A stretch of DNA of 49,738 bases from Methanosarcina sp. (GTDB taxonomy: Archaea > Halobacteriota > Methanosarcinia > Methanosarcinales > Methanosarcinaceae). Location of the stretch: assembly GCF_028693135.1 (NCBI RefSeq), contig NZ_JAQUVZ010000023.1:1-49738 (forward strand). Reading direction: 5' to 3'. Each line of letters starts with the position of its first letter. Positions within the stretch are counted from its first letter, which is position 1. A model generated the notes under the pieces. It searched no databases. It had not been told where the DNA came from and saw only the letters and a program-made list of their open reading frames with translations. This document shows positions 1-49,738 of the stretch, piece by piece. The position numbers and the translations under genes were made by a program.

Positions 1-67
1 TGAAGGGAGACTTTCACGTACGGTTCTTAGGAGAGAAGGGGGGAGTAATCCCCTTGACTTATCCGAC
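1..67 (+). mobile_element. 3' end of a group II intron (domains V and VI)
   Basis: The first bases carry the 3' half of a domain V hairpin: a stem closed by a GAGA (GNRA) tetraloop at about 7-10, followed by ACGTACGGTTC, the conserved distal strand of domain V. A G/C-rich hairpin at about 37-57 (GGGG, then GAGTAAT, then CCCC) fits domain VI with its branch-point A. The exact 3' splice site is uncertain; it lies at about 57-67, and I take the AC at 66-67. The intron body and any reverse transcriptase lie outside the window. Confidence 0.8.
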
Positions 68-262
68 AATTCAAAGTCAAATTATTGCGTACTGAATGAA
101 ATTTGGTTCTCTTGATGCGGGATTTTTCCCCCAATAACTTATTGAGATTTGTGATTTTACAGAAAATGAGGCACATTGCCATTTGATTTGTTCGTTTTTG
201 TTGTTTTTATGGCTTTTTCGATAGTTTTTGCTTTATGGTTTTCTTCTTTTTTTCTTCTTGTA

Positions 263-520
263 AAGACCGCTCTCCTGCGTCGAGCGTGACAGGAACGACA
301 CGGTATGCCGAATAAGGTTATACGGGTCAAAGAAATCGTAATTTAATCCTTTTGAGCAAAGCTCACTGTTAAAACCCATAAAGTAGTCCTCTTGAGCACA
401 GCGAAAAGGACCGCGTACTGTTGCGATTACATCGCAACTCCCAGAAAATCTTCGATTTCCTGAGATCCCAAAGCGCAATTCGGGCAGCGAAACTCGGGCA
501 GCGAAACTCGGGGCGTACCG
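263..520 (-). repeat. Dispersed intergenic repeat, copy 1
   Basis: Shares the blocks CGCTCTCCTGCGTCGAGCG, GTCCTCTTGAGC..AGCGAAAAGGACCGCGTACT and a following G/C-rich hairpin with copies at 17446, 19413, 33268 and the array at 42575. The arms GTCCT and AGGAC can pair. Orientation is called minus relative to the 42575 array. No coding capacity is conserved between copies. Confidence 0.75.
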
Positions 521-747
521 CAGAGCCATAACTCTGCCATTTTAAAATCCCAGGTACCCAGTCAATAGGTTAATATTATTCAAGAGCGGGTTGGACAGGC
601 ATATTTCAGATCTTTTATCCCGTGCCGCTCCCCGCCTGGGCCGTTGGGCTTCGGGCAAATTAAAGCGTAATTTTCATCCACACCGGGAAAATAAAGGTAT
701 CAAAATATCAATCCTCCCGTAGTGGACTACTAGAACATAAGGTATAA

Positions 748-786
748 TACAAAGTGGAAATACAAAGTGGAAATACAAAGTGGAAA
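748..786 (+). repeat. Tandem repeat, 13 bp x 3, at the helicase start
   Basis: Three exact copies of TACAAAGTGGAAA. The GTG at 780 that would give the longest helicase frame lies inside the third copy, which argues for the next start at ATG 804. Confidence 0.8.
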
Positions 787-803
787 AAAATTGGAGCCGA
801 AAA

Positions 804-3542
804 ATGGATATTTCCCGCCTGTTGAATGAAATAAAAGCTTCCAGCCGATACGAAAACCAGATCGTTCATATTGAAGAAACCCCCGCAAGGAACGCATTTT
901 ATTTACCTCTTGAGCTGAAGGCACAGGTAAAAGCTGCCCTTTCAGGTATTGGAATCGAATCTTTATACTTCCATCAGGCTGAAGCGATCAAAAAGGTCCG
1001 GGAAGGAAAAGACATAGTGCTCTGCACAAGCACGGCGAGCGGAAAGTCCCTTACTTACATGGTCCCTATTTTTGAAACTGTCATGAAAGACCCTGAGGCT
1101 ACTGCCCTGTATATCTCTCCTTTAAACGCCCTTGTAAACGACCAGTTAAAAGCCTTCCTTAAATTTGAAGGGGCACTGAATTCCGGAGCAGGCATAGCCC
1201 GTTATACCGGCGCCCTGAATGCAGCCCAGAAGAAGGAAATAAGGGAAGGTCAGACGAATATTGTTTTCACAAACCCTGAAATGGTGCACATGAGTTTCCT
1301 TGCCTGGCACCACCTCTGGAGACGCTTTTTTTCGAACCTCAAATTCATTGTTGTTGACGAGAGCCATTACTACAGGGGAGTTATAGGGAGTAATATGGCA
1401 AACGTGCTCCGACGGCTTATCCGGGTTGCTGAACATTATGGGGCTTCCCCTCAGTTCATCTGTTGTTCGGCAACGATAGGGAACCCGAAAGAGCATACAG
1501 AAACCCTGCTGGGAAAGGAAGCAGAGGTGGTTGAGAATAACGGCTCTTCCCATGGTCCCCAGAAATTTGTGTTCTGGAACCCTCCATTATACCTGAACGG
1601 AAAGGGGAATACAGTCAGGAAAAGCAGCTTTTCCGAAACCTCAACCCTTTTTACGCGGGCAGTCCAGGCAGGACTCCAGACCCTTGCCTTTACGCGATCC
1701 AGGCAGGGAGTAGAGCGCATGTATAAGAGCTGCAGGGAACTTTTGAGGGAACGGGGACTCTCTTCGGCTGTTTGCTCTTACAGGAGTGGTTATTTTGACA
1801 GGGAGAGGGAAGAGGTCGAAAAGAAAATGAATTCAGGGGAACTCAGGGGTGTCATTTCCACAAATGCCCTCGAACTCGGGATAGATATAGGAGGGCTTGA
1901 TGCCTGCATCCTTGACGGCTATCCCGGCACGGTCATGAGCGCAAGGCAGCAGGCGGGAAGGGCAGGCAGGAGCGGAAACGAAAGCCTTGTCCTTATGGTA
2001 GCCGGCACAAATGCCCTTGACCAGTATTACATGAGAAACCCGGACGACTTTTTTGCAAGAAGCAGCGAAAATGCAGTGCTTAACCCTAAAAACCCCTATA
2101 TCCTTGCAGGACACCTGCTCTGTGCAGCAAAGGAAATCCCTCTAAGGATATCCGATGAAAAGTATTTCGGGAAAGGATATTCAAGAGTAGTTGAGCTTCT
2201 GGAAGCAGAAGGGCTGCTTGCAGGCAGCGACCTGAAATATTCCACTGACCCTTTCCCTTACAAACAAGTCTCCCTTCGTGGGATAGATAATAATACTTAC
2301 TCTCTTCTCGCCGTTGAAGGGGAAAAAAGCTTTCCTCTCGAAAAGGACATAGAGGAGACCCTGGCTTTCCGGGAATGCCATCCGGGCGCGGTCTACATGC
2401 ACAGGGGAGAACCCTTCTACATAAACAGGGTCGACAATGAGAAAAAGGAGATACACACCGTAAAGACGCACGACAGCTACTACACAAAACCCATGATCGA
2501 TTCGTCAGTCCTGGTGCGGGAGACCTATGCGGTAAAATCGCTCCGGCACGCTCCCGAGGTGGAGGCAGGGCTTGGGGATGTGGAAGTAACGGACACGATT
2601 ATAGGGTACAGGAAAATCCGGACTCACAGCGACGAGACCATGAGTGCCCATGACCTTGAGATGCCTCCGATAACCCTCCAGACAGTTGCCCTCTGGCTTA
2701 AGCTCCCAAACAGGCTGCAGGAGCTGATAGAACAGCATAAACTTGACTTTGCAGGCGGGATCCATGCTGTTGAGCATGCGATGATTTCCATGTATCCTCT
2801 GCACCTGCTTGTGGACAGGAGCGATGTAGGAGGGGTTTCAACTCCCTCCCATCCGGACCTCGGAGGCAAAAGCGGGATCTTCATCTATGATGGGCACAGG
2901 GGAGGAGTAGGGTATGCAGAGAAAGGCTATGACCTGATTGAAGAGGTCCTCGACGGCACCTTAAAAGCCATTGAAAGCTGCCCCTGCGAAAGCGGCTGTC
3001 CTGGCTGTATCCAGTCTCCCAAATGCGGGAACAACAACGAACCCCTTGACAAGCATGCTGCAATCATGCTCCTGCATGAACTCCTTGGAAAAGCCCCCTA
3101 CATCCCACCCGAGAAAAAAGAAAAGCACCTTTCTGAAGCCAGAGCCTTGAGGCAGGTCCCGGAAAAAAAGGACGTCGGAGATGCCCTTGACAGAGTAAGG
3201 AGACAGCTCAGGCGGGAAACCATAAAACAGGAACCTCAGGCAGGGCAGGAGAAAAAGGAAAAGACCTTCATTGCCACGGACGAAAATGGGGGAATGATTG
3301 GAGTCATCTCGGCTCCTTCCCCGGAAAAGGCTGCATCAAAAACCTTTCACCACAAACTCGCAGGGCAAAAGGAAGCTACGAAAGAAAAGCCCATTGAGAT
3401 CCGAATAAGGGATCTTGGGGCAGGCAGTGACTACCACTTCAAGGTCTGGACCGAGCTTTTCGAAAGCAAAGAAACCGGAGTCGTTGAAGCAGAAGGCATG
3501 AAAAAGGCTGTGAGAAAACTGATTATCCGGAGAGTAAATTGA
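804..3542 (+). CDS. DEAD/DEAH-box superfamily 2 helicase, MrfA/YprA type with DUF1998-like zinc-binding region
   Basis: Predicted 912-residue ATP-dependent nucleic-acid helicase. Visible motifs are Walker A TSTASGKS (about 75-82), DESH (about 185), SAT (about 219) and QQAGRAGRSG (about 382-391). A four-cysteine cluster follows, CPCESGCPGC..C (about 725-740), as in the C-terminal metal-binding (DUF1998) region of MrfA, a bacterial helicase linked to repair of mitomycin-type damage; that role is inferred here only by family. About 130 residues beyond the cysteines are charged and end in a small domain not usual for MrfA. ATG 804 is chosen because GGAG at 793-796 sits 7 nt upstream; a GTG at 780 gives eight more residues but lies in a tandem repeat. 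It stands alone; the gene behind it is 660 bp away. Confidence 0.9.
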   Translation: MDISRLLNEIKASSRYENQIVHIEETPARNAFYLPLELKAQVKAALSGIGIESLYFHQAEAIKKVREGKDIVLCTSTASGKSLTYMVPIFETVMKDPEATALYISPLNALVNDQLKAFLKFEGALNSGAGIARYTGALNAAQKKEIREGQTNIVFTNPEMVHMSFLAWHHLWRRFFSNLKFIVVDESHYYRGVIGSNMANVLRRLIRVAEHYGASPQFICCSATIGNPKEHTETLLGKEAEVVENNGSSHGPQKFVFWNPPLYLNGKGNTVRKSSFSETSTLFTRAVQAGLQTLAFTRSRQGVERMYKSCRELLRERGLSSAVCSYRSGYFDREREEVEKKMNSGELRGVISTNALELGIDIGGLDACILDGYPGTVMSARQQAGRAGRSGNESLVLMVAGTNALDQYYMRNPDDFFARSSENAVLNPKNPYILAGHLLCAAKEIPLRISDEKYFGKGYSRVVELLEAEGLLAGSDLKYSTDPFPYKQVSLRGIDNNTYSLLAVEGEKSFPLEKDIEETLAFRECHPGAVYMHRGEPFYINRVDNEKKEIHTVKTHDSYYTKPMIDSSVLVRETYAVKSLRHAPEVEAGLGDVEVTDTIIGYRKIRTHSDETMSAHDLEMPPITLQTVALWLKLPNRLQELIEQHKLDFAGGIHAVEHAMISMYPLHLLVDRSDVGGVSTPSHPDLGGKSGIFIYDGHRGGVGYAEKGYDLIEEVLDGTLKAIESCPCESGCPGCIQSPKCGNNNEPLDKHAAIMLLHELLGKAPYIPPEKKEKHLSEARALRQVPEKKDVGDALDRVRRQLRRETIKQEPQAGQEKKEKTFIATDENGGMIGVISAPSPEKAASKTFHHKLAGQKEATKEKPIEIRIRDLGAGSDYHFKVWTELFESKETGVVEAEGMKKAVRKLIIRRVN

Positions 3543-4210
3543 AGACAGGGGCAGGTTTCAGCCCTATTTCATTGTCTCAGTTTTAATTATTTATTCCAAA
3601 ATGGAATCGGGATCAATATCCGAGGTCAGACAATGACTTACAAATTACATTCTTCTTCAAAATCATATGGAAGTTACTTATACTGAGAGTCCCATTTATC
3701 TACAATAGTTGGTATCCAAAATAGAAAGGTCTAATAAAATTATCTGTAATACTGGGGGAATAGTTTGCAGAGATTAATATTGATACTGATGTTTATGTTT
3801 ATGTTTATGGCTCTTGTATTCTTCATTGCCTTCAATTCAAAATGGCAATAGCCATATAAGGAATTTAAAGCAGTATTTTAAAGCAGTATTATCCGAAAAC
3901 GGATTCTGAAGCATGGGGCGGTTAGAGGACAGTTCTTGCCAGATTTCTGGGCATGATTCTCACACCTGAATTATGTATGGATTTATGCCCGGAAGGCCCT
4001 GTGTAGTGAGAGGGTACAAACACAAATCAGGATTATATAATATTTAGAGCATAATATGCAATTGAAGATTTTATTCTACAATTGAAGAATCCGGAGGATT
4101 TTCAGAGGATTCTTAAGGGTTTTCTATTTAAATTTCAAAAGAGTTTTCAGGCTTTTTGAGGCTTCATATTTTTAAAACTTCATATTTAGAATTAGAAAGG
4201 AGTTTTGCCC
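3543..4210. other. AT-rich intergenic region
   Basis: Mostly unassignable. A weak G/C hairpin directly after the helicase stop (GGGC at about 3549, GCCC at about 3560) may aid termination. A possible 28-residue membrane peptide is at 3765-3851. AATTGAAGA occurs twice near 4062 and 4081, upstream of the oxidoreductase. Confidence 0.5.
3765..3851 (+). CDS. Possible small single-pass membrane protein (28 aa)
   Basis: A TTG codon 6 nt after GGGGG (3754-3758) opens a short frame whose product is almost wholly hydrophobic: an N-terminal QR, about 20 residues of Leu/Ile/Met/Phe/Ala, then NSKWQ and a TAG stop. The composition is that of a single transmembrane helix with positive N-terminal and polar C-terminal ends. 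A TTTATG hexamer repeated within it codes the Met-Phe run, so chance expansion of a microsatellite is an alternative. No homologue is recognised. Confidence 0.3.
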   Translation: MQRLILILMFMFMFMALVFFIAFNSKWQ

Positions 4211-5710
4211 ATGGGTATTGAAAATCATGCTTCAGGGAAAAGCGAGATAAATTCGGGATACGATGTCATAATCATAGGGGCAGGGCAGGCGGGGATGTTT
4301 GCAGCTTATGAGCTTGCAGCCGGGAAGCTGAAAACTCTTGTTATTGATATGGGCAGGGACATTGACAAACGCACATGCCCTATGAAAACCCAGAGCTACT
4401 GCACGCATTGTACGCCCTGCGATATTATGTGCGGGGTTGGGGGCTGCGGGACTTTTTCAGATGGGACCCTGAACCTGCGGCCTGACATAGGAGGAGATCT
4501 TGCAGCCCTGACCGGAGACCAGGCTGAAGCCTGGGAACTGGTTGATAGGGTCGATAAAGTTTTCCTTAAATTCGGAGCGCCTCAGGGGGCTCTCCTGACT
4601 GAAGGCCCGGAAATAGAGGAGCTAAAACGCAGGGCTGCCTCGGTCGGAGCCCGGTTTATAGAGATCAAGCAGCGACATATAGGTTCGGACAATGCCCCTG
4701 CAGTCATAAGGCGCTTCAAACAGGACCTTGTTGATAAAGGTGTGAACTTCCTGATTGAGACCGAAGTCCAGGACCTACTTGTTGAGGGCGGAACGTGCAA
4801 AGGTGTTATACTCTCAGGCGGAAGAGTTGTCCGTGCGCGGTACATGCTACTGTCACCGGGAAGAAGGGGCTGCAACTGGGTCTCGGAAATGATTGAGAAA
4901 CATGATCTGGAAGCTCGTTACGGAGGGATTGACATAGGAGTCAGGGTGGAAGTCCCTGCAATTATTATGGACCCTGTAACGAAAATCAACCGGGACCCCA
5001 AGTTTCATATCCAGACCCGCCGCTATGATGACTTTGTCAGGACTTTCTGCACAAACCGGCGCGGCTTTGTCGTTAAGGAAGAATATGAAGACTTCATTGC
5101 GACCAATGGCCATTCGATGGCAAACACGGAATCCGAAAACACCAATTTCGCATTCCTCGTCCATATAGAACTGACCGAGCCCATGGAAAACACAACGAAA
5201 TACGCCCGCTCAATAGCAAAACTCGCAACAACAATCGGCGGGGGAAAGCCTGTCCTCCAGCGCATGGGCGACCTCAGGCGCGGACGCAGGTCTACAAAAG
5301 AGCGCCTCGCCAAAAACCTGGTTATAAATACATTAAAAGATGTCACACCCGGCGATATCTCAATGGCTCTTCCGCACAGGATAGTCATGGACATAATCGA
5401 AGGCCTTGAGACCTTAAACGAGATCGTTCCCGGTGTTGCCTCGGACTCAACTTTGCTTTATGCCCCTGAAGTCAAGTTCTACGCCATGCATCTGAAAGTC
5501 GACCGCCAGATGGAAACCAGCATCAAAAACCTCTTTGCCGCAGGAGACGGCGCAGGGCTCTCAAGGGACATAGTCAATGCCGCAGCAACCGGAATCATGG
5601 CTGCAGAAGGGATTATGAAAAAGGTTAATGAAGAAGTGAAAAAAGTTAATGAAGAAGTGAAAAAGGTCGAAGAAGACGAAAAAGCAAATTGTAAAGATTC
5701 TAAGGATTGA
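4211..5710 (+). CDS. FAD-dependent dehydrogenase, COG2509-like
   Basis: A 499-residue soluble flavoprotein. The Rossmann FAD motif IIGAGQAG lies at about 21-28, followed by a strand ending in VIDMGRD. A cysteine-rich segment at 56-79 (Cys 56, 64, 67, 70, 74, 79) is typical of the uncharacterised FAD-dependent dehydrogenases of COG2509. The C-terminal FAD motif FAAGDGAG..R is present near 442-450. Substrate unknown. ATG 4211 follows AAAGGAG (4196-4202) with 8 nt spacing; the in-frame TTG at 4205 is too close to that site. The last ~30 residues are a low-complexity Lys/Glu tail with KKVNEEV repeated, probably a recent in-frame expansion and not part of the fold. No partner gene is adjacent. Confidence 0.88.
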   Translation: MGIENHASGKSEINSGYDVIIIGAGQAGMFAAYELAAGKLKTLVIDMGRDIDKRTCPMKTQSYCTHCTPCDIMCGVGGCGTFSDGTLNLRPDIGGDLAALTGDQAEAWELVDRVDKVFLKFGAPQGALLTEGPEIEELKRRAASVGARFIEIKQRHIGSDNAPAVIRRFKQDLVDKGVNFLIETEVQDLLVEGGTCKGVILSGGRVVRARYMLLSPGRRGCNWVSEMIEKHDLEARYGGIDIGVRVEVPAIIMDPVTKINRDPKFHIQTRRYDDFVRTFCTNRRGFVVKEEYEDFIATNGHSMANTESENTNFAFLVHIELTEPMENTTKYARSIAKLATTIGGGKPVLQRMGDLRRGRRSTKERLAKNLVINTLKDVTPGDISMALPHRIVMDIIEGLETLNEIVPGVASDSTLLYAPEVKFYAMHLKVDRQMETSIKNLFAAGDGAGLSRDIVNAAATGIMAAEGIMKKVNEEVKKVNEEVKKVEEDEKANCKDSKD

Positions 5711-6082
5711 AAAATTACTAAAAATTATTTTGTTTTTAATTTTGTATTTTGTTTTAAAAAAGGGTGCGTTCCCATCTGAAAAACCTGGAAGTTTCGAACG
5801 GAGTTTAGAGGATTTAACGTTCTAATTTTTTAGTTTGGGAAGAGGTTTGAGGTATTTGATTTGTGGGTTGAGAATTTTTCGTTTTTTAATCTTTTTTGTG
5901 GGTGTAGATCTTTTTGGAGTAGGTGTTTTTTGCTAGGAGTGTTCAATTTATGAGAACGCAAGTTATACTATGCACTTGGAGTATATATTATTTTTAACGC
6001 ATAATCGCAACGTGGGAATATAATCATTAGAGAATACGGACAACTGTTAGTTTAATAGTTTAATGTTAATCGGAGTATAATA
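5708..6082 (+). repeat. Long AT-rich direct repeat, copy A
   Basis: About 375 bp starting at the stop codon of the flavoprotein gene. It aligns through its length with copy B (6218-6660). Shared blocks include GCGTTCCCATCT, AAAACCTGGAAGTT, AGTTTGGGAAGAGG, GATCTTTTTGGAGTAGGTG, GAGAACGCAAGTTATACTAT and TTAATCGGAGTATAA. It has no open frame. Confidence 0.85.
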
Positions 6083-6217
6083 GAATCTAAAAGTTATAAA
6101 AAAGGCTAAAGCATACGGAAAAGAGGTTATACATGCAAGAATTTCAAAAACACAAGAAATTTAATAGTTAAATAGAACTGCACTGAAAATTACTTTCCGT
6201 CTAAATGTGATAAGATC

Positions 6218-6660
6218 GAAAAACTACTAGAAATAATTTTGTTTTTAATTTTGTTTTAAAAGAGGTTGCGTTCCCATCTCAAAAACCTGGAAGTTCCTAA
6301 GAAGTTTAAAAGATTTAACTTTTTAATTTTTTAGTTTGGGAAGAGGTTTTGAGGTATTTGACTTGTGGGTTGAAAGTTTTTCGTTTTTTAATCTTTTTAG
6401 TTTGGGAAGAGGTTTGAGGTATTTGACTTGTGGGTTGTGGTTGAGAATTTTTCGTTTTTTAATCCTTTTAGTGTAGGGTAGATCTTTTTGGAGTAGGTGT
6501 TTGTTTGCTAGTGGGTGTTCAATTGATGAGAACGCAAGTTATACTATGCACTCGGGGTATATATTATTTTTAATGTATAATCGCAACGCGGGAATATAAT
6601 AGTTAGTGAATTGTACTAACTTTTAGTTTAATAGTCTAATGTTAATCGGAGTATAAAAGT
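6218..6660 (+). repeat. Long AT-rich direct repeat, copy B
   Basis: Second copy of the 5708-6082 element, diverged by substitutions and small indels. It contains an extra internal duplication of the block AGTTTGGGAAGAGG..GTATTTGACTTGTGGG (about 6334-6376 and 6399-6437). A unique ~135 bp lies between copies A and B. Copy B ends about 100 bp before the hsdR leader, so the pair marks the left edge of the restriction locus. Confidence 0.85.
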
Positions 6661-6764
6661 GACACACGATAACCTTTTTACATAAATTTCCACTCGAAAG
6701 GCAATTTGAAGCACTGCTACAGATTAAATTAGTAAAGATTTTAAGGCTCAAGGAGGTTTACAAT

Positions 6765-6788
6765 ATGAATATATATTGTCTGCCATGA
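6765..6788 (+). CDS. Possible 7-codon leader peptide before hsdR
   Basis: The strongest Shine-Dalgarno site in the region, AGGAGGT at 6751-6757, is placed 7 nt before an ATG that opens only MNIYCLP and a TGA stop. hsdR itself starts 22 nt further on at 6810 behind a weak GGAAGAGAG site. This may be a leader peptide coupling translation, or a decayed earlier start of hsdR. Confidence 0.35.
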   Translation: MNIYCLP

Positions 6789-6809
6789 TGAAAAACTGGA
6801 AGAGAGTTT

Positions 6810-9650
6810 ATGATTCTGCAAAGCAGTAGGAAGCCGGAAGAAATTGCCCGTGAAGATATAGATAGGATGCTTGGTCTTTCGGGCTGGAAGGTTCAAGGTT
6901 TAAACGAAATAAAATTGGGCGAAGGTCTGGGGGTTGCAGTCACAGAAGTCCACCTGAAAGCCGGATTTTCCGACTACCTGCTTTTTGTTGACAGGCGGCC
7001 TGTAGGCATTATTGAAGCAAAACCAAAAGGATTCACCCTGAGCGGAGTTGCTGAGCAGTCCGAAAAGTATGCAAAAAGCAAAATAGTGAATCTTCTGGCG
7101 ATAAACGAGCCTCCCTCTTTTTGCTATGAAAGCACAGGCGATGAGACATATTTCAGAGATAGGAGAGATCCTGAACCGCGCTCGCGCAGAGTTTATTCAT
7201 TCCATAGGCCAGAGACCCTGAAAGGGTGGATTGAAGAAAAAGATACACTGAGAAGCAGGCTGATCGAAACTTCAAGGCTGGTTCTGCTGGACAGGGAAAA
7301 ATTGTGGGACTGCCAGTACGAGGCAATCGAAAATCTGGAAAAATCGTTCGCAAACAACAGGCCAAAAGCCCTTATCCAGATGGCAACAGGCAGTGGAAAA
7401 ACCTACACTGCTGTGAGTTTTATCAGCAGGCTGATCAAATTTTCAAAAGCAAAAAGAGTGCTTTTCCTGGTTGACAGGAACAACCTCGGGCAGCAAACCC
7501 TGAGTGAATTTCAGAGTTATGTGATCCCAGGAGACGGGCGCTTATTTACAAAAGTATATAACGTACAGAACCTGACCTCAAACAGCCTTGACCCTGTTTG
7601 CAAGGTGTGCATAACAACGATTCAGCGGCTATATTCCATGCTTAAAGGGGAAGAGGAACTGGCGCCGGAACTTGAAGAAGAATCCGCATTTGACCACTGG
7701 GCAGAGTTATCAGGAAACGTGGAACTGTCAGGAAAAGATGAAACAAAGGGAAAAACAAAGGAAGAGGAAGAAGAAAAAACAATTGCCTATAATCCTGACA
7801 TCCCTATAGAGTATTTTGATTTTATTGTAACCGATGAGTGCCACAGGTCAATCTACCACCTCTGGAGGCAGGTGCTCGAATACTTTGACGCTTTTACGAT
7901 AGGGTTGACTGCAACACCTTCAAAGCAGACTCTCGGCTTTTTTAACCAGAACCTTGTAATGGAATACTCGCATGAAAGAGCGGTTGCAGACGGCGTAAAC
8001 GTAAGCTACGAAGTCTACAGAATAAAAACCGAAATCACAGAAAAAGGAAGCAAGGTCGAAGCCGGATTTTACGTGGACAGGCGGGACAAGCTTACCCGAA
8101 AACTCAGGTGGGAACTGCTTGACGATGATTTTTCCTATGATGCAAAACAGCTCGACAGCTCGGTAGTCTCAAAAGACCAGATCAGGACCGTGATAAGGAC
8201 TTTTAAGGAAAGACTCTTCACAGAAATCTTCCCCGGCAGGTCTGAAGTCCCAAAGACCCTTGTATTTGCAAAAGATGACTCCCATGCCGAAGATATTGTC
8301 GAGGTTATCAGGGAAGAATTCGGAAAAGGCAATGATTTCTGTAAGAAAATAACCTACCGGGTCACAGGCGAAAACCCCAAAAACCTGATCAAGGATTTCA
8401 GGAACAGGTTTGATCCCCGCATCGTCGTAACCGTAGACATGATCTCCACAGGCACGGACATAAAACCTCTGGAATGCGTTCTTTTCATGAGAGACGTCCG
8501 TTCAAGCGTTTATTTTGAGCAGATGAAAGGCAGGGGCACCCGTACAATAAACCCCGAAGATATCAAGGAAATAAGCTCGGACTGCACTACAGGAAAGACC
8601 CATTTTGTGATCGTGGACGCTGTCGGGGTCTGCGAAAGCGACAAGACTGATTCCCGCCCCCTTGAGAGAAAAAAGACCGTTCCTTTTGATAAACTCCTGA
8701 CCCAGGTTGCCTTCGGCAGCCGGGACGAAGATACCCTGACAACTCTTGCTGGCCGCCTCGCCCGGCTTGACCGGAAAATCACTCCCTACGAAAGAGAAAA
8801 AATCCTGGAGAAATCCGGCGGCAAATCTCTGAGCGCCCTGACAAACTCTCTCCTTGATGCCCTTGACCCTGACCTCAAAGAAGCAAAAGCTAAAACCCTC
8901 TTCAACACCGACTCCCCCTCACCCACCCAGCTCGAAAAAGCCAGAGAAACCCTTGCCTACGAAGCCTGTGCTCCTTTTGACTCCCCGGCTCTCAGAAACC
9001 TCCTGATCGACCTGCACCGCAAAAGCGAACAGACTATAGACACGGTCAGCGAAGATAGACTCATCTACGCAGGCTTTGACGCCGATGCAAAGGAAAAAGC
9101 CCACCAAACCGTAGAAAGCTTCCACAAGTTCATCGAGGAAAACAAAAACGAACTCACAGCCCTCCAGATACTCTACAGCAGCCCCTACGACAAAAGACAC
9201 CTCACCCACCGCGCAATCAAGCAGCTCGCCGAATCCATAGAAAAGCCTCCATACTACCTGACCCCGGAAAAACTCTGGAAAGCCTACGAAGCCCTAGATA
9301 GGTCAAAAGTCAAACAGGCAACTCCGGGCAAACTCCTCACCAATATAATCTCCATCCTCCGCTTCGAACTCGGAGAATCCGACATCCTCGAACCCTTCCC
9401 CGATACAGTCGAATCAAGGTTCGAAAAATGGCTCTCAGCCCAGGAATCCTCAGGCAGGACCTTTTCAGAAGAACAGAATGAATGGCTCAGAATGATCAGG
9501 GATCATATTGCGTCCTCACTGGATATTGTGGTTGAGGACTTTGAGAATGTGCCTTTTAACAGGAAAGGAGGAGCGTTTAAGGCTTATGAGCTGTTCGGGG
9601 AGGAGCTGGTGGGAATTATGGGAGAGTTGAGTGAAGTACTGACAGGATAA
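6810..9650 (+). CDS. hsdR: Type I restriction enzyme, motor/nuclease subunit HsdR
   Basis: A 946-residue restriction subunit that translocates DNA and cuts unmethylated targets in complex with HsdM and HsdS. The N-terminal PD-(D/E)xK nuclease site is visible as Asp55 with Glu69-x-Lys71 (IIEAK). The helicase motor has Walker A ATGSGKT (about 192-198), DECH (about 342), TATP (about 370) and QMKGRGTRT (about 570). A Glu/Lys-rich insert near 308-325 lies between motifs I and II. The C-terminal ~300 residues are helical, as in the family's HsdM-binding region. No frameshift is seen, so it should be functional. It is followed after 24 nt by the DUF3800 gene and is separated by 0.7 kb from hsdS, so it is probably transcribed apart from hsdS/hsdM. 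Confidence 0.96.
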   Translation: MILQSSRKPEEIAREDIDRMLGLSGWKVQGLNEIKLGEGLGVAVTEVHLKAGFSDYLLFVDRRPVGIIEAKPKGFTLSGVAEQSEKYAKSKIVNLLAINEPPSFCYESTGDETYFRDRRDPEPRSRRVYSFHRPETLKGWIEEKDTLRSRLIETSRLVLLDREKLWDCQYEAIENLEKSFANNRPKALIQMATGSGKTYTAVSFISRLIKFSKAKRVLFLVDRNNLGQQTLSEFQSYVIPGDGRLFTKVYNVQNLTSNSLDPVCKVCITTIQRLYSMLKGEEELAPELEEESAFDHWAELSGNVELSGKDETKGKTKEEEEEKTIAYNPDIPIEYFDFIVTDECHRSIYHLWRQVLEYFDAFTIGLTATPSKQTLGFFNQNLVMEYSHERAVADGVNVSYEVYRIKTEITEKGSKVEAGFYVDRRDKLTRKLRWELLDDDFSYDAKQLDSSVVSKDQIRTVIRTFKERLFTEIFPGRSEVPKTLVFAKDDSHAEDIVEVIREEFGKGNDFCKKITYRVTGENPKNLIKDFRNRFDPRIVVTVDMISTGTDIKPLECVLFMRDVRSSVYFEQMKGRGTRTINPEDIKEISSDCTTGKTHFVIVDAVGVCESDKTDSRPLERKKTVPFDKLLTQVAFGSRDEDTLTTLAGRLARLDRKITPYEREKILEKSGGKSLSALTNSLLDALDPDLKEAKAKTLFNTDSPSPTQLEKARETLAYEACAPFDSPALRNLLIDLHRKSEQTIDTVSEDRLIYAGFDADAKEKAHQTVESFHKFIEENKNELTALQILYSSPYDKRHLTHRAIKQLAESIEKPPYYLTPEKLWKAYEALDRSKVKQATPGKLLTNIISILRFELGESDILEPFPDTVESRFEKWLSAQESSGRTFSEEQNEWLRMIRDHIASSLDIVVEDFENVPFNRKGGAFKAYELFGEELVGIMGELSEVLTG

Positions 9651-9674
9651 TTCGCGGAAAAATACGGTGATAGA

Positions 9675-10580
9675 ATGTCTCAAACAACTTTTTCTGGAGA
9701 TTGTGCTAAATCTCAAAGTTTTATTGTATATCATGACGAAAGCGGAGGCTATGGGACCACTAAATGGGTTTACACGGGACTTTTTTGGATCAATGAGAAT
9801 AATATAGCTGAAATATGCAAGGATTTAGAAGAGATAAGGCAAAGTGAGAATTACTATGGGGAGATCCATTTTAAAGAGTTTCAGAAAAGTTTTGAAGGAG
9901 AATACGGTGGTAAAACGCGGGTTGCAAAAGGCTGGTTCAAGTTGTGGAAAAACAAGTGGGCTAAAAGAGCATTTTTTAATGTACTGGCTGTAGACACGCA
10001 ACATCCAATGTATGAAAATAGCAGATTTCCAAAAGAATTCCATGCTTACAATCGTTTTACCTTTATGGCAATAAGAAGTGGAGTCTCATGGTTCTTTAAA
10101 AACTATTCTGAGATAAACCTTGACATCTACTCCGATGAAAAAACACGCCGCTCTAAAGGAGTAATACCTGATGGGATTAATAACGATAACTTTGAGGACT
10201 ACCTTAAGTGGCAAATAGAAATTCAAAATGAAAACGGTCCAATTGTTCATATGCCTGAAGATGTAAAATGCGTTAAATGTCCTAAAAAAGGGCCATATAC
10301 TTCTGAAAATGAATTACTGCAACTAACAGATCTACTTTTAGGCTCAGTATTTACAGCAGTAGAAGCAAAAGCAAATCGGGAAACTAAAGTCTGGTTTGGA
10401 ATTCAAGCTGCCAGAGTTATGGAAGATATTAGACTGAAGCCCTGGGATCAAAAGCTTAAGTTACACCGTAAGTTCTCATTAAGCTATTTTCCAGATAAAT
10501 TCGGCCACATTTACGAAGATGGACCGATAGATATCATAAATACCTCCGATAAAAAACAAAAGACGCTCTCTTTCTTTTAA
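9675..10580 (+). CDS. DUF3800 domain protein
   Basis: A 301-residue protein with the DUF3800 hallmarks: YHDESG near the N-terminus (19-24), a DIYSDEKTR segment near 150 and QLTDLLLGS near 217. The acidic residues in these motifs are spaced like the catalytic carboxylates of RNase H-like folds, so a nuclease role is plausible but unproven. DUF3800 genes are often found in mobile and defence regions. It starts at ATG 9675 behind GGTGAT (9666-9671), only 24 nt after hsdR, so the two are probably one transcript. Its DNA is clearly more AT-rich than hsdR, which suggests later insertion. Confidence 0.8.
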   Translation: MSQTTFSGDCAKSQSFIVYHDESGGYGTTKWVYTGLFWINENNIAEICKDLEEIRQSENYYGEIHFKEFQKSFEGEYGGKTRVAKGWFKLWKNKWAKRAFFNVLAVDTQHPMYENSRFPKEFHAYNRFTFMAIRSGVSWFFKNYSEINLDIYSDEKTRRSKGVIPDGINNDNFEDYLKWQIEIQNENGPIVHMPEDVKCVKCPKKGPYTSENELLQLTDLLLGSVFTAVEAKANRETKVWFGIQAARVMEDIRLKPWDQKLKLHRKFSLSYFPDKFGHIYEDGPIDIINTSDKKQKTLSFF

Positions 10581-11154
10581 ATGCCGGGGAATTTCCAGAT
10601 ATTTCAACACTTGACACAATATAGTTCAATGAAAAGGGATATAAACGTACAGGAAATTTCAATTCCAGCCCCGTTCTTCTGTATATATAAATGGTAAAGC
10701 AAAGTTCTTACTTTCGGAAGGTCGACATTAGAAATTAGAACATTATTCCCGATACCGTTTTAGAACATTAGACCACTATTTATTATGTTTAAAGCTGGTT
10801 AACGTGTGACCCAACTCTCACGACCTATATATGCACTGAATCATTTTTTCATTAAAGTTTAGTATGATAGATTAATAATTGGTCATATGTAAACCTAACA
10901 ACTACACACAATTACGGAGCATCATTTCAAAATCGCCATCATCAAAAATATCAAAAATTAAATGTCGACCTGCCGAAGGTAAGAACAAAGATAAAAATAG
11001 GTTTTTTCTCGGATGTTACCTTGCTTTCATTCGTTATCATACCCTCATATGGATATTGTGAATATATGTTGAAAAACAATTAAGCATCAATGTTACTTAT
11101 GTGTGTACAGAAATAAAGGAAAGTCTCCAAAGCTCAACTTTGACTCTTTTTCAC
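10581..11154. other. AT-rich gap between the two restriction transcription units
   Basis: No supported gene. A 60-codon frame at 10879-11061 has no ribosome site and odd composition. TAGAACATTA occurs twice (about 10736 and 10761), and a TATA-like CTATATATG is at about 10824-10832. Probably decayed sequence left by insertion events. Confidence 0.5.
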
Positions 11155-11290
11155 CACTGAGCTAACGCTTAACGGGCAATAATTTTAAGCGTAAGCACTC
11201 TCCTTAAAGACACAAACAATCTTACTTCGGCTTTATCCCACAACCAAAAGAGAACGATTATATAAATTAAGTTCTTTTAAAAACGCACGG
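11155..11290 (+). repeat. hsdS leader segment, functional copy
   Basis: This upstream region of hsdS recurs in decayed form at 17145-17290 and 19030-19135. Shared blocks are CTCC.TAAAGAC, a C/T-rich stretch, ATCCCACAACCAAAAG and the run up to the start codon. Only this copy retains a good TATA box. Confidence 0.7.
11258..11265 (+). promoter_or_regulatory. TATA box of the hsdS operon
   Basis: TTATATAA centred at 11262 predicts transcription from about 11288, which gives a ~12-nt leader that just includes GGAGA (11289-11293) before ATG 11300. The equivalent bases in the decayed leader at 17.25 kb read GGTACACA, so that copy has lost its box. Confidence 0.55.
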
Positions 11291-11299
11291 AGAACCCAG

Positions 11300-12937
11300 A
11301 TGACTGATACTGAAAATCTACCGGCGCTCCCTGAGAAGTGGTGCTGGACAACAATCGGAGATATTATTTCATTTGAATATGGAAAGGGCCTTCCAAAGGA
11401 AAAAAGGGATAAAATAGGAAATTTTCCAGTTTTTGGATCAAACGGAATCATCGGCTATCATTCTATTGCATTAGTAGAAGAGCCTTGCTTGATCGTGGGA
11501 AGAAAGGGTTCTGCAGGAGTGGTTCACAAATCAAATATTTCTTGCTGGCCTATTGACACCACTTATTATGTCATCCCTCCCAAAAGTGTGGACTTTTCAT
11601 TTTTGTATTATTTACTTAAAACACTTAATCTTGGTTCTCTTGATAAATCAACAGCAATCCCCGGATTAAATAGAAATGACGCATATGCTCTTTCTATACC
11701 TATTTCACCTCTCCCCGAACAGCACCGCATAGTCCAGAAAATAGAAGAACTTTTCACCGATCTGGATGCCGGAGTTCAGGCGCTTGAAAAGGCGAAGGTG
11801 CAGATTAAAAATTACAGGCAGATGGTTCTCAAACTTACGCTTCAGGGAAAGCTCATTCAACAAGATCCAGCAGATGAACCAGCTTTAAAATTGATTGAAA
11901 CTATTAGAGCAGATCTAATAAAGGGTAAAATCGATGGCAAGAAATTAGTTTCAATAAATACAGAAGAAAATCTTTTTGAGTTACCTGATTCATGGAAATG
12001 GATTCGATTAGGAGAAGTATTAACTTTTGGTCCTAGAAATGGTTATTCTCCAAAACCAGTAAAACATGTCACAAATGTCCGAGCCCTTACATTAACTGCA
12101 ACTACCTCCGGAAAATTTAGAGATGACTGCTTTAAATACATCGATGAAGAGATAGATGCTAATTCTCATTTATGGCTTGAAGAAAATGACCTATTGATTC
12201 AAAGAGGAAACACTATTGAGTATGTTGGAGTTGCTGCAGTTTACAAAGGAGCTTCGAATGCCTTCATTTATCCAGACCTTATGATGAAAATGAAAGTACA
12301 TCCAAAAACCAAGGTTGATTTTCTACACATGGTGATTAACAGCAAATTCTCACGTAAGTACTTTGAAAAAAGAGCTACAGGCACAGCTGGAAGTATGCCA
12401 AAAATAAACCAAAGTACAATAGTAAATTTACCGATTCCTCTTCCTCCTCTCGCCGAACAAAACCGAATCGTCTCCGAAATAGAGCGCCGTTTCTCAGTCA
12501 TCGACCAGATCGAAAAAACCATAGACCAATCCATGATTCAGGCAGAAAAACTGCGCCAGTCTATCCTTAAAAAAGCCTTCGAAGGCAAACTTGTATCCCA
12601 GGACCCGAATGATGAACCTGCCTCTGTCCTTCTTGAGAAAATAGATAAGGAAAAAACCGAACTTGAGGCTTCTAACAAAACAAAAAGAAAACCTACAAGT
12701 AAATTAAAGAGAAAGGGGATAAAAGAGATGAAAAATTCAGAAGCAGATATTCAGAATATAAAGTTATATGAAATACTCAGTTCATCGAATAGTTCTTTAA
12801 CACCAAAAGAACTTTGGCAGTTATCCAAGCTCGACATTATAGATTTTTATGAGAATTTGAAAGTTGAAGTAGAAAAAGGCAGAATAATTGAAAGGCGCCC
12901 AAATGATATTGATGTATATTTGGAGATCGGTGAATGA
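11300..12937 (+). CDS. hsdS: Type I restriction-modification specificity subunit HsdS with C-terminal extension
   Basis: A 545-residue DNA-recognition subunit that sets the target for both methylation and cleavage. Two variable target-recognition domains (about 10-140 and 225-390) alternate with conserved helical spacers beginning LPEQHRIVQKIEELF (about 138) and LAEQNRIVSEIERRF (about 382). Each spacer ends in a GKL..QDP.DEPA segment. After the second spacer comes a basic linker (KTKRKPTSKLKRK) and an extra ~75-residue region, including PKELWQLSKLDIIDFYENL, that looks like a winged helix and is absent from ordinary HsdS. The recognition domains are AT-rich and the spacers more G/C-rich, as in shuffled HsdS genes. 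The stop overlaps the next gene by 4 nt. Confidence 0.93.
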   Translation: MTDTENLPALPEKWCWTTIGDIISFEYGKGLPKEKRDKIGNFPVFGSNGIIGYHSIALVEEPCLIVGRKGSAGVVHKSNISCWPIDTTYYVIPPKSVDFSFLYYLLKTLNLGSLDKSTAIPGLNRNDAYALSIPISPLPEQHRIVQKIEELFTDLDAGVQALEKAKVQIKNYRQMVLKLTLQGKLIQQDPADEPALKLIETIRADLIKGKIDGKKLVSINTEENLFELPDSWKWIRLGEVLTFGPRNGYSPKPVKHVTNVRALTLTATTSGKFRDDCFKYIDEEIDANSHLWLEENDLLIQRGNTIEYVGVAAVYKGASNAFIYPDLMMKMKVHPKTKVDFLHMVINSKFSRKYFEKRATGTAGSMPKINQSTIVNLPIPLPPLAEQNRIVSEIERRFSVIDQIEKTIDQSMIQAEKLRQSILKKAFEGKLVSQDPNDEPASVLLEKIDKEKTELEASNKTKRKPTSKLKRKGIKEMKNSEADIQNIKLYEILSSSNSSLTPKELWQLSKLDIIDFYENLKVEVEKGRIIERRPNDIDVYLEIGE

Positions 12938-14514
12938 AACTGGAGAAGCTTTGGGTAAAAGATTTTAAAAATTTAAAAGATTTTCAAATTGACTTTGATC
13001 AAGAGCAGATGACTACTGTTTTGATCGGTCATAATGGGATGGGAAAATCCAATTTAATTGAAGCCATCGTCATAATTTATCGAGATTTAGATTTAGGCAA
13101 TCCTCCAGTTTTTGAATATGACCTGAACTACTTTTGTAAAGGAAATAAAATCCGTATAAAGGCAGAACCCGAAAAAAGGAATTATGCAATAGTAGTTAAT
13201 GGAAAAAATATTTCATTCTCAAAATTTAATGAAGAGAACAGGCAAGTTGATAAAAAGAATATACCAAACAGAAAGTACCTGCCAAATTATCTTTTTGCAT
13301 ACTATTCAGGAAATAGCGAGCGTTTAGAAAGTCATTTTAATACACACCAAAAGAAATTTTATGACGACCTTTTGAAAAATAATGACAAACCTCTGCGACC
13401 CTTATTTTATGCAAGACTCGTTCACAGTCAATTCGTATTACTTTCGTATTTTCTATACGGCGACCAAGACTCTCGGGATTTTTTACATCAGTGCCTAGAT
13501 ATTTCGGGATTAGAATCTATTTTATTCGTACTCAAAAAACCTCGTTGGAAAAGTAAAGAAGGGGATAAACGTTTCTGGAATGCAAAGGGTGTGGTACAAA
13601 GCTTCTTAAGTGAACTTTACAAATATTCTTTAGCCCCAATTTATAATACAGAAACAGTTTATCCAGAATACAACAAAACGAAAAGGGAAGAACATCTGTA
13701 TTTGTTTATTCAAAATGAAGAAAAGCTTAAAGAACTGACAAAAAAGTATGAAAGTAATACGGATTTTTTTAAAATACTTGAAAGTACGTACATTTCAGAG
13801 CTAATTAGTGAAGTCCAGATAAAAGTTAAGAAAGAAAGCTCTAATTGCAAACTCATTTTCAAAGAATTAAGTGAAGGAGAACAACAATTACTTACAGTAC
13901 TTGGGTTACTAAAATTCACTCAAGACGAAGAATCTTTGTTTTTGCTTGATGAACCCGATACTCATTTGAATCCTGTGTGGAAGTTAGAATATCTAAATTT
14001 ACTGGAGAAAGTCGTTGGTAAAAACAAAACCAGTCACATTCTTATCTCTACACATGACCCTATTGTTATAAGTGGTCTTGTAAAAGACCAAGTTATTATT
14101 TTTGAAGAAGACAAAAAATCTAATAAGATACTAACAAGAAACCCAGAAGTAGATCCAAAAGGAATGGGAGTAGCTGCATTATTAACCAGTGAACTTTTTG
14201 GACTTAGTACAACTTTAGATATTGAAACACAGCAGAAATTAGATAGAAAACGTGAAATTTTCCTCAAATCTTTTGAAACTAAGTTGACCTCTGAAGAATT
14301 GCTTGAGATGCGGGAACTCACAGATGAGCTAGGTTCACTTGATTTTACAAAGACAATAAGAGACCCGCTATACGATAAATTTGTGAAAGCAATGTTATCA
14401 AGAGATGAATTTAGAAAACCCGTACTTACATCTGAAGAGATAAAGAAACAACAATTAATTGCTCAAGAAATAATTGAAAAAATTTTGGAGGAAGAAAAGA
14501 GTGAGATACATTGA
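12934..14514 (+). CDS. AAA/ABC-type ATPase, PtuA (Septu)-like
   Basis: A 526-residue ATPase of the RecF/SMC-like AAA group. Walker A is GHNGMGKSN (32-40), the ABC signature-like LSEGEQQLL is at about 312-320, Walker B FLLDEPDTHLNP at about 336-347 and the H-loop ISTHDP at about 370. No nuclease (Toprim) domain follows, unlike OLD proteins. Its partner is the overlapping HNH gene, which is the two-gene layout of Septu anti-phage systems, where the ATPase senses infection and holds the nuclease. ATG 12934 overlaps the hsdS stop (ATGA). Strongly AT-rich against hsdM and hsdR, consistent with cargo inserted in the restriction operon. Assignment to Septu proper rests on architecture. Confidence 0.82.
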   Translation: MKLEKLWVKDFKNLKDFQIDFDQEQMTTVLIGHNGMGKSNLIEAIVIIYRDLDLGNPPVFEYDLNYFCKGNKIRIKAEPEKRNYAIVVNGKNISFSKFNEENRQVDKKNIPNRKYLPNYLFAYYSGNSERLESHFNTHQKKFYDDLLKNNDKPLRPLFYARLVHSQFVLLSYFLYGDQDSRDFLHQCLDISGLESILFVLKKPRWKSKEGDKRFWNAKGVVQSFLSELYKYSLAPIYNTETVYPEYNKTKREEHLYLFIQNEEKLKELTKKYESNTDFFKILESTYISELISEVQIKVKKESSNCKLIFKELSEGEQQLLTVLGLLKFTQDEESLFLLDEPDTHLNPVWKLEYLNLLEKVVGKNKTSHILISTHDPIVISGLVKDQVIIFEEDKKSNKILTRNPEVDPKGMGVAALLTSELFGLSTTLDIETQQKLDRKREIFLKSFETKLTSEELLEMRELTDELGSLDFTKTIRDPLYDKFVKAMLSRDEFRKPVLTSEEIKKQQLIAQEIIEKILEEEKSEIH

Positions 14515-15340
14515 TATCGAAAGCAAAAATCCTCCAACGGAGTGGTGTGAAAAGGCTAAAGAACTGACTGAGCAATTAAAAGAAGCAAAAACGCCAAAAG
14601 AGAGGGAAAAAATAATTGATGACCATAATTTTTGGAGCGATAAAAGGATAAAAGATTGGCTTTTAAATGTATCTAACAACAAATGTTGGTATTCAGAAGC
14701 AAAAGAAGTATACTCTTTTTATGACGTAGATCATTTTCGTCCAAAAAAACGTGCAAAACAATTGGATGGTACTAACCGCGAAGGCTATTGGTGGCTTGCA
14801 TTTGATTGGAAAAACTATCGTATATCGGGAAGTATTGGAAACAGACCAAATAGAGGCGAAGATGGCCAAACAAGGGGCAAAGCAGACTATTTCCCCCTGA
14901 GACAAGGCAGTCCCATCGCCGTGAACCCTGAAGATGATATACGCGATGAAATTATTTATCTTTTAGATCCCACCAACCCACATGATCCTCCACTTTTAAC
15001 TTTTGATGATTCTGGAAATCCATTTCCAGCATCTCCAAAAGAATCATGGGAATATTTGCGTGTTGAAACAACAATAAAAATCCTTCATTTGGACTATTAT
15101 CCACTGGTAGAAGAACGTAAAAAAATTTGGGTAAAATGTACTTTATTAATGAATGAAATTGAATATCTGATGTGTGAAAGATGTCGAAGAGCCAGTGTCA
15201 CAGACGGCGCAAACTTAAACAATAAAATGAAACAACTGAAAGAAATGATTTCAGGTGAAGCAGAATTATCTTCAACGGCTAAAGCATGCATTTTAAGTAG
15301 TGGGCGATTGTGGGCTATGCAATTTGCTTGCAGTTTCTGA
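14501..15340 (+). CDS. HNH nuclease, PtuB (Septu)-like
   Basis: A 279-residue predicted DNA endonuclease. The HNH core is DVDHFRPKK (75-83), with His78 the likely general base, followed by GYWWLAFDWKNY (about 95-106) and GNRPN (113-117). The usual zinc-binding CxxC pairs are missing: the first site reads KCWYSE with one Cys and the second reads SGSIGN, so the fold must be held without the zinc knuckle. GTG 14501 is preferred because GGAGG (14487-14491) lies 9 nt upstream; it overlaps the ATPase stop by 14 nt, so the pair is translationally coupled. It is predicted to be the toxic effector released or activated by the ATPase. The 3' end lies 13 nt from hsdM. Confidence 0.8.
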   Translation: MRYIDIESKNPPTEWCEKAKELTEQLKEAKTPKEREKIIDDHNFWSDKRIKDWLLNVSNNKCWYSEAKEVYSFYDVDHFRPKKRAKQLDGTNREGYWWLAFDWKNYRISGSIGNRPNRGEDGQTRGKADYFPLRQGSPIAVNPEDDIRDEIIYLLDPTNPHDPPLLTFDDSGNPFPASPKESWEYLRVETTIKILHLDYYPLVEERKKIWVKCTLLMNEIEYLMCERCRRASVTDGANLNNKMKQLKEMISGEAELSSTAKACILSSGRLWAMQFACSF

Positions 15341-15353
15341 ATTTGGTGATAGA

Positions 15354-16835
15354 ATGAGCAACGAATCCTCAACAATCGTGCAGCGTCTCTGGAACTACTG
15401 CAACGTGCTTCGGGACGACGGAATAAGTTACGGAGATTATGTGGAGCAGCTGACTTATTTACTTTTTTTGAAAATGGCGGAAGAAAAGGTGAATTCGCCT
15501 TTTGCAAAGGTTGCAGCCTCGGAAATTCCTGAGGGGTATGACTGGAAGAGCCTGGTTTCAAAGGACGGGGACGAGCTTGAAATTCACTACAGGCACATCC
15601 TTGAAACCCTTGCAAAGGAAAAGGGGATGCTCGGGGTCATTTTCAGAAAATCCCAGAACAAGATCCAGGACCCGGCGAAGCTCAAAAGGCTCATCGAGCT
15701 TATCAATGGGGAAAGGTGGACCGGGATGGACATGGACGTGAAAGGGGAGATCTATGAAGGGCTGCTTGAGAAAAACGCCGAGGATACCAAAAGCGGTGCA
15801 GGACAGTATTTCACGCCCAGGCAGCTCATCAAGGCAATGGTTGCCGTGCTCAAACCGGAGCCGGAAAAGACCATCTGTGACCCTGCCTGTGGGACGGGCG
15901 GGTTCTTCCTTGCAGCGCATGACTACATCTCAAGCCCCGAAAAATACGGGAAAGCCCAGCTCGACCGGGACCAGAAGAAGTTCCTCAAAGAAAAGACCTT
16001 CCGGGGCTGGGAGATCGTGGACAACACCGCCCGGCTCTGTGTCATGAACCTCTTCCTGCACGGCATAGGTGGAAAAGAAAGTCCTATAACCGTCAACGAC
16101 AGCCTTATCTCAGATCCTGGCGAGCGCTTCGACTACATCATGACAAATCCACCTTTCGGAAAGAAGAGCAGCATCACAATCGTAAACGGGGGCGGGAAAG
16201 CTGGGAAGGAGTCCCTGACCTACGAGCGGGACGATTTCGTTGCAACCACCTCCAACAAGCAGCTCAATTTCCTCCAGCACGTCAGGACCCTCCTCAAGGT
16301 CACAGGAAAAACCGCAATTGTCCTTCCTGACAACGTGCTTTTCGAAGGTGGAGCCGGGGAAATCGTCAGAAAGCGCCTGCTCCACGACTGCAATGTCCAT
16401 ACCCTTCTTCGGCTGCCTACCGGCGTCTTCTATGCCCAGGGCGTAAAAGCAAACGTGCTCTTCTTTGACAACCGGCCTGGCAGAAGCAAACCGTGGACCG
16501 AAAAGCTCTGGATCTACGACCTCCGGACCAACATGCACTTCACCCTCAAAACAAACTCACTCCGCTTTGAAGACCTTGAAGACTTCATCAAATGTTACAA
16601 TCCCGACAATATAAATGCAAGAACTGAAACCGAACATTTTCGCTGCTTCACTTATGATGAACTCATCCAGCGGGACAAAGTCAACCTGGACATTTTCTGG
16701 CTCAAGGATGAAAGCCTTGAAGATTCAGAAAACCTGCCTGCTCCTAATGTGATTGCAGCAGAAATTGTTGAAAACCTTGAAGTTGCACTGGATCAGTTCA
16801 GCAGTATTTATCAGGAACTGGAGAGAGGGGGGTAA
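15354..16835 (+). CDS. hsdM: Type I restriction-modification N6-adenine methyltransferase HsdM
   Basis: A 493-residue DNA methyltransferase that protects host sites using S-adenosylmethionine. The N-terminal helical HsdM domain begins STIVQRLWNYCNVLRD. The AdoMet-binding motif DPACGTGGF is at about 176-184 and the catalytic NPPF at about 265-268. ATG 15354 follows GGTGATAGA, the same ribosome-site context as the DUF3800 gene; a longer frame from 15300 overlaps the HNH gene and lacks a site. It is last in the hsdS-ATPase-HNH-hsdM set. Its DNA is G/C-rich relative to the three genes ahead of it. The usual downstream place for hsdS is occupied by hsdS relics. Confidence 0.96.
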   Translation: MSNESSTIVQRLWNYCNVLRDDGISYGDYVEQLTYLLFLKMAEEKVNSPFAKVAASEIPEGYDWKSLVSKDGDELEIHYRHILETLAKEKGMLGVIFRKSQNKIQDPAKLKRLIELINGERWTGMDMDVKGEIYEGLLEKNAEDTKSGAGQYFTPRQLIKAMVAVLKPEPEKTICDPACGTGGFFLAAHDYISSPEKYGKAQLDRDQKKFLKEKTFRGWEIVDNTARLCVMNLFLHGIGGKESPITVNDSLISDPGERFDYIMTNPPFGKKSSITIVNGGGKAGKESLTYERDDFVATTSNKQLNFLQHVRTLLKVTGKTAIVLPDNVLFEGGAGEIVRKRLLHDCNVHTLLRLPTGVFYAQGVKANVLFFDNRPGRSKPWTEKLWIYDLRTNMHFTLKTNSLRFEDLEDFIKCYNPDNINARTETEHFRCFTYDELIQRDKVNLDIFWLKDESLEDSENLPAPNVIAAEIVENLEVALDQFSSIYQELERGG

Positions 16836-16853
16836 AATCCTCTCTAACAGCTC

Positions 16854-16967
16854 ATGGGTTTGTGTGATGAACTCGAATCAAAACTTAGGAAGGCGCGGGA
16901 AGATAGCGAGAAACTTATGGAAACGGTTGTGAAGGGTTTGTTAGAAGGGGCCGCCGCCGAAATATAA
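16854..16967 (+). pseudogene. hsdS 3'-end relic 1
   Basis: In-frame MGLCDELESKLRKARED, SEKLMETVVKGLLEGAAA and then EI and a stop. This is the C-terminal coiled coil of the LCDELE class of HsdS, reduced to ~37 codons, in the canonical place just after hsdM. It differs from the tail of the intact hsdS at 11300, so it descends from a second specificity gene. Confidence 0.75.
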
Positions 16968-16993
16968 AAATAGAGTTGTGAAAATCGTCCCGA

Positions 16994-17092
16994 AAAACCA
17001 TATTCACTATCTTGAACCTGTATTTTCACCGAGCGCAAGCTCGGGCCGGTCCGAAAAAGCAAAAGCAAAAAGAAATATTTTTCACACACAGA
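16994..17092 (+). repeat. Post-hsdS hairpin segment, copy 1
   Basis: Contains CCATATTCACTATCTTGAAC and a perfect hairpin CCGAGC-GCAA-GCTCGG (17029-17044) with a GNRA loop, ending at TTTTTCACACAC. The same segment follows hsdS relic 3 at 18530-18626. It is probably the old 3' untranslated region of the lost hsdS. Confidence 0.75.
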
Positions 17093-17144
17093 ATTCAGTG
17101 AGCTTTCTATAATAAAAAAACTGTCACAATGGCACCTTAAAACT

Positions 17145-17290
17145 TATTTTTTACTTTTCTTATTTTACGGGAAAGCCGCACTTCGTGCGTGACAAGCTCC
17201 GTTAAAGACCTAATGATTTTGCTCCGGTTTCTATCCCATAACCAAAAGGAATGGGTACACAAATTAATTTTTATAAAAACGGAAAGGGAA
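17145..17290 (+). repeat. hsdS leader segment, decayed copy 2
   Basis: Carries the hairpin GCACTTCGTGC, then GACAAGCTCCGTTAAAGACC, TATCCCATAACCAAAAG and an ATG at 17291 in the place of the hsdS start. It is aligned with the live leader at 11155-11290 and with 19030-19135. The TATA box is destroyed. Confidence 0.7.
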
Positions 17291-17311
17291 AATGAACTCC
17301 CTCTATCAGAC

Positions 17312-17419
17312 ATGGGTTTGTGTGATGAACTCGAATCTAAACAAAGGAAGTCTCGGGGAGATCGCGAGAAACTTATGGAAACGGTTGTGAAGGGTTTGTT
17401 AGATGGAGCTGCCGCCTGA
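17312..17419 (+). pseudogene. hsdS 3'-end relic 2, fused to a leader copy
   Basis: Encodes LSDMGLCDELESKQRK and REKLMETVVKGLLDGAAA then stop. The leader and its ATG at 17291 lie only 21 bases before this tail, so the whole body with both recognition domains is missing. That is an internal deletion, not simple 5' truncation. The ATG is not in the frame of the tail. Confidence 0.75.
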
Positions 17420-17445
17420 AAAATAAAAATAAATGAACTTCGCCA

Positions 17446-17505
17446 AAAGTTAGACCTCTTGAGCGCAGCGAAAAGGACCGCGTACTCCCGAGGCGCAATT
17501 CGGGG
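17446..17505 (-). repeat. Dispersed intergenic repeat, partial copy 2
   Basis: Core block of the dispersed repeat: CCTCTTGAGCGCAGCGAAAA, GGACCGCGTACT, then CCCGAGGCGCAATTCGGG, itself a hairpin (CCCGA/TCGGG). It lies between hsdS relics 2 and 3. Confidence 0.75.
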
Positions 17506-17796
17506 ACAGATGCATTCGTCCATGTTTGCAGGGTAGGAGGGTCTGTTTGTGGAGCTTGAGTGGTGTTTTTGTGTGGTAAACTCAATACACTAACCACTCA
17601 AACATTATAATTATATTAAAAAATATATATTCATTGAATCGAATTATTTGCTCTTTTGTTTTTTAAAGGAGTCTCCGGGGAAGTGTCGGGCATCATGTGA
17701 CTAGATCATTTTTTTGGCATATGTTTTTTGGGAGATAGTCGATAAATGCACACGTATAGAAATATCTATATATGATGCAACTGTATAAAAAATATT

Positions 17797-18306
17797 ATGT
17801 CATGTATAAACAGGTTTTCGCAATACTGCGGATTTGCACCTGGATTTCAACCAGTGGGGTGTGCTTCTACTATACAAAAAGTATGTGCATGCCTTCCATC
17901 TGACATAAAGGATAGTTTGAATAACGATAGTTTTTTGCTGTTGGCAAAAGAAGCGGATTTTCAGGTTGAGTCCAGGAGAAATACTGTTGTTGTGCATACA
18001 CCTGTCCTGTACCCCAATGGGGATAGGTTAAGTGTTGTAGTTACAATGGAAGACGATAAGTTGTATGTGTCGGATGCAGGAGAGGTGTTCACACAACTTG
18101 CGTATATCCAGCACCACGAAATCTCGGATATTGATCCTGCAAATTTCGGATTTGAAACTCTCGTTAAATACGAGTTGCAGGACTCAAAACCAGCTTACTG
18201 TGAAGGAGAGTTCCAGATAAAATTCACACCGGACCATTTTGCAGAATGTTTTATGCAGTTTGTGAGTCAACTGGGCCATTTGATAAAGTCTGTTGATGAA
18301 CGTTGA
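17797..18306 (+). CDS. DUF1828-like protein
   Basis: A 169-residue protein of unknown function. After a short N-terminus with several cysteines it has the segment FQVESRRNTVVVHTP and DDKLYVSDAGEV (about 86-97), resembling the 'ltDdGe' strand-turn of DUF1828 proteins found in phage and defence regions. A TATA-like TATATATG (17767-17774) is centred 27 nt before the ATG, so the mRNA would be leaderless. It is AT-rich and sits among hsdS relics, so probably acquired. The family call is tentative. Confidence 0.55.
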   Translation: MSCINRFSQYCGFAPGFQPVGCASTIQKVCACLPSDIKDSLNNDSFLLLAKEADFQVESRRNTVVVHTPVLYPNGDRLSVVVTMEDDKLYVSDAGEVFTQLAYIQHHEISDIDPANFGFETLVKYELQDSKPAYCEGEFQIKFTPDHFAECFMQFVSQLGHLIKSVDER

Positions 18307-18422
18307 TTGTCCACAAAAAGGTGCCTGGAGGGAATTGCATTGATTTTGAAGTTTGCAGTGTTTCATTTTTAGGAACTACATCAATCCGGGCATCGTTTAA
18401 ACAGTCGGGTATCTGGCCAAAC

Positions 18423-18488
18423 ATGGAAGATAGCGAGAAACTTATGGAAACGGTTGTGAAAGGTTTGTTAGACGGAGCTGCCGCCTGA
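18423..18488 (+). pseudogene. hsdS 3'-end relic 3
   Basis: The last 21 codons of the lost hsdS, MEDSEKLMETVVKGLLDGAA plus A and stop. Nearly identical to relics 1 and 2 from the EDSEKL block on, while everything upstream is unrelated. It begins 117 nt after the DUF1828-like gene. Confidence 0.7.
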
Positions 18489-18529
18489 AAAAATAAAAAT
18501 AAAGTTATGGATGTTCCAAAAAACCAGAA

Positions 18530-18626
18530 AACCATATTCACTATCTTGAACCTGTCTTTTCACCGAGCGAAGCTCGGGCCAGTCCGAAAAAGTACAAAAA
18601 GAAGAACGAAATGATTTTTTCACACA
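18530..18626 (+). repeat. Post-hsdS hairpin segment, copy 2
   Basis: Second copy of 16994-17092, with CCATATTCACTATCTTGAAC and the hairpin CCGAGC-GAA-GCTCGG (18563-18577). It follows hsdS relic 3 at the same distance as copy 1 follows relic 1. Confidence 0.75.
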
Positions 18627-18639
18627 CGGTTTACACACG

Positions 18640-18990
18640 GAAGCCAGTCAACTCCCCGTCACTAAATTGGCAGGCATGTAATAGTGCCCCGGTTGACCAG
18701 CCTGAGTCTTAATTGACTACGTTGGAAATTTCATGATACCTGCGAATGCTTCCTCAGTTTGTAGCTCTATCGTGTAGCATTAAAAGTCCTGAGAGATAGG
18801 GGCGGTGTGTTACACATAACAAGCATATCCAACATTGGCGAGGGGAGATACGAAAGTACGTTACCTGCGGAGGAAATTCGTTTCCAAAACAGAGTGGAGA
18901 AATCCAAACATGAAAGGAATACCAGAAAATTGACGGCATTCATCTCATGACTAAAGTCAAAAGCATCCTGCATTATTTTTTCGGGAATTT
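18640..18990. other. Unassigned sequence with nested inverted repeat
   Basis: TCAAC..CACTA at about 18658-18674 is answered by TAGTG..GTTGA at about 18681-18695, a nested inverted repeat with CCCCG on both arms. It resembles ends seen in IS200/IS605-type elements, but no transposase is present. The rest shows no gene. Confidence 0.3.
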
Positions 18991-19029
18991 GCTTTTTATT
19001 AAAAACGGTACATTGACACCTTAAAACTC

Positions 19030-19135
19030 ATTTTTTTCTTTTCTGATATTACGGGAAAGCCGCACTTCGTGCGTGGCAAGCTCCGTAAAAGACACCAATG
19101 ATGTTGTTCCGGCTCCTGTCCCACAACCAGAATTG
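19030..19135 (+). repeat. hsdS leader segment, decayed copy 3
   Basis: Carries GGGAAAGCCGCACTTCGTGC, GGCAAGCTCCGTAAAAGACA and TCCCACAACCAGAA, so it is a third copy of the hsdS leader. It is followed by a 12-bp minisatellite instead of a gene. CACCTTAAAACTCATTTTTT just before it repeats 17133-17151. Confidence 0.7.
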
Positions 19136-19176
19136 AAAAGAGAATTGAAAAGAGAATTGAAAAGAGAATTGAAAAG
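19129..19176 (+). repeat. Tandem repeat, 12 bp x 4
   Basis: Four exact copies of AGAATTGAAAAG, beginning within the end of the third leader copy. No coding role is seen. Confidence 0.85.
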
Positions 19177-19412
19177 ACATCTGTAATATGGGGATTGGGC
19201 ATCTGGATGTTGGGGAGTTGGGGGGTATGGGGGGTTATTAAAAAGAGTTAAAAACAAGTCTTTAATGACCTTTCCAGATGCCCAGTATCTCAATTGCTTT
19301 AATGATATATATAATTAAAGATTCGTCTTTTATTCATGAAGTCTGATAATGGCAACTGTGTATTATTTGCGGGCAGACGTTTTAAACTAAAAATAGAACC
19401 AAAGTTGTTCTC

Positions 19413-19478
19413 AGTCCTCTTGAGCGCAGCGAAAAGGACCGCGCACTCCCTAGGCACAATTCGGGCGGGCCAGAATTC
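19413..19478 (-). repeat. Dispersed intergenic repeat, partial copy 3
   Basis: Contains GTCCTCTTGAGCGCAGCGAA, AAGGACCGCGCACTCC and CACAATTCGGG. It marks the right edge of the relic region, directly before the end of the antiporter gene. Confidence 0.7.
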
Positions 19479-19489
19479 AGGGTGGTCAC

Positions 19490-20686
19490 TTACCCGAGGT
19501 GGAAGATGAAAACCATGAATCCGGAGTAGAGAAGGAATAGGATAAGCCCCTCAAACCTCTTGATCCTCCAGCCTGTCCGGATGAAGAGAAGGAGCATGAC
19601 GCTGATAAGCAGCATGAAAGGCGTTATGTAATAGACACTGATTTCGGTTACTGTGAGGGGATGGACAAGCCCCGAGCAGCCCAGAATCAAAAGGGTATTC
19701 GAAATATTTGATCCTATTACGTTTCCAAGAGCTATGCTCGCATAGCCGCTTCGGGCTGCAGAAACCGTTACCATCAGCTCAGGAATAGAAGTCCCGACTG
19801 CAACAAGGCTTATACCGATAAGAGTCTCCGGAACCTCCAGAAGCAGGGCAAAAAATATTGACTGCCCTACAAAGTACCTGGCTCCAACAATTATGGCAAT
19901 AACACCTGCGACCAGTTTGATTAACTCTATTAAAAGGCTGCTTTCAGAAAGAGTTTCAGTTTCATTTTTAATCTCGGTTTCAGTTTCATTTTTAATCTCG
20001 GTTTCATTTTCGGCTTTAATTTCAGTGTAAGTTTTAATCTCTATCCGAATCTCTTCTTCGGTTTTAGTTTCTTTTTCCCTTTCTCTTTCTTCATAGCTCT
20101 CTTTTACGGCTTCCTTTATTCTTTTTTCATCTATTCTCCCTCTAACACCTGTTTCAATCCTTGCTTTTAAATCAAAAATATATTCAAATTTAAAAAAATA
20201 ATTCATAAAATCTTTGAAATATATATCTTCTTCGTGTTTTTTCACCTTCTCAAGCAGGAACAGAAGATAGGCAACATATAGCAAAAGAAAAATTAAGGCT
20301 TCGATCCTTGAAATTCTGAAGTCCAGAACAAAAAGTAAAAAAAGAAAGGCGGAAAATAACATTATATAGCCGTCTCTTCTAAGCATTAGCTCTTCAGTCT
20401 TCACATTGGACAGAAGGGCAGCGGTACTCACGACCAGTCCTATGTTTGCGATGTTTGACCCGAGTACATTGCCCATAACTATTCCGTTTGCGTGTTCGAA
20501 GGATGCCGTAAGGGAGGAGGCAAGCTCAGGCACAGATGTCCCGATCGATACCAGAGTTAGCCCTATTATAAACTCAGAGACCCCAAACCTCTTAGCAATC
20601 CAGGAAGAGGACATTACAAAAAGGTCTGCCCCCTTTACAAGCAACAGTAGTCCGCCAACAAAAATAAGGCCATTAACCAGATACAC
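19490..20686 (-). CDS. Ca2+/cation antiporter (CaCA family, YrbG-like)
   Basis: A 398-residue inner-membrane exchanger, probably Na+/Ca2+ or H+/Ca2+. The two inverted alpha repeats are clear, with GTSVPEL (49-55) and GTSIPEL (298-304), each with a matching GN.(L/I)GSN(I/)..N segment; the glutamates bind the ion. About ten membrane helices are expected. The central loop (about 150-255) is unusually long and charged, rich in NETE/EIK repeats encoded by a short DNA repeat near 19960-20020. The start codon is GTG (20684-20686). A TATA box 26 nt upstream predicts a leaderless mRNA, which fits the lack of a ribosome site. Confidence 0.9.
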   Translation of the reverse strand: MYLVNGLIFVGGLLLLVKGADLFVMSSSWIAKRFGVSEFIIGLTLVSIGTSVPELASSLTASFEHANGIVMGNVLGSNIANIGLVVSTAALLSNVKTEELMLRRDGYIMLFSAFLFLLFVLDFRISRIEALIFLLLYVAYLLFLLEKVKKHEEDIYFKDFMNYFFKFEYIFDLKARIETGVRGRIDEKRIKEAVKESYEEREREKETKTEEEIRIEIKTYTEIKAENETEIKNETETEIKNETETLSESSLLIELIKLVAGVIAIIVGARYFVGQSIFFALLLEVPETLIGISLVAVGTSIPELMVTVSAARSGYASIALGNVIGSNISNTLLILGCSGLVHPLTVTEISVYYITPFMLLISVMLLLFIRTGWRIKRFEGLILFLLYSGFMVFIFHLG

Positions 20687-20708
20687 ATTGAAATGTGAAC
20701 TCGAGTTT

Positions 20709-20716
20709 TATTTAAA
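20709..20716 (-). promoter_or_regulatory. TATA box of the antiporter gene
   Basis: TTTAAATA on the minus strand, centred 26-27 nt before the GTG start, which puts transcription start at or within a base or two of the codon. Confidence 0.5.
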
Positions 20717-21750
20717 CATATCCTTTAAGCTGTAGTACTTTTATGCGTAGTAATGGATGAAATGAGAATTTTAAGAAAAGGAGAGTATCTCATCAGGTAA
20801 CTCTTTTCAGAAATTATAAACACCTGCAGGAAAATGCCAGTTTTAAGCTCTATTTTATGGATACTCACAAAAATGAGTTAGTAAAATCAAAGGGCTCTTA
20901 TTAATCGGTTGATGTTTTAAGACTGAATAGTGGAACTAATACAATATCTGAACTCCAGGGTTCATTCCATCGAAAACAACTCTCAGGAAAGGCTGACGTA
21001 CGACTCCGAATAATCCTGACAGACGGGTATCCTTTATAGAGACCAGAATTACTGATTAGAGGCTGTTTAAAGACTAAGTTAGCCAAAAATTTCTTAGAAA
21101 AGCTTCATTGCTAAATTCATTCCTTATATTTCCTTTTTTCAGCTAAGTATGCTTTTATTATTAAATGCCCATGATGGGGTTGACTGCCTCAAGTCCCTCC
21201 TGAACAGTCAGCTGACAAAGCACCTGTATAAAAGGTGCTTCAATCAGAGAGGAGTAAACGGGAACTAACACCTGGAAAGGATACCTCGCAATCAGAAAAC
21301 TGGAAACCCTCCACAACATCCGGGTGTTACCTGTTTAAGAATTGAGGAAAAGAGCAGTCGAACAGAAACCCTACACCCCAGAAAACGAGGCACTATGCAT
21401 CTCGCAGGTGCCTCATTAACCTACGAGACCTCATAAAACCATATAAGGTCTGATTGGGCCACATTCTAAGGTCCAACCGGGCCACAAAAAATTAAATCAC
21501 AACAAATTATCACAATTACATATTTATTAAATTAAATAAGTCATGGTTAAGCAAGTCATGAGCTACTATCAACCTGATGCTCTGTCTAAGAATATCAGAA
21601 ATGAACACGAAAAAGATAGTGGGAAAGATCGAAACCGGACGAATAAAAAGAAGATCAAAATCAAGCTACTCAAATTCAAGCTACCCTGAAAAGATTCAGT
21701 TCAGCCTGAAAAATTCAGCTCAGATATGACTGGCTATTTAGAGGGAATTT
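20717..21750. other. Intergenic region with a hairpin-rich block
   Basis: About 1 kb without a coding frame. The 20717-21170 part is AT-rich and unremarkable. 21179-21486 is richer in G/C and full of inverted repeats (separate entry). The last 250 bases lead to the ABC transporter operon and show short repeats of TCAAGCTA and TTCAGC. Confidence 0.5.
21179..21486. ncRNA. Candidate structured RNA or degenerate mobile element
   Basis: Five paired arms in 300 bases: GTTGACTG/CAGTCAGC (21179/21205), AAGCACC/GGTGCTT (21218/21234), AACACC/GGTGTT (21267/21323), GAGGCAC/GTGCCTC (21387/21408) and GACCT/AGGTC (21427/21446). The loop of the first arm (CCTCC) could pair with GGAG at about 21251. The near-repeat AAGGTC..GGGCCAC closes the block. 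No tRNA, RNase P or SRP signature and no open frame, so it may be a structured RNA or the corpse of an intron or transposon. Confidence 0.35.
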
Positions 21751-22707
21751 ATGACACTTACTGAAATTATAGAGACATTTAAAACGAAGTTAAATCCTTC
21801 AAAAATTATGGATTCGCTCGAAAGAACTGCGAGTTTCTATGATGAATCCGAGAATGGTTCATTGGGAAGTGATTCAGATGAAAGTGATTCAGGGGGAAAT
21901 GAGTCAGGGGTGGATCTAAAAAGCAACCCATACAGCAGTTTAGCCAGTGGTTCTGTCAAAAGCTCTGAAGCGGCCAGAATCACCCGGAACGAGAAAGAAC
22001 CACTTATCAAACTGACTGATGTCTGGAAAATTTACCAGATGGGGGAAGTCGAGTTTGCAGCTCTCAAAGGAATAGATCTGGAGATCTACGAAGGAGAGTT
22101 CCTGGTTGTTCTGGGTCCCAGTGGAAGTGGTAAAAGTACACTTATGAACCTGCTGGGGTGCCTGGACATACCATCAGAAGGCACGGTTTTCCTTAATTCA
22201 AGTGATATCTCAGAACTTGCTGAATCCGAGCTCGCTCGCATCAGGGGACAGATGATTGGCTTCATATTCCAGAGTTTCAACCTTATTCCCACGTTGAGTA
22301 CGGAAGAAAACGTACTCCTGCCCCTGGAATTCCAGGAAGAAGATGTACAGTTAGCCCGTAAAAAGGCTGCATATCTGCTTGATATAGTTGGGCTTTCGGA
22401 CAAGAGAAAAAACCTTCCTTCTCAACTTTCAGGCGGACAGAGGCAAAGGGTTGCTATAGCGCGTTCTCTGGCTGTGAACCCGCCTATAATCCTGGCAGAT
22501 GAACCGACTGGAAACCTGGACAGTAAAACTGGAGATTATATACTGGACTTTCTGGACGGGCTTAACAAAAAGGAAGGCAAGACGATTATCATTGTTACCC
22601 ACGACCTGGACATTGTAAAACACGCAACAAGAGTCGTGTACATCAGAGACGGCGAAATTGAAAAAATAGAAATACGCACGAAAAATGAATCTGAGGAAAT
22701 AAAATGA
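21751..22707 (+). CDS. ABC transporter ATP-binding protein, MacB/LolD type
   Basis: A 318-residue ATPase that powers the permease encoded two genes on. Walker [10 protein letters not shown] is at about 122-130, [14 protein letters not shown] at about 226-239 and Walker [13 protein letters not shown] at about 247-258; these match the LolD/MacB group. The first ~85 residues are an unusual Ser/Asp/Gly-rich acidic extension with no resemblance to the family, which normally starts close to [13 protein letters not shown] 21751 follows AGAGGGA. The gene overlaps the next by 4 nt (ATGA), so ATPase, COG1361 protein and permease form one operon. Confidence 0.92.
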
Positions 22708-24095
22708 AAAGACTTTCTTTACTAACGATCTTATTGCTACTTTCAGCATTCATATGCCTGGGAGCGGGAACTGCACTCGGTTCAAACGGAAATATAGATT
22801 CCTCATCCTTGCAGGTGAACCTGACAAACCAGAACCCTGATTCTGCTCGCCCTGGAGAAACTGTTGAACTTACCGTCAGCGTCCAGAATGTAGGAAATAA
22901 TGATCTGAAAGACATCACTGTTACAGTCAATCCAGAATACCCTTTCACCAAGCTTTCGGGAGAATCCCTTGAAAAAGGTATCTCCTATCTGAATGCACGG
23001 CAGGATGACGACGAGGGAGGGGTCCTTAAATTCAAGCTGATGACAGACTCCAATGCATCTGCCGGTACATATGATATAGACATCGTCACTACTTCAAAAA
23101 GCGGGTCAGGGTCCTCATCAACTACATACACCACTACAAAAACCGTACATCTCGATGTAAGGGGTAAAGAATACGCTCAGATTGTAACCATAGACAAGGC
23201 GAATATCGACATCGCAAAAGAAGAAAATCTTGAGTTCATCATAACTAATACCGGAACTTCTCCTCTGAAAAACATGGTAGTTTCCTGGAAAGACCCGGAA
23301 GGTGTGATCCTCCCGGTATACTCGGACAATACCAAGTATATCAAGTACCTGGATGCCGATGAATCCGTAAACGTTACTTATACTGTGATGGCAGACGTAA
23401 ACGCAGATCCGGGACTTTATACCCTTGACATAAACCTTTCCCTTGAAGACTATGACTCCAATGAACAAACTATCAAAACTACAGCAGGAGTTTTCGTAGG
23501 GGGAGAAACCGACTTCGATGTAGCCTTCTCGGAAAGTGATGCAGGAGAGATTTCTCTTTCAGTTGCAAACGTGGGAAACAACATTGCATATTCCGTGAAA
23601 GTATCGGTTCCGGACCAGGACAACTACAAGGTATCGGGAAGTTCCTCAACAATTGTAGGAAATCTTGAGAAAGGAGACTACACAATAGCTTCCTTTGATG
23701 TTGCGAGCGCACAGGCTGCAGGGACTGAAGGTAGTGCAGGTGGGCCCGGTACCGCAAAAGCAAGTGCTGAAGGGGAAAATTTAACTGCTGCTTCCACGGA
23801 AGGCAATCCGCTAAAAGTCCAGATTGAATATACGGATGCAAAAGGAGAAAGAATAACTGTAGATAAGGAAGTCGAACTCGAGATGACCTCATCTTCTGCA
23901 GCGGCTGGCGGACCAGGGGCATCTAGAAGTAGCAACGGCCTGAGTTCCTACCTGCCCTATATCGTGTTAATAGTGCTTGCAGGTGGAGTATTCGTGTACC
24001 GGAAGAAGATACAGGAAAAGATACTGGCAAGGAAAGAAAAAAAATCCGGAAACAAGAGGTCTGAAGAACAGAAATCCGACCTTAAAGCTCAGTGA
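22704..24095 (+). CDS. Secreted, membrane-anchored COG1361/CARDB-like protein of an ABC operon
   Basis: A 463-residue surface protein. It has a signal peptide ([20 protein letters not shown]), then Ig-like beta repeats of the CARDB/NEW3 kind (for example VELTVSVQNVGNNDLKDITV near 52-71, with similar 'N.G...L' turns near 180 and 290), a Ser/Ala/Gly-rich linker, one C-terminal membrane helix (about 418-437) and a basic tail. It lies between the ATPase and the MacB-like permease where bacteria often have the MacA adaptor, so it may be the extracytoplasmic partner of the exporter. Function is inferred from position. Confidence 0.82.
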   Translation: MKRLSLLTILLLLSAFICLGAGTALGSNGNIDSSSLQVNLTNQNPDSARPGETVELTVSVQNVGNNDLKDITVTVNPEYPFTKLSGESLEKGISYLNARQDDDEGGVLKFKLMTDSNASAGTYDIDIVTTSKSGSGSSSTTYTTTKTVHLDVRGKEYAQIVTIDKANIDIAKEENLEFIITNTGTSPLKNMVVSWKDPEGVILPVYSDNTKYIKYLDADESVNVTYTVMADVNADPGLYTLDINLSLEDYDSNEQTIKTTAGVFVGGETDFDVAFSESDAGEISLSVANVGNNIAYSVKVSVPDQDNYKVSGSSSTIVGNLEKGDYTIASFDVASAQAAGTEGSAGGPGTAKASAEGENLTAASTEGNPLKVQIEYTDAKGERITVDKEVELEMTSSSAAAGGPGASRSSNGLSSYLPYIVLIVLAGGVFVYRKKIQEKILARKEKKSGNKRSEEQKSDLKAQ

Positions 24096-24136
24096 GACTG
24101 AAAAATAAACATCCATAGAGAACGGAAGGATGCAAT

Positions 24137-25384
24137 ATGAGAAATTCAACCTATCTGAAAATGGGCCTTAACATGCTTCTGCACAGCAAACTGAGAAGCT
24201 GGTTGACCATTATCGGGATAGTTATAGGAATCGGGTCTGTTGTTGGCATCCTCTCCCTCGGGGATGCCATGCAGGAGCAGGTACAGAGCAGGCTTGCCGA
24301 GATGGACCTGACAATAATAACCATATCTCCAGGGTTTACTAAAGCCTCATCCAATATGCCCGGACCCGGGGATCACGGAGGAGGAGGTGGTACGACAACA
24401 GATGTCGAATTAACGGATGATGATATTGATGCGCTCCAGGGCCTTGAAGGTGTAGAGTATATCGCCGGTCAGATTTCCGGCAGCGAACCCGTGATTTATG
24501 CAGCGCAAAATGCAACTCTCCCAATCACAGGTGTGGACCCTCAGGTCTGGAAGTACATGACTACCCTAGAAACGCAGTCAGGAAGATTGCTTGAGCCGTC
24601 TGATAAGTATGCGGCAGTTATTGGAAGCGGCGTTGCCAGTGGAGTTTACGACCAGGACATAGGTGTGAACCAGGTACTAACAATCAATGGTAAAGCAGTG
24701 CGCGTCGTCGGAATCCTTGCAGAGGAAGGCGGTGGTGGGGATAGAAGCATTTACATGCCAATTGATGGAGCAGTAAACCTGATTGACGACGCAGAAGACA
24801 ATGTCTTCGATTCCATCACAGTAAAAGCCAGGAGCGAAGACCTGGTGGATGGGCTGATGGAAGATATCGTGGACAAGCTCATGGTTTCAAGGCACATTAT
24901 CCGGGATGATGACAGGGACTTTTCCGTGACAGCTTCAAAGTCTATGGCTGAATCTGTTACCGAAATGACGGATTCCATGACCCTCTTCCTCGGAGCTATT
25001 GCAGCCGTGTCCCTCCTGGTAGGAGCCGTGGGTATTGCAAACACTATGTTTACCTCTGTCCTTGAAAAGACAAAAGAGATAGGGACTATGAAAGCCATCG
25101 GGGCGAAAAACAGGGACATCCTTATGATTTTCCTCTTTAACTCCGCAATGGTGGGTCTTGTTGGCGGTATCCTTGGAGTAATTCTCGGAGGGTTTGTTTC
25201 CACTCTCTTCCCCTACCTGGGCGTGACCCTGATGAGGGGGGCAGGAAGCTCGAGCTCATCTCTCTCCCCTGACCTGATGGCTTTCGGGCTGATCCTGGCA
25301 GTCGTAATAGGTGTGGCTTCAGGAGTAGTCCCGGCTTACAGGGCTTCAAAACTAAAGCCAGTAGACGCATTGAGGTATGAATAA
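24137..25384 (+). CDS. MacB/FtsX-type ABC transporter permease
   Basis: A 415-residue permease with the MacB layout: one N-terminal helix (about 17-40), a ~230-residue extracytoplasmic domain and three C-terminal helices (about 277-300, 330-358 and 380-403). The conserved cytoplasmic segment KTKEIGTMKAIGAKNRDIL precedes the second of these. A Gly-rich stretch (GPGDHGGGGG) lies in the outer domain near 77-86. Proteins of this type move lipids, peptides or drugs by a mechanotransmission mechanism; the substrate here is unknown. It follows the COG1361 gene by 41 nt and is closed by a hairpin terminator. Confidence 0.9.
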   Translation: MRNSTYLKMGLNMLLHSKLRSWLTIIGIVIGIGSVVGILSLGDAMQEQVQSRLAEMDLTIITISPGFTKASSNMPGPGDHGGGGGTTTDVELTDDDIDALQGLEGVEYIAGQISGSEPVIYAAQNATLPITGVDPQVWKYMTTLETQSGRLLEPSDKYAAVIGSGVASGVYDQDIGVNQVLTINGKAVRVVGILAEEGGGGDRSIYMPIDGAVNLIDDAEDNVFDSITVKARSEDLVDGLMEDIVDKLMVSRHIIRDDDRDFSVTASKSMAESVTEMTDSMTLFLGAIAAVSLLVGAVGIANTMFTSVLEKTKEIGTMKAIGAKNRDILMIFLFNSAMVGLVGGILGVILGGFVSTLFPYLGVTLMRGAGSSSSSLSPDLMAFGLILAVVIGVASGVVPAYRASKLKPVDALRYE

Positions 25385-25404
25385 CCGGGAAGATAGGAAT
25401 GTAA

Positions 25405-25435
25405 AAGAAAGGACAAAACCTTTCTTAATTTTTTT
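25405..25435 (+). terminator. Hairpin terminator of the ABC operon
   Basis: AAGAAAGG (25405-25412) pairs exactly with CCTTTCTT (25419-25426) across a 6-nt loop and is followed by AATTTTTTT. It lies 21 nt after the permease stop. Confidence 0.75.
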
Positions 25436-25477
25436 GCCAGGGAAAAATCAGGGAATGAAAGCCGGAAATGGGATAAA

Positions 25478-26269
25478 ATGAATTTTATTGACCTAGCAAT
25501 TCTCTCTGAAAAAAGGAGAGATATACTCTTACTTATAGAAAAGAAACCAGGAAATTTTGAGGAAATTGAAAATTTACTTGACATAAGTTCTGCTTCATTA
25601 AGGTTCCATATAAAAAAACTGTTAGATTCCGGGTTTCTTGAGAAAGAAGGGGGAGAATATAAGTTATCGGGTATAGCAATACCGATAATTGAGAATATGA
25701 AAGGATTTCTGGATTCACTGACTTTCTTTGAAGAAAATATGGATTACTGGAAGAAACAGGACCTGAACCCTGTGCCCGACTTTTTGTTGAGAAGGCTCGA
25801 AGAGCTGGGCAGGTTTGAACTGATCGAATCTGATACAGCGCATATGTTCGAAATCCCTCCGGAAATTATGGAGAATTTAAGAATGTCAGAGGAAATTTCG
25901 GTTTTCTTCTCCTGTTTGCATCCGAAAATCCTGTTCCTTTATTCAGAATTTGCAAAAAAAGGCTTGAAGCTCTCTTTATGTGTGACAGAGCCTATAGCTG
26001 AAAAATTATTCAATGACTTCCCTGCCGAAACAGAAAAAATTATGGAAGCTGAAAATACGAAACTGTTTGTTTGCAGCAGGAATGTGAACCTGCCTATCTT
26101 TGTGGTGACAGACTGGTTTATGGCAACAGGACTTTTTCTGAATAGTGGGAAACTGAGCAGTCAGTTCATTATATGTTCCGGAGATGGAGCTCTGCGTTGG
26201 GGAAGAGAATTGTACAGGCATTATGAGGGGGTTTCTAAACTGTATAAACCAAGCTCTGCGAGCCCGTAA
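25478..26269 (+). CDS. HTH transcriptional regulator, ArsR-like with DUF1724 domain
   Basis: A 263-residue regulator. Residues about 5-70 form a winged helix (EKRRDILLLIEKKPGNFEEI, then SSASLRFHIKKLLDSGFLEK as recognition helix and wing). The rest matches the DUF1724 type of sensor region, common in Methanosarcina as the MreA/Msr-like regulator family, several members of which control methanogenesis genes. It has no obvious ligand pocket residues to name. It lies alone, 93 nt behind the ABC operon in the same direction but after a terminator, so its target could be either neighbour. Confidence 0.82.
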   Translation: MNFIDLAILSEKRRDILLLIEKKPGNFEEIENLLDISSASLRFHIKKLLDSGFLEKEGGEYKLSGIAIPIIENMKGFLDSLTFFEENMDYWKKQDLNPVPDFLLRRLEELGRFELIESDTAHMFEIPPEIMENLRMSEEISVFFSCLHPKILFLYSEFAKKGLKLSLCVTEPIAEKLFNDFPAETEKIMEAENTKLFVCSRNVNLPIFVVTDWFMATGLFLNSGKLSSQFIICSGDGALRWGRELYRHYEGVSKLYKPSSASP

Positions 26270-26381
26270 AAATCTAAAACCATCGAAAGGAAAAATGAAC
26301 TTCGCATGACGAAATAAGAAAAATCAATATCAGAAATCAATATCAGAAGATAGAAAAAAGGAGAAAAAGGGGAAAAGCAGG

Positions 26382-27581
26382 ATGGTAGGTAACAGAATGA
26401 AAAGAATTGGTATAATTTTGCTGGTTGCCTTTATACTGGCTGTATCTGTCTGTGCCTGCGAAAACCTGAGAGCAGGAAATTCCGGAATTAGTCCGGAAAC
26501 CAGTTTCACTACCGATTTCCATGAGGCTACTTCCAGCAATGCTACTTCCAGCAATGCTACTTCCAGCAATGCTACTTCCAGCAATGCTACTTCCAGCAAT
26601 GCTACTTCCAGCAATGTTCCTTCCAGTGAGACCACTGCAAATATTAATTCTTACCGTACATCCATTGAAAGCCAGATTTTGGGAAGCTGGTACTTCAACT
26701 TGATAGATATTATTGAGAATATAAGTTATACTGTTAGAAACTGGAACCTGGGACTCAACCTATCTGCCAGGGAAGTAGATACGATGCAAAATCGCCAGCC
26801 AGCTATGATGCAAAATCGCCAGCCAGCTTTCATGAGGGAAAAACCGGATCATTTGCATCCTTGCATGGCCAGAGAAAAGCCTGTTAGAAAAGGAATCCCT
26901 GACAGAGAAGAATTGAATAATTTCATGGAAGAACATACACTGCAACAGGAAAATATAACACCGAATTACCAGACAACATCGAACTATCAGACATATGTCA
27001 CCCCGGATGCTGAAGCTGTAAACTCTTACCTCAAAGAAAATAATCTTGATGATAAGTGCGAGATTTATGAAGCAGCTCTCTCCTGGACCTGGGTATCAGA
27101 CGAAACTCTGAATAATGCTGAGGAAAAGTGGCTTACCCCAACTGAGTTCCTGGAAGAAACTCCTGCTTATTCCAGCAACCCGTTATATGGTGAACCTGCC
27201 AGTGACTGTGAGGAACAGGCAAATGCTCTGGCTTCCCTTCTGATAGCTTCAGAAGAATACAACGAGAGTACAGTGAGGGTTGCCATAGGGAAAGTCGATT
27301 TCGGAGATGTTAGCGGCGGGCATGCCTGGGTAGAGGTTTGCGAGAATGGAGAATGGTTCCCCCTGGACCCTACTGACGGCCCTTACTATGATGATGACAG
27401 TTCAAAACTGATACCTGCGAATTCCTCGGATATCGACTATGAGGAATACCTCAAAAGTGAGTACCCGGCTGTGGAAATCTGGTATTACTACAATAACGAG
27501 TATTTCATAGATTTAGGGACACAGCTTGGAAATGCGCCAGTGTCCTGGAACAAAAAACCGGAAAGCTATCAGAAAACATGA
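26382..27581 (+). CDS. Exported transglutaminase-like protein with glycosylation-type repeat
   Basis: A 399-residue protein. An N-terminal hydrophobic signal (RIGIILLVAFILAVSVCACE) ends in cysteines and could be a lipobox. Residues about 49-78 are six SNATS repeats, each with an N-A-T sequon, probably a glycosylated stalk. A second short repeat, MQNRQPA, is near 134-146. The C-terminal half is transglutaminase-like, with the Cys276-His314-Asp329 triad in SDCEEQ, GHAWVEV and PLDPTDG, suggesting a protease or protein cross-linker outside the cell. ATG 26382 is used; ATG 26397 is possible. It ends at a hairpin terminator. Confidence 0.82.
   Translation: MVGNRMKRIGIILLVAFILAVSVCACENLRAGNSGISPETSFTTDFHEATSSNATSSNATSSNATSSNATSSNATSSNVPSSETTANINSYRTSIESQILGSWYFNLIDIIENISYTVRNWNLGLNLSAREVDTMQNRQPAMMQNRQPAFMREKPDHLHPCMAREKPVRKGIPDREELNNFMEEHTLQQENITPNYQTTSNYQTYVTPDAEAVNSYLKENNLDDKCEIYEAALSWTWVSDETLNNAEEKWLTPTEFLEETPAYSSNPLYGEPASDCEEQANALASLLIASEEYNESTVRVAIGKVDFGDVSGGHAWVEVCENGEWFPLDPTDGPYYDDDSSKLIPANSSDIDYEEYLKSEYPAVEIWYYYNNEYFIDLGTQLGNAPVSWNKKPESYQKT
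26526..26615 (+). repeat. Coding tandem repeat, 15 bp x 6
   Basis: Six exact copies of GCTACTTCCAGCAAT in the transglutaminase-like gene. The unit is a multiple of three, so copy-number change alters stalk length without a frameshift. Confidence 0.95.
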
Positions 27582-27583
27582 TC

Positions 27584-27608
27584 GGGTCAGGAATGACATT
27601 TCTGACCC
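27584..27608 (+). terminator. Hairpin terminator after the transglutaminase-like gene
   Basis: GGGTCAG (27584-27590) pairs with CTGACCC (27602-27608), with AA/TT extending the stem. It starts 3 nt after the stop. A T-tract is weak. Confidence 0.55.
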
Positions 27609-27865
27609 TTACTACCATTTTAAAATTTCATATAAGGATAGAATCTGAGCAAACAGGGTACTCCAGATAAAAAAAGAATGAGAGATCAGGTTTATAGGAA
27701 GAAGCGTAAAACCCATGAAATCTTTATTTTTCTTTTTTAATTCTCTATATTTTCAATTCCGGGTTCTGGGGTTCAGTTACTGAAAAACCGTACACAAAAG
27801 AGGAAACTGCAAACTCACCAGAACAAATCAAATAGAACAAAGCGAATTATGGTATCTGTGGAGGA

Positions 27866-28228
27866 TCATTCAATGATCCAGGTCTTTGCTTCAGGAAACT
27901 CTTCATTTCTGAAGGTTTTCACCGGACAGGGAATGACAAACTTAAATATTTTAACTGCATCAATTATCCAGTTCACGTCGGAGACAACTGCGACTTTTTC
28001 AAATGCAGTGAGGTGCCATATGCCAACCCTGGCATCGTCCCACATGGCATCAGAGGTAAAACCCGTGAAATCCGAGCCCAATTGATAGATCATACGAATC
28101 TTCCCGTACTTTCGTATTTTATCCTCAATAGCAGGGATTAACACCTTTTCATAATCTTCTCCCGTTACCTTTCCACTTGCAATAACCGCCACAATGTTTT
28201 CCGGCAGACCCTGTATAATTTCTATCAT
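27866..28228 (-). CDS. SpoIIAA-like (STAS/SEC14 type) protein
   Basis: A 120-residue cytosolic protein matching the SpoIIAA-like family: an opening MIEIIQGLPENIVAVIASGK, then EDYEKVLIPAIEDK and a C-terminal WIIDAVKIFKFVIPCPVKTF block. STAS-fold proteins of this type bind lipids or act in regulation; no specific role is known. The start is secured by AGGAGG 6 nt upstream (minus strand, about 28235-28240). It is divergent from the SulP gene, whose product also ends in a STAS domain, though of a different subgroup. Confidence 0.8.
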   Translation of the reverse strand: MIEIIQGLPENIVAVIASGKVTGEDYEKVLIPAIEDKIRKYGKIRMIYQLGSDFTGFTSDAMWDDARVGIWHLTAFEKVAVVSDVNWIIDAVKIFKFVIPCPVKTFRNEEFPEAKTWIIE

Positions 28229-28495
28229 TTCACTCCTCCTTTTAGATTCTGGTTCATTTAAGAACGCTACAAAACCAATCTATATTATTGTCCCTGATGA
28301 ATATAAATTTTGACTCAAAATCGTATAGCTCATGACGTGCTCAAAAAATGCACTGTGGACAAATAAAATAAAAGGTTCTTCAGTGAAATGACCAGAAGTT
28401 TGTTGAAGGAATAAAAGTAAAATCAATAGATGAATTATGATTGAAAAACAATAGATGAATCTAGAATTTCCTTTTTATGAAGAGATTTGAGCGAT

Positions 28496-30193
28496 ATGAA
28501 CCCTGCAAAAAATCCCCGCCGATCCTTTCACTTATCCCTCTTCCAGGGAATATTACCCCTCAACGTTAAACAGATACCCCTGGAGATCGCTGCAGGGATA
28601 ACATTCGCAGCATTTGCCATCCCCGAGGTTATGGGATACACCAGGATTGCGGGCATGCCTTTAGTTACCGGAGTCTACACAATCCTGCTTCCAATGCTGG
28701 CCTTTGCTATTTTCGGGTCCTCCCGGCATCTTGTCGTTGGCGCCGATTCCGCAACTGCGGCGATTATAGCGAGTGGGCTGGTGACCATGGCTCTGCCTGA
28801 ATCCCCCCAATATATTGCATACGCGAGCATGATCGCTCTACTCGCAGCAATCTTGCTTTTGCTTGCAGGCATACTACAACTGGGTTTTCTCGCTGACTTC
28901 CTCTCTCACACAGTTCTGATAGGATTTCTCACCGGCGTCGGGATCCATATCTCTATCTCACAGCTTAGCGGGATTTTCGGAATACCTCAAGGAACATATG
29001 GAACACCTATGAAGATCACATCTTTGTTCCATTACCTGGCTCTCATAAATCTTCCCACACTCCTGGTCTCGTTGTCTGTAATCGGGATTATTGTTCTTAG
29101 CGGAAGGATCAGCAATAAATTTCCCAGTGCACTATTAGCGATCATTGGTGCAATTGCTGCAAGCTGGGTATTAGACCTTTCTTCTTACAGCGTTACTATC
29201 CTTGGCACATTTCCAGGAGGTTTGCCACATCTATCTTTTCCTCATGTTCCACTTTCTGATGTGCCAAAAATCCTTAACCTCTCAGTGGCCTGTTTTATTG
29301 TCATCCTTGCCCAGAGTGCTGCAACGTCTCGAGCTTATGCTATGAAGTTTTCCGACACTTTTTATGAAAATGTAGATCTCATCGGATTGAGCCTTGCTAA
29401 TGCAGCTGCAGGGATGTCAGGCACTTTTGTGGTCAACGGCAGTCCAACCAAGACTGAAATGGTCAAAAGTGCCGGAGGGCGTACCCAGCTTACCCAGCTC
29501 ACAACGGTCTTCACTGTTCTGATGGTCCTGTTATTCTTTACCAGGCCATTTGCCTATTTGCCCACAGCTGTACTTTCATCGATGGTATTCCTCATTGGTT
29601 TGCGTCTTATCGATATCGAAGGGATGACCGCTCTTCACAAACAGCGGCCTGTCGAGTTCGCGGTCGCCCTGATAACAGCTATGACGGTCGTGGTTATAGG
29701 CGTCGAGCAGGGAATTGTGATAGCTGTTGTGCTCTCGATCATAGCTCACCTGCGCCACAGTTATCGACCTCTTAACCTGCTGCTTGTTCCAAAAGGCGGA
29801 GGTACCATGAGGACCATTCCACTCGAAAAAGGGCAGCAAGCTGTTGAAGGCTTGTTGATCTACCGTTTTGGCTCAAACCTCTACTTTGCTAACGAAAACC
29901 GCTTCACGGAAGAGATTATTGAACTTGCCAAAAAAAATATATCCCTTAAATGGTTTTGCATTTCTGCAACGAACATTGGAGATATCGATTTCACCGCTGT
30001 AGAGGCCCTCAAAAAGGTATATACCCAGCTGCAAAAACTAGGTATTACTCTTGTATTAAGTGAAGTAGTCCCGCCTGTGATGAATGAGCTGGATAAAGAC
30101 GGCATAACCGGAATGATTGGTAAAGACCATATCTTTGAGTCAGTCCAGGATGTCATAGAGGCTTACAAGAACTCAATAGATAGTTCACGCTAA
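28496..30193 (+). CDS. SulP family anion transporter with STAS domain
   Basis: A 565-residue secondary transporter for sulfate, bicarbonate or another anion. The N-terminal SulP signature region is clear (IPLEIAAGITFAAFAIPEVM followed by GYTRIAGMPLVTGVYT), then about 12-14 membrane helices, and SRAYA and NGSPTKTEMVKSAGGRTQL match the family's conserved central loops. The cytoplasmic STAS domain occupies about 440-550. ATG 28496 is used; a TTG three codons earlier is possible, and no strong ribosome site is present for either. Substrate cannot be told from sequence. Confidence 0.9.
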   Translation: MNPAKNPRRSFHLSLFQGILPLNVKQIPLEIAAGITFAAFAIPEVMGYTRIAGMPLVTGVYTILLPMLAFAIFGSSRHLVVGADSATAAIIASGLVTMALPESPQYIAYASMIALLAAILLLLAGILQLGFLADFLSHTVLIGFLTGVGIHISISQLSGIFGIPQGTYGTPMKITSLFHYLALINLPTLLVSLSVIGIIVLSGRISNKFPSALLAIIGAIAASWVLDLSSYSVTILGTFPGGLPHLSFPHVPLSDVPKILNLSVACFIVILAQSAATSRAYAMKFSDTFYENVDLIGLSLANAAAGMSGTFVVNGSPTKTEMVKSAGGRTQLTQLTTVFTVLMVLLFFTRPFAYLPTAVLSSMVFLIGLRLIDIEGMTALHKQRPVEFAVALITAMTVVVIGVEQGIVIAVVLSIIAHLRHSYRPLNLLLVPKGGGTMRTIPLEKGQQAVEGLLIYRFGSNLYFANENRFTEEIIELAKKNISLKWFCISATNIGDIDFTAVEALKKVYTQLQKLGITLVLSEVVPPVMNELDKDGITGMIGKDHIFESVQDVIEAYKNSIDSSR

Positions 30194-30272
30194 CTCTAAA
30201 TATTCCATTTTTTTCGATTCCACTTTTTTCTAATATTCGGACTTTTGCACTGTAACCTGCTTTTTCAGAGGG

Positions 30273-32495
30273 TCACTTTGAAATCAGCACAACCACACTC
30301 CTTCCCTGCACAAAGTAGTTGTTCCCATTAACCCGGACTTCTTCCCCGGCTCCGGCAATATCCTGAGGAGAAGGCAGGAAGGTGTCTACTGCCCGGTACC
30401 AGCTCCTTTCTCTGAGTCCTGGAATCTCGAACTCCAGGGGTTCCCAGTACATGTTCATCATAACATGGATATCTTCTTCGTCTCCGGGCTCTCCCATAGT
30501 AAAAGAAAGGGCTCTTGCATAAGGGTCGTCCCAGCCCGGACTGTAGAGCTTGCAGCCATGCCAGGAAATATCTTTTAGCCTGCGCTCGTTTTCCTTACCC
30601 GTAAAGTAACGGGGGCGAAGGATAGTGGTGTGGCGTTTCCGGAAATCGATCATCAATTTCCAGAAGCGGAACATCTCGCGATTTCTTTCTACGAGGTTCC
30701 AGTCAAACCAGCCGGTCTCATTGTCCTGGCAGTACGCGTTGTTATTACCTTTCTGAGTGCGCCGGACTTCATCCCCCATGCAAATCATCGGAACCCCTAC
30801 AGACATCAAAAGGATGGTGGCGAAATTTTTGATCTGTCGTTCCCGCAAGGTCTCGATCTCCGGGGCTTCGGACTCTCCCTCAACCCCGCAGTTCCAGCTC
30901 AGGTTATCATCAATCCCATCCCTGTTATTTTCCCCATTGGCTTCGTTGTGCTTGTAGTTGTAAGAAACAAGGTCATTAAGTGTAAACCCATCATGGCAGG
31001 TCACAAAATTAACACTATTGATAGGGAGCCTTGATTCTAACTGGTAGAGATCCGGACTTCCGGCAATCCGACTTGCAACCCTCCATGCAAGCCCGGGATC
31101 TCCTCTGACAAAGCGGCGGATCTCATCCCTATAGTAGCCGTTCCATTCCGCCCACCTGGGACCCGGGAAGTATCCGACCTGGTTGAGTGCAGCCGCATCC
31201 CAGGCTTCAGCAATCACCTTTATGTATCCGAGAGCATCGTCCAGTTCAATCTGCCATATCACCGGGGGATACTTCATGACCTTTCCATCGGTATCCAGTG
31301 AAAGGATAGAGCCCTGGTCAAAACGAAAACCGTCAACGTGCATCTCTTCTACCCAGTATTTCAGACAGTCTACGATCAGCTTCTGGGAAACCGGATGGTT
31401 GCAGTTTACAGTGTTTCCGCAGCCCGAATAATTGCTGTAGTACTGCCTGTCAGGTTCCAGGTGATAGTAAATGCTGTTGTCTATACCCTTGAGAGAAAAT
31501 GTCGGACCCAGATGGTCCCCTTCCGCAGTATGATTGAAAACCACGTCCAGGATTACCTCAATTCCGGCTTTATGCAGGGCTTTGACCAGATCTCTAAATT
31601 CTTTCGTGTGGTCTCCACGTTCAGGATTTACACAATAGCCGCTGTGTGGGGCAAAAAAACATACCGGATCATAGCCCCAGTAGTGCTTTCTTCCCTCCGG
31701 ACTTATAGTATCATCAAAATCAGAGACCGGCATCAGCTCTACCGCAGTGATGCCAAGATCTTTGAGATATGGTATTTTTTCTATAATCCCTGAAAATGTA
31801 CCGGGAGCCTTAACCCCTGAAGTTGGAGATCTTGTGAATCCACCTACATGCAGCTCATAGATGATAGTTTCGTTCAGTTCTTGCAGCCTGCTTTTGCCGG
31901 AGAGCTTCTCCCCAACTCCGGGCATCTCATATACTTTTTCTGCCGTGATGTGACTGTTATTTCCCCACCGGTACCTGGAGGCATCTATCACCACACTACG
32001 CATGGATGTCTCAAGGTTGTCTCCTGGCACGCTGGCTTTCTCTCTGTTCCAGAGGGCTTTATTATTTCCCCTGGAGTAAGGATCTATCAGGACTTTACTC
32101 CCATCAAAACGGTACCCACCAGAGGGATCAAAAGGACCTCCTATCCTGTAAGCATAGTGAACTCCGGGCTTCAGGCCGCGTATGTATACATGCCAGAAGT
32201 GGAAAGTTTTGTTAAGGGCGATACCTGTGGTCCCAGCGGTTTCAACTTCCTGTGAGGTTTCAATTTCCTGTGAAGTTTCCACTATACTCTCAACTTTTCC
32301 GGGGTGAGTAAGTTCTCCGACTCTGTTTGTAGAAAGGACAAGTACAGGTTCCGGATCATCGTGTTTATCAAAAAGCAGGAGTTCAACATAATCGGCATGC
32401 TCGGAATAAATCGAAAAATTAACTCCTTCTTCATCACACGTCGCCCCAGGAGGATGGGGATACCCTCTTTCGATACTATAACGACGCTTCTTCAA
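30273..32495 (-). CDS. glgX: Glycogen debranching enzyme GlgX
   Basis: A 740-residue glycoside hydrolase family 13 enzyme that cleaves alpha-1,6 branches of glycogen. The N-terminal CBM48-like region starts RGYPHPPGATCDEEGVNFSI. The barrel has DVVFNHTAEG, the nucleophile Asp393 in FRFDQGS, the acid/base Glu430 in IAEAWD and the transition-state Asp502 in TCHDGF. Length is usual. The only possible start before RGYP is TTG 32495; the frame is closed upstream by a stop at 32526-32528 with no ATG. A TATA-like ACTATATACG on the minus strand (32511-32520) is close, so the leader must be very short. No other glycogen gene is adjacent. Confidence 0.93.
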   Translation of the reverse strand: MKKRRYSIERGYPHPPGATCDEEGVNFSIYSEHADYVELLLFDKHDDPEPVLVLSTNRVGELTHPGKVESIVETSQEIETSQEVETAGTTGIALNKTFHFWHVYIRGLKPGVHYAYRIGGPFDPSGGYRFDGSKVLIDPYSRGNNKALWNREKASVPGDNLETSMRSVVIDASRYRWGNNSHITAEKVYEMPGVGEKLSGKSRLQELNETIIYELHVGGFTRSPTSGVKAPGTFSGIIEKIPYLKDLGITAVELMPVSDFDDTISPEGRKHYWGYDPVCFFAPHSGYCVNPERGDHTKEFRDLVKALHKAGIEVILDVVFNHTAEGDHLGPTFSLKGIDNSIYYHLEPDRQYYSNYSGCGNTVNCNHPVSQKLIVDCLKYWVEEMHVDGFRFDQGSILSLDTDGKVMKYPPVIWQIELDDALGYIKVIAEAWDAAALNQVGYFPGPRWAEWNGYYRDEIRRFVRGDPGLAWRVASRIAGSPDLYQLESRLPINSVNFVTCHDGFTLNDLVSYNYKHNEANGENNRDGIDDNLSWNCGVEGESEAPEIETLRERQIKNFATILLMSVGVPMICMGDEVRRTQKGNNNAYCQDNETGWFDWNLVERNREMFRFWKLMIDFRKRHTTILRPRYFTGKENERRLKDISWHGCKLYSPGWDDPYARALSFTMGEPGDEEDIHVMMNMYWEPLEFEIPGLRERSWYRAVDTFLPSPQDIAGAGEEVRVNGNNYFVQGRSVVVLISK

Positions 32496-32980
32496 AACCT
32501 GTTCGTAATCCGTATATAGTTCTCCTCATTGTTATTTTTTGATTACCTGGCAGCCAAACCTGAAGTTTTGTAAATTGAACAACAGATAATCCGATTCATC
32601 CGTTTGTACAGATTATCCTGCTGATCTGTTTGATTTATCTTTGCCCTTCAGAGCAAATAATTTTTGCTGCCTTTCTCTATCCAGGCTTATGAAGAGAACG
32701 ATTTGCCAAAACGTTGGAGGTTCCTGATTAATCGGCTGGTATTTCAAAATATTCGAAGCTGGAATCTTTTGTTTTCTGCTCTACTCCTTGCAGGATGAAC
32801 CTGTCTAGTCTGCAACGCAAAAAAGTAACAAAAAAGTAACATGCGAATTCATACTGTATCCAGGATAAACTGAGTTCAGAAATGTCTTCATTCTCCGAAG
32901 AATACTTATCTTAACCCTGGGAACCTCGTTTAAATTCACACATAAACATAAGCGCCTCCGCCAGCTTGTCTGGCGGCCCT

Positions 32981-33106
32981 GAAAAAAAAAGAGATGAAGT
33001 GAAAAAAGAGATGAAGTGAAAAAAGAGATGAAGTGAAAAAAGGAAGAAGTGAAAAAAGGAAGAAGTGAAAAAAGAGATGAAGTGAAAAAAGGAAGAAGGT
33101 GAAGAA
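32981..33106 (+). repeat. Purine-rich minisatellite, 16-17 bp units
   Basis: Alternating units GAAAAAAGAGATGAAGT (17 bp) and GAAAAAAGGAAGAAGT (16 bp), about seven in all. One strand is almost wholly purine. Confidence 0.85.
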
Positions 33107-33267
33107 AAATGAGGTTTGAAAAAGCAATAAAAATCAATAAAAGCAGAAGTGTAAAAGAGTATTTTTCAGGTATATTTTTATCCTGTTCGGACTGTATCCC
33201 CCTACTTTTCACCTCACTTTTACTTTACGGCTTTTCTTTAGAGTCTTTTGTCTTACTTTTTTGTCTG

Positions 33268-33455
33268 AAAGCCGCTCTCCTGCGTCGAGCGTGACAAAAA
33301 CGACATGATAAAGCGAATGACGTTGTACGGGTCATAAACATTTTTAATTCTGTCTCTTGAATTACGCTCACTGCTATAATCCATCAAGTAGTCCTCTTGA
33401 GCGCAGCGAAAAGGACCTCGTGCTCCCGAAGCGAAATTCGGGTGGCAAAACCCGG
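33268..33455 (-). repeat. Dispersed intergenic repeat, copy 4
   Basis: Near full-length antisense copy: CGCTCTCCTGCGTCGAGCG, a diverged middle, GTCCTCTTGAGCGCAGCGAA, AAGGACCTCGTGCTCCCGAA and ATTCGGG. Same order as copy 1 at 263-520. Confidence 0.75.
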
Positions 33456-33587
33456 GATATTAAACATGTAAAGGTGGAAGACCAAATTTTTGGATTCTCA
33501 TTACTCTTTTTTCGATCTGGAGGCAAAATATCTATTTATCACTGAAGGTTCAATCCTTTTAAGGAAAGGGAAAAGGGGGTCCTGACA

Positions 33588-34574
33588 CTGGAAGGCAGCA
33601 TCATCGAGGTAAATGACCTTGAGTATTCCTTCGGCAAGGTGAAAGCCGTCGATAACATCAGTTTTATGGTCATCGAAGGGGAAATATTCTCTTTTCTCGG
33701 GCCAAATGGGGCGGGAAAGAGTACGGTAATCAATATTCTGACCACCCTCCTGCCAATCCAGAAAGGGAGCGCAAGGATTGCAGGGTTTGATGTGAAAACC
33801 GATCCTGAAAAGATAAGGGAATCCATAGGAATTGTCTTTCAGGAGCTGACCCTTGATAGGGATATGACTGTGAGGGAGATTCTGGAATACCATGGCAGGC
33901 TCTATTCCATGCCGAAAACTGAAAGGCAGGAACGTATTGAAGAGCTGATGAAACTGGTCGAGCTTGAAGGAAAGCGGGATACCCTGACAAAACACCTCAG
34001 CGGCGGGATGAAGCGCAGGCTTGAGATTGCAAGGGGGCTTATGACCCGTCCAAAAGTGCTTTTTATGGACGAGCCGACAATAGGGCTTGACCCCCAGACC
34101 CGGATAAGGATCTGGGATTACATGAGGGATATAAACAAGCAGGGTACAACCATCTTCCTGACCACTCACTACATGGACGAAGCCGACCAGCTCAGTGACA
34201 GGATCAGCATCATAGACCACGGGGAAATCATTGTCACGGGCAAGCCCTGGGAGTTAAAAAATGCCCTTGGCGAGGACCTTATATATCTGGAAACCAGCGA
34301 CAATGCTGCTGCTTCAGGTTTGCTCAAAGAGCTTTCCAGCGTGAGAGGGATCAGGGAAAAAACAAAAGGAATAGTTGTCATGGTCAATGTGGACGGTACC
34401 TATCTGCTGCCTGAGATCATGGATATTCTTCGAAACGGGGGGGTCAGAGTTAAGGCTGTAAACCTCAAAAAACCTTCAATGGATGATGTTTTTGTCCACT
34501 ACACCGGCAGGGAGTTAAGGGACGAGGGGGCAGAGAAGGGGTCGGTGGCAATCATGCGGGCCGGGAGGCGTTAA
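33588..34574 (+). CDS. ABC-2 type exporter ATP-binding protein (DrrA/NatA-like)
   Basis: ATPase of a drug, Na+ or polysaccharide-type exporter, about 329 residues. Walker A GPNGAGKST (about 38-46), signature LSGGMKRRLEIARGL (about 137-151) and Walker B LFMDEPTIGLDP (about 158-169) are intact. A ~100-residue C-terminal domain is typical of DrrA. The open frame has no ATG, GTG or TTG before the essential first strand IIEVNDLEYSFG; the first such codon is GTG 33639, which would delete that strand. CTG 33588, 7 nt after a GGGGGT ribosome-like site, is the likely start. The permease gene follows after 2 nt. Confidence 0.85.
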   Translation: MEGSIIEVNDLEYSFGKVKAVDNISFMVIEGEIFSFLGPNGAGKSTVINILTTLLPIQKGSARIAGFDVKTDPEKIRESIGIVFQELTLDRDMTVREILEYHGRLYSMPKTERQERIEELMKLVELEGKRDTLTKHLSGGMKRRLEIARGLMTRPKVLFMDEPTIGLDPQTRIRIWDYMRDINKQGTTIFLTTHYMDEADQLSDRISIIDHGEIIVTGKPWELKNALGEDLIYLETSDNAAASGLLKELSSVRGIREKTKGIVVMVNVDGTYLLPEIMDILRNGGVRVKAVNLKKPSMDDVFVHYTGRELRDEGAEKGSVAIMRAGRR

Positions 34575-34576
34575 AG

Positions 34577-35413
34577 ATGAACACGGGGTTTCTTACCATC
34601 TACTGGCGGGACATGCTCAGGTTTGTCAGGTTCAGGACTCTCCTGTTTGCATCTCTTGTCCAGCCTGCTCTCTGGCTTGCCTTTTTCGGAATTGCGATGT
34701 CCAACAACTTTGATCGGTTGACCGCAACTCTCCCGGTCCTTCCCGGGATAAGGGCTGTGGATTACCTGACCTTCATAGGGGCAGGCGTGATAGCCATGAC
34801 CACGCTTTTTACCAGCCTCTTCGGGGGCACCGTGCTGCTCTTTGATAAAAACTGGGGGCTTATGCGGGAAACCCTTTCAAGCCCTATCCCAAGAATCCAT
34901 ATCATTATAGGGATAGGGCTTTCAGGCATGACCAAGTCTTTTATCCAGGCATCCGTTATCCTGGGATTCGGACTTCTGCTCGGGGTCCAGTTTTTTGAAG
35001 GCTACAGCCTGATGCAGCTTCTCGTTTCCCTGCTCGGGATCATGCTTTTTGTCGGGGTATTTTCCCTGGGCTTCCTCTTCCTCTCGGCTGCAATCGCCAT
35101 AAGCATGGAAAGCCCGGAAGGGATGCAGGCAGTGATAACCCTGCTTACCATGCCCTTCTTTTTCACGAGCAACGCTCTCTATCCTGTAAGCTCTTTTCCC
35201 CCTCTGCTTCGGGCCCTGTCCACAATCAATCCCCTTACCCATCTTGTAAACGGGATCAGGTATTTTGCAATAGGGAATGATTTCTCGGCAATAGGTATCC
35301 ATTACGTTTACACCCAGAGTGAAATCCTTGTTTCTTTCCTTGCCCTGCTGGCTTTTGCGGGAATAATGTTTCTTATTGCAAGGTGGAGATTCAGTAAGGT
35401 GACTGTGACCTGA
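34577..35413 (+). CDS. ABC-2 type exporter permease (DrrB-like)
   Basis: A 278-residue inner-membrane permease with six predicted helices and the ABC-2 family layout. FITFIGAG-like text appears as YLTFIGAGVIAM near 64-75, and the region MPFFFTSNALYPVSSFP (about 193-209) followed by L..INPLTHLVNGIRY is the conserved ABC-2 signature. It starts 2 nt after the ATPase stop, so both are co-translated. The substrate is unknown. The stop codon lies inside the first unit of an 11-bp repeat. Confidence 0.9.
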   Translation: MNTGFLTIYWRDMLRFVRFRTLLFASLVQPALWLAFFGIAMSNNFDRLTATLPVLPGIRAVDYLTFIGAGVIAMTTLFTSLFGGTVLLFDKNWGLMRETLSSPIPRIHIIIGIGLSGMTKSFIQASVILGFGLLLGVQFFEGYSLMQLLVSLLGIMLFVGVFSLGFLFLSAAIAISMESPEGMQAVITLLTMPFFFTSNALYPVSSFPPLLRALSTINPLTHLVNGIRYFAIGNDFSAIGIHYVYTQSEILVSFLALLAFAGIMFLIARWRFSKVTVT

Positions 35414-35464
35414 ATATGATCTGAATATGATCTGAATATGATCTGAATATGATCTGAATATGAC
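35410..35464 (+). repeat. Tandem repeat, 11 bp x 5, at the permease stop
   Basis: Five copies of CTGAATATGAT (last with one change). The permease stop TGA is in the first copy, so every later unit offers an equivalent stop. Confidence 0.85.
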
Positions 35465-35634
35465 CTGAATTTAGAATAAGCATTGAGAAGAAAAGAGAAT
35501 AAAACAGGGATAAAAGTCTGGAGTAAAAAGAGAAAAAAATCCAATAAAAAACAGGGAAAAAAGGGAATAAAATATGGACAAAAATGGGAGAAAAGCGGGA
35601 ATAAAAGTGTAAGAAAGTGTTAGGAGGAAAAGTT

Positions 35635-35895
35635 ATGGTTTGTGAACACAGGGATACGATTAAAATAAAGGATGTAGAACCGGGCTCAAAAGGTTGTGAG
35701 GAATGCCTGAAAAGCGGAGACAGTTGGGTGCATTTGAGGATCTGCCTGACCTGCGGGCATGTGGGGTGCTGTGACAGTTCGAAAAACAAACACGCAACAA
35801 AGCATTTCAAGGAGACAGGACACCCTATAATTCAATCTTACCAGCCCGGAGAAAGCTGGAAGTACTGCTATCTTGATGAAGAATATCTGGAGTGA
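35635..35895 (+). CDS. UBP-type zinc finger protein
   Basis: An 86-residue protein consisting of one ZnF-UBP domain. Ligand residues are visible as Cys3, His5, Cys21, Cys24, Cys37, Cys40, Cys45, His53, His57 and His63, in the family order. In eukaryotes this domain binds the free C-terminus of ubiquitin; in archaea and bacteria it occurs alone and its partner is not established, with small ubiquitin-like proteins a guess. ATG 35635 follows AGGAGG with 9 nt spacing. It stands alone between the exporter and an SDR gene. Confidence 0.88.
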   Translation: MVCEHRDTIKIKDVEPGSKGCEECLKSGDSWVHLRICLTCGHVGCCDSSKNKHATKHFKETGHPIIQSYQPGESWKYCYLDEEYLE

Positions 35896-36200
35896 ACCTG
35901 AAGAATATATGGATTGAACCGGCAGCTCTAACTTTCATCTTCCTGCCATCAGGGACTCAGCCAGGGCTTCGGAGAAATTCAGGGCTTTTTTTCAAGGCAG
36001 GCAAGTTAATCGATAGAAAAATACCCTGAAAACGGGTGTGAAAGAATATCTCGCCAAAAATTAAGTTTGAAAGAGAAATTTATTCCTGAACCTTATTATG
36101 GAACTATGTTTCCAAAAGTATATGCTTCCTCTGATCCGATTATTAAATTTGAGATTAAATAAAAACAACTTTATAAAATATTCAGGTAAAGGTGATACCT
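35896..36200. other. AT-rich spacer with the SDR promoter
   Basis: No gene. TTTATAAA (36170-36177) is a good TATA box centred 27 nt before the ATG at 36201. The rest is featureless. Confidence 0.5.
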
Positions 36201-36914
36201 ATGATGAGCTTAAAAGGCCAAACAGCAATCGTAACTGGAGGGGGCAGAGGGATCGGACGGGCGGTCTGCCTGTCGCTGGCAAAAGAGGGAGCAAATATTG
36301 TCATTGTAGCAAGACATAGGGAAGAAATCGAAGAAACTGCAAGAATGGTCAAAAACATAGGGAGCAGATCCCTTGAGGTCCTGGCAGATGTGAGGAATGA
36401 AGCGGAAGTTGAGGGTATGATCCTGAAGACCATTGAGAAGTGTGAAAGAATTGATATCCTCGTTAACAATGCGGGGATTGCACACATGAACCCCATAGAG
36501 GAGACCTCTATTGAAGAATACGATGAGATGATGGATACAAACGTGAAGGGAACTTTCCTCTGCACGAAACACGCCGTGCCTTATCTTGAAAAAAGCGAAA
36601 ACGGTAAGATTATTAATATCTCCTCGGGAGCAGGCAAGCATGGGCTTTCAGACCTTTCTGCCTACTGTGCCTCGAAGTTTGCGGTAAACGGTATGACCGA
36701 AGCCCTGGCTTCCGAGTTGAGCGGAAGGGTGATGGTCTATTCCGTCTGTCCTGGTGCAGTGGACACGGAGATGTACCACTCAATGTTTCCGGAAAAGCCC
36801 GTGCTTAAACCGGAACATGTCGCTGAAAAAGTTTTGGAACTGGCTCTTCCGGAGTCAAACATCATTTCAGGCTCAGTCATTGAGGTCTATTCCCCACCGA
36901 TCCCGCTGCTTTGA
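36201..36914 (+). CDS. Short-chain dehydrogenase/reductase (SDR)
   Basis: A 237-residue classical SDR oxidoreductase using NAD(P)H. The cofactor motif TGGGRGIG is at 12-19, NNAG at about 88-91, and the catalytic Ser (in ISSGAG, about 142), Tyr155 and Lys159 (YCASK) are all present. The C-terminal loop after VCPGAVDTEM is normal. ATG 36201 follows GGTGA by 5 nt, and ATG 36204 is also possible; the TATA spacing suggests an almost leaderless mRNA. Substrate unknown. A broken second copy lies directly downstream. Confidence 0.88.
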   Translation: MMSLKGQTAIVTGGGRGIGRAVCLSLAKEGANIVIVARHREEIEETARMVKNIGSRSLEVLADVRNEAEVEGMILKTIEKCERIDILVNNAGIAHMNPIEETSIEEYDEMMDTNVKGTFLCTKHAVPYLEKSENGKIINISSGAGKHGLSDLSAYCASKFAVNGMTEALASELSGRVMVYSVCPGAVDTEMYHSMFPEKPVLKPEHVAEKVLELALPESNIISGSVIEVYSPPIPLL

Positions 36915-37009
36915 TTGCTCGGGACCCACCAACATAGTTCACACAGTCCAGATTAAAGACTCAGGGGTTTCCTGCTGAGGGTTTATGAATTTATTAGGGT
37001 TTATTTTTT

Positions 37010-37284
37010 CATCCAGTTCTTTATTCATTTCGGTTTACTGCGCCTCAAAATTTGCGAATATAGGCCTGACAGAAGCTCTTGCCTACGAGGTCGGAGGGGG
37101 GCTGCAGGTATATGCAGTCTGCCCAGCAGGTGTGGACACCCGGCTGGCTGTACCACACCATATACTCCGAGGAGACGAACCTCAAACCGAAAGATATTGC
37201 AAGGGGCCCTCTGTATTCCGGAAACTATTCTCCCTTCAGGCTCTTCAGTTGAGGTCTACAGCCCATCTGTAAGGGTTGTTTAAT
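37010..37284 (+). pseudogene. Decayed second SDR gene (3' part)
   Basis: Codes VYCASKFANIGLTEALAYEV and YAVCPAGVDTRL, which align with the active-site Tyr-Lys helix of the intact SDR upstream. A frameshift near 37143 is needed to continue as LYHTIYSEETNLKPKDIARG, and after another change near the end as SGSSVEVYSPSVRVV and a stop. The 5' half including the cofactor site is missing. The match to SVIEVYSPPIPLL at the end of the upstream gene indicates an old tandem duplication. Confidence 0.8.
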
Positions 37285-37341
37285 TTAATGGGGTATTTGA
37301 GGGACGAACTCAGGAAATTAGGGGGAAGCTTAGGAGGAAGT

Positions 37342-38016
37342 ATGTTCAAAAACCGTAAAGATGCAGGAGATAAACTGGCTCAAGCTCTTGAAAAGTACAG
37401 GGCTGAAAATCCTTTCGTCCTCGCAATTCCGCGCGGAGGAGTGGAAGTGGGATTGCAGGTTTCAAAGAAACTGGGAGCAGATTTCTCCCTTCTAATTGCA
37501 AAGAAACTGCCTTTTCCTGACAACCCTGAAGCCGGCTTCGGAGCAATAACTGAGAACGGGAGCACCTTTATTATTGAAAATGCCGGTTACTGGCTCGCCA
37601 GGGAAACTATTGAAAAGATCAAACAGGAACAGATTGCTGAGGTAAAAAGGCGTGTAAATACTCTAAGAGGGGGAAATCCCCTGCCTGAGCTTACAGGAAG
37701 AACCGTGATTCTTATTGATGACGGGATTGCTATGGGCTCTACCATTCGGGCAGCCATTGAACTCTGCAGAGCCCGGAAAGCGGGAAAAATTGTGGTTGCT
37801 GTACCTGTGGCAGGGAGAGAGGTAGCGGATGCGATAGCAAAAGAAGCCTATGAACTCGTTGTATTCGATATACCTGTCTATTTCAGGGCAGTTGCTCAGG
37901 CTTATGAAAACTGGTATGATGTTTCGGATGAAGAAGTGCTTGACCTGCTCAGGGAAAGGATAAGGGAACAGGAGATGGAAGATTACGAGTTTGATCAATC
38001 CGGACCAGGGACCTGA
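37342..38016 (+). CDS. Phosphoribosyltransferase-family protein
   Basis: A 224-residue type I PRTase-fold protein. The PRPP-binding motif VILIDDGIAMGSTIRAA is at 122-138, and the N-terminus FKNRKDAGDKLAQ.L and VLAIPRGGVEVG match the stand-alone family often named 'phosphoribosyltransferase' without a known nucleobase. The YFRAVAQ.Y.NWYDVSDEEV C-terminus is also typical. ATG 37342 follows AGGAGG, though with only 4 nt spacing; ATG 37288, 18 codons earlier, is the alternative. Metabolic role unknown. Confidence 0.83.
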   Translation: MFKNRKDAGDKLAQALEKYRAENPFVLAIPRGGVEVGLQVSKKLGADFSLLIAKKLPFPDNPEAGFGAITENGSTFIIENAGYWLARETIEKIKQEQIAEVKRRVNTLRGGNPLPELTGRTVILIDDGIAMGSTIRAAIELCRARKAGKIVVAVPVAGREVADAIAKEAYELVVFDIPVYFRAVAQAYENWYDVSDEEVLDLLRERIREQEMEDYEFDQSGPGT

Positions 38017-38035
38017 AAGAACTCCAGGATTAAAT

Positions 38036-38310
38036 AACTCTATTACTTTATCTCCAGGATAATTTATATCCAGGATAATATCTCCAAGATAATTTATATC
38101 CAGGATAATATCTCCAAGATAATTTATATCCAGGATAATTTATATCCAGGATAATTTATATCCAGGATAATATCTCCAAGATAATTTATATCCAGGATAA
38201 TATCTCCAAGATAATTTATATCCAGGATAATTTATATCCAGGATAATTTATATCCAGAATAATTTATATCCAGGATAATTTATATCCAGGATAATTTATA
38301 TTCAGGTTTA
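38036..38310 (+). repeat. Minisatellite array between convergent genes
   Basis: About 18 units alternating between ATAATTTATATCCAGG (16 bp) and ATAATATCTCCAAG (14 bp). It fills the whole gap between the 3' ends of the phosphoribosyltransferase and aTrm56 genes. Units are directly adjacent, with no unique spacers, so it is not a CRISPR array. Confidence 0.92.
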
Positions 38311-38841
38311 ATCCCTGATGTTTTCGATTACGTGTTTGCCTCTTTCAGCCGGGACAATTGTCAGTTCAGAACCCGGAAACTCTTTTTCAAGCGGCTCTCC
38401 CTCAGCGATCCTATCCATTGTGATTGCAACTGCCGCAACTTCTGAATGGGGCTGGCTGCCCACAGCTACGTTCCAGTCAGCGAGCTGGTAAATTTCGGGT
38501 GGGACTTTTTCTGCGCCTACAACGATCATGAGCTTATCGCATTTTTTGAGTTCGTCAGTAACATCTGGCAGGTTGACCCCGTACATGGAAAGATGGCAGA
38601 CTTTTCCACCTTCTTCTTTCCAGTTTCTTATTTCCTGCTTGAAGTTAACGTTATTTTTAATGTAGAAATGCCCACCCCAGCGCCCAACCACATCTTCGAG
38701 GCTCTGCACAATCCCCCGGTCATCAGAAGCAAGAAGCATGCCTTCAGCTCCCAGCAGCCTGGCAGTTAAGCCAACATGGGTGGTAATTCTCTTATCCCTC
38801 TCAGGGCGGTGCCCCAGGCGCAGTAATACAATCCTCTTCAT
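38308..38841 (-). CDS. trm56: tRNA (cytidine-56) 2'-O-methyltransferase aTrm56
   Basis: A 177-residue SPOUT-class RNA methyltransferase. It methylates the 2'-OH of C56 in the T-loop of archaeal tRNAs using S-adenosylmethionine. The start RIVLLRLGHRPERDKRITTH and the knot segments LMIVVGAEKVP (about 104-114) and VAVGSQPHSEVAAVAITMDR (about 125-144) match the aTrm56 family closely. Full length. The gene is archaeal-specific, supporting the organism call. It is followed by the AT-rich repeat array. Confidence 0.92.
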   Translation of the reverse strand: MKRIVLLRLGHRPERDKRITTHVGLTARLLGAEGMLLASDDRGIVQSLEDVVGRWGGHFYIKNNVNFKQEIRNWKEEGGKVCHLSMYGVNLPDVTDELKKCDKLMIVVGAEKVPPEIYQLADWNVAVGSQPHSEVAAVAITMDRIAEGEPLEKEFPGSELTIVPAERGKHVIENIRD

Positions 38842-38901
38842 GCTCGGCTAAAACCCTGACAAGGTATTAAAGGGTTTCACTGAAGTTTCACTGAAACAGA
38901 G

Positions 38902-38955
38902 AAAAAAGGAAAAAAGGAAAAAAGGAAAAAAGGAAAAAAGGAAAAAAGGAAAAAA
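38902..38955 (-). terminator. 8-bp repeat giving T-tracts after the AMP phosphorylase gene
   Basis: Six copies of AAAAAAGG on the plus strand. Read on the transcript of the minus-strand gene these are CCTTTTTT runs directly behind its stop. Archaeal RNA polymerase stops at T-rich runs, so the repeat may act as a serial terminator. Confidence 0.5.
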
Positions 38956-38963
38956 TATGGGTA

Positions 38964-40484
38964 TCACTGGAACCCATAAGTTCCCGGGATTCTTTCCAGA
39001 AGCATGCCTTCGACTATTATCGGATTCGTTCTCTGGGCTGTTGTCAATGCGATATCGAGCTTGAACTCTTTTTCAGCATAAATAGTAAGAATCGCATCTC
39101 CTTTTTTAACTTGCTCTCCCATTTTTTTATGGAGAGCGAGCCCGGCTCCCTTGTCATTCGGAGCCCCTGCAAGCCTGGCAATTTCGATTATCCATTTATT
39201 GTCAAACTCAATAACATATCCGTCTGTAGAAGCATGAATGTCAGCAGTGTACTGCCCCACCTGTATATCTTCGGATTTAATATTCGGGTCTCCTCCCTGG
39301 GCTTCAATGATCTGTCTCATCTTTTCAAGGGCTTTTCCGCTCCTGAGCGTTTCCAGTGCAATTTCTTTTCCGCGGTCCCTTGGAGCCGCCCCTCCCATTT
39401 CAAGAAGAATACCAGCAAGTGCAGCGCTCTTTTCAATGAGGCTGTTCGGACCTTCCATGCTTTCCAGAACTTTCAGGGCTTCCCTGACCTCCAGCGCCGG
39501 ACCCACTTTTCTTCCGATGGGAGATGAGCCGTAGGTAATGGCACACTCGACATTCATTCCGAGCCTGTGCCCGAGGTTAATAAGGTCTCTTGCCAGTTTC
39601 TGCCCTTCCTGAACAGTGGGAACCTTCGTGCTTGGCCCGATGGGGATGTCCATTACCACATTATCGGCTCCTATAGCTCCTTTTTTTGCCATGATTGAGG
39701 CAAGCATCTGGCAGTAAGGATCAATGGATAGGGGGTACTCAACCCTGATGAGCTTGTCATCCGCAGGAGCAATATTGGTGGCTCCACCCCAGACAAGAGC
39801 GCCTCCCACTTTTTCGGTTATCTCCTTAACTTCCTGAGAAGTGAACGCAACGGGACAGAGCACTTCCATGAGGTCTGCAGTGCCTCCGGCACCTGTGATT
39901 GCTCTGGAACTTGTCTTAGGGATAAGCAGCCCGTTTGCAGCGATGATAGGGACTACGAGGAGAGAAATCTTGTTTCCGGGCACTCCTCCTATAGAGTGCT
40001 TGTCCATGATCGGATGAGTATCAAATTCGATCTTGTCTCCAGTATCGATCATAGCCCTTGTCAGCCATTCAACTTCATCATCAGTCATCCCGTGGATATA
40101 AGAAGATGTTATAAAAGCCGAAAGTTCGACATCACTGAGGTTTTCCTCCACGATGTCGTTTACAAGCAATTTAATTTCGTCCTGAACAACAGGTTTTTTG
40201 TCCATCATCTTCTTGATAACGCTTGCAGATTTTGAGCGGAATGCCGGGACAACCTCTACCGGCTTATCCCAGTCCTTGAAGTGATCATAAACTTCCGAAA
40301 AAACTCCCAGCGTTCCCGGGGGAACCATATCCTCGGTAGTGTCTACAATAGCAGAAAGGCTCTGGTGCCCACGGATGCGGACCCTATCCCCCGGATTAAT
40401 TCCCAGCTCCTTCGCATCGGCAACATTAAATAATGCTTTGTGCTGCCCTATTTTTATGTCAAAATGTTCCAGCTTCAACTGCAT
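38964..40484 (-). CDS. deoA: AMP phosphorylase
   Basis: A 506-residue archaeal enzyme of the thymidine-phosphorylase superfamily. It converts AMP and phosphate to adenine and ribose 1,5-bisphosphate, the first step of the archaeal AMP pathway to type III Rubisco. The ~85-residue N-terminal domain (GDRVRIRGHQ) is the archaeal feature. The family motif DKHSIGGVPGNK (about 160-171), the SSRAITGAGGTADLMEVL block (about 191-208) and GAPNDKGAGL near the end are present. Bacterial thymidine phosphorylases lack the N-terminal domain, which favours AMP as substrate. The isomerase and Rubisco genes are not in this window. Confidence 0.93.
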   Translation of the reverse strand: MQLKLEHFDIKIGQHKALFNVADAKELGINPGDRVRIRGHQSLSAIVDTTEDMVPPGTLGVFSEVYDHFKDWDKPVEVVPAFRSKSASVIKKMMDKKPVVQDEIKLLVNDIVEENLSDVELSAFITSSYIHGMTDDEVEWLTRAMIDTGDKIEFDTHPIMDKHSIGGVPGNKISLLVVPIIAANGLLIPKTSSRAITGAGGTADLMEVLCPVAFTSQEVKEITEKVGGALVWGGATNIAPADDKLIRVEYPLSIDPYCQMLASIMAKKGAIGADNVVMDIPIGPSTKVPTVQEGQKLARDLINLGHRLGMNVECAITYGSSPIGRKVGPALEVREALKVLESMEGPNSLIEKSAALAGILLEMGGAAPRDRGKEIALETLRSGKALEKMRQIIEAQGGDPNIKSEDIQVGQYTADIHASTDGYVIEFDNKWIIEIARLAGAPNDKGAGLALHKKMGEQVKKGDAILTIYAEKEFKLDIALTTAQRTNPIIVEGMLLERIPGTYGFQ

Positions 40485-40823
40485 TAATTAAACACCATCC
40501 TTTTCATTCTCAATATAATTGTGACTTTGTAATTGTAATTTATTTCGCCTGAATTAGACTCTCTGCTGGTTTTCAAACCCCGGAAGCCAGCAGAAAGTCT
40601 GAAAAAATATGGAAATTAAGAGCAGATATAGCAGGTCTCAGGTAAGATATCAGACCATGTAAAATATCAGACTATAGACCATGTAAGATATCAGACTATA
40701 GTACTAAACTGAGGTAACATATTAACCTTCATATTATTTTAATTAGTTCCATAAAACCTTTTGGAAGCAGAAGAGAATCTCAGGAAGAAAGACTGCAGGA
40801 AGAATAAATAAAAGAAAAGGGGT
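40485..40823. other. Spacer with short tandem repeat
   Basis: No gene. About 40640-40702 repeats AAGATATCAGACTATAGACC and shorter forms two to three times, with CCATGTAA between. The remainder is AT-rich. Confidence 0.6.
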
Positions 40824-41699
40824 TCATTTTCTTTCCTGTATCAGTATAACTGCCGCAAGTACAAGCAGAATCCCTGTTAGCTGCCAGCCTGATAGCATTT
40901 CCCTGAAAAAGAAAAAACCTGTAAGGGTAGCCACTACCGGCTCTACTGTTGCTACTATGGATGCCCGGCTTGATTCGACTTCTTCAAGCCCTTTTGTGTA
41001 CAGCAGGTAGGCAAGTACGGTGGGAAAAAAGCCCAGTCCTGCAAGGTAGATCCAGAAATTACCCGTAGAAAAAGCTCCTACAGAATTTTCAAAGTTGCTG
41101 AAAGGCAGGAGGGCAAGGCTTGCAAAAATGAAAGTATAAGCTGCAATTGTCATTGTATGGTACTTTTTAAGGGCAGCTTTTCCAAAGATACTGTAAAGGG
41201 CATATCCGAAACCCGCCCCTAATCCTGTGAGAATCCCAGACCAGGAAATGGAAAGAGAATCCCCGAGCCCTGGAAGATATCCGGTCACAAAAGCGCATCC
41301 TACAAGGGTTAGCCCCAGAGAACAAAGTTTTTTTGCCCCCAGGCTTTCCCTGAAGAAAACCCTGGAAAGGACTGCAACAAATGCAGGAGCTGTGTAGAGC
41401 AGAGTAACCGCAATTGCAATTGATGTTTCCCTGATTGTGGAAAAATAGCAGAGGTTAAAGAAAGCAAGGCTGAAGATGCCTGTCCCCACAAAATAAAGAG
41501 AATCTCGAACCTTTATTTTCAGTAGTTCCGGCCTGGTAAAAAGAAGGTAGATCAACATGATAACAGCCGCTGAAAAAACCCGCAGGGTTACAACCTGAAG
41601 AGGGGAGAATCCAAACCCGTAGAGCCCTCGAACAAAAATCCCTATCGTACCCCACAGGACCGCACCTGCAGCAATCAGTAAATATGCCCGTTTTTGCAT
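40824..41699 (-). CDS. EamA/DMT family transporter
   Basis: A 291-residue drug/metabolite transporter-superfamily protein. About ten membrane helices form two EamA halves; the first opens LLIAAGAVLWGTIGIFVRGL, and the second ends in LEEVESSRASIVATVEPVVA with the closing GWQLTGILLVLAAVILI helix. Such proteins usually export amino acids or other small metabolites. No substrate clue is given by the neighbours, and the gene stands alone. Confidence 0.9.
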   Translation of the reverse strand: MQKRAYLLIAAGAVLWGTIGIFVRGLYGFGFSPLQVVTLRVFSAAVIMLIYLLFTRPELLKIKVRDSLYFVGTGIFSLAFFNLCYFSTIRETSIAIAVTLLYTAPAFVAVLSRVFFRESLGAKKLCSLGLTLVGCAFVTGYLPGLGDSLSISWSGILTGLGAGFGYALYSIFGKAALKKYHTMTIAAYTFIFASLALLPFSNFENSVGAFSTGNFWIYLAGLGFFPTVLAYLLYTKGLEEVESSRASIVATVEPVVATLTGFFFFREMLSGWQLTGILLVLAAVILIQERK

Positions 41700-41957
41700 T
41701 CCATAACCTTTTTTTTTCAGATCTTCAGTTTAGTATACCTGTTCCCATTTGAAATCTTCGTTTAGTGGAATTTGTGACCGAATCATCCAACTGAAAAACA
41801 GAATATGATTTGAATAATCACTCATTAAATCAAAAACGCACATGATATTCTTCTAATAACATACACAAAAAATGAAAGTACACACAGTACTTTCATGCCA
41901 AAAGAAGAGTAAAAAGGGGGTTCATTAATAAAAAGAAGTACACACATTGGAGTTTAA

Positions 41958-42164
41958 TTATTTGGGCTTATTCATAGAAACAAGACCCTTTGCAATAGCT
42001 ATTGCAATTATGGATATCAATAACGTAGTTAAGATAACCATGAAAAGATTCTCTTCATCAGCAAATTTGAACATAAAATAGAAGAGAATAGTACTTAACA
42101 ATATTCCAACAACCAGCAAGATTGTTGCCGGCCCTCCCAAAATTTTTTCAGTATCCTTACGCAT
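41958..42164 (-). CDS. Small membrane protein, two helices (68 aa)
   Basis: A 68-residue hydrophobic protein. Two membrane helices are clear (about 12-31, TILLVVGILLSTILFYFMFK, and 41-60, MVILTTLLISIIAIAIAKGL), joined by an acidic loop ADEEN, with basic residues at both ends. A strong ribosome site, AGGAGGG, sits 8 nt before the ATG (minus strand, about 42173-42179), so it is very likely expressed. No family is recognised. Confidence 0.7.
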   Translation of the reverse strand: MRKDTEKILGGPATILLVVGILLSTILFYFMFKFADEENLFMVILTTLLISIIAIAIAKGLVSMNKPK

Positions 42165-42574
42165 AAAGACAGTCCCTCCTAAGATAATTCACCAGCAAAT
42201 TGTCATTTCAAATTATTCATTTCAAAGTATTCTTTACAAGTTATCCTTTTTAAGAGTTGTTAATACTTCTAGAAACCTGAATGTAACAAAATTAAGCAGT
42301 AACTACATTTTCTAACGGAAATAAGTGATTTTAATTCATTAAAGTAACCAGAGATGAGAATGCATTATTAAATGGGATCTCTATAGCTTTAAGCGTGCCG
42401 ATTTTTAAGATCTTATAAAATAATAAGGATTATTGAAATATATGCTTCAAGTATGTACAGCCTTCTAAGTATTAAATAAATTTATAGTTTTTGATTTTGA
42501 AAACCAGATGATACCTCTTAGAAAACCTGTTTTTTGAAATTACAAATTGCTGGTTAATTTTCTCTCGCTCAAGC
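42165..42574. other. AT-rich spacer
   Basis: Apart from the ribosome site of the small membrane protein nothing is visible. It ends at the start of the 151-bp repeat array. Confidence 0.5.
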
Positions 42575-43160
42575 GGACTAATTTATGGATTGTAGCAGTT
42601 AACTTCGCTTAAGAGGATTCAATTACAGATATCTCTGATCCGTGCAACCTTATTCGCCGTACCGTGTTGTTTTTGTCACGCCCGAATTGCGCCTCGGGAG
42701 TACGCGGTCCTTTTCGCTGCGCTCAAGAGGACTGATTTATAGATTTTAGCAGTGAGCTTTGCTCAAGAGGACTCAATTACAATCTTTGACTCGTACAACC
42801 TTATTCGCCTTATCATGTCGTTTTTGTCACGGCAGAGTTGCGGCTCTGCAGTACGCGGTCCTTTTCGCTGCGCTCAAGAGGACTGATTTATAGATTTTAG
42901 CAGTGAGCTTTGCTCAAGAGGACTCAATTACAATCTTTGACTCGTACAACCTTATTCGCCTTATCATGTCGTTTTTGTCACGGCAGAGTTGCGGCTCTGC
43001 AGTACGCGGTCCTTTTCGCTGCGCTCAAGAGGACTACTTTTTGGTTTTTAGTAGTCAGTTTAGCTCAAGAAAACTAAATTACGATTTATTTAACCCGTAA
43101 AACCTTATTCCCTATACTGAGTCGTTTTTGTCACACTCGACGCAGGAGAGCGGTCTTACT
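42575..43160 (+). repeat. Dispersed repeat, tandem array of four units
   Basis: Two adjacent units (42730-42880 and 42881-43031) are identical over 151 bp; diverged units flank them (about 42575-42729 and 43032-43160). Each unit has GCTCAAGAGGACT.A.TTA, AACCTTATTC, GTCGTTTTTGTCAC, a short palindrome (GCAGAGTTGCGGCTCTGC in the central units) and ACGCGGTCCTTTTCGCTGCG. The last unit ends in CGACGCAGGAGAGCG, the outer end of antisense copies 1 and 4. Confidence 0.9.
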
Positions 43161-43372
43161 AAAAAGGAGAAAATATAAAAGCCATAAAATAATAATATGA
43201 AAAGGACAAGTACTAAAATGATAGAAAAAATCGGCAAGAATACAAACAAAAGGGAATTAAGCACGCATTAACAGCACTGTTTTTACTCAAGTTTTCACGA
43301 GATGTCTGCTACAACACTCGTGGTGAGAGAGGATACAGCCTGAGGGAATCAGCTTGTCAGAAAATTAAGTTT

Positions 43373-43594
43373 TTAGAGAAACTCAAGGCACAGGCATACG
43401 TAATATTCTCTTGCAACCCTTTTAAGCCAGTCCGGAACCAGGCAATACCTATCAACAATAAGCTCGTTCAGGTAGTAGAGGGACTCTTCGGTTTTGAACT
43501 CACTGAGCCTCTTTACAGCCGTCCTTCTCTTCCACGCAGAATTCTCTTCGTCAAGAGCTTCAAGATAAAGCTGGTATTCTTTGCTATCATTCAT
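43373..43594 (-). CDS. Hypothetical protein, HEAT-repeat-like (73 aa)
   Basis: A small charged helical protein. WKRRTAVKRLSEFKTEESLYYLNELIVD reads like one HEAT-type helical pair, and WLKRVAREY follows. ATG 43594 is chosen: a TATA-like TTATATTC on the minus strand is centred about 27 nt upstream, implying a leaderless mRNA, and there is no ribosome site. A TTG at 43615 would add seven residues. Function unknown; it could be a fragment of a longer HEAT-repeat protein. Confidence 0.5.
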   Translation of the reverse strand: MNDSKEYQLYLEALDEENSAWKRRTAVKRLSEFKTEESLYYLNELIVDRYCLVPDWLKRVAREYYVCLCLEFL

Positions 43595-43795
43595 TAAAGT
43601 AAAATTATCTATCAAAGAATATAACTATTTGTATCCGGTGTCAGAAGCAGCGATATCCGGAAGGTTTTAAAGAGGCATTTCAGAGACTGTAGTTATATAT
43701 TTCGACGGACATGACAATTTTTGGAATTTCGATAAAGTACTCGGACAATAAACTTTAAGAACTCCTGGTAAATCAAAAAACATATATCTCAAAAG

Positions 43796-43879
43796 AAAAT
43801 AAAAGGGAATTCCCTTTATGCAGTGATCAGTTGCAGGAATCCCCCCACTCAAATGTTCGCTCTGTGCTACAAGGTAGCA
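43796..43879 (-). ncRNA. Candidate small RNA A
   Basis: Read on the minus strand from 43879: a 5' hairpin TGCTAC-CTT-GTAGCA, then AGCGAACA, a stem GGGATTCC pairing with GGAATTCCC around the loop GCAACTGATCACTGCAT, and AAAGGG-AATT-CCCTTT followed by a T-rich end. A TATA box (TATATTTA, 43900-43907) is centred 25 nt before the first base of the 5' hairpin. Homologous to candidate B. Confidence 0.5.
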
Positions 43880-44075
43880 TATAACATACAATGCCCGCAT
43901 AAATATAGTTTTCGAAATTCTCCTGAAAAACTGAAAGTTACGAAAATGTTTTTTGACCTCTTCTAAGAACCCCCAAAGTAAGGGAGCAAAGAAGGAGAAA
44001 AGGTGCAAAGAAGAAAAGACATATCGACATATGTAAACGACATATGTAAAAAAGTGCTTTCAGGCTGAAGAGGGT

Positions 44076-44162
44076 AAAAATAGGAAAGGAGAATTCCCAT
44101 GCAATGATCAGTTGCTGAGAATTCCTGCACAAGGTTTTTTGTTCGCTATGCCTTACGAAGCA
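44076..44162 (-). ncRNA. Candidate small RNA B
   Basis: Homologue of candidate A in the same orientation 283 bp away. From 44162: 5' hairpin TGCTT-CGTA-AGGCA with different bases but the same fold, TAGCGAACA, then GGAATTC and GGGAATTCTCC arms around GCAACTGATCATTGCAT, and a pyrimidine end (CCTTTCCTATTTTT). The TATA box TTATATAT (44184-44192) is centred 26 nt before the 5' end, the same spacing as in A. Confidence 0.5.
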
Positions 44163-44512
44163 AGTAATAATTCTTCAAAAAAGATATATAATTACCGGCA
44201 TTGAAATTTCAACACAGGCGACATATTAGCTCACATTGAAATGTTTAATGACAACTATAATTTTAAGAGCATCACTAATTATTTTCCCCTCATAAATTAT
44301 TTGGAATGAAATGATGAAAAGCCGGAAAAAATTACTATTTTAATAGAGCTCATTACCTTAATAGAATACACATATTCAAGTATTTATACGCTTATTTATC
44401 TATACTTCTTATTTTACTAAGTTTTGCATTTTTTAAGTTTTATTTCCTGCAGGGTATATTCCCATTTAACTGTACAAACCAAATCTCCAGAAAAATCAAA
44501 TCTTCCGTATTT

Positions 44513-45682
44513 TCACCTTGTGCTTATTGCTTTTACAGGGTCCAGCTTCGCAGCCTGTCGCGCAGGATAAATTCCGGTAATCAGGTTCAGAAGGAAAACG
44601 GCGGCAATAATTAACACGATGTCCTGAGCGCGGACAACAATCGGGATAAAGGAAATACCCCCGTAGACATCTGAAGAAGCTGCCGGGATTTCATACCCAC
44701 CTATTGCCAGGGCTATAAGAACTCCTGCAAAAGTACCGACAAGGGCGCCCAGCAGGCCGAGAATCCCGCTCTGGAGAATGAAGATCCTCTGGATGCTTGA
44801 GACCGGGGCACCCATGGCGCGGAGCATGCCTATCTGGCCTGTTGCGCCGATAACCGAAAGGTTCAGGGTACTGACCACGCCAAAAGAGGCTATGACAATA
44901 ATAAGACCATATACAACCTTGTTTGAAGTGCCCTCGATAGCAATGGTACGGAGAATCGCAGGGTTTGTCTCGGTCCAACCTTTTGCCTTATAACCGGTTT
45001 TCTCTATCTCGGTTGCGATTTCCCGGTCCGTATTAAAATCCCTGAGCCGGACTGAAATGCCATTAACCACATCCGGGACATCATAGAATTGCTGGGCAGT
45101 ATCCAGGGAGGTGTAGGTCAGGGACTCGTCTAGAGGGGAGCCCGTATGAAAGATCCCCACAATTCTAAGAGAAAGAGGATTTGCGTTCGGAAAAGATACA
45201 TCTATGGAGTCCCCCAAATTAACTTCAAGTTTATCTGCCAGCTTTGAGCCGATAACCACCGTATTTCTTGAAAACTCGAGTTCCCGGAAACTGCCTTCAA
45301 CAATATCTTCTTCAATAGCGCTGATTTCATTTTCCTGTAAAGGAACCACACCTTTAAGCTCGGCATTGAGGGAATTGCCCTTGAACCTGAAAGAAGCCTG
45401 TCCCGTAAGGAAAGGAGAAAACGCAGTAACTCCTTCGATTGAACTGATCCTCTTCATGAGAGTCCCGTAGAGGTAGATGTAATCTTCACCTTCCTGCGGA
45501 TAGACCGAAACTTGAGGAAGTTTGTTTACGGTAGTGTTGTAAAGCTCCCCTGTAAAACCCACCATAAGAGCCTGGGAAACCGTAAGTACCATCACAGCAA
45601 GGGCTATTGCACCTACCGAAAGGAGAGTCTGGAATTTTCTTGCCCGGATTTGCCTGAGGGCAATAAAAAGTTCATAACGCAT
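44513..45682 (-). CDS. FtsX/LolE-type ABC transporter permease
   Basis: A 389-residue permease with the FtsX layout: N-terminal helix after RYELFIALRQIRARKFQTLL, a ~210-residue outer domain and three C-terminal helices (about 255-280, 305-330 and 355-380). The cytoplasmic segment TGQIGMLRAMGAPVSSIQRI and the end GIYPARQAAKLDPVKAI are family hallmarks. ATG 45682 is used; GTG 45691 is possible. It lies downstream of the PGF-CTERM-like protein in the same direction. No ATP-binding gene follows within the gap, so its ATPase must be encoded elsewhere. Confidence 0.88.
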   Translation of the reverse strand: MRYELFIALRQIRARKFQTLLSVGAIALAVMVLTVSQALMVGFTGELYNTTVNKLPQVSVYPQEGEDYIYLYGTLMKRISSIEGVTAFSPFLTGQASFRFKGNSLNAELKGVVPLQENEISAIEEDIVEGSFRELEFSRNTVVIGSKLADKLEVNLGDSIDVSFPNANPLSLRIVGIFHTGSPLDESLTYTSLDTAQQFYDVPDVVNGISVRLRDFNTDREIATEIEKTGYKAKGWTETNPAILRTIAIEGTSNKVVYGLIIVIASFGVVSTLNLSVIGATGQIGMLRAMGAPVSSIQRIFILQSGILGLLGALVGTFAGVLIALAIGGYEIPAASSDVYGGISFIPIVVRAQDIVLIIAAVFLLNLITGIYPARQAAKLDPVKAISTR

Positions 45683-45710
45683 GGGACTCACAGTTTTTTT
45701 GAGTTTTATT

Positions 45711-45767
45711 CTAATTTTTCCTGATTTTTCCTGATTTTTCCTGATTTTTCCTGATTTTTCCTGATTT
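45711..45767 (+). repeat. Tandem repeat, 10 bp x 5-6, inside the permease operon
   Basis: Four exact units CTGATTTTTC (45721-45760) with a diverged unit before and a partial one after. It occupies the short gap between the PGF-CTERM-like gene and the permease start, one helical turn per unit. Confidence 0.9.
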
Positions 45768-45796
45768 GCACACCTGTGCTTTTAAATAAATGGATA

Positions 45797-46948
45797 TTAA
45801 TGCAGCCTTTTGAAAAGGGTGAAAACCAGGGCAAGACCTGCGACTCCGGCAGTAACCGAAAAACCCGGGATGCCAGTTCCACCGTTTTCTCCAGAGGTTG
45901 CGTTCCCTGTGCCAGGACTTGCTTCACTCGCATTCAAGGGGGAAAGATCAGACTCAATAATGGTTTCCCTGCGTTCGATAACATCTCCATCGTTACCAAA
46001 AAGTTCGATCTCAAGTCTGTAGATTCCTTCCGTAAGCCTTTCTTTCCAGGCAACTTCCACGGTCTCGTCATCATCATTCAGCAGCACAGGGACCCTTTCC
46101 CGGATGGACTCAACAAAAACGGAACTGCTATTCCCTGAGTTTTCCTGCAGGTCATATACTGAAAAAACCAGGTTTCCTTCAAAAGGTACCTGGGAACGCC
46201 CTAAAACAGTTGCACTTGCTCCGGTCTCATCTTGATAGATATCAGTAATCTCTGCATCGTCTCCGGAAGTGAAATGCTCTGTTGAAGCGATAAATCCTCT
46301 ACTGGGGGAATAGACCCGGACCTTCACTCTTCCTGTATACTCTTTATTGTTTTCGAGGAGAGTACCCCACGATGCAGAAAAGGTTTCCGGAACACTGGTT
46401 AGAGCTGCTTTTTCGGTTTTTGCACTGTAAATTACATTGTGCCCATCTACGAGCATGTATTCGATATCAAAAAGTGAGGCTTGATTGGGAGAGAGCACAA
46501 CAGTGATTCCTTCGGAGTTGGGGACAAGATCATCGACCTGAAGTTTGGAAGCGGAGTTGCTGCCGTAAACAAAACCATATTCCGATTCTGAAAGTACCTT
46601 CTCCTTTTCCAGAAGCTTTGCTCTCAGAGTGTAAGCCCCGCGTTCGGCATTCCTGATATTCCAGAAGCCAACTTTCGTGACCCTCGTATTCGCAGGAAAA
46701 CTGCCAGTTGAAAATGCCTGTGCAGCAATAACCTCTTCCGTTTCCCTTTCTGGCTTGACCAGAGATACCTCAAGGGTCAGGTTCTCTTCTGGCTGGTTTG
46801 AATAAAGGATTACATCAAAGGACTCGAGATCGCTGTAAAGTTCGGCTATGCGGGCTGAACCTGTTCCTTCGACCTGAGAAGTGTCTGCTGCAGAGGCCGG
46901 AATGATTGGTATAAGAAATAAAACAAGTAAGAAAAGAACGGTTTTCAT
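45797..46948 (-). CDS. Exported surface protein with PGF-CTERM-like sorting tail
   Basis: A 383-residue secreted protein: signal peptide (TVLFLLVLFLIPIIPASA), several Ig-like beta domains without catalytic motifs, a Ser/Gly/Asn linker with N-A-T and N-A-S sequons, then GIPGFSVTAGVAGLALVFTL and FKRLH. That PGF, hydrophobic helix and basic end fit the archaeosortase target tag PGF-CTERM, which is cut and replaced by a lipid anchor. It precedes the FtsX-like permease, much as a COG1361 protein precedes the permease at 24137, so it may be the outer partner. The ribosome site is weak (GGGAAA). Confidence 0.8.
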   Translation of the reverse strand: MKTVLFLLVLFLIPIIPASAADTSQVEGTGSARIAELYSDLESFDVILYSNQPEENLTLEVSLVKPERETEEVIAAQAFSTGSFPANTRVTKVGFWNIRNAERGAYTLRAKLLEKEKVLSESEYGFVYGSNSASKLQVDDLVPNSEGITVVLSPNQASLFDIEYMLVDGHNVIYSAKTEKAALTSVPETFSASWGTLLENNKEYTGRVKVRVYSPSRGFIASTEHFTSGDDAEITDIYQDETGASATVLGRSQVPFEGNLVFSVYDLQENSGNSSSVFVESIRERVPVLLNDDDETVEVAWKERLTEGIYRLEIELFGNDGDVIERRETIIESDLSPLNASEASPGTGNATSGENGGTGIPGFSVTAGVAGLALVFTLFKRLH

Positions 46949-47373
46949 AGTCTTTTTTCCCAGATTCTATAACAAAAAGATTGTTCGGATCTTATTTAAA
47001 AGAAATGCAGCCAGACAAACAGGTCATTTTCTACCCCCTGCCACGGAAGAAACAGAGAATAAAACCAGGAGCCAGAAAAACGGTTGAAAATTCCATCTTC
47101 GAATATTTAGGGAGAATTAACCGATTAATAAGGGGTCGCCAGAGGGAGAGGATATAAAAAATTTGAGAAATAAATACTTTTTAAAATTAACTAAACAAAA
47201 CCTGTAGTTAATCCGAAAGTATTTATTCTTTAATTGAAGTATAAGAAGACAATTATTAAATCAAAGCAAGTTTACTTGATTTATCGCTTTGAGAACAAAA
47301 TCTCACTGTCGGTTTTACTGAAATTTTTAGTTTTACTTGAATTATATAAAAAATACGTGTTCGAGCAGAAGGT
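46949..47373. promoter_or_regulatory. Divergent promoter region of cobQ with inverted repeats
   Basis: TCAAAGC (47261-47267) and GCTTTGA (47286-47292) form an exact inverted repeat that encloses CAAGT-TT-ACTTG (47267-47278). This could be an operator for a regulator. TTATATAA (47342-47349) is the cobQ TATA box, about 28 nt before ATG 47374. No cobalamin riboswitch core is seen. Confidence 0.4.
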
Positions 47374-48855
47374 ATGGTAAAAATGGAGAAGAAAAGCCTC
47401 TTAATCCTGGGAACCGCCTCTCATGTTGGAAAAAGTTCAGTCGTGACTGCCATATGCAGGATCCTGTCCAGAAGCTACAGGGTTGCCCCCTTCAAGGCCC
47501 AGAACATGAGCCTTAATTCCTGGATTACAAAAGACGGAAAGGAAATCGGGATTGCACAGGCAATCCAGGCAAAAGCCGCTGGTACCGAACCCACTGCAGA
47601 CATGAACCCTGTCCTCCTGAAGCCAAAAGGGGACCGTGTTTCCCAGGTAATCCTGCTGGGTGAACCCTATGCTGACAAAAGTGCAGGCGAGTATTACGAT
47701 TCCATTGAAGAAATGCATGCGGTCCTTAAAGGGGCTCTCGAAAGGCTCTGGAAAGAACACGACATCATAGTTATGGAAGGTGCCGGAGGGGCTGCAGAGA
47801 TCAACCTCTATGAAAGGGATATCGTAAATATAGGTACTGCCAGGCTCACTCAGGCTCCCATAATCCTTGTAGGAGATATAGAAAGGGGAGGCGTGTTTGC
47901 AAGCCTTTACGGCACAGTTGCCCTTCTGCCCGAAGATGTAAAGAAGAACGTCAAAGGGCTTATAATCAATAAATTCAGGGGCGACCCTGAAATCCTGAGG
48001 CCTGGGCTTAAGCAGCTTGAGGAAAAAACCGGAATCCCTGTGCTCGGAGTCCTGCCCTATTTCAAGCTCCGCATCCCCTCCGAAGATTCAGTCTCACTCG
48101 GGGATAAAGAAGCTTCAAATACAGAAAATTCAAAAACAGAAAACGAAATTGAAATCGCAGTAATCCGCCTGCCCAGAATCTCAAATTTTACGGACTTCGA
48201 ACCCCTTGAAGGCCTCGTAAAAGTCCGTTACGTAGACATTGACAAAGAACTCGGAAACCCTGATGCAATCATGATCCCTGGCACGAAGAACACGGTAAAT
48301 GATCTTCTCGACCTCAGGGCAAGCGGCATGGACAAAAAAATCCAGGCTTTCAAAGGAAAAATCCCGATCTTTGGAATATGCGGCGGCTATCAGATGCTTG
48401 GCAGAACTATCTTTGATTCCGGAGTGGAAAATGGAGTTGAAGCTGAGTTTGAAGGGCTCGGACTCCTGGATATAGGGACCAGATTCGGGGCATATGAAAA
48501 GCGGACAATTCAGGTGACAAAGAAAGTTAACGGCCACGGCCCTATCCTGAAATCCATAGACGGGGAAGAAATAAAAGGTTATGAGATTCACATGGGAGTT
48601 ACTGATTCAAATCGTGCTGTTTTCGGAGACGATGGAGCCATTGATGAAGAAGGCCTGGTGATTGGAACATATCTTCACGGGCTCTTTGATAACGGGAACA
48701 TAAGAAATGCTTTTGTTCAATATCTCTACGAGAAAAAAGGGCTTGAGTACGTGCCTGAAGAGATCGTAAGCGAAAGCGACGCCTATGACGAACTCGCAAG
48801 TGTGTTTGAACAAAACATTGACATGAAAAAGCTCTATGAGGTTACAGGGATCTGA
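47374..48855 (+). CDS. cobQ: Cobyric acid synthase
   Basis: A 493-residue amidotransferase that amidates four carboxylates of the corrin ring during cobalamin synthesis, needed for the methyl-transfer enzymes of methanogenesis. The N-terminal P-loop domain has LGTASHVGKSS (about 13-23) and APFKAQNMSLNS. The glutaminase domain has the nucleophile Cys in IFGICGGYQM (about 331-340) and the catalytic His in GTYLHGLFDN. A variable Glu/Asn/Ser-rich linker lies near 248-260. TATA spacing favours a leaderless start at ATG 47374; ATG 47383 behind AAGGT is the alternative. It stands alone and ends at a strong hairpin. Confidence 0.94.
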   Translation: MVKMEKKSLLILGTASHVGKSSVVTAICRILSRSYRVAPFKAQNMSLNSWITKDGKEIGIAQAIQAKAAGTEPTADMNPVLLKPKGDRVSQVILLGEPYADKSAGEYYDSIEEMHAVLKGALERLWKEHDIIVMEGAGGAAEINLYERDIVNIGTARLTQAPIILVGDIERGGVFASLYGTVALLPEDVKKNVKGLIINKFRGDPEILRPGLKQLEEKTGIPVLGVLPYFKLRIPSEDSVSLGDKEASNTENSKTENEIEIAVIRLPRISNFTDFEPLEGLVKVRYVDIDKELGNPDAIMIPGTKNTVNDLLDLRASGMDKKIQAFKGKIPIFGICGGYQMLGRTIFDSGVENGVEAEFEGLGLLDIGTRFGAYEKRTIQVTKKVNGHGPILKSIDGEEIKGYEIHMGVTDSNRAVFGDDGAIDEEGLVIGTYLHGLFDNGNIRNAFVQYLYEKKGLEYVPEEIVSESDAYDELASVFEQNIDMKKLYEVTGI

Positions 48856-48892
48856 AAATACCCGGGCTCGCAAAGATAAATAAAGTACTGAA

Positions 48893-48950
48893 ACAGGCTC
48901 TACGGGTACTGCTGTCCTGCAGTACCTGAAGCCTGTACCTTTACAGGTTT
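48893..48950 (+). terminator. Two overlapping hairpins after cobQ
   Basis: Large hairpin: ACAGGCT (48893) with AGCCTGT (48930) and inner GGTACTGC (48905) with GCAGTACC (48919), loop TGTCCT. Its 3' arm also pairs as CCTGTA (48932) with TACAGG (48942), giving a smaller hairpin followed by TTTTAATT. The two are mutually exclusive. Confidence 0.65.
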
Positions 48951-49738
48951 TAATTAAGATATTTTTTAAAACAGGTTTTGAGTGGGTTCTTAAGAGAACA
49001 CGAAAAAATTGGCACTAAAAAATAGGGTATACTATTGGGGTAAGTATAACTTTCTAGGTGGCATAATTGATCTCCAGAACCCTCTCAACGTTTATTTCTT
49101 TATTGTAAACTATTTATTCATTGTGAATTTTTTCTACTTAAGTGAAGTAAGAAACCGGACAATCTGAGAGAAGATCCGTTCCTATTTCTATCGAGTATAA
49201 TTTTTAGGTAAAATATACAACCTGAAATAAAGTAGTGTTGCCTGTTAGAATTTTTTTGATTAAATGTATAGCCTCTGTTTTTTCTGTACTGAGAGTAATA
49301 GACAGAAGAAAACATAGACAGAAGAAACCAGGAGTTATCGTCAAAAAAAAGAAATTGTGCAATGATTTTTGAAAATCCTGTGCCTGAAAAAGAGGGTGTT
49401 GAGTGGTTAGAGGGAGAACATATGGGGAGTATTTTGGAAAGAAAATTAGATACCATTTGGGGGCTTGGTATGTTTGCTTGTAAAGGGCGATAAATCCCAG
49501 AAGGTTTACCACTCAACAGTATCTAATTTTGCTGCTAAGTATTTATGCCTTATGAATTAATCTTACTGATCTAAGATCACCAAACTCAAACTTCAAAAAT
49601 CCATAACTATTTAGGAGTTACGCAGTTGAGCCGTAACATATCGTTTTTAACACTTTCATTCCTACATTAATTAATTTAATGTGTATAGAGGGTCATTTAA
49701 ATATGCTGTCACTGCCACTCTTCTAATTTTCATGGCAC
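48951..49738. other. AT-rich end of window, no gene seen
   Basis: No plus-strand frame of note. Minus-strand frames of 132 and 102 codons (49118-49516) overlap each other, lack ribosome sites and have low-complexity composition. TTTTTAAAACAGG and similar AT-rich runs dominate. Confidence 0.5.

Follow-up and report, generated by a model that had tools for sequence, protein, structure and literature searches.

Two tandem and homologous candidate small RNA genes conserved in Methanosarcina and a sister genus

Does the DNA between a permease gene and a small open reading frame of Methanosarcina sp. hold two related small RNA genes and, if so, how might their products act? In this work we have used comparative and structural analyses to decipher this locus, which lies in a stretch of 49,738 nucleotides (contig NZ_JAQUVZ010000023.1), hereafter the window. 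Two blocks are found on the minus strand, A at ~44163-44076 and B at ~43879-43796, at the positions given in the original prediction. Their features and those of their surroundings, all on the minus strand, are as follows.

44513..45691, minus: upstream MacB/FtsX-type ABC permease, a conserved neighbour (Pfam MacB_PCD, FtsX)
44234..44250, minus: distal upstream element of A, CATTAAACATTTCAATG, conserved ~95 nt before AGCGAACA and retained in second-locus copies
44201..44212, minus: palindromic upstream element of A, TTGAAATTTCAA (TT.AAAtTT in the alignment), present at second-locus copies too
44184..44191, minus: TTATATAT, the TATA box of A, which does not vary across the genus-wide alignment (AATTATATATc as consensus)
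~44165-44161, minus: predicted start of A, from the sequence
44076..44163, minus: small RNA A, predicted transcript of ~88 nt, from its own TATA box, conserved island and fold; start uncertain by a few nt
44140..44150, minus: A motif CATAGCGAACA, with AGCGAAC invariant in 33 A copies
44089..44125, minus: A main hairpin, 97% of cells paired, compensatory changes across A and B
44111-44105, minus: A loop CTGATCA (CUGAUCA, 7 nt), predicted unpaired in most copies
44076..44080, minus: 3' U-run of A, terminator-like; a T-tract is kept after the hairpin and conservation then drops to background
43899..43920, minus: putative B promoter GAATTTCGAAAACTATATTTA, BRE/TATA-like, with AGAATTTCGGAAACTATA conserved among B copies including those of the sister genus g5
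43907-43899, minus: TATA of B, from the sequence
~43880-43876, minus: predicted start of B, from the sequence
43796..43879, minus: small RNA B, predicted transcript of ~84-88 nt, with copies in six genomes and in a further four of g5
43865..43879, minus: B 5' hairpin (TGCTACCTTGTAGCA), from the fold; outer pair A-U changed to G-C in three of nine copies
43854..43861, minus: B motif AGCGAACA, common to A; GCGAAC retained in seven of nine B copies
43803..43846, minus: B main hairpin, from the fold and covariation with A
43830-43824, minus: B loop CTGATCA (CUGAUCA), within the main hairpin
43804-43791, minus: T-run of B, from the sequence
43373..43594, minus: downstream 73-aa ORF, a conserved neighbour by synteny, no Pfam match, outside the small RNAs

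Both AGCGAACA and GCAACTGATCAYTGCAT are common to A and B and lie in the same orientation, as had been claimed, and single-sequence folds of the two blocks agree with the long shared stem around the loop and the T-rich end that had been described for them. The joint pattern AGCGAACA-N10-40-CAACTGATCAYTGCAT has no matches but A and B in the 4.22-Mb genome, in which its reversed control had none at all, and the named records carrying it are all from Methanosarcina. At the level of the taxonomic family, 31 of 112 genomes gave homologues in a DNA search, and almost all of these belong to Methanosarcina or g5; within the class, the RNA occurs in 31 of 238 genomes, which fall in two of the 39 genera, and the E-values reach 1e-18. 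In a covariance-model search, the check that the original prediction had proposed, a model built from 33 A copies (R1) matched A in 27 of the 31 Methanosarcina and all four g5 genomes, and had no match in other genera among 186 genomes of the order and 238 of the class. The A orthologue lies at C1:4007173-4007291 (minus strand) in G075 and at C1:1506747-1506863 (plus strand) in G083. The four Methanosarcina genomes in which A is missing include one that is 99% complete, so that not every member of the genus needs it.

A second model, built from nine B copies (R2), finds B in six genomes (G000, G081, G082, G083, G095 and G097) and in the four of g5. In most genomes it picks up A too, at E-values of about 1e-6 to 1e-2 (3e-5 for the A of the window genome), and R1 in turn matches the B copies of g5 and G097 (E=1e-4 to 5e-3 per genome) and, in a smaller search, the window's B at E=7e-4. 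Since the two models match each other's copies, A and B are homologous; judged by these sequence models they belong to one RNA family, with a similarity above chance. In g5 and in some of the Methanosarcina genomes the A-B tandem is followed by the same small ORF, from which we infer that the duplication predates the split between Methanosarcina and g5.

Is the RNA fold itself under selection? The folding energies of A and B are unremarkable against shuffles (z of -1.5 and -1.7), so that the case for small RNAs could not be made from folding by itself. In A, 97.2% of the main-hairpin cells are paired in the named structure; taken alone, its stem pairs barely vary, and the two pairs changed on both sides are not clearly above shuffles. 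When A, B and diverged copies are combined, compensatory changes appear at seven of the 13 main-hairpin pairs, with 26 compensatory cells against 10.9 in shuffles and none of 1000 shuffles as high, in an alignment that was hand-adjusted at the bulge and at an extra AAA of some B copies and that leans towards the structure. Little adjustment was needed for the clearest compensations, which are at L7 (U-A to C-G) and at L1 and L2 (both A-U to G-C). The structure-fitted alignment A3 was left out, as opposite-strand matches were mixed into it. The 5' hairpins fared differently: compensation between TGCTT/AGGCA and TGCTAC/GTAGCA, as originally proposed, does not hold, because the hairpin of A is not conserved and is missing in 11 of 33 copies; that of B is better supported, with weak compensation at its outer pair. 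Among the loops (consensus CYGAYCA) we find CUGAUCA, CUGACCA, CCGAUCA, UUGAUCA, UUGGCCG (in G097) and, in one B copy, CUGAUCU. The AGCGAAC segment has on average a partial probability of being unpaired in single-sequence folds (0.2-0.7), and the AGCGAACAAA unit of A occurs in one to three repeats, varying by species.

Promoters and boundaries were read from an alignment of 35 loci over 480 nt. In it A forms a conserved island of ~170 nt with sharp edges, made up in order of CATTaaAcatTTcaA, TT.AAAtTT, AATTATATATc, CATAGCGAAC, the hairpin and the T-run; information is ~1.2-1.7 bits/column over the island (~1.1-1.7 within the RNA) and ~0.5 bits/column directly past the T-run. The conservation of both promoter and RNA is thereby established computationally. 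The B promoter, with its conserved AGAATTTCGGAAACTATA, differs in sequence from that of A, and the matched promoters of the original prediction therefore hold in kind, as a TATA at a similar distance, and not in sequence. Two conserved elements upstream of A (44201-44250 of the window, minus strand) each bear ATTTCAATG, one of them being the palindrome TTGAAATTTCAA; they are probable binding sites for a transcription factor.

The order permease, A, B and 73-aa ORF is stable and on one strand, as would be expected if A and/or B were a 5' leader (riboswitch or attenuator) of the 73-aa ORF, or an element of the permease 3' UTR. We consider this quite improbable, however, since the ORF has a conserved TATA-like box of its own ~40 nt before its ATG and A has its own conserved promoter. 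Furthermore, barkeri-like genomes carry a second-locus copy of A, upstream elements included, whose neighbours are a PocR/PAS histidine-kinase gene or a gene for a PKD-domain secreted protein. There, promoter and RNA are present and the usual neighbours absent, some copies converging on the kinase gene, which indicates that the A unit can do without the operon. G099, too, has unrelated DNA downstream of A. Because these second-locus copies and G099 show the RNA unit to be independent of the 73-aa ORF, an action in trans is preferred.

In several lineages A has been retained while B has decayed. Remnants of B are seen downstream of A (loci L020, L016 and L021): G075 has a degenerate, still recognisable B, G085 has B reduced to its 3' half and adjoining A, and G101 has a B-like promoter left without the RNA, all three cases having been read by eye. 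Strongly diverged copies of A, altered in the loop and inner stem, are present in G086 (L115, 4001-4104, minus strand) and G094 (L117, 3047-3151, plus strand), with the loops CCGAUCA and CCGACCA; G086 also has a normal A elsewhere. A further A-like copy in G096 (L118, 514-622, plus strand) keeps hairpin and loop and has no recognisable AGCGAACA.

The existence of second-locus copies, and a hairpin palindromic enough to give weak opposite-strand matches, could also suggest a selfish or repetitive DNA element and no regulator at all. We give this reading almost no credence: there are one to three copies per genome, the orthologous position is held genus-wide, the promoter is conserved and the strand is fixed. 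A search of viral contigs found neither A nor B. Nor do we believe, except with very low probability, that A and B are small mRNAs for a tiny peptide or have a dual function like sRNA154 of M. mazei, in which a 20-aa leaderless ORF has been reported (PMC11456600). The sole ORF near the predicted A start in the window, TTG CTT CGT AAG GCA TAG, ends after five codons, the species differ by frame-breaking indels both in the spacer and on the flank of the stem, and changes in the stem track base pairing. The spacer of A varies in length by single bases and there is a one-base indel at the foot of the stem (GTGCAGGAATTC vs GTGCAGAATTC), which, together with the variable AGCGAACAAA repeats, makes conserved translation across A unlikely.

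Wide conservation, covariation, two-way model matches and conserved promoters strongly bear out, at the sequence level, the tandem homologous small RNA genes that had been predicted, and it is very probable that A and B are genuine small RNAs with a regulatory role. The reading that we favour, and consider reasonably probable, is that of a family restricted to the Methanosarcina lineage, independently transcribed, non-coding and anciently duplicated, whose members would regulate mRNAs in trans by base pairing. Each would be transcribed from its own TATA promoter, with the conserved upstream elements setting the expression of A, and each RNA would consist of the AGCGAACA segment, then a long hairpin exposing the 7-nt CYGAYCA loop, then a U-run. 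The loop may contact the mRNAs, perhaps with AGCGAACA as a second site, and the stem would serve for stability and as a terminator-like 3' end; transcription, trans action and the identity of the binding segments are what we infer. Across 31 genomes, searches with sequences complementary to the conserved segments, 15 nt or 12 nt in length, hit almost nothing but the small RNA genes themselves. As no long complementary site is conserved in these genomes, any pairing would be short.

This same lack of a conserved complementary mRNA site in the 31 genomes would also fit a protein-binding decoy or scaffold, CsrB-like, in which a protein bound to AGCGAACAAA and/or CYGAYCA is titrated or guided. The invariance of AGCGAAC in A and the one to three AGCGAACAAA repeats, different between species, point in the same direction. 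However, the extra repeats are often degenerate (L017, L021 and L030) with the first one intact, so that copy number is not selected, and we know of no archaeal partner protein recognising a motif of the AGCGAACAAA type. We regard the decoy as a possible but doubtful explanation. An action on one fixed partner, RNA or RNA-binding protein, and not on many mRNAs appears unlikely to us. Nearly all loop changes, CUGAUCU in one B copy being the exception, are transitions that would still pair, via G-U, with a constant 5'-UGGUCRG-3'; as a weak argument, this would agree with a partner that stays the same and is recognised by means of G-U pairs. Transfer RNAs were set aside as this partner, as there is no UGGUCRG among the 14 tRNAs in 400 kb of G103.

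Two further uses of the loop were considered and rejected. Kissing of A with A or with B through the UGAUCA palindrome would be lost in g5, where the A loop is CUGACCA, and between A and B in G097. Mimicry of the anti-Shine-Dalgarno sequence (GAUCAC, a sequence present at the 3' end of 16S) is speculative, and the altered loops of g5 and G097 no longer match it.

Why would pairing regulators of this kind matter? Functional studies cover very few small RNAs of archaea, and most of these are from M. mazei and haloarchaea. A and B would be among the easier ones to test: they are short, have a defined conserved loop and belong to a methanogen genus that is genetically tractable and in which most species carry the family. 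Natural variants are ready for comparison (B lost or decaying, A at a second locus, the loop changed in g5 and G097), and the family would merit an Rfam entry.

The window holds other RNAs as well. A full-length HEARO (omega-RNA-like) RNA lies at 18647-18851 on the plus strand (135.6 bits); there is no ORF of at least 120 aa within 18307-19489, so that it is an orphan with no adjoining HNH/IscB-type gene. At the edge of the contig, positions 1-67 (plus strand) belong to the 3' end of a group II intron whose 5' side is cut off.

How do A and B compare with known RNAs? The original prediction knew no named family that fitted, and our Rfam 15 search of 43700-44350 agrees, with no match at the gathering score nor at E up to 1. 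Archaeal C/D box small RNAs are likewise short and contain CUGA, and in g5 the A sequence reads CUGA-CCAC-UGAUGA around the loop. In alignment A1, however, there is neither a box C (RUGAUGA) near the 5' end nor a box D (CUGA) near the 3' end, and a C/D box or K-loop RNA was rejected, being suggestive in g5 only, beyond which UGAUGA is not conserved.

The closest parallels are found among the intergenic small RNAs of M. mazei, of which sRNA154, sRNA162 and sRNA41 have been reported to pair with their targets, in many cases by way of loops (PMC5867862, PMC3510493). Like A and B, sRNA154 is intergenic, conserved in Methanosarcina and built of two stem-loops, and its loops are functional (PMC5867862). 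In contrast to A and B, it is ~130 nt long, has the NrpR operator GGTA-N6-TACC in its promoter and lies in the MM3337/MM3338 gap (PMC3177094), and it carries a 20-aa ORF at nt 4-66 (PMC11456600) that A and B, of ~85-90 nt, lack. The A promoter reads GGTA-N6-TATC instead of the NrpR sequence, with GTTA for GGTA in most barkeri-like copies, and an NrpR-type site is absent upstream of B; the sRNA154 primer sequence gave three matches, with two mismatches. Similarly, sRNA162 and sRNA171 are duplicated intergenic genes with conserved stem-loops that were copied together with their promoters, their locus having one copy in M. acetivorans and M. barkeri (PMC3510493). They differ from A and B in being 191 nt long, with three stem-loops, beside the ArsR regulator gene MM2441 and MM2442 (PMC3510493), whereas A has ~88 nt and is flanked by the ABC permease and the 73-aa ORF. 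Length, neighbours, promoter or ORF thus rule out identity with sRNA154 or with sRNA162/171 (PMC3177094, PMC3510493, PMC11456600). In being intergenic and regulatory, sRNA41 of M. mazei, which targets ribosome-binding sites, resembles what we propose for A and B (PMC5867862). A 2009 survey of M. mazei gave ~200 intergenic candidates, about a fifth of them conserved in three Methanosarcina species (PMC5867862), and A may well already be among its unnamed members. We see in A and B further candidates for the known kind of archaeal intergenic small RNA, set apart from sRNA154 and sRNA162/171 by the published descriptions of these RNAs.
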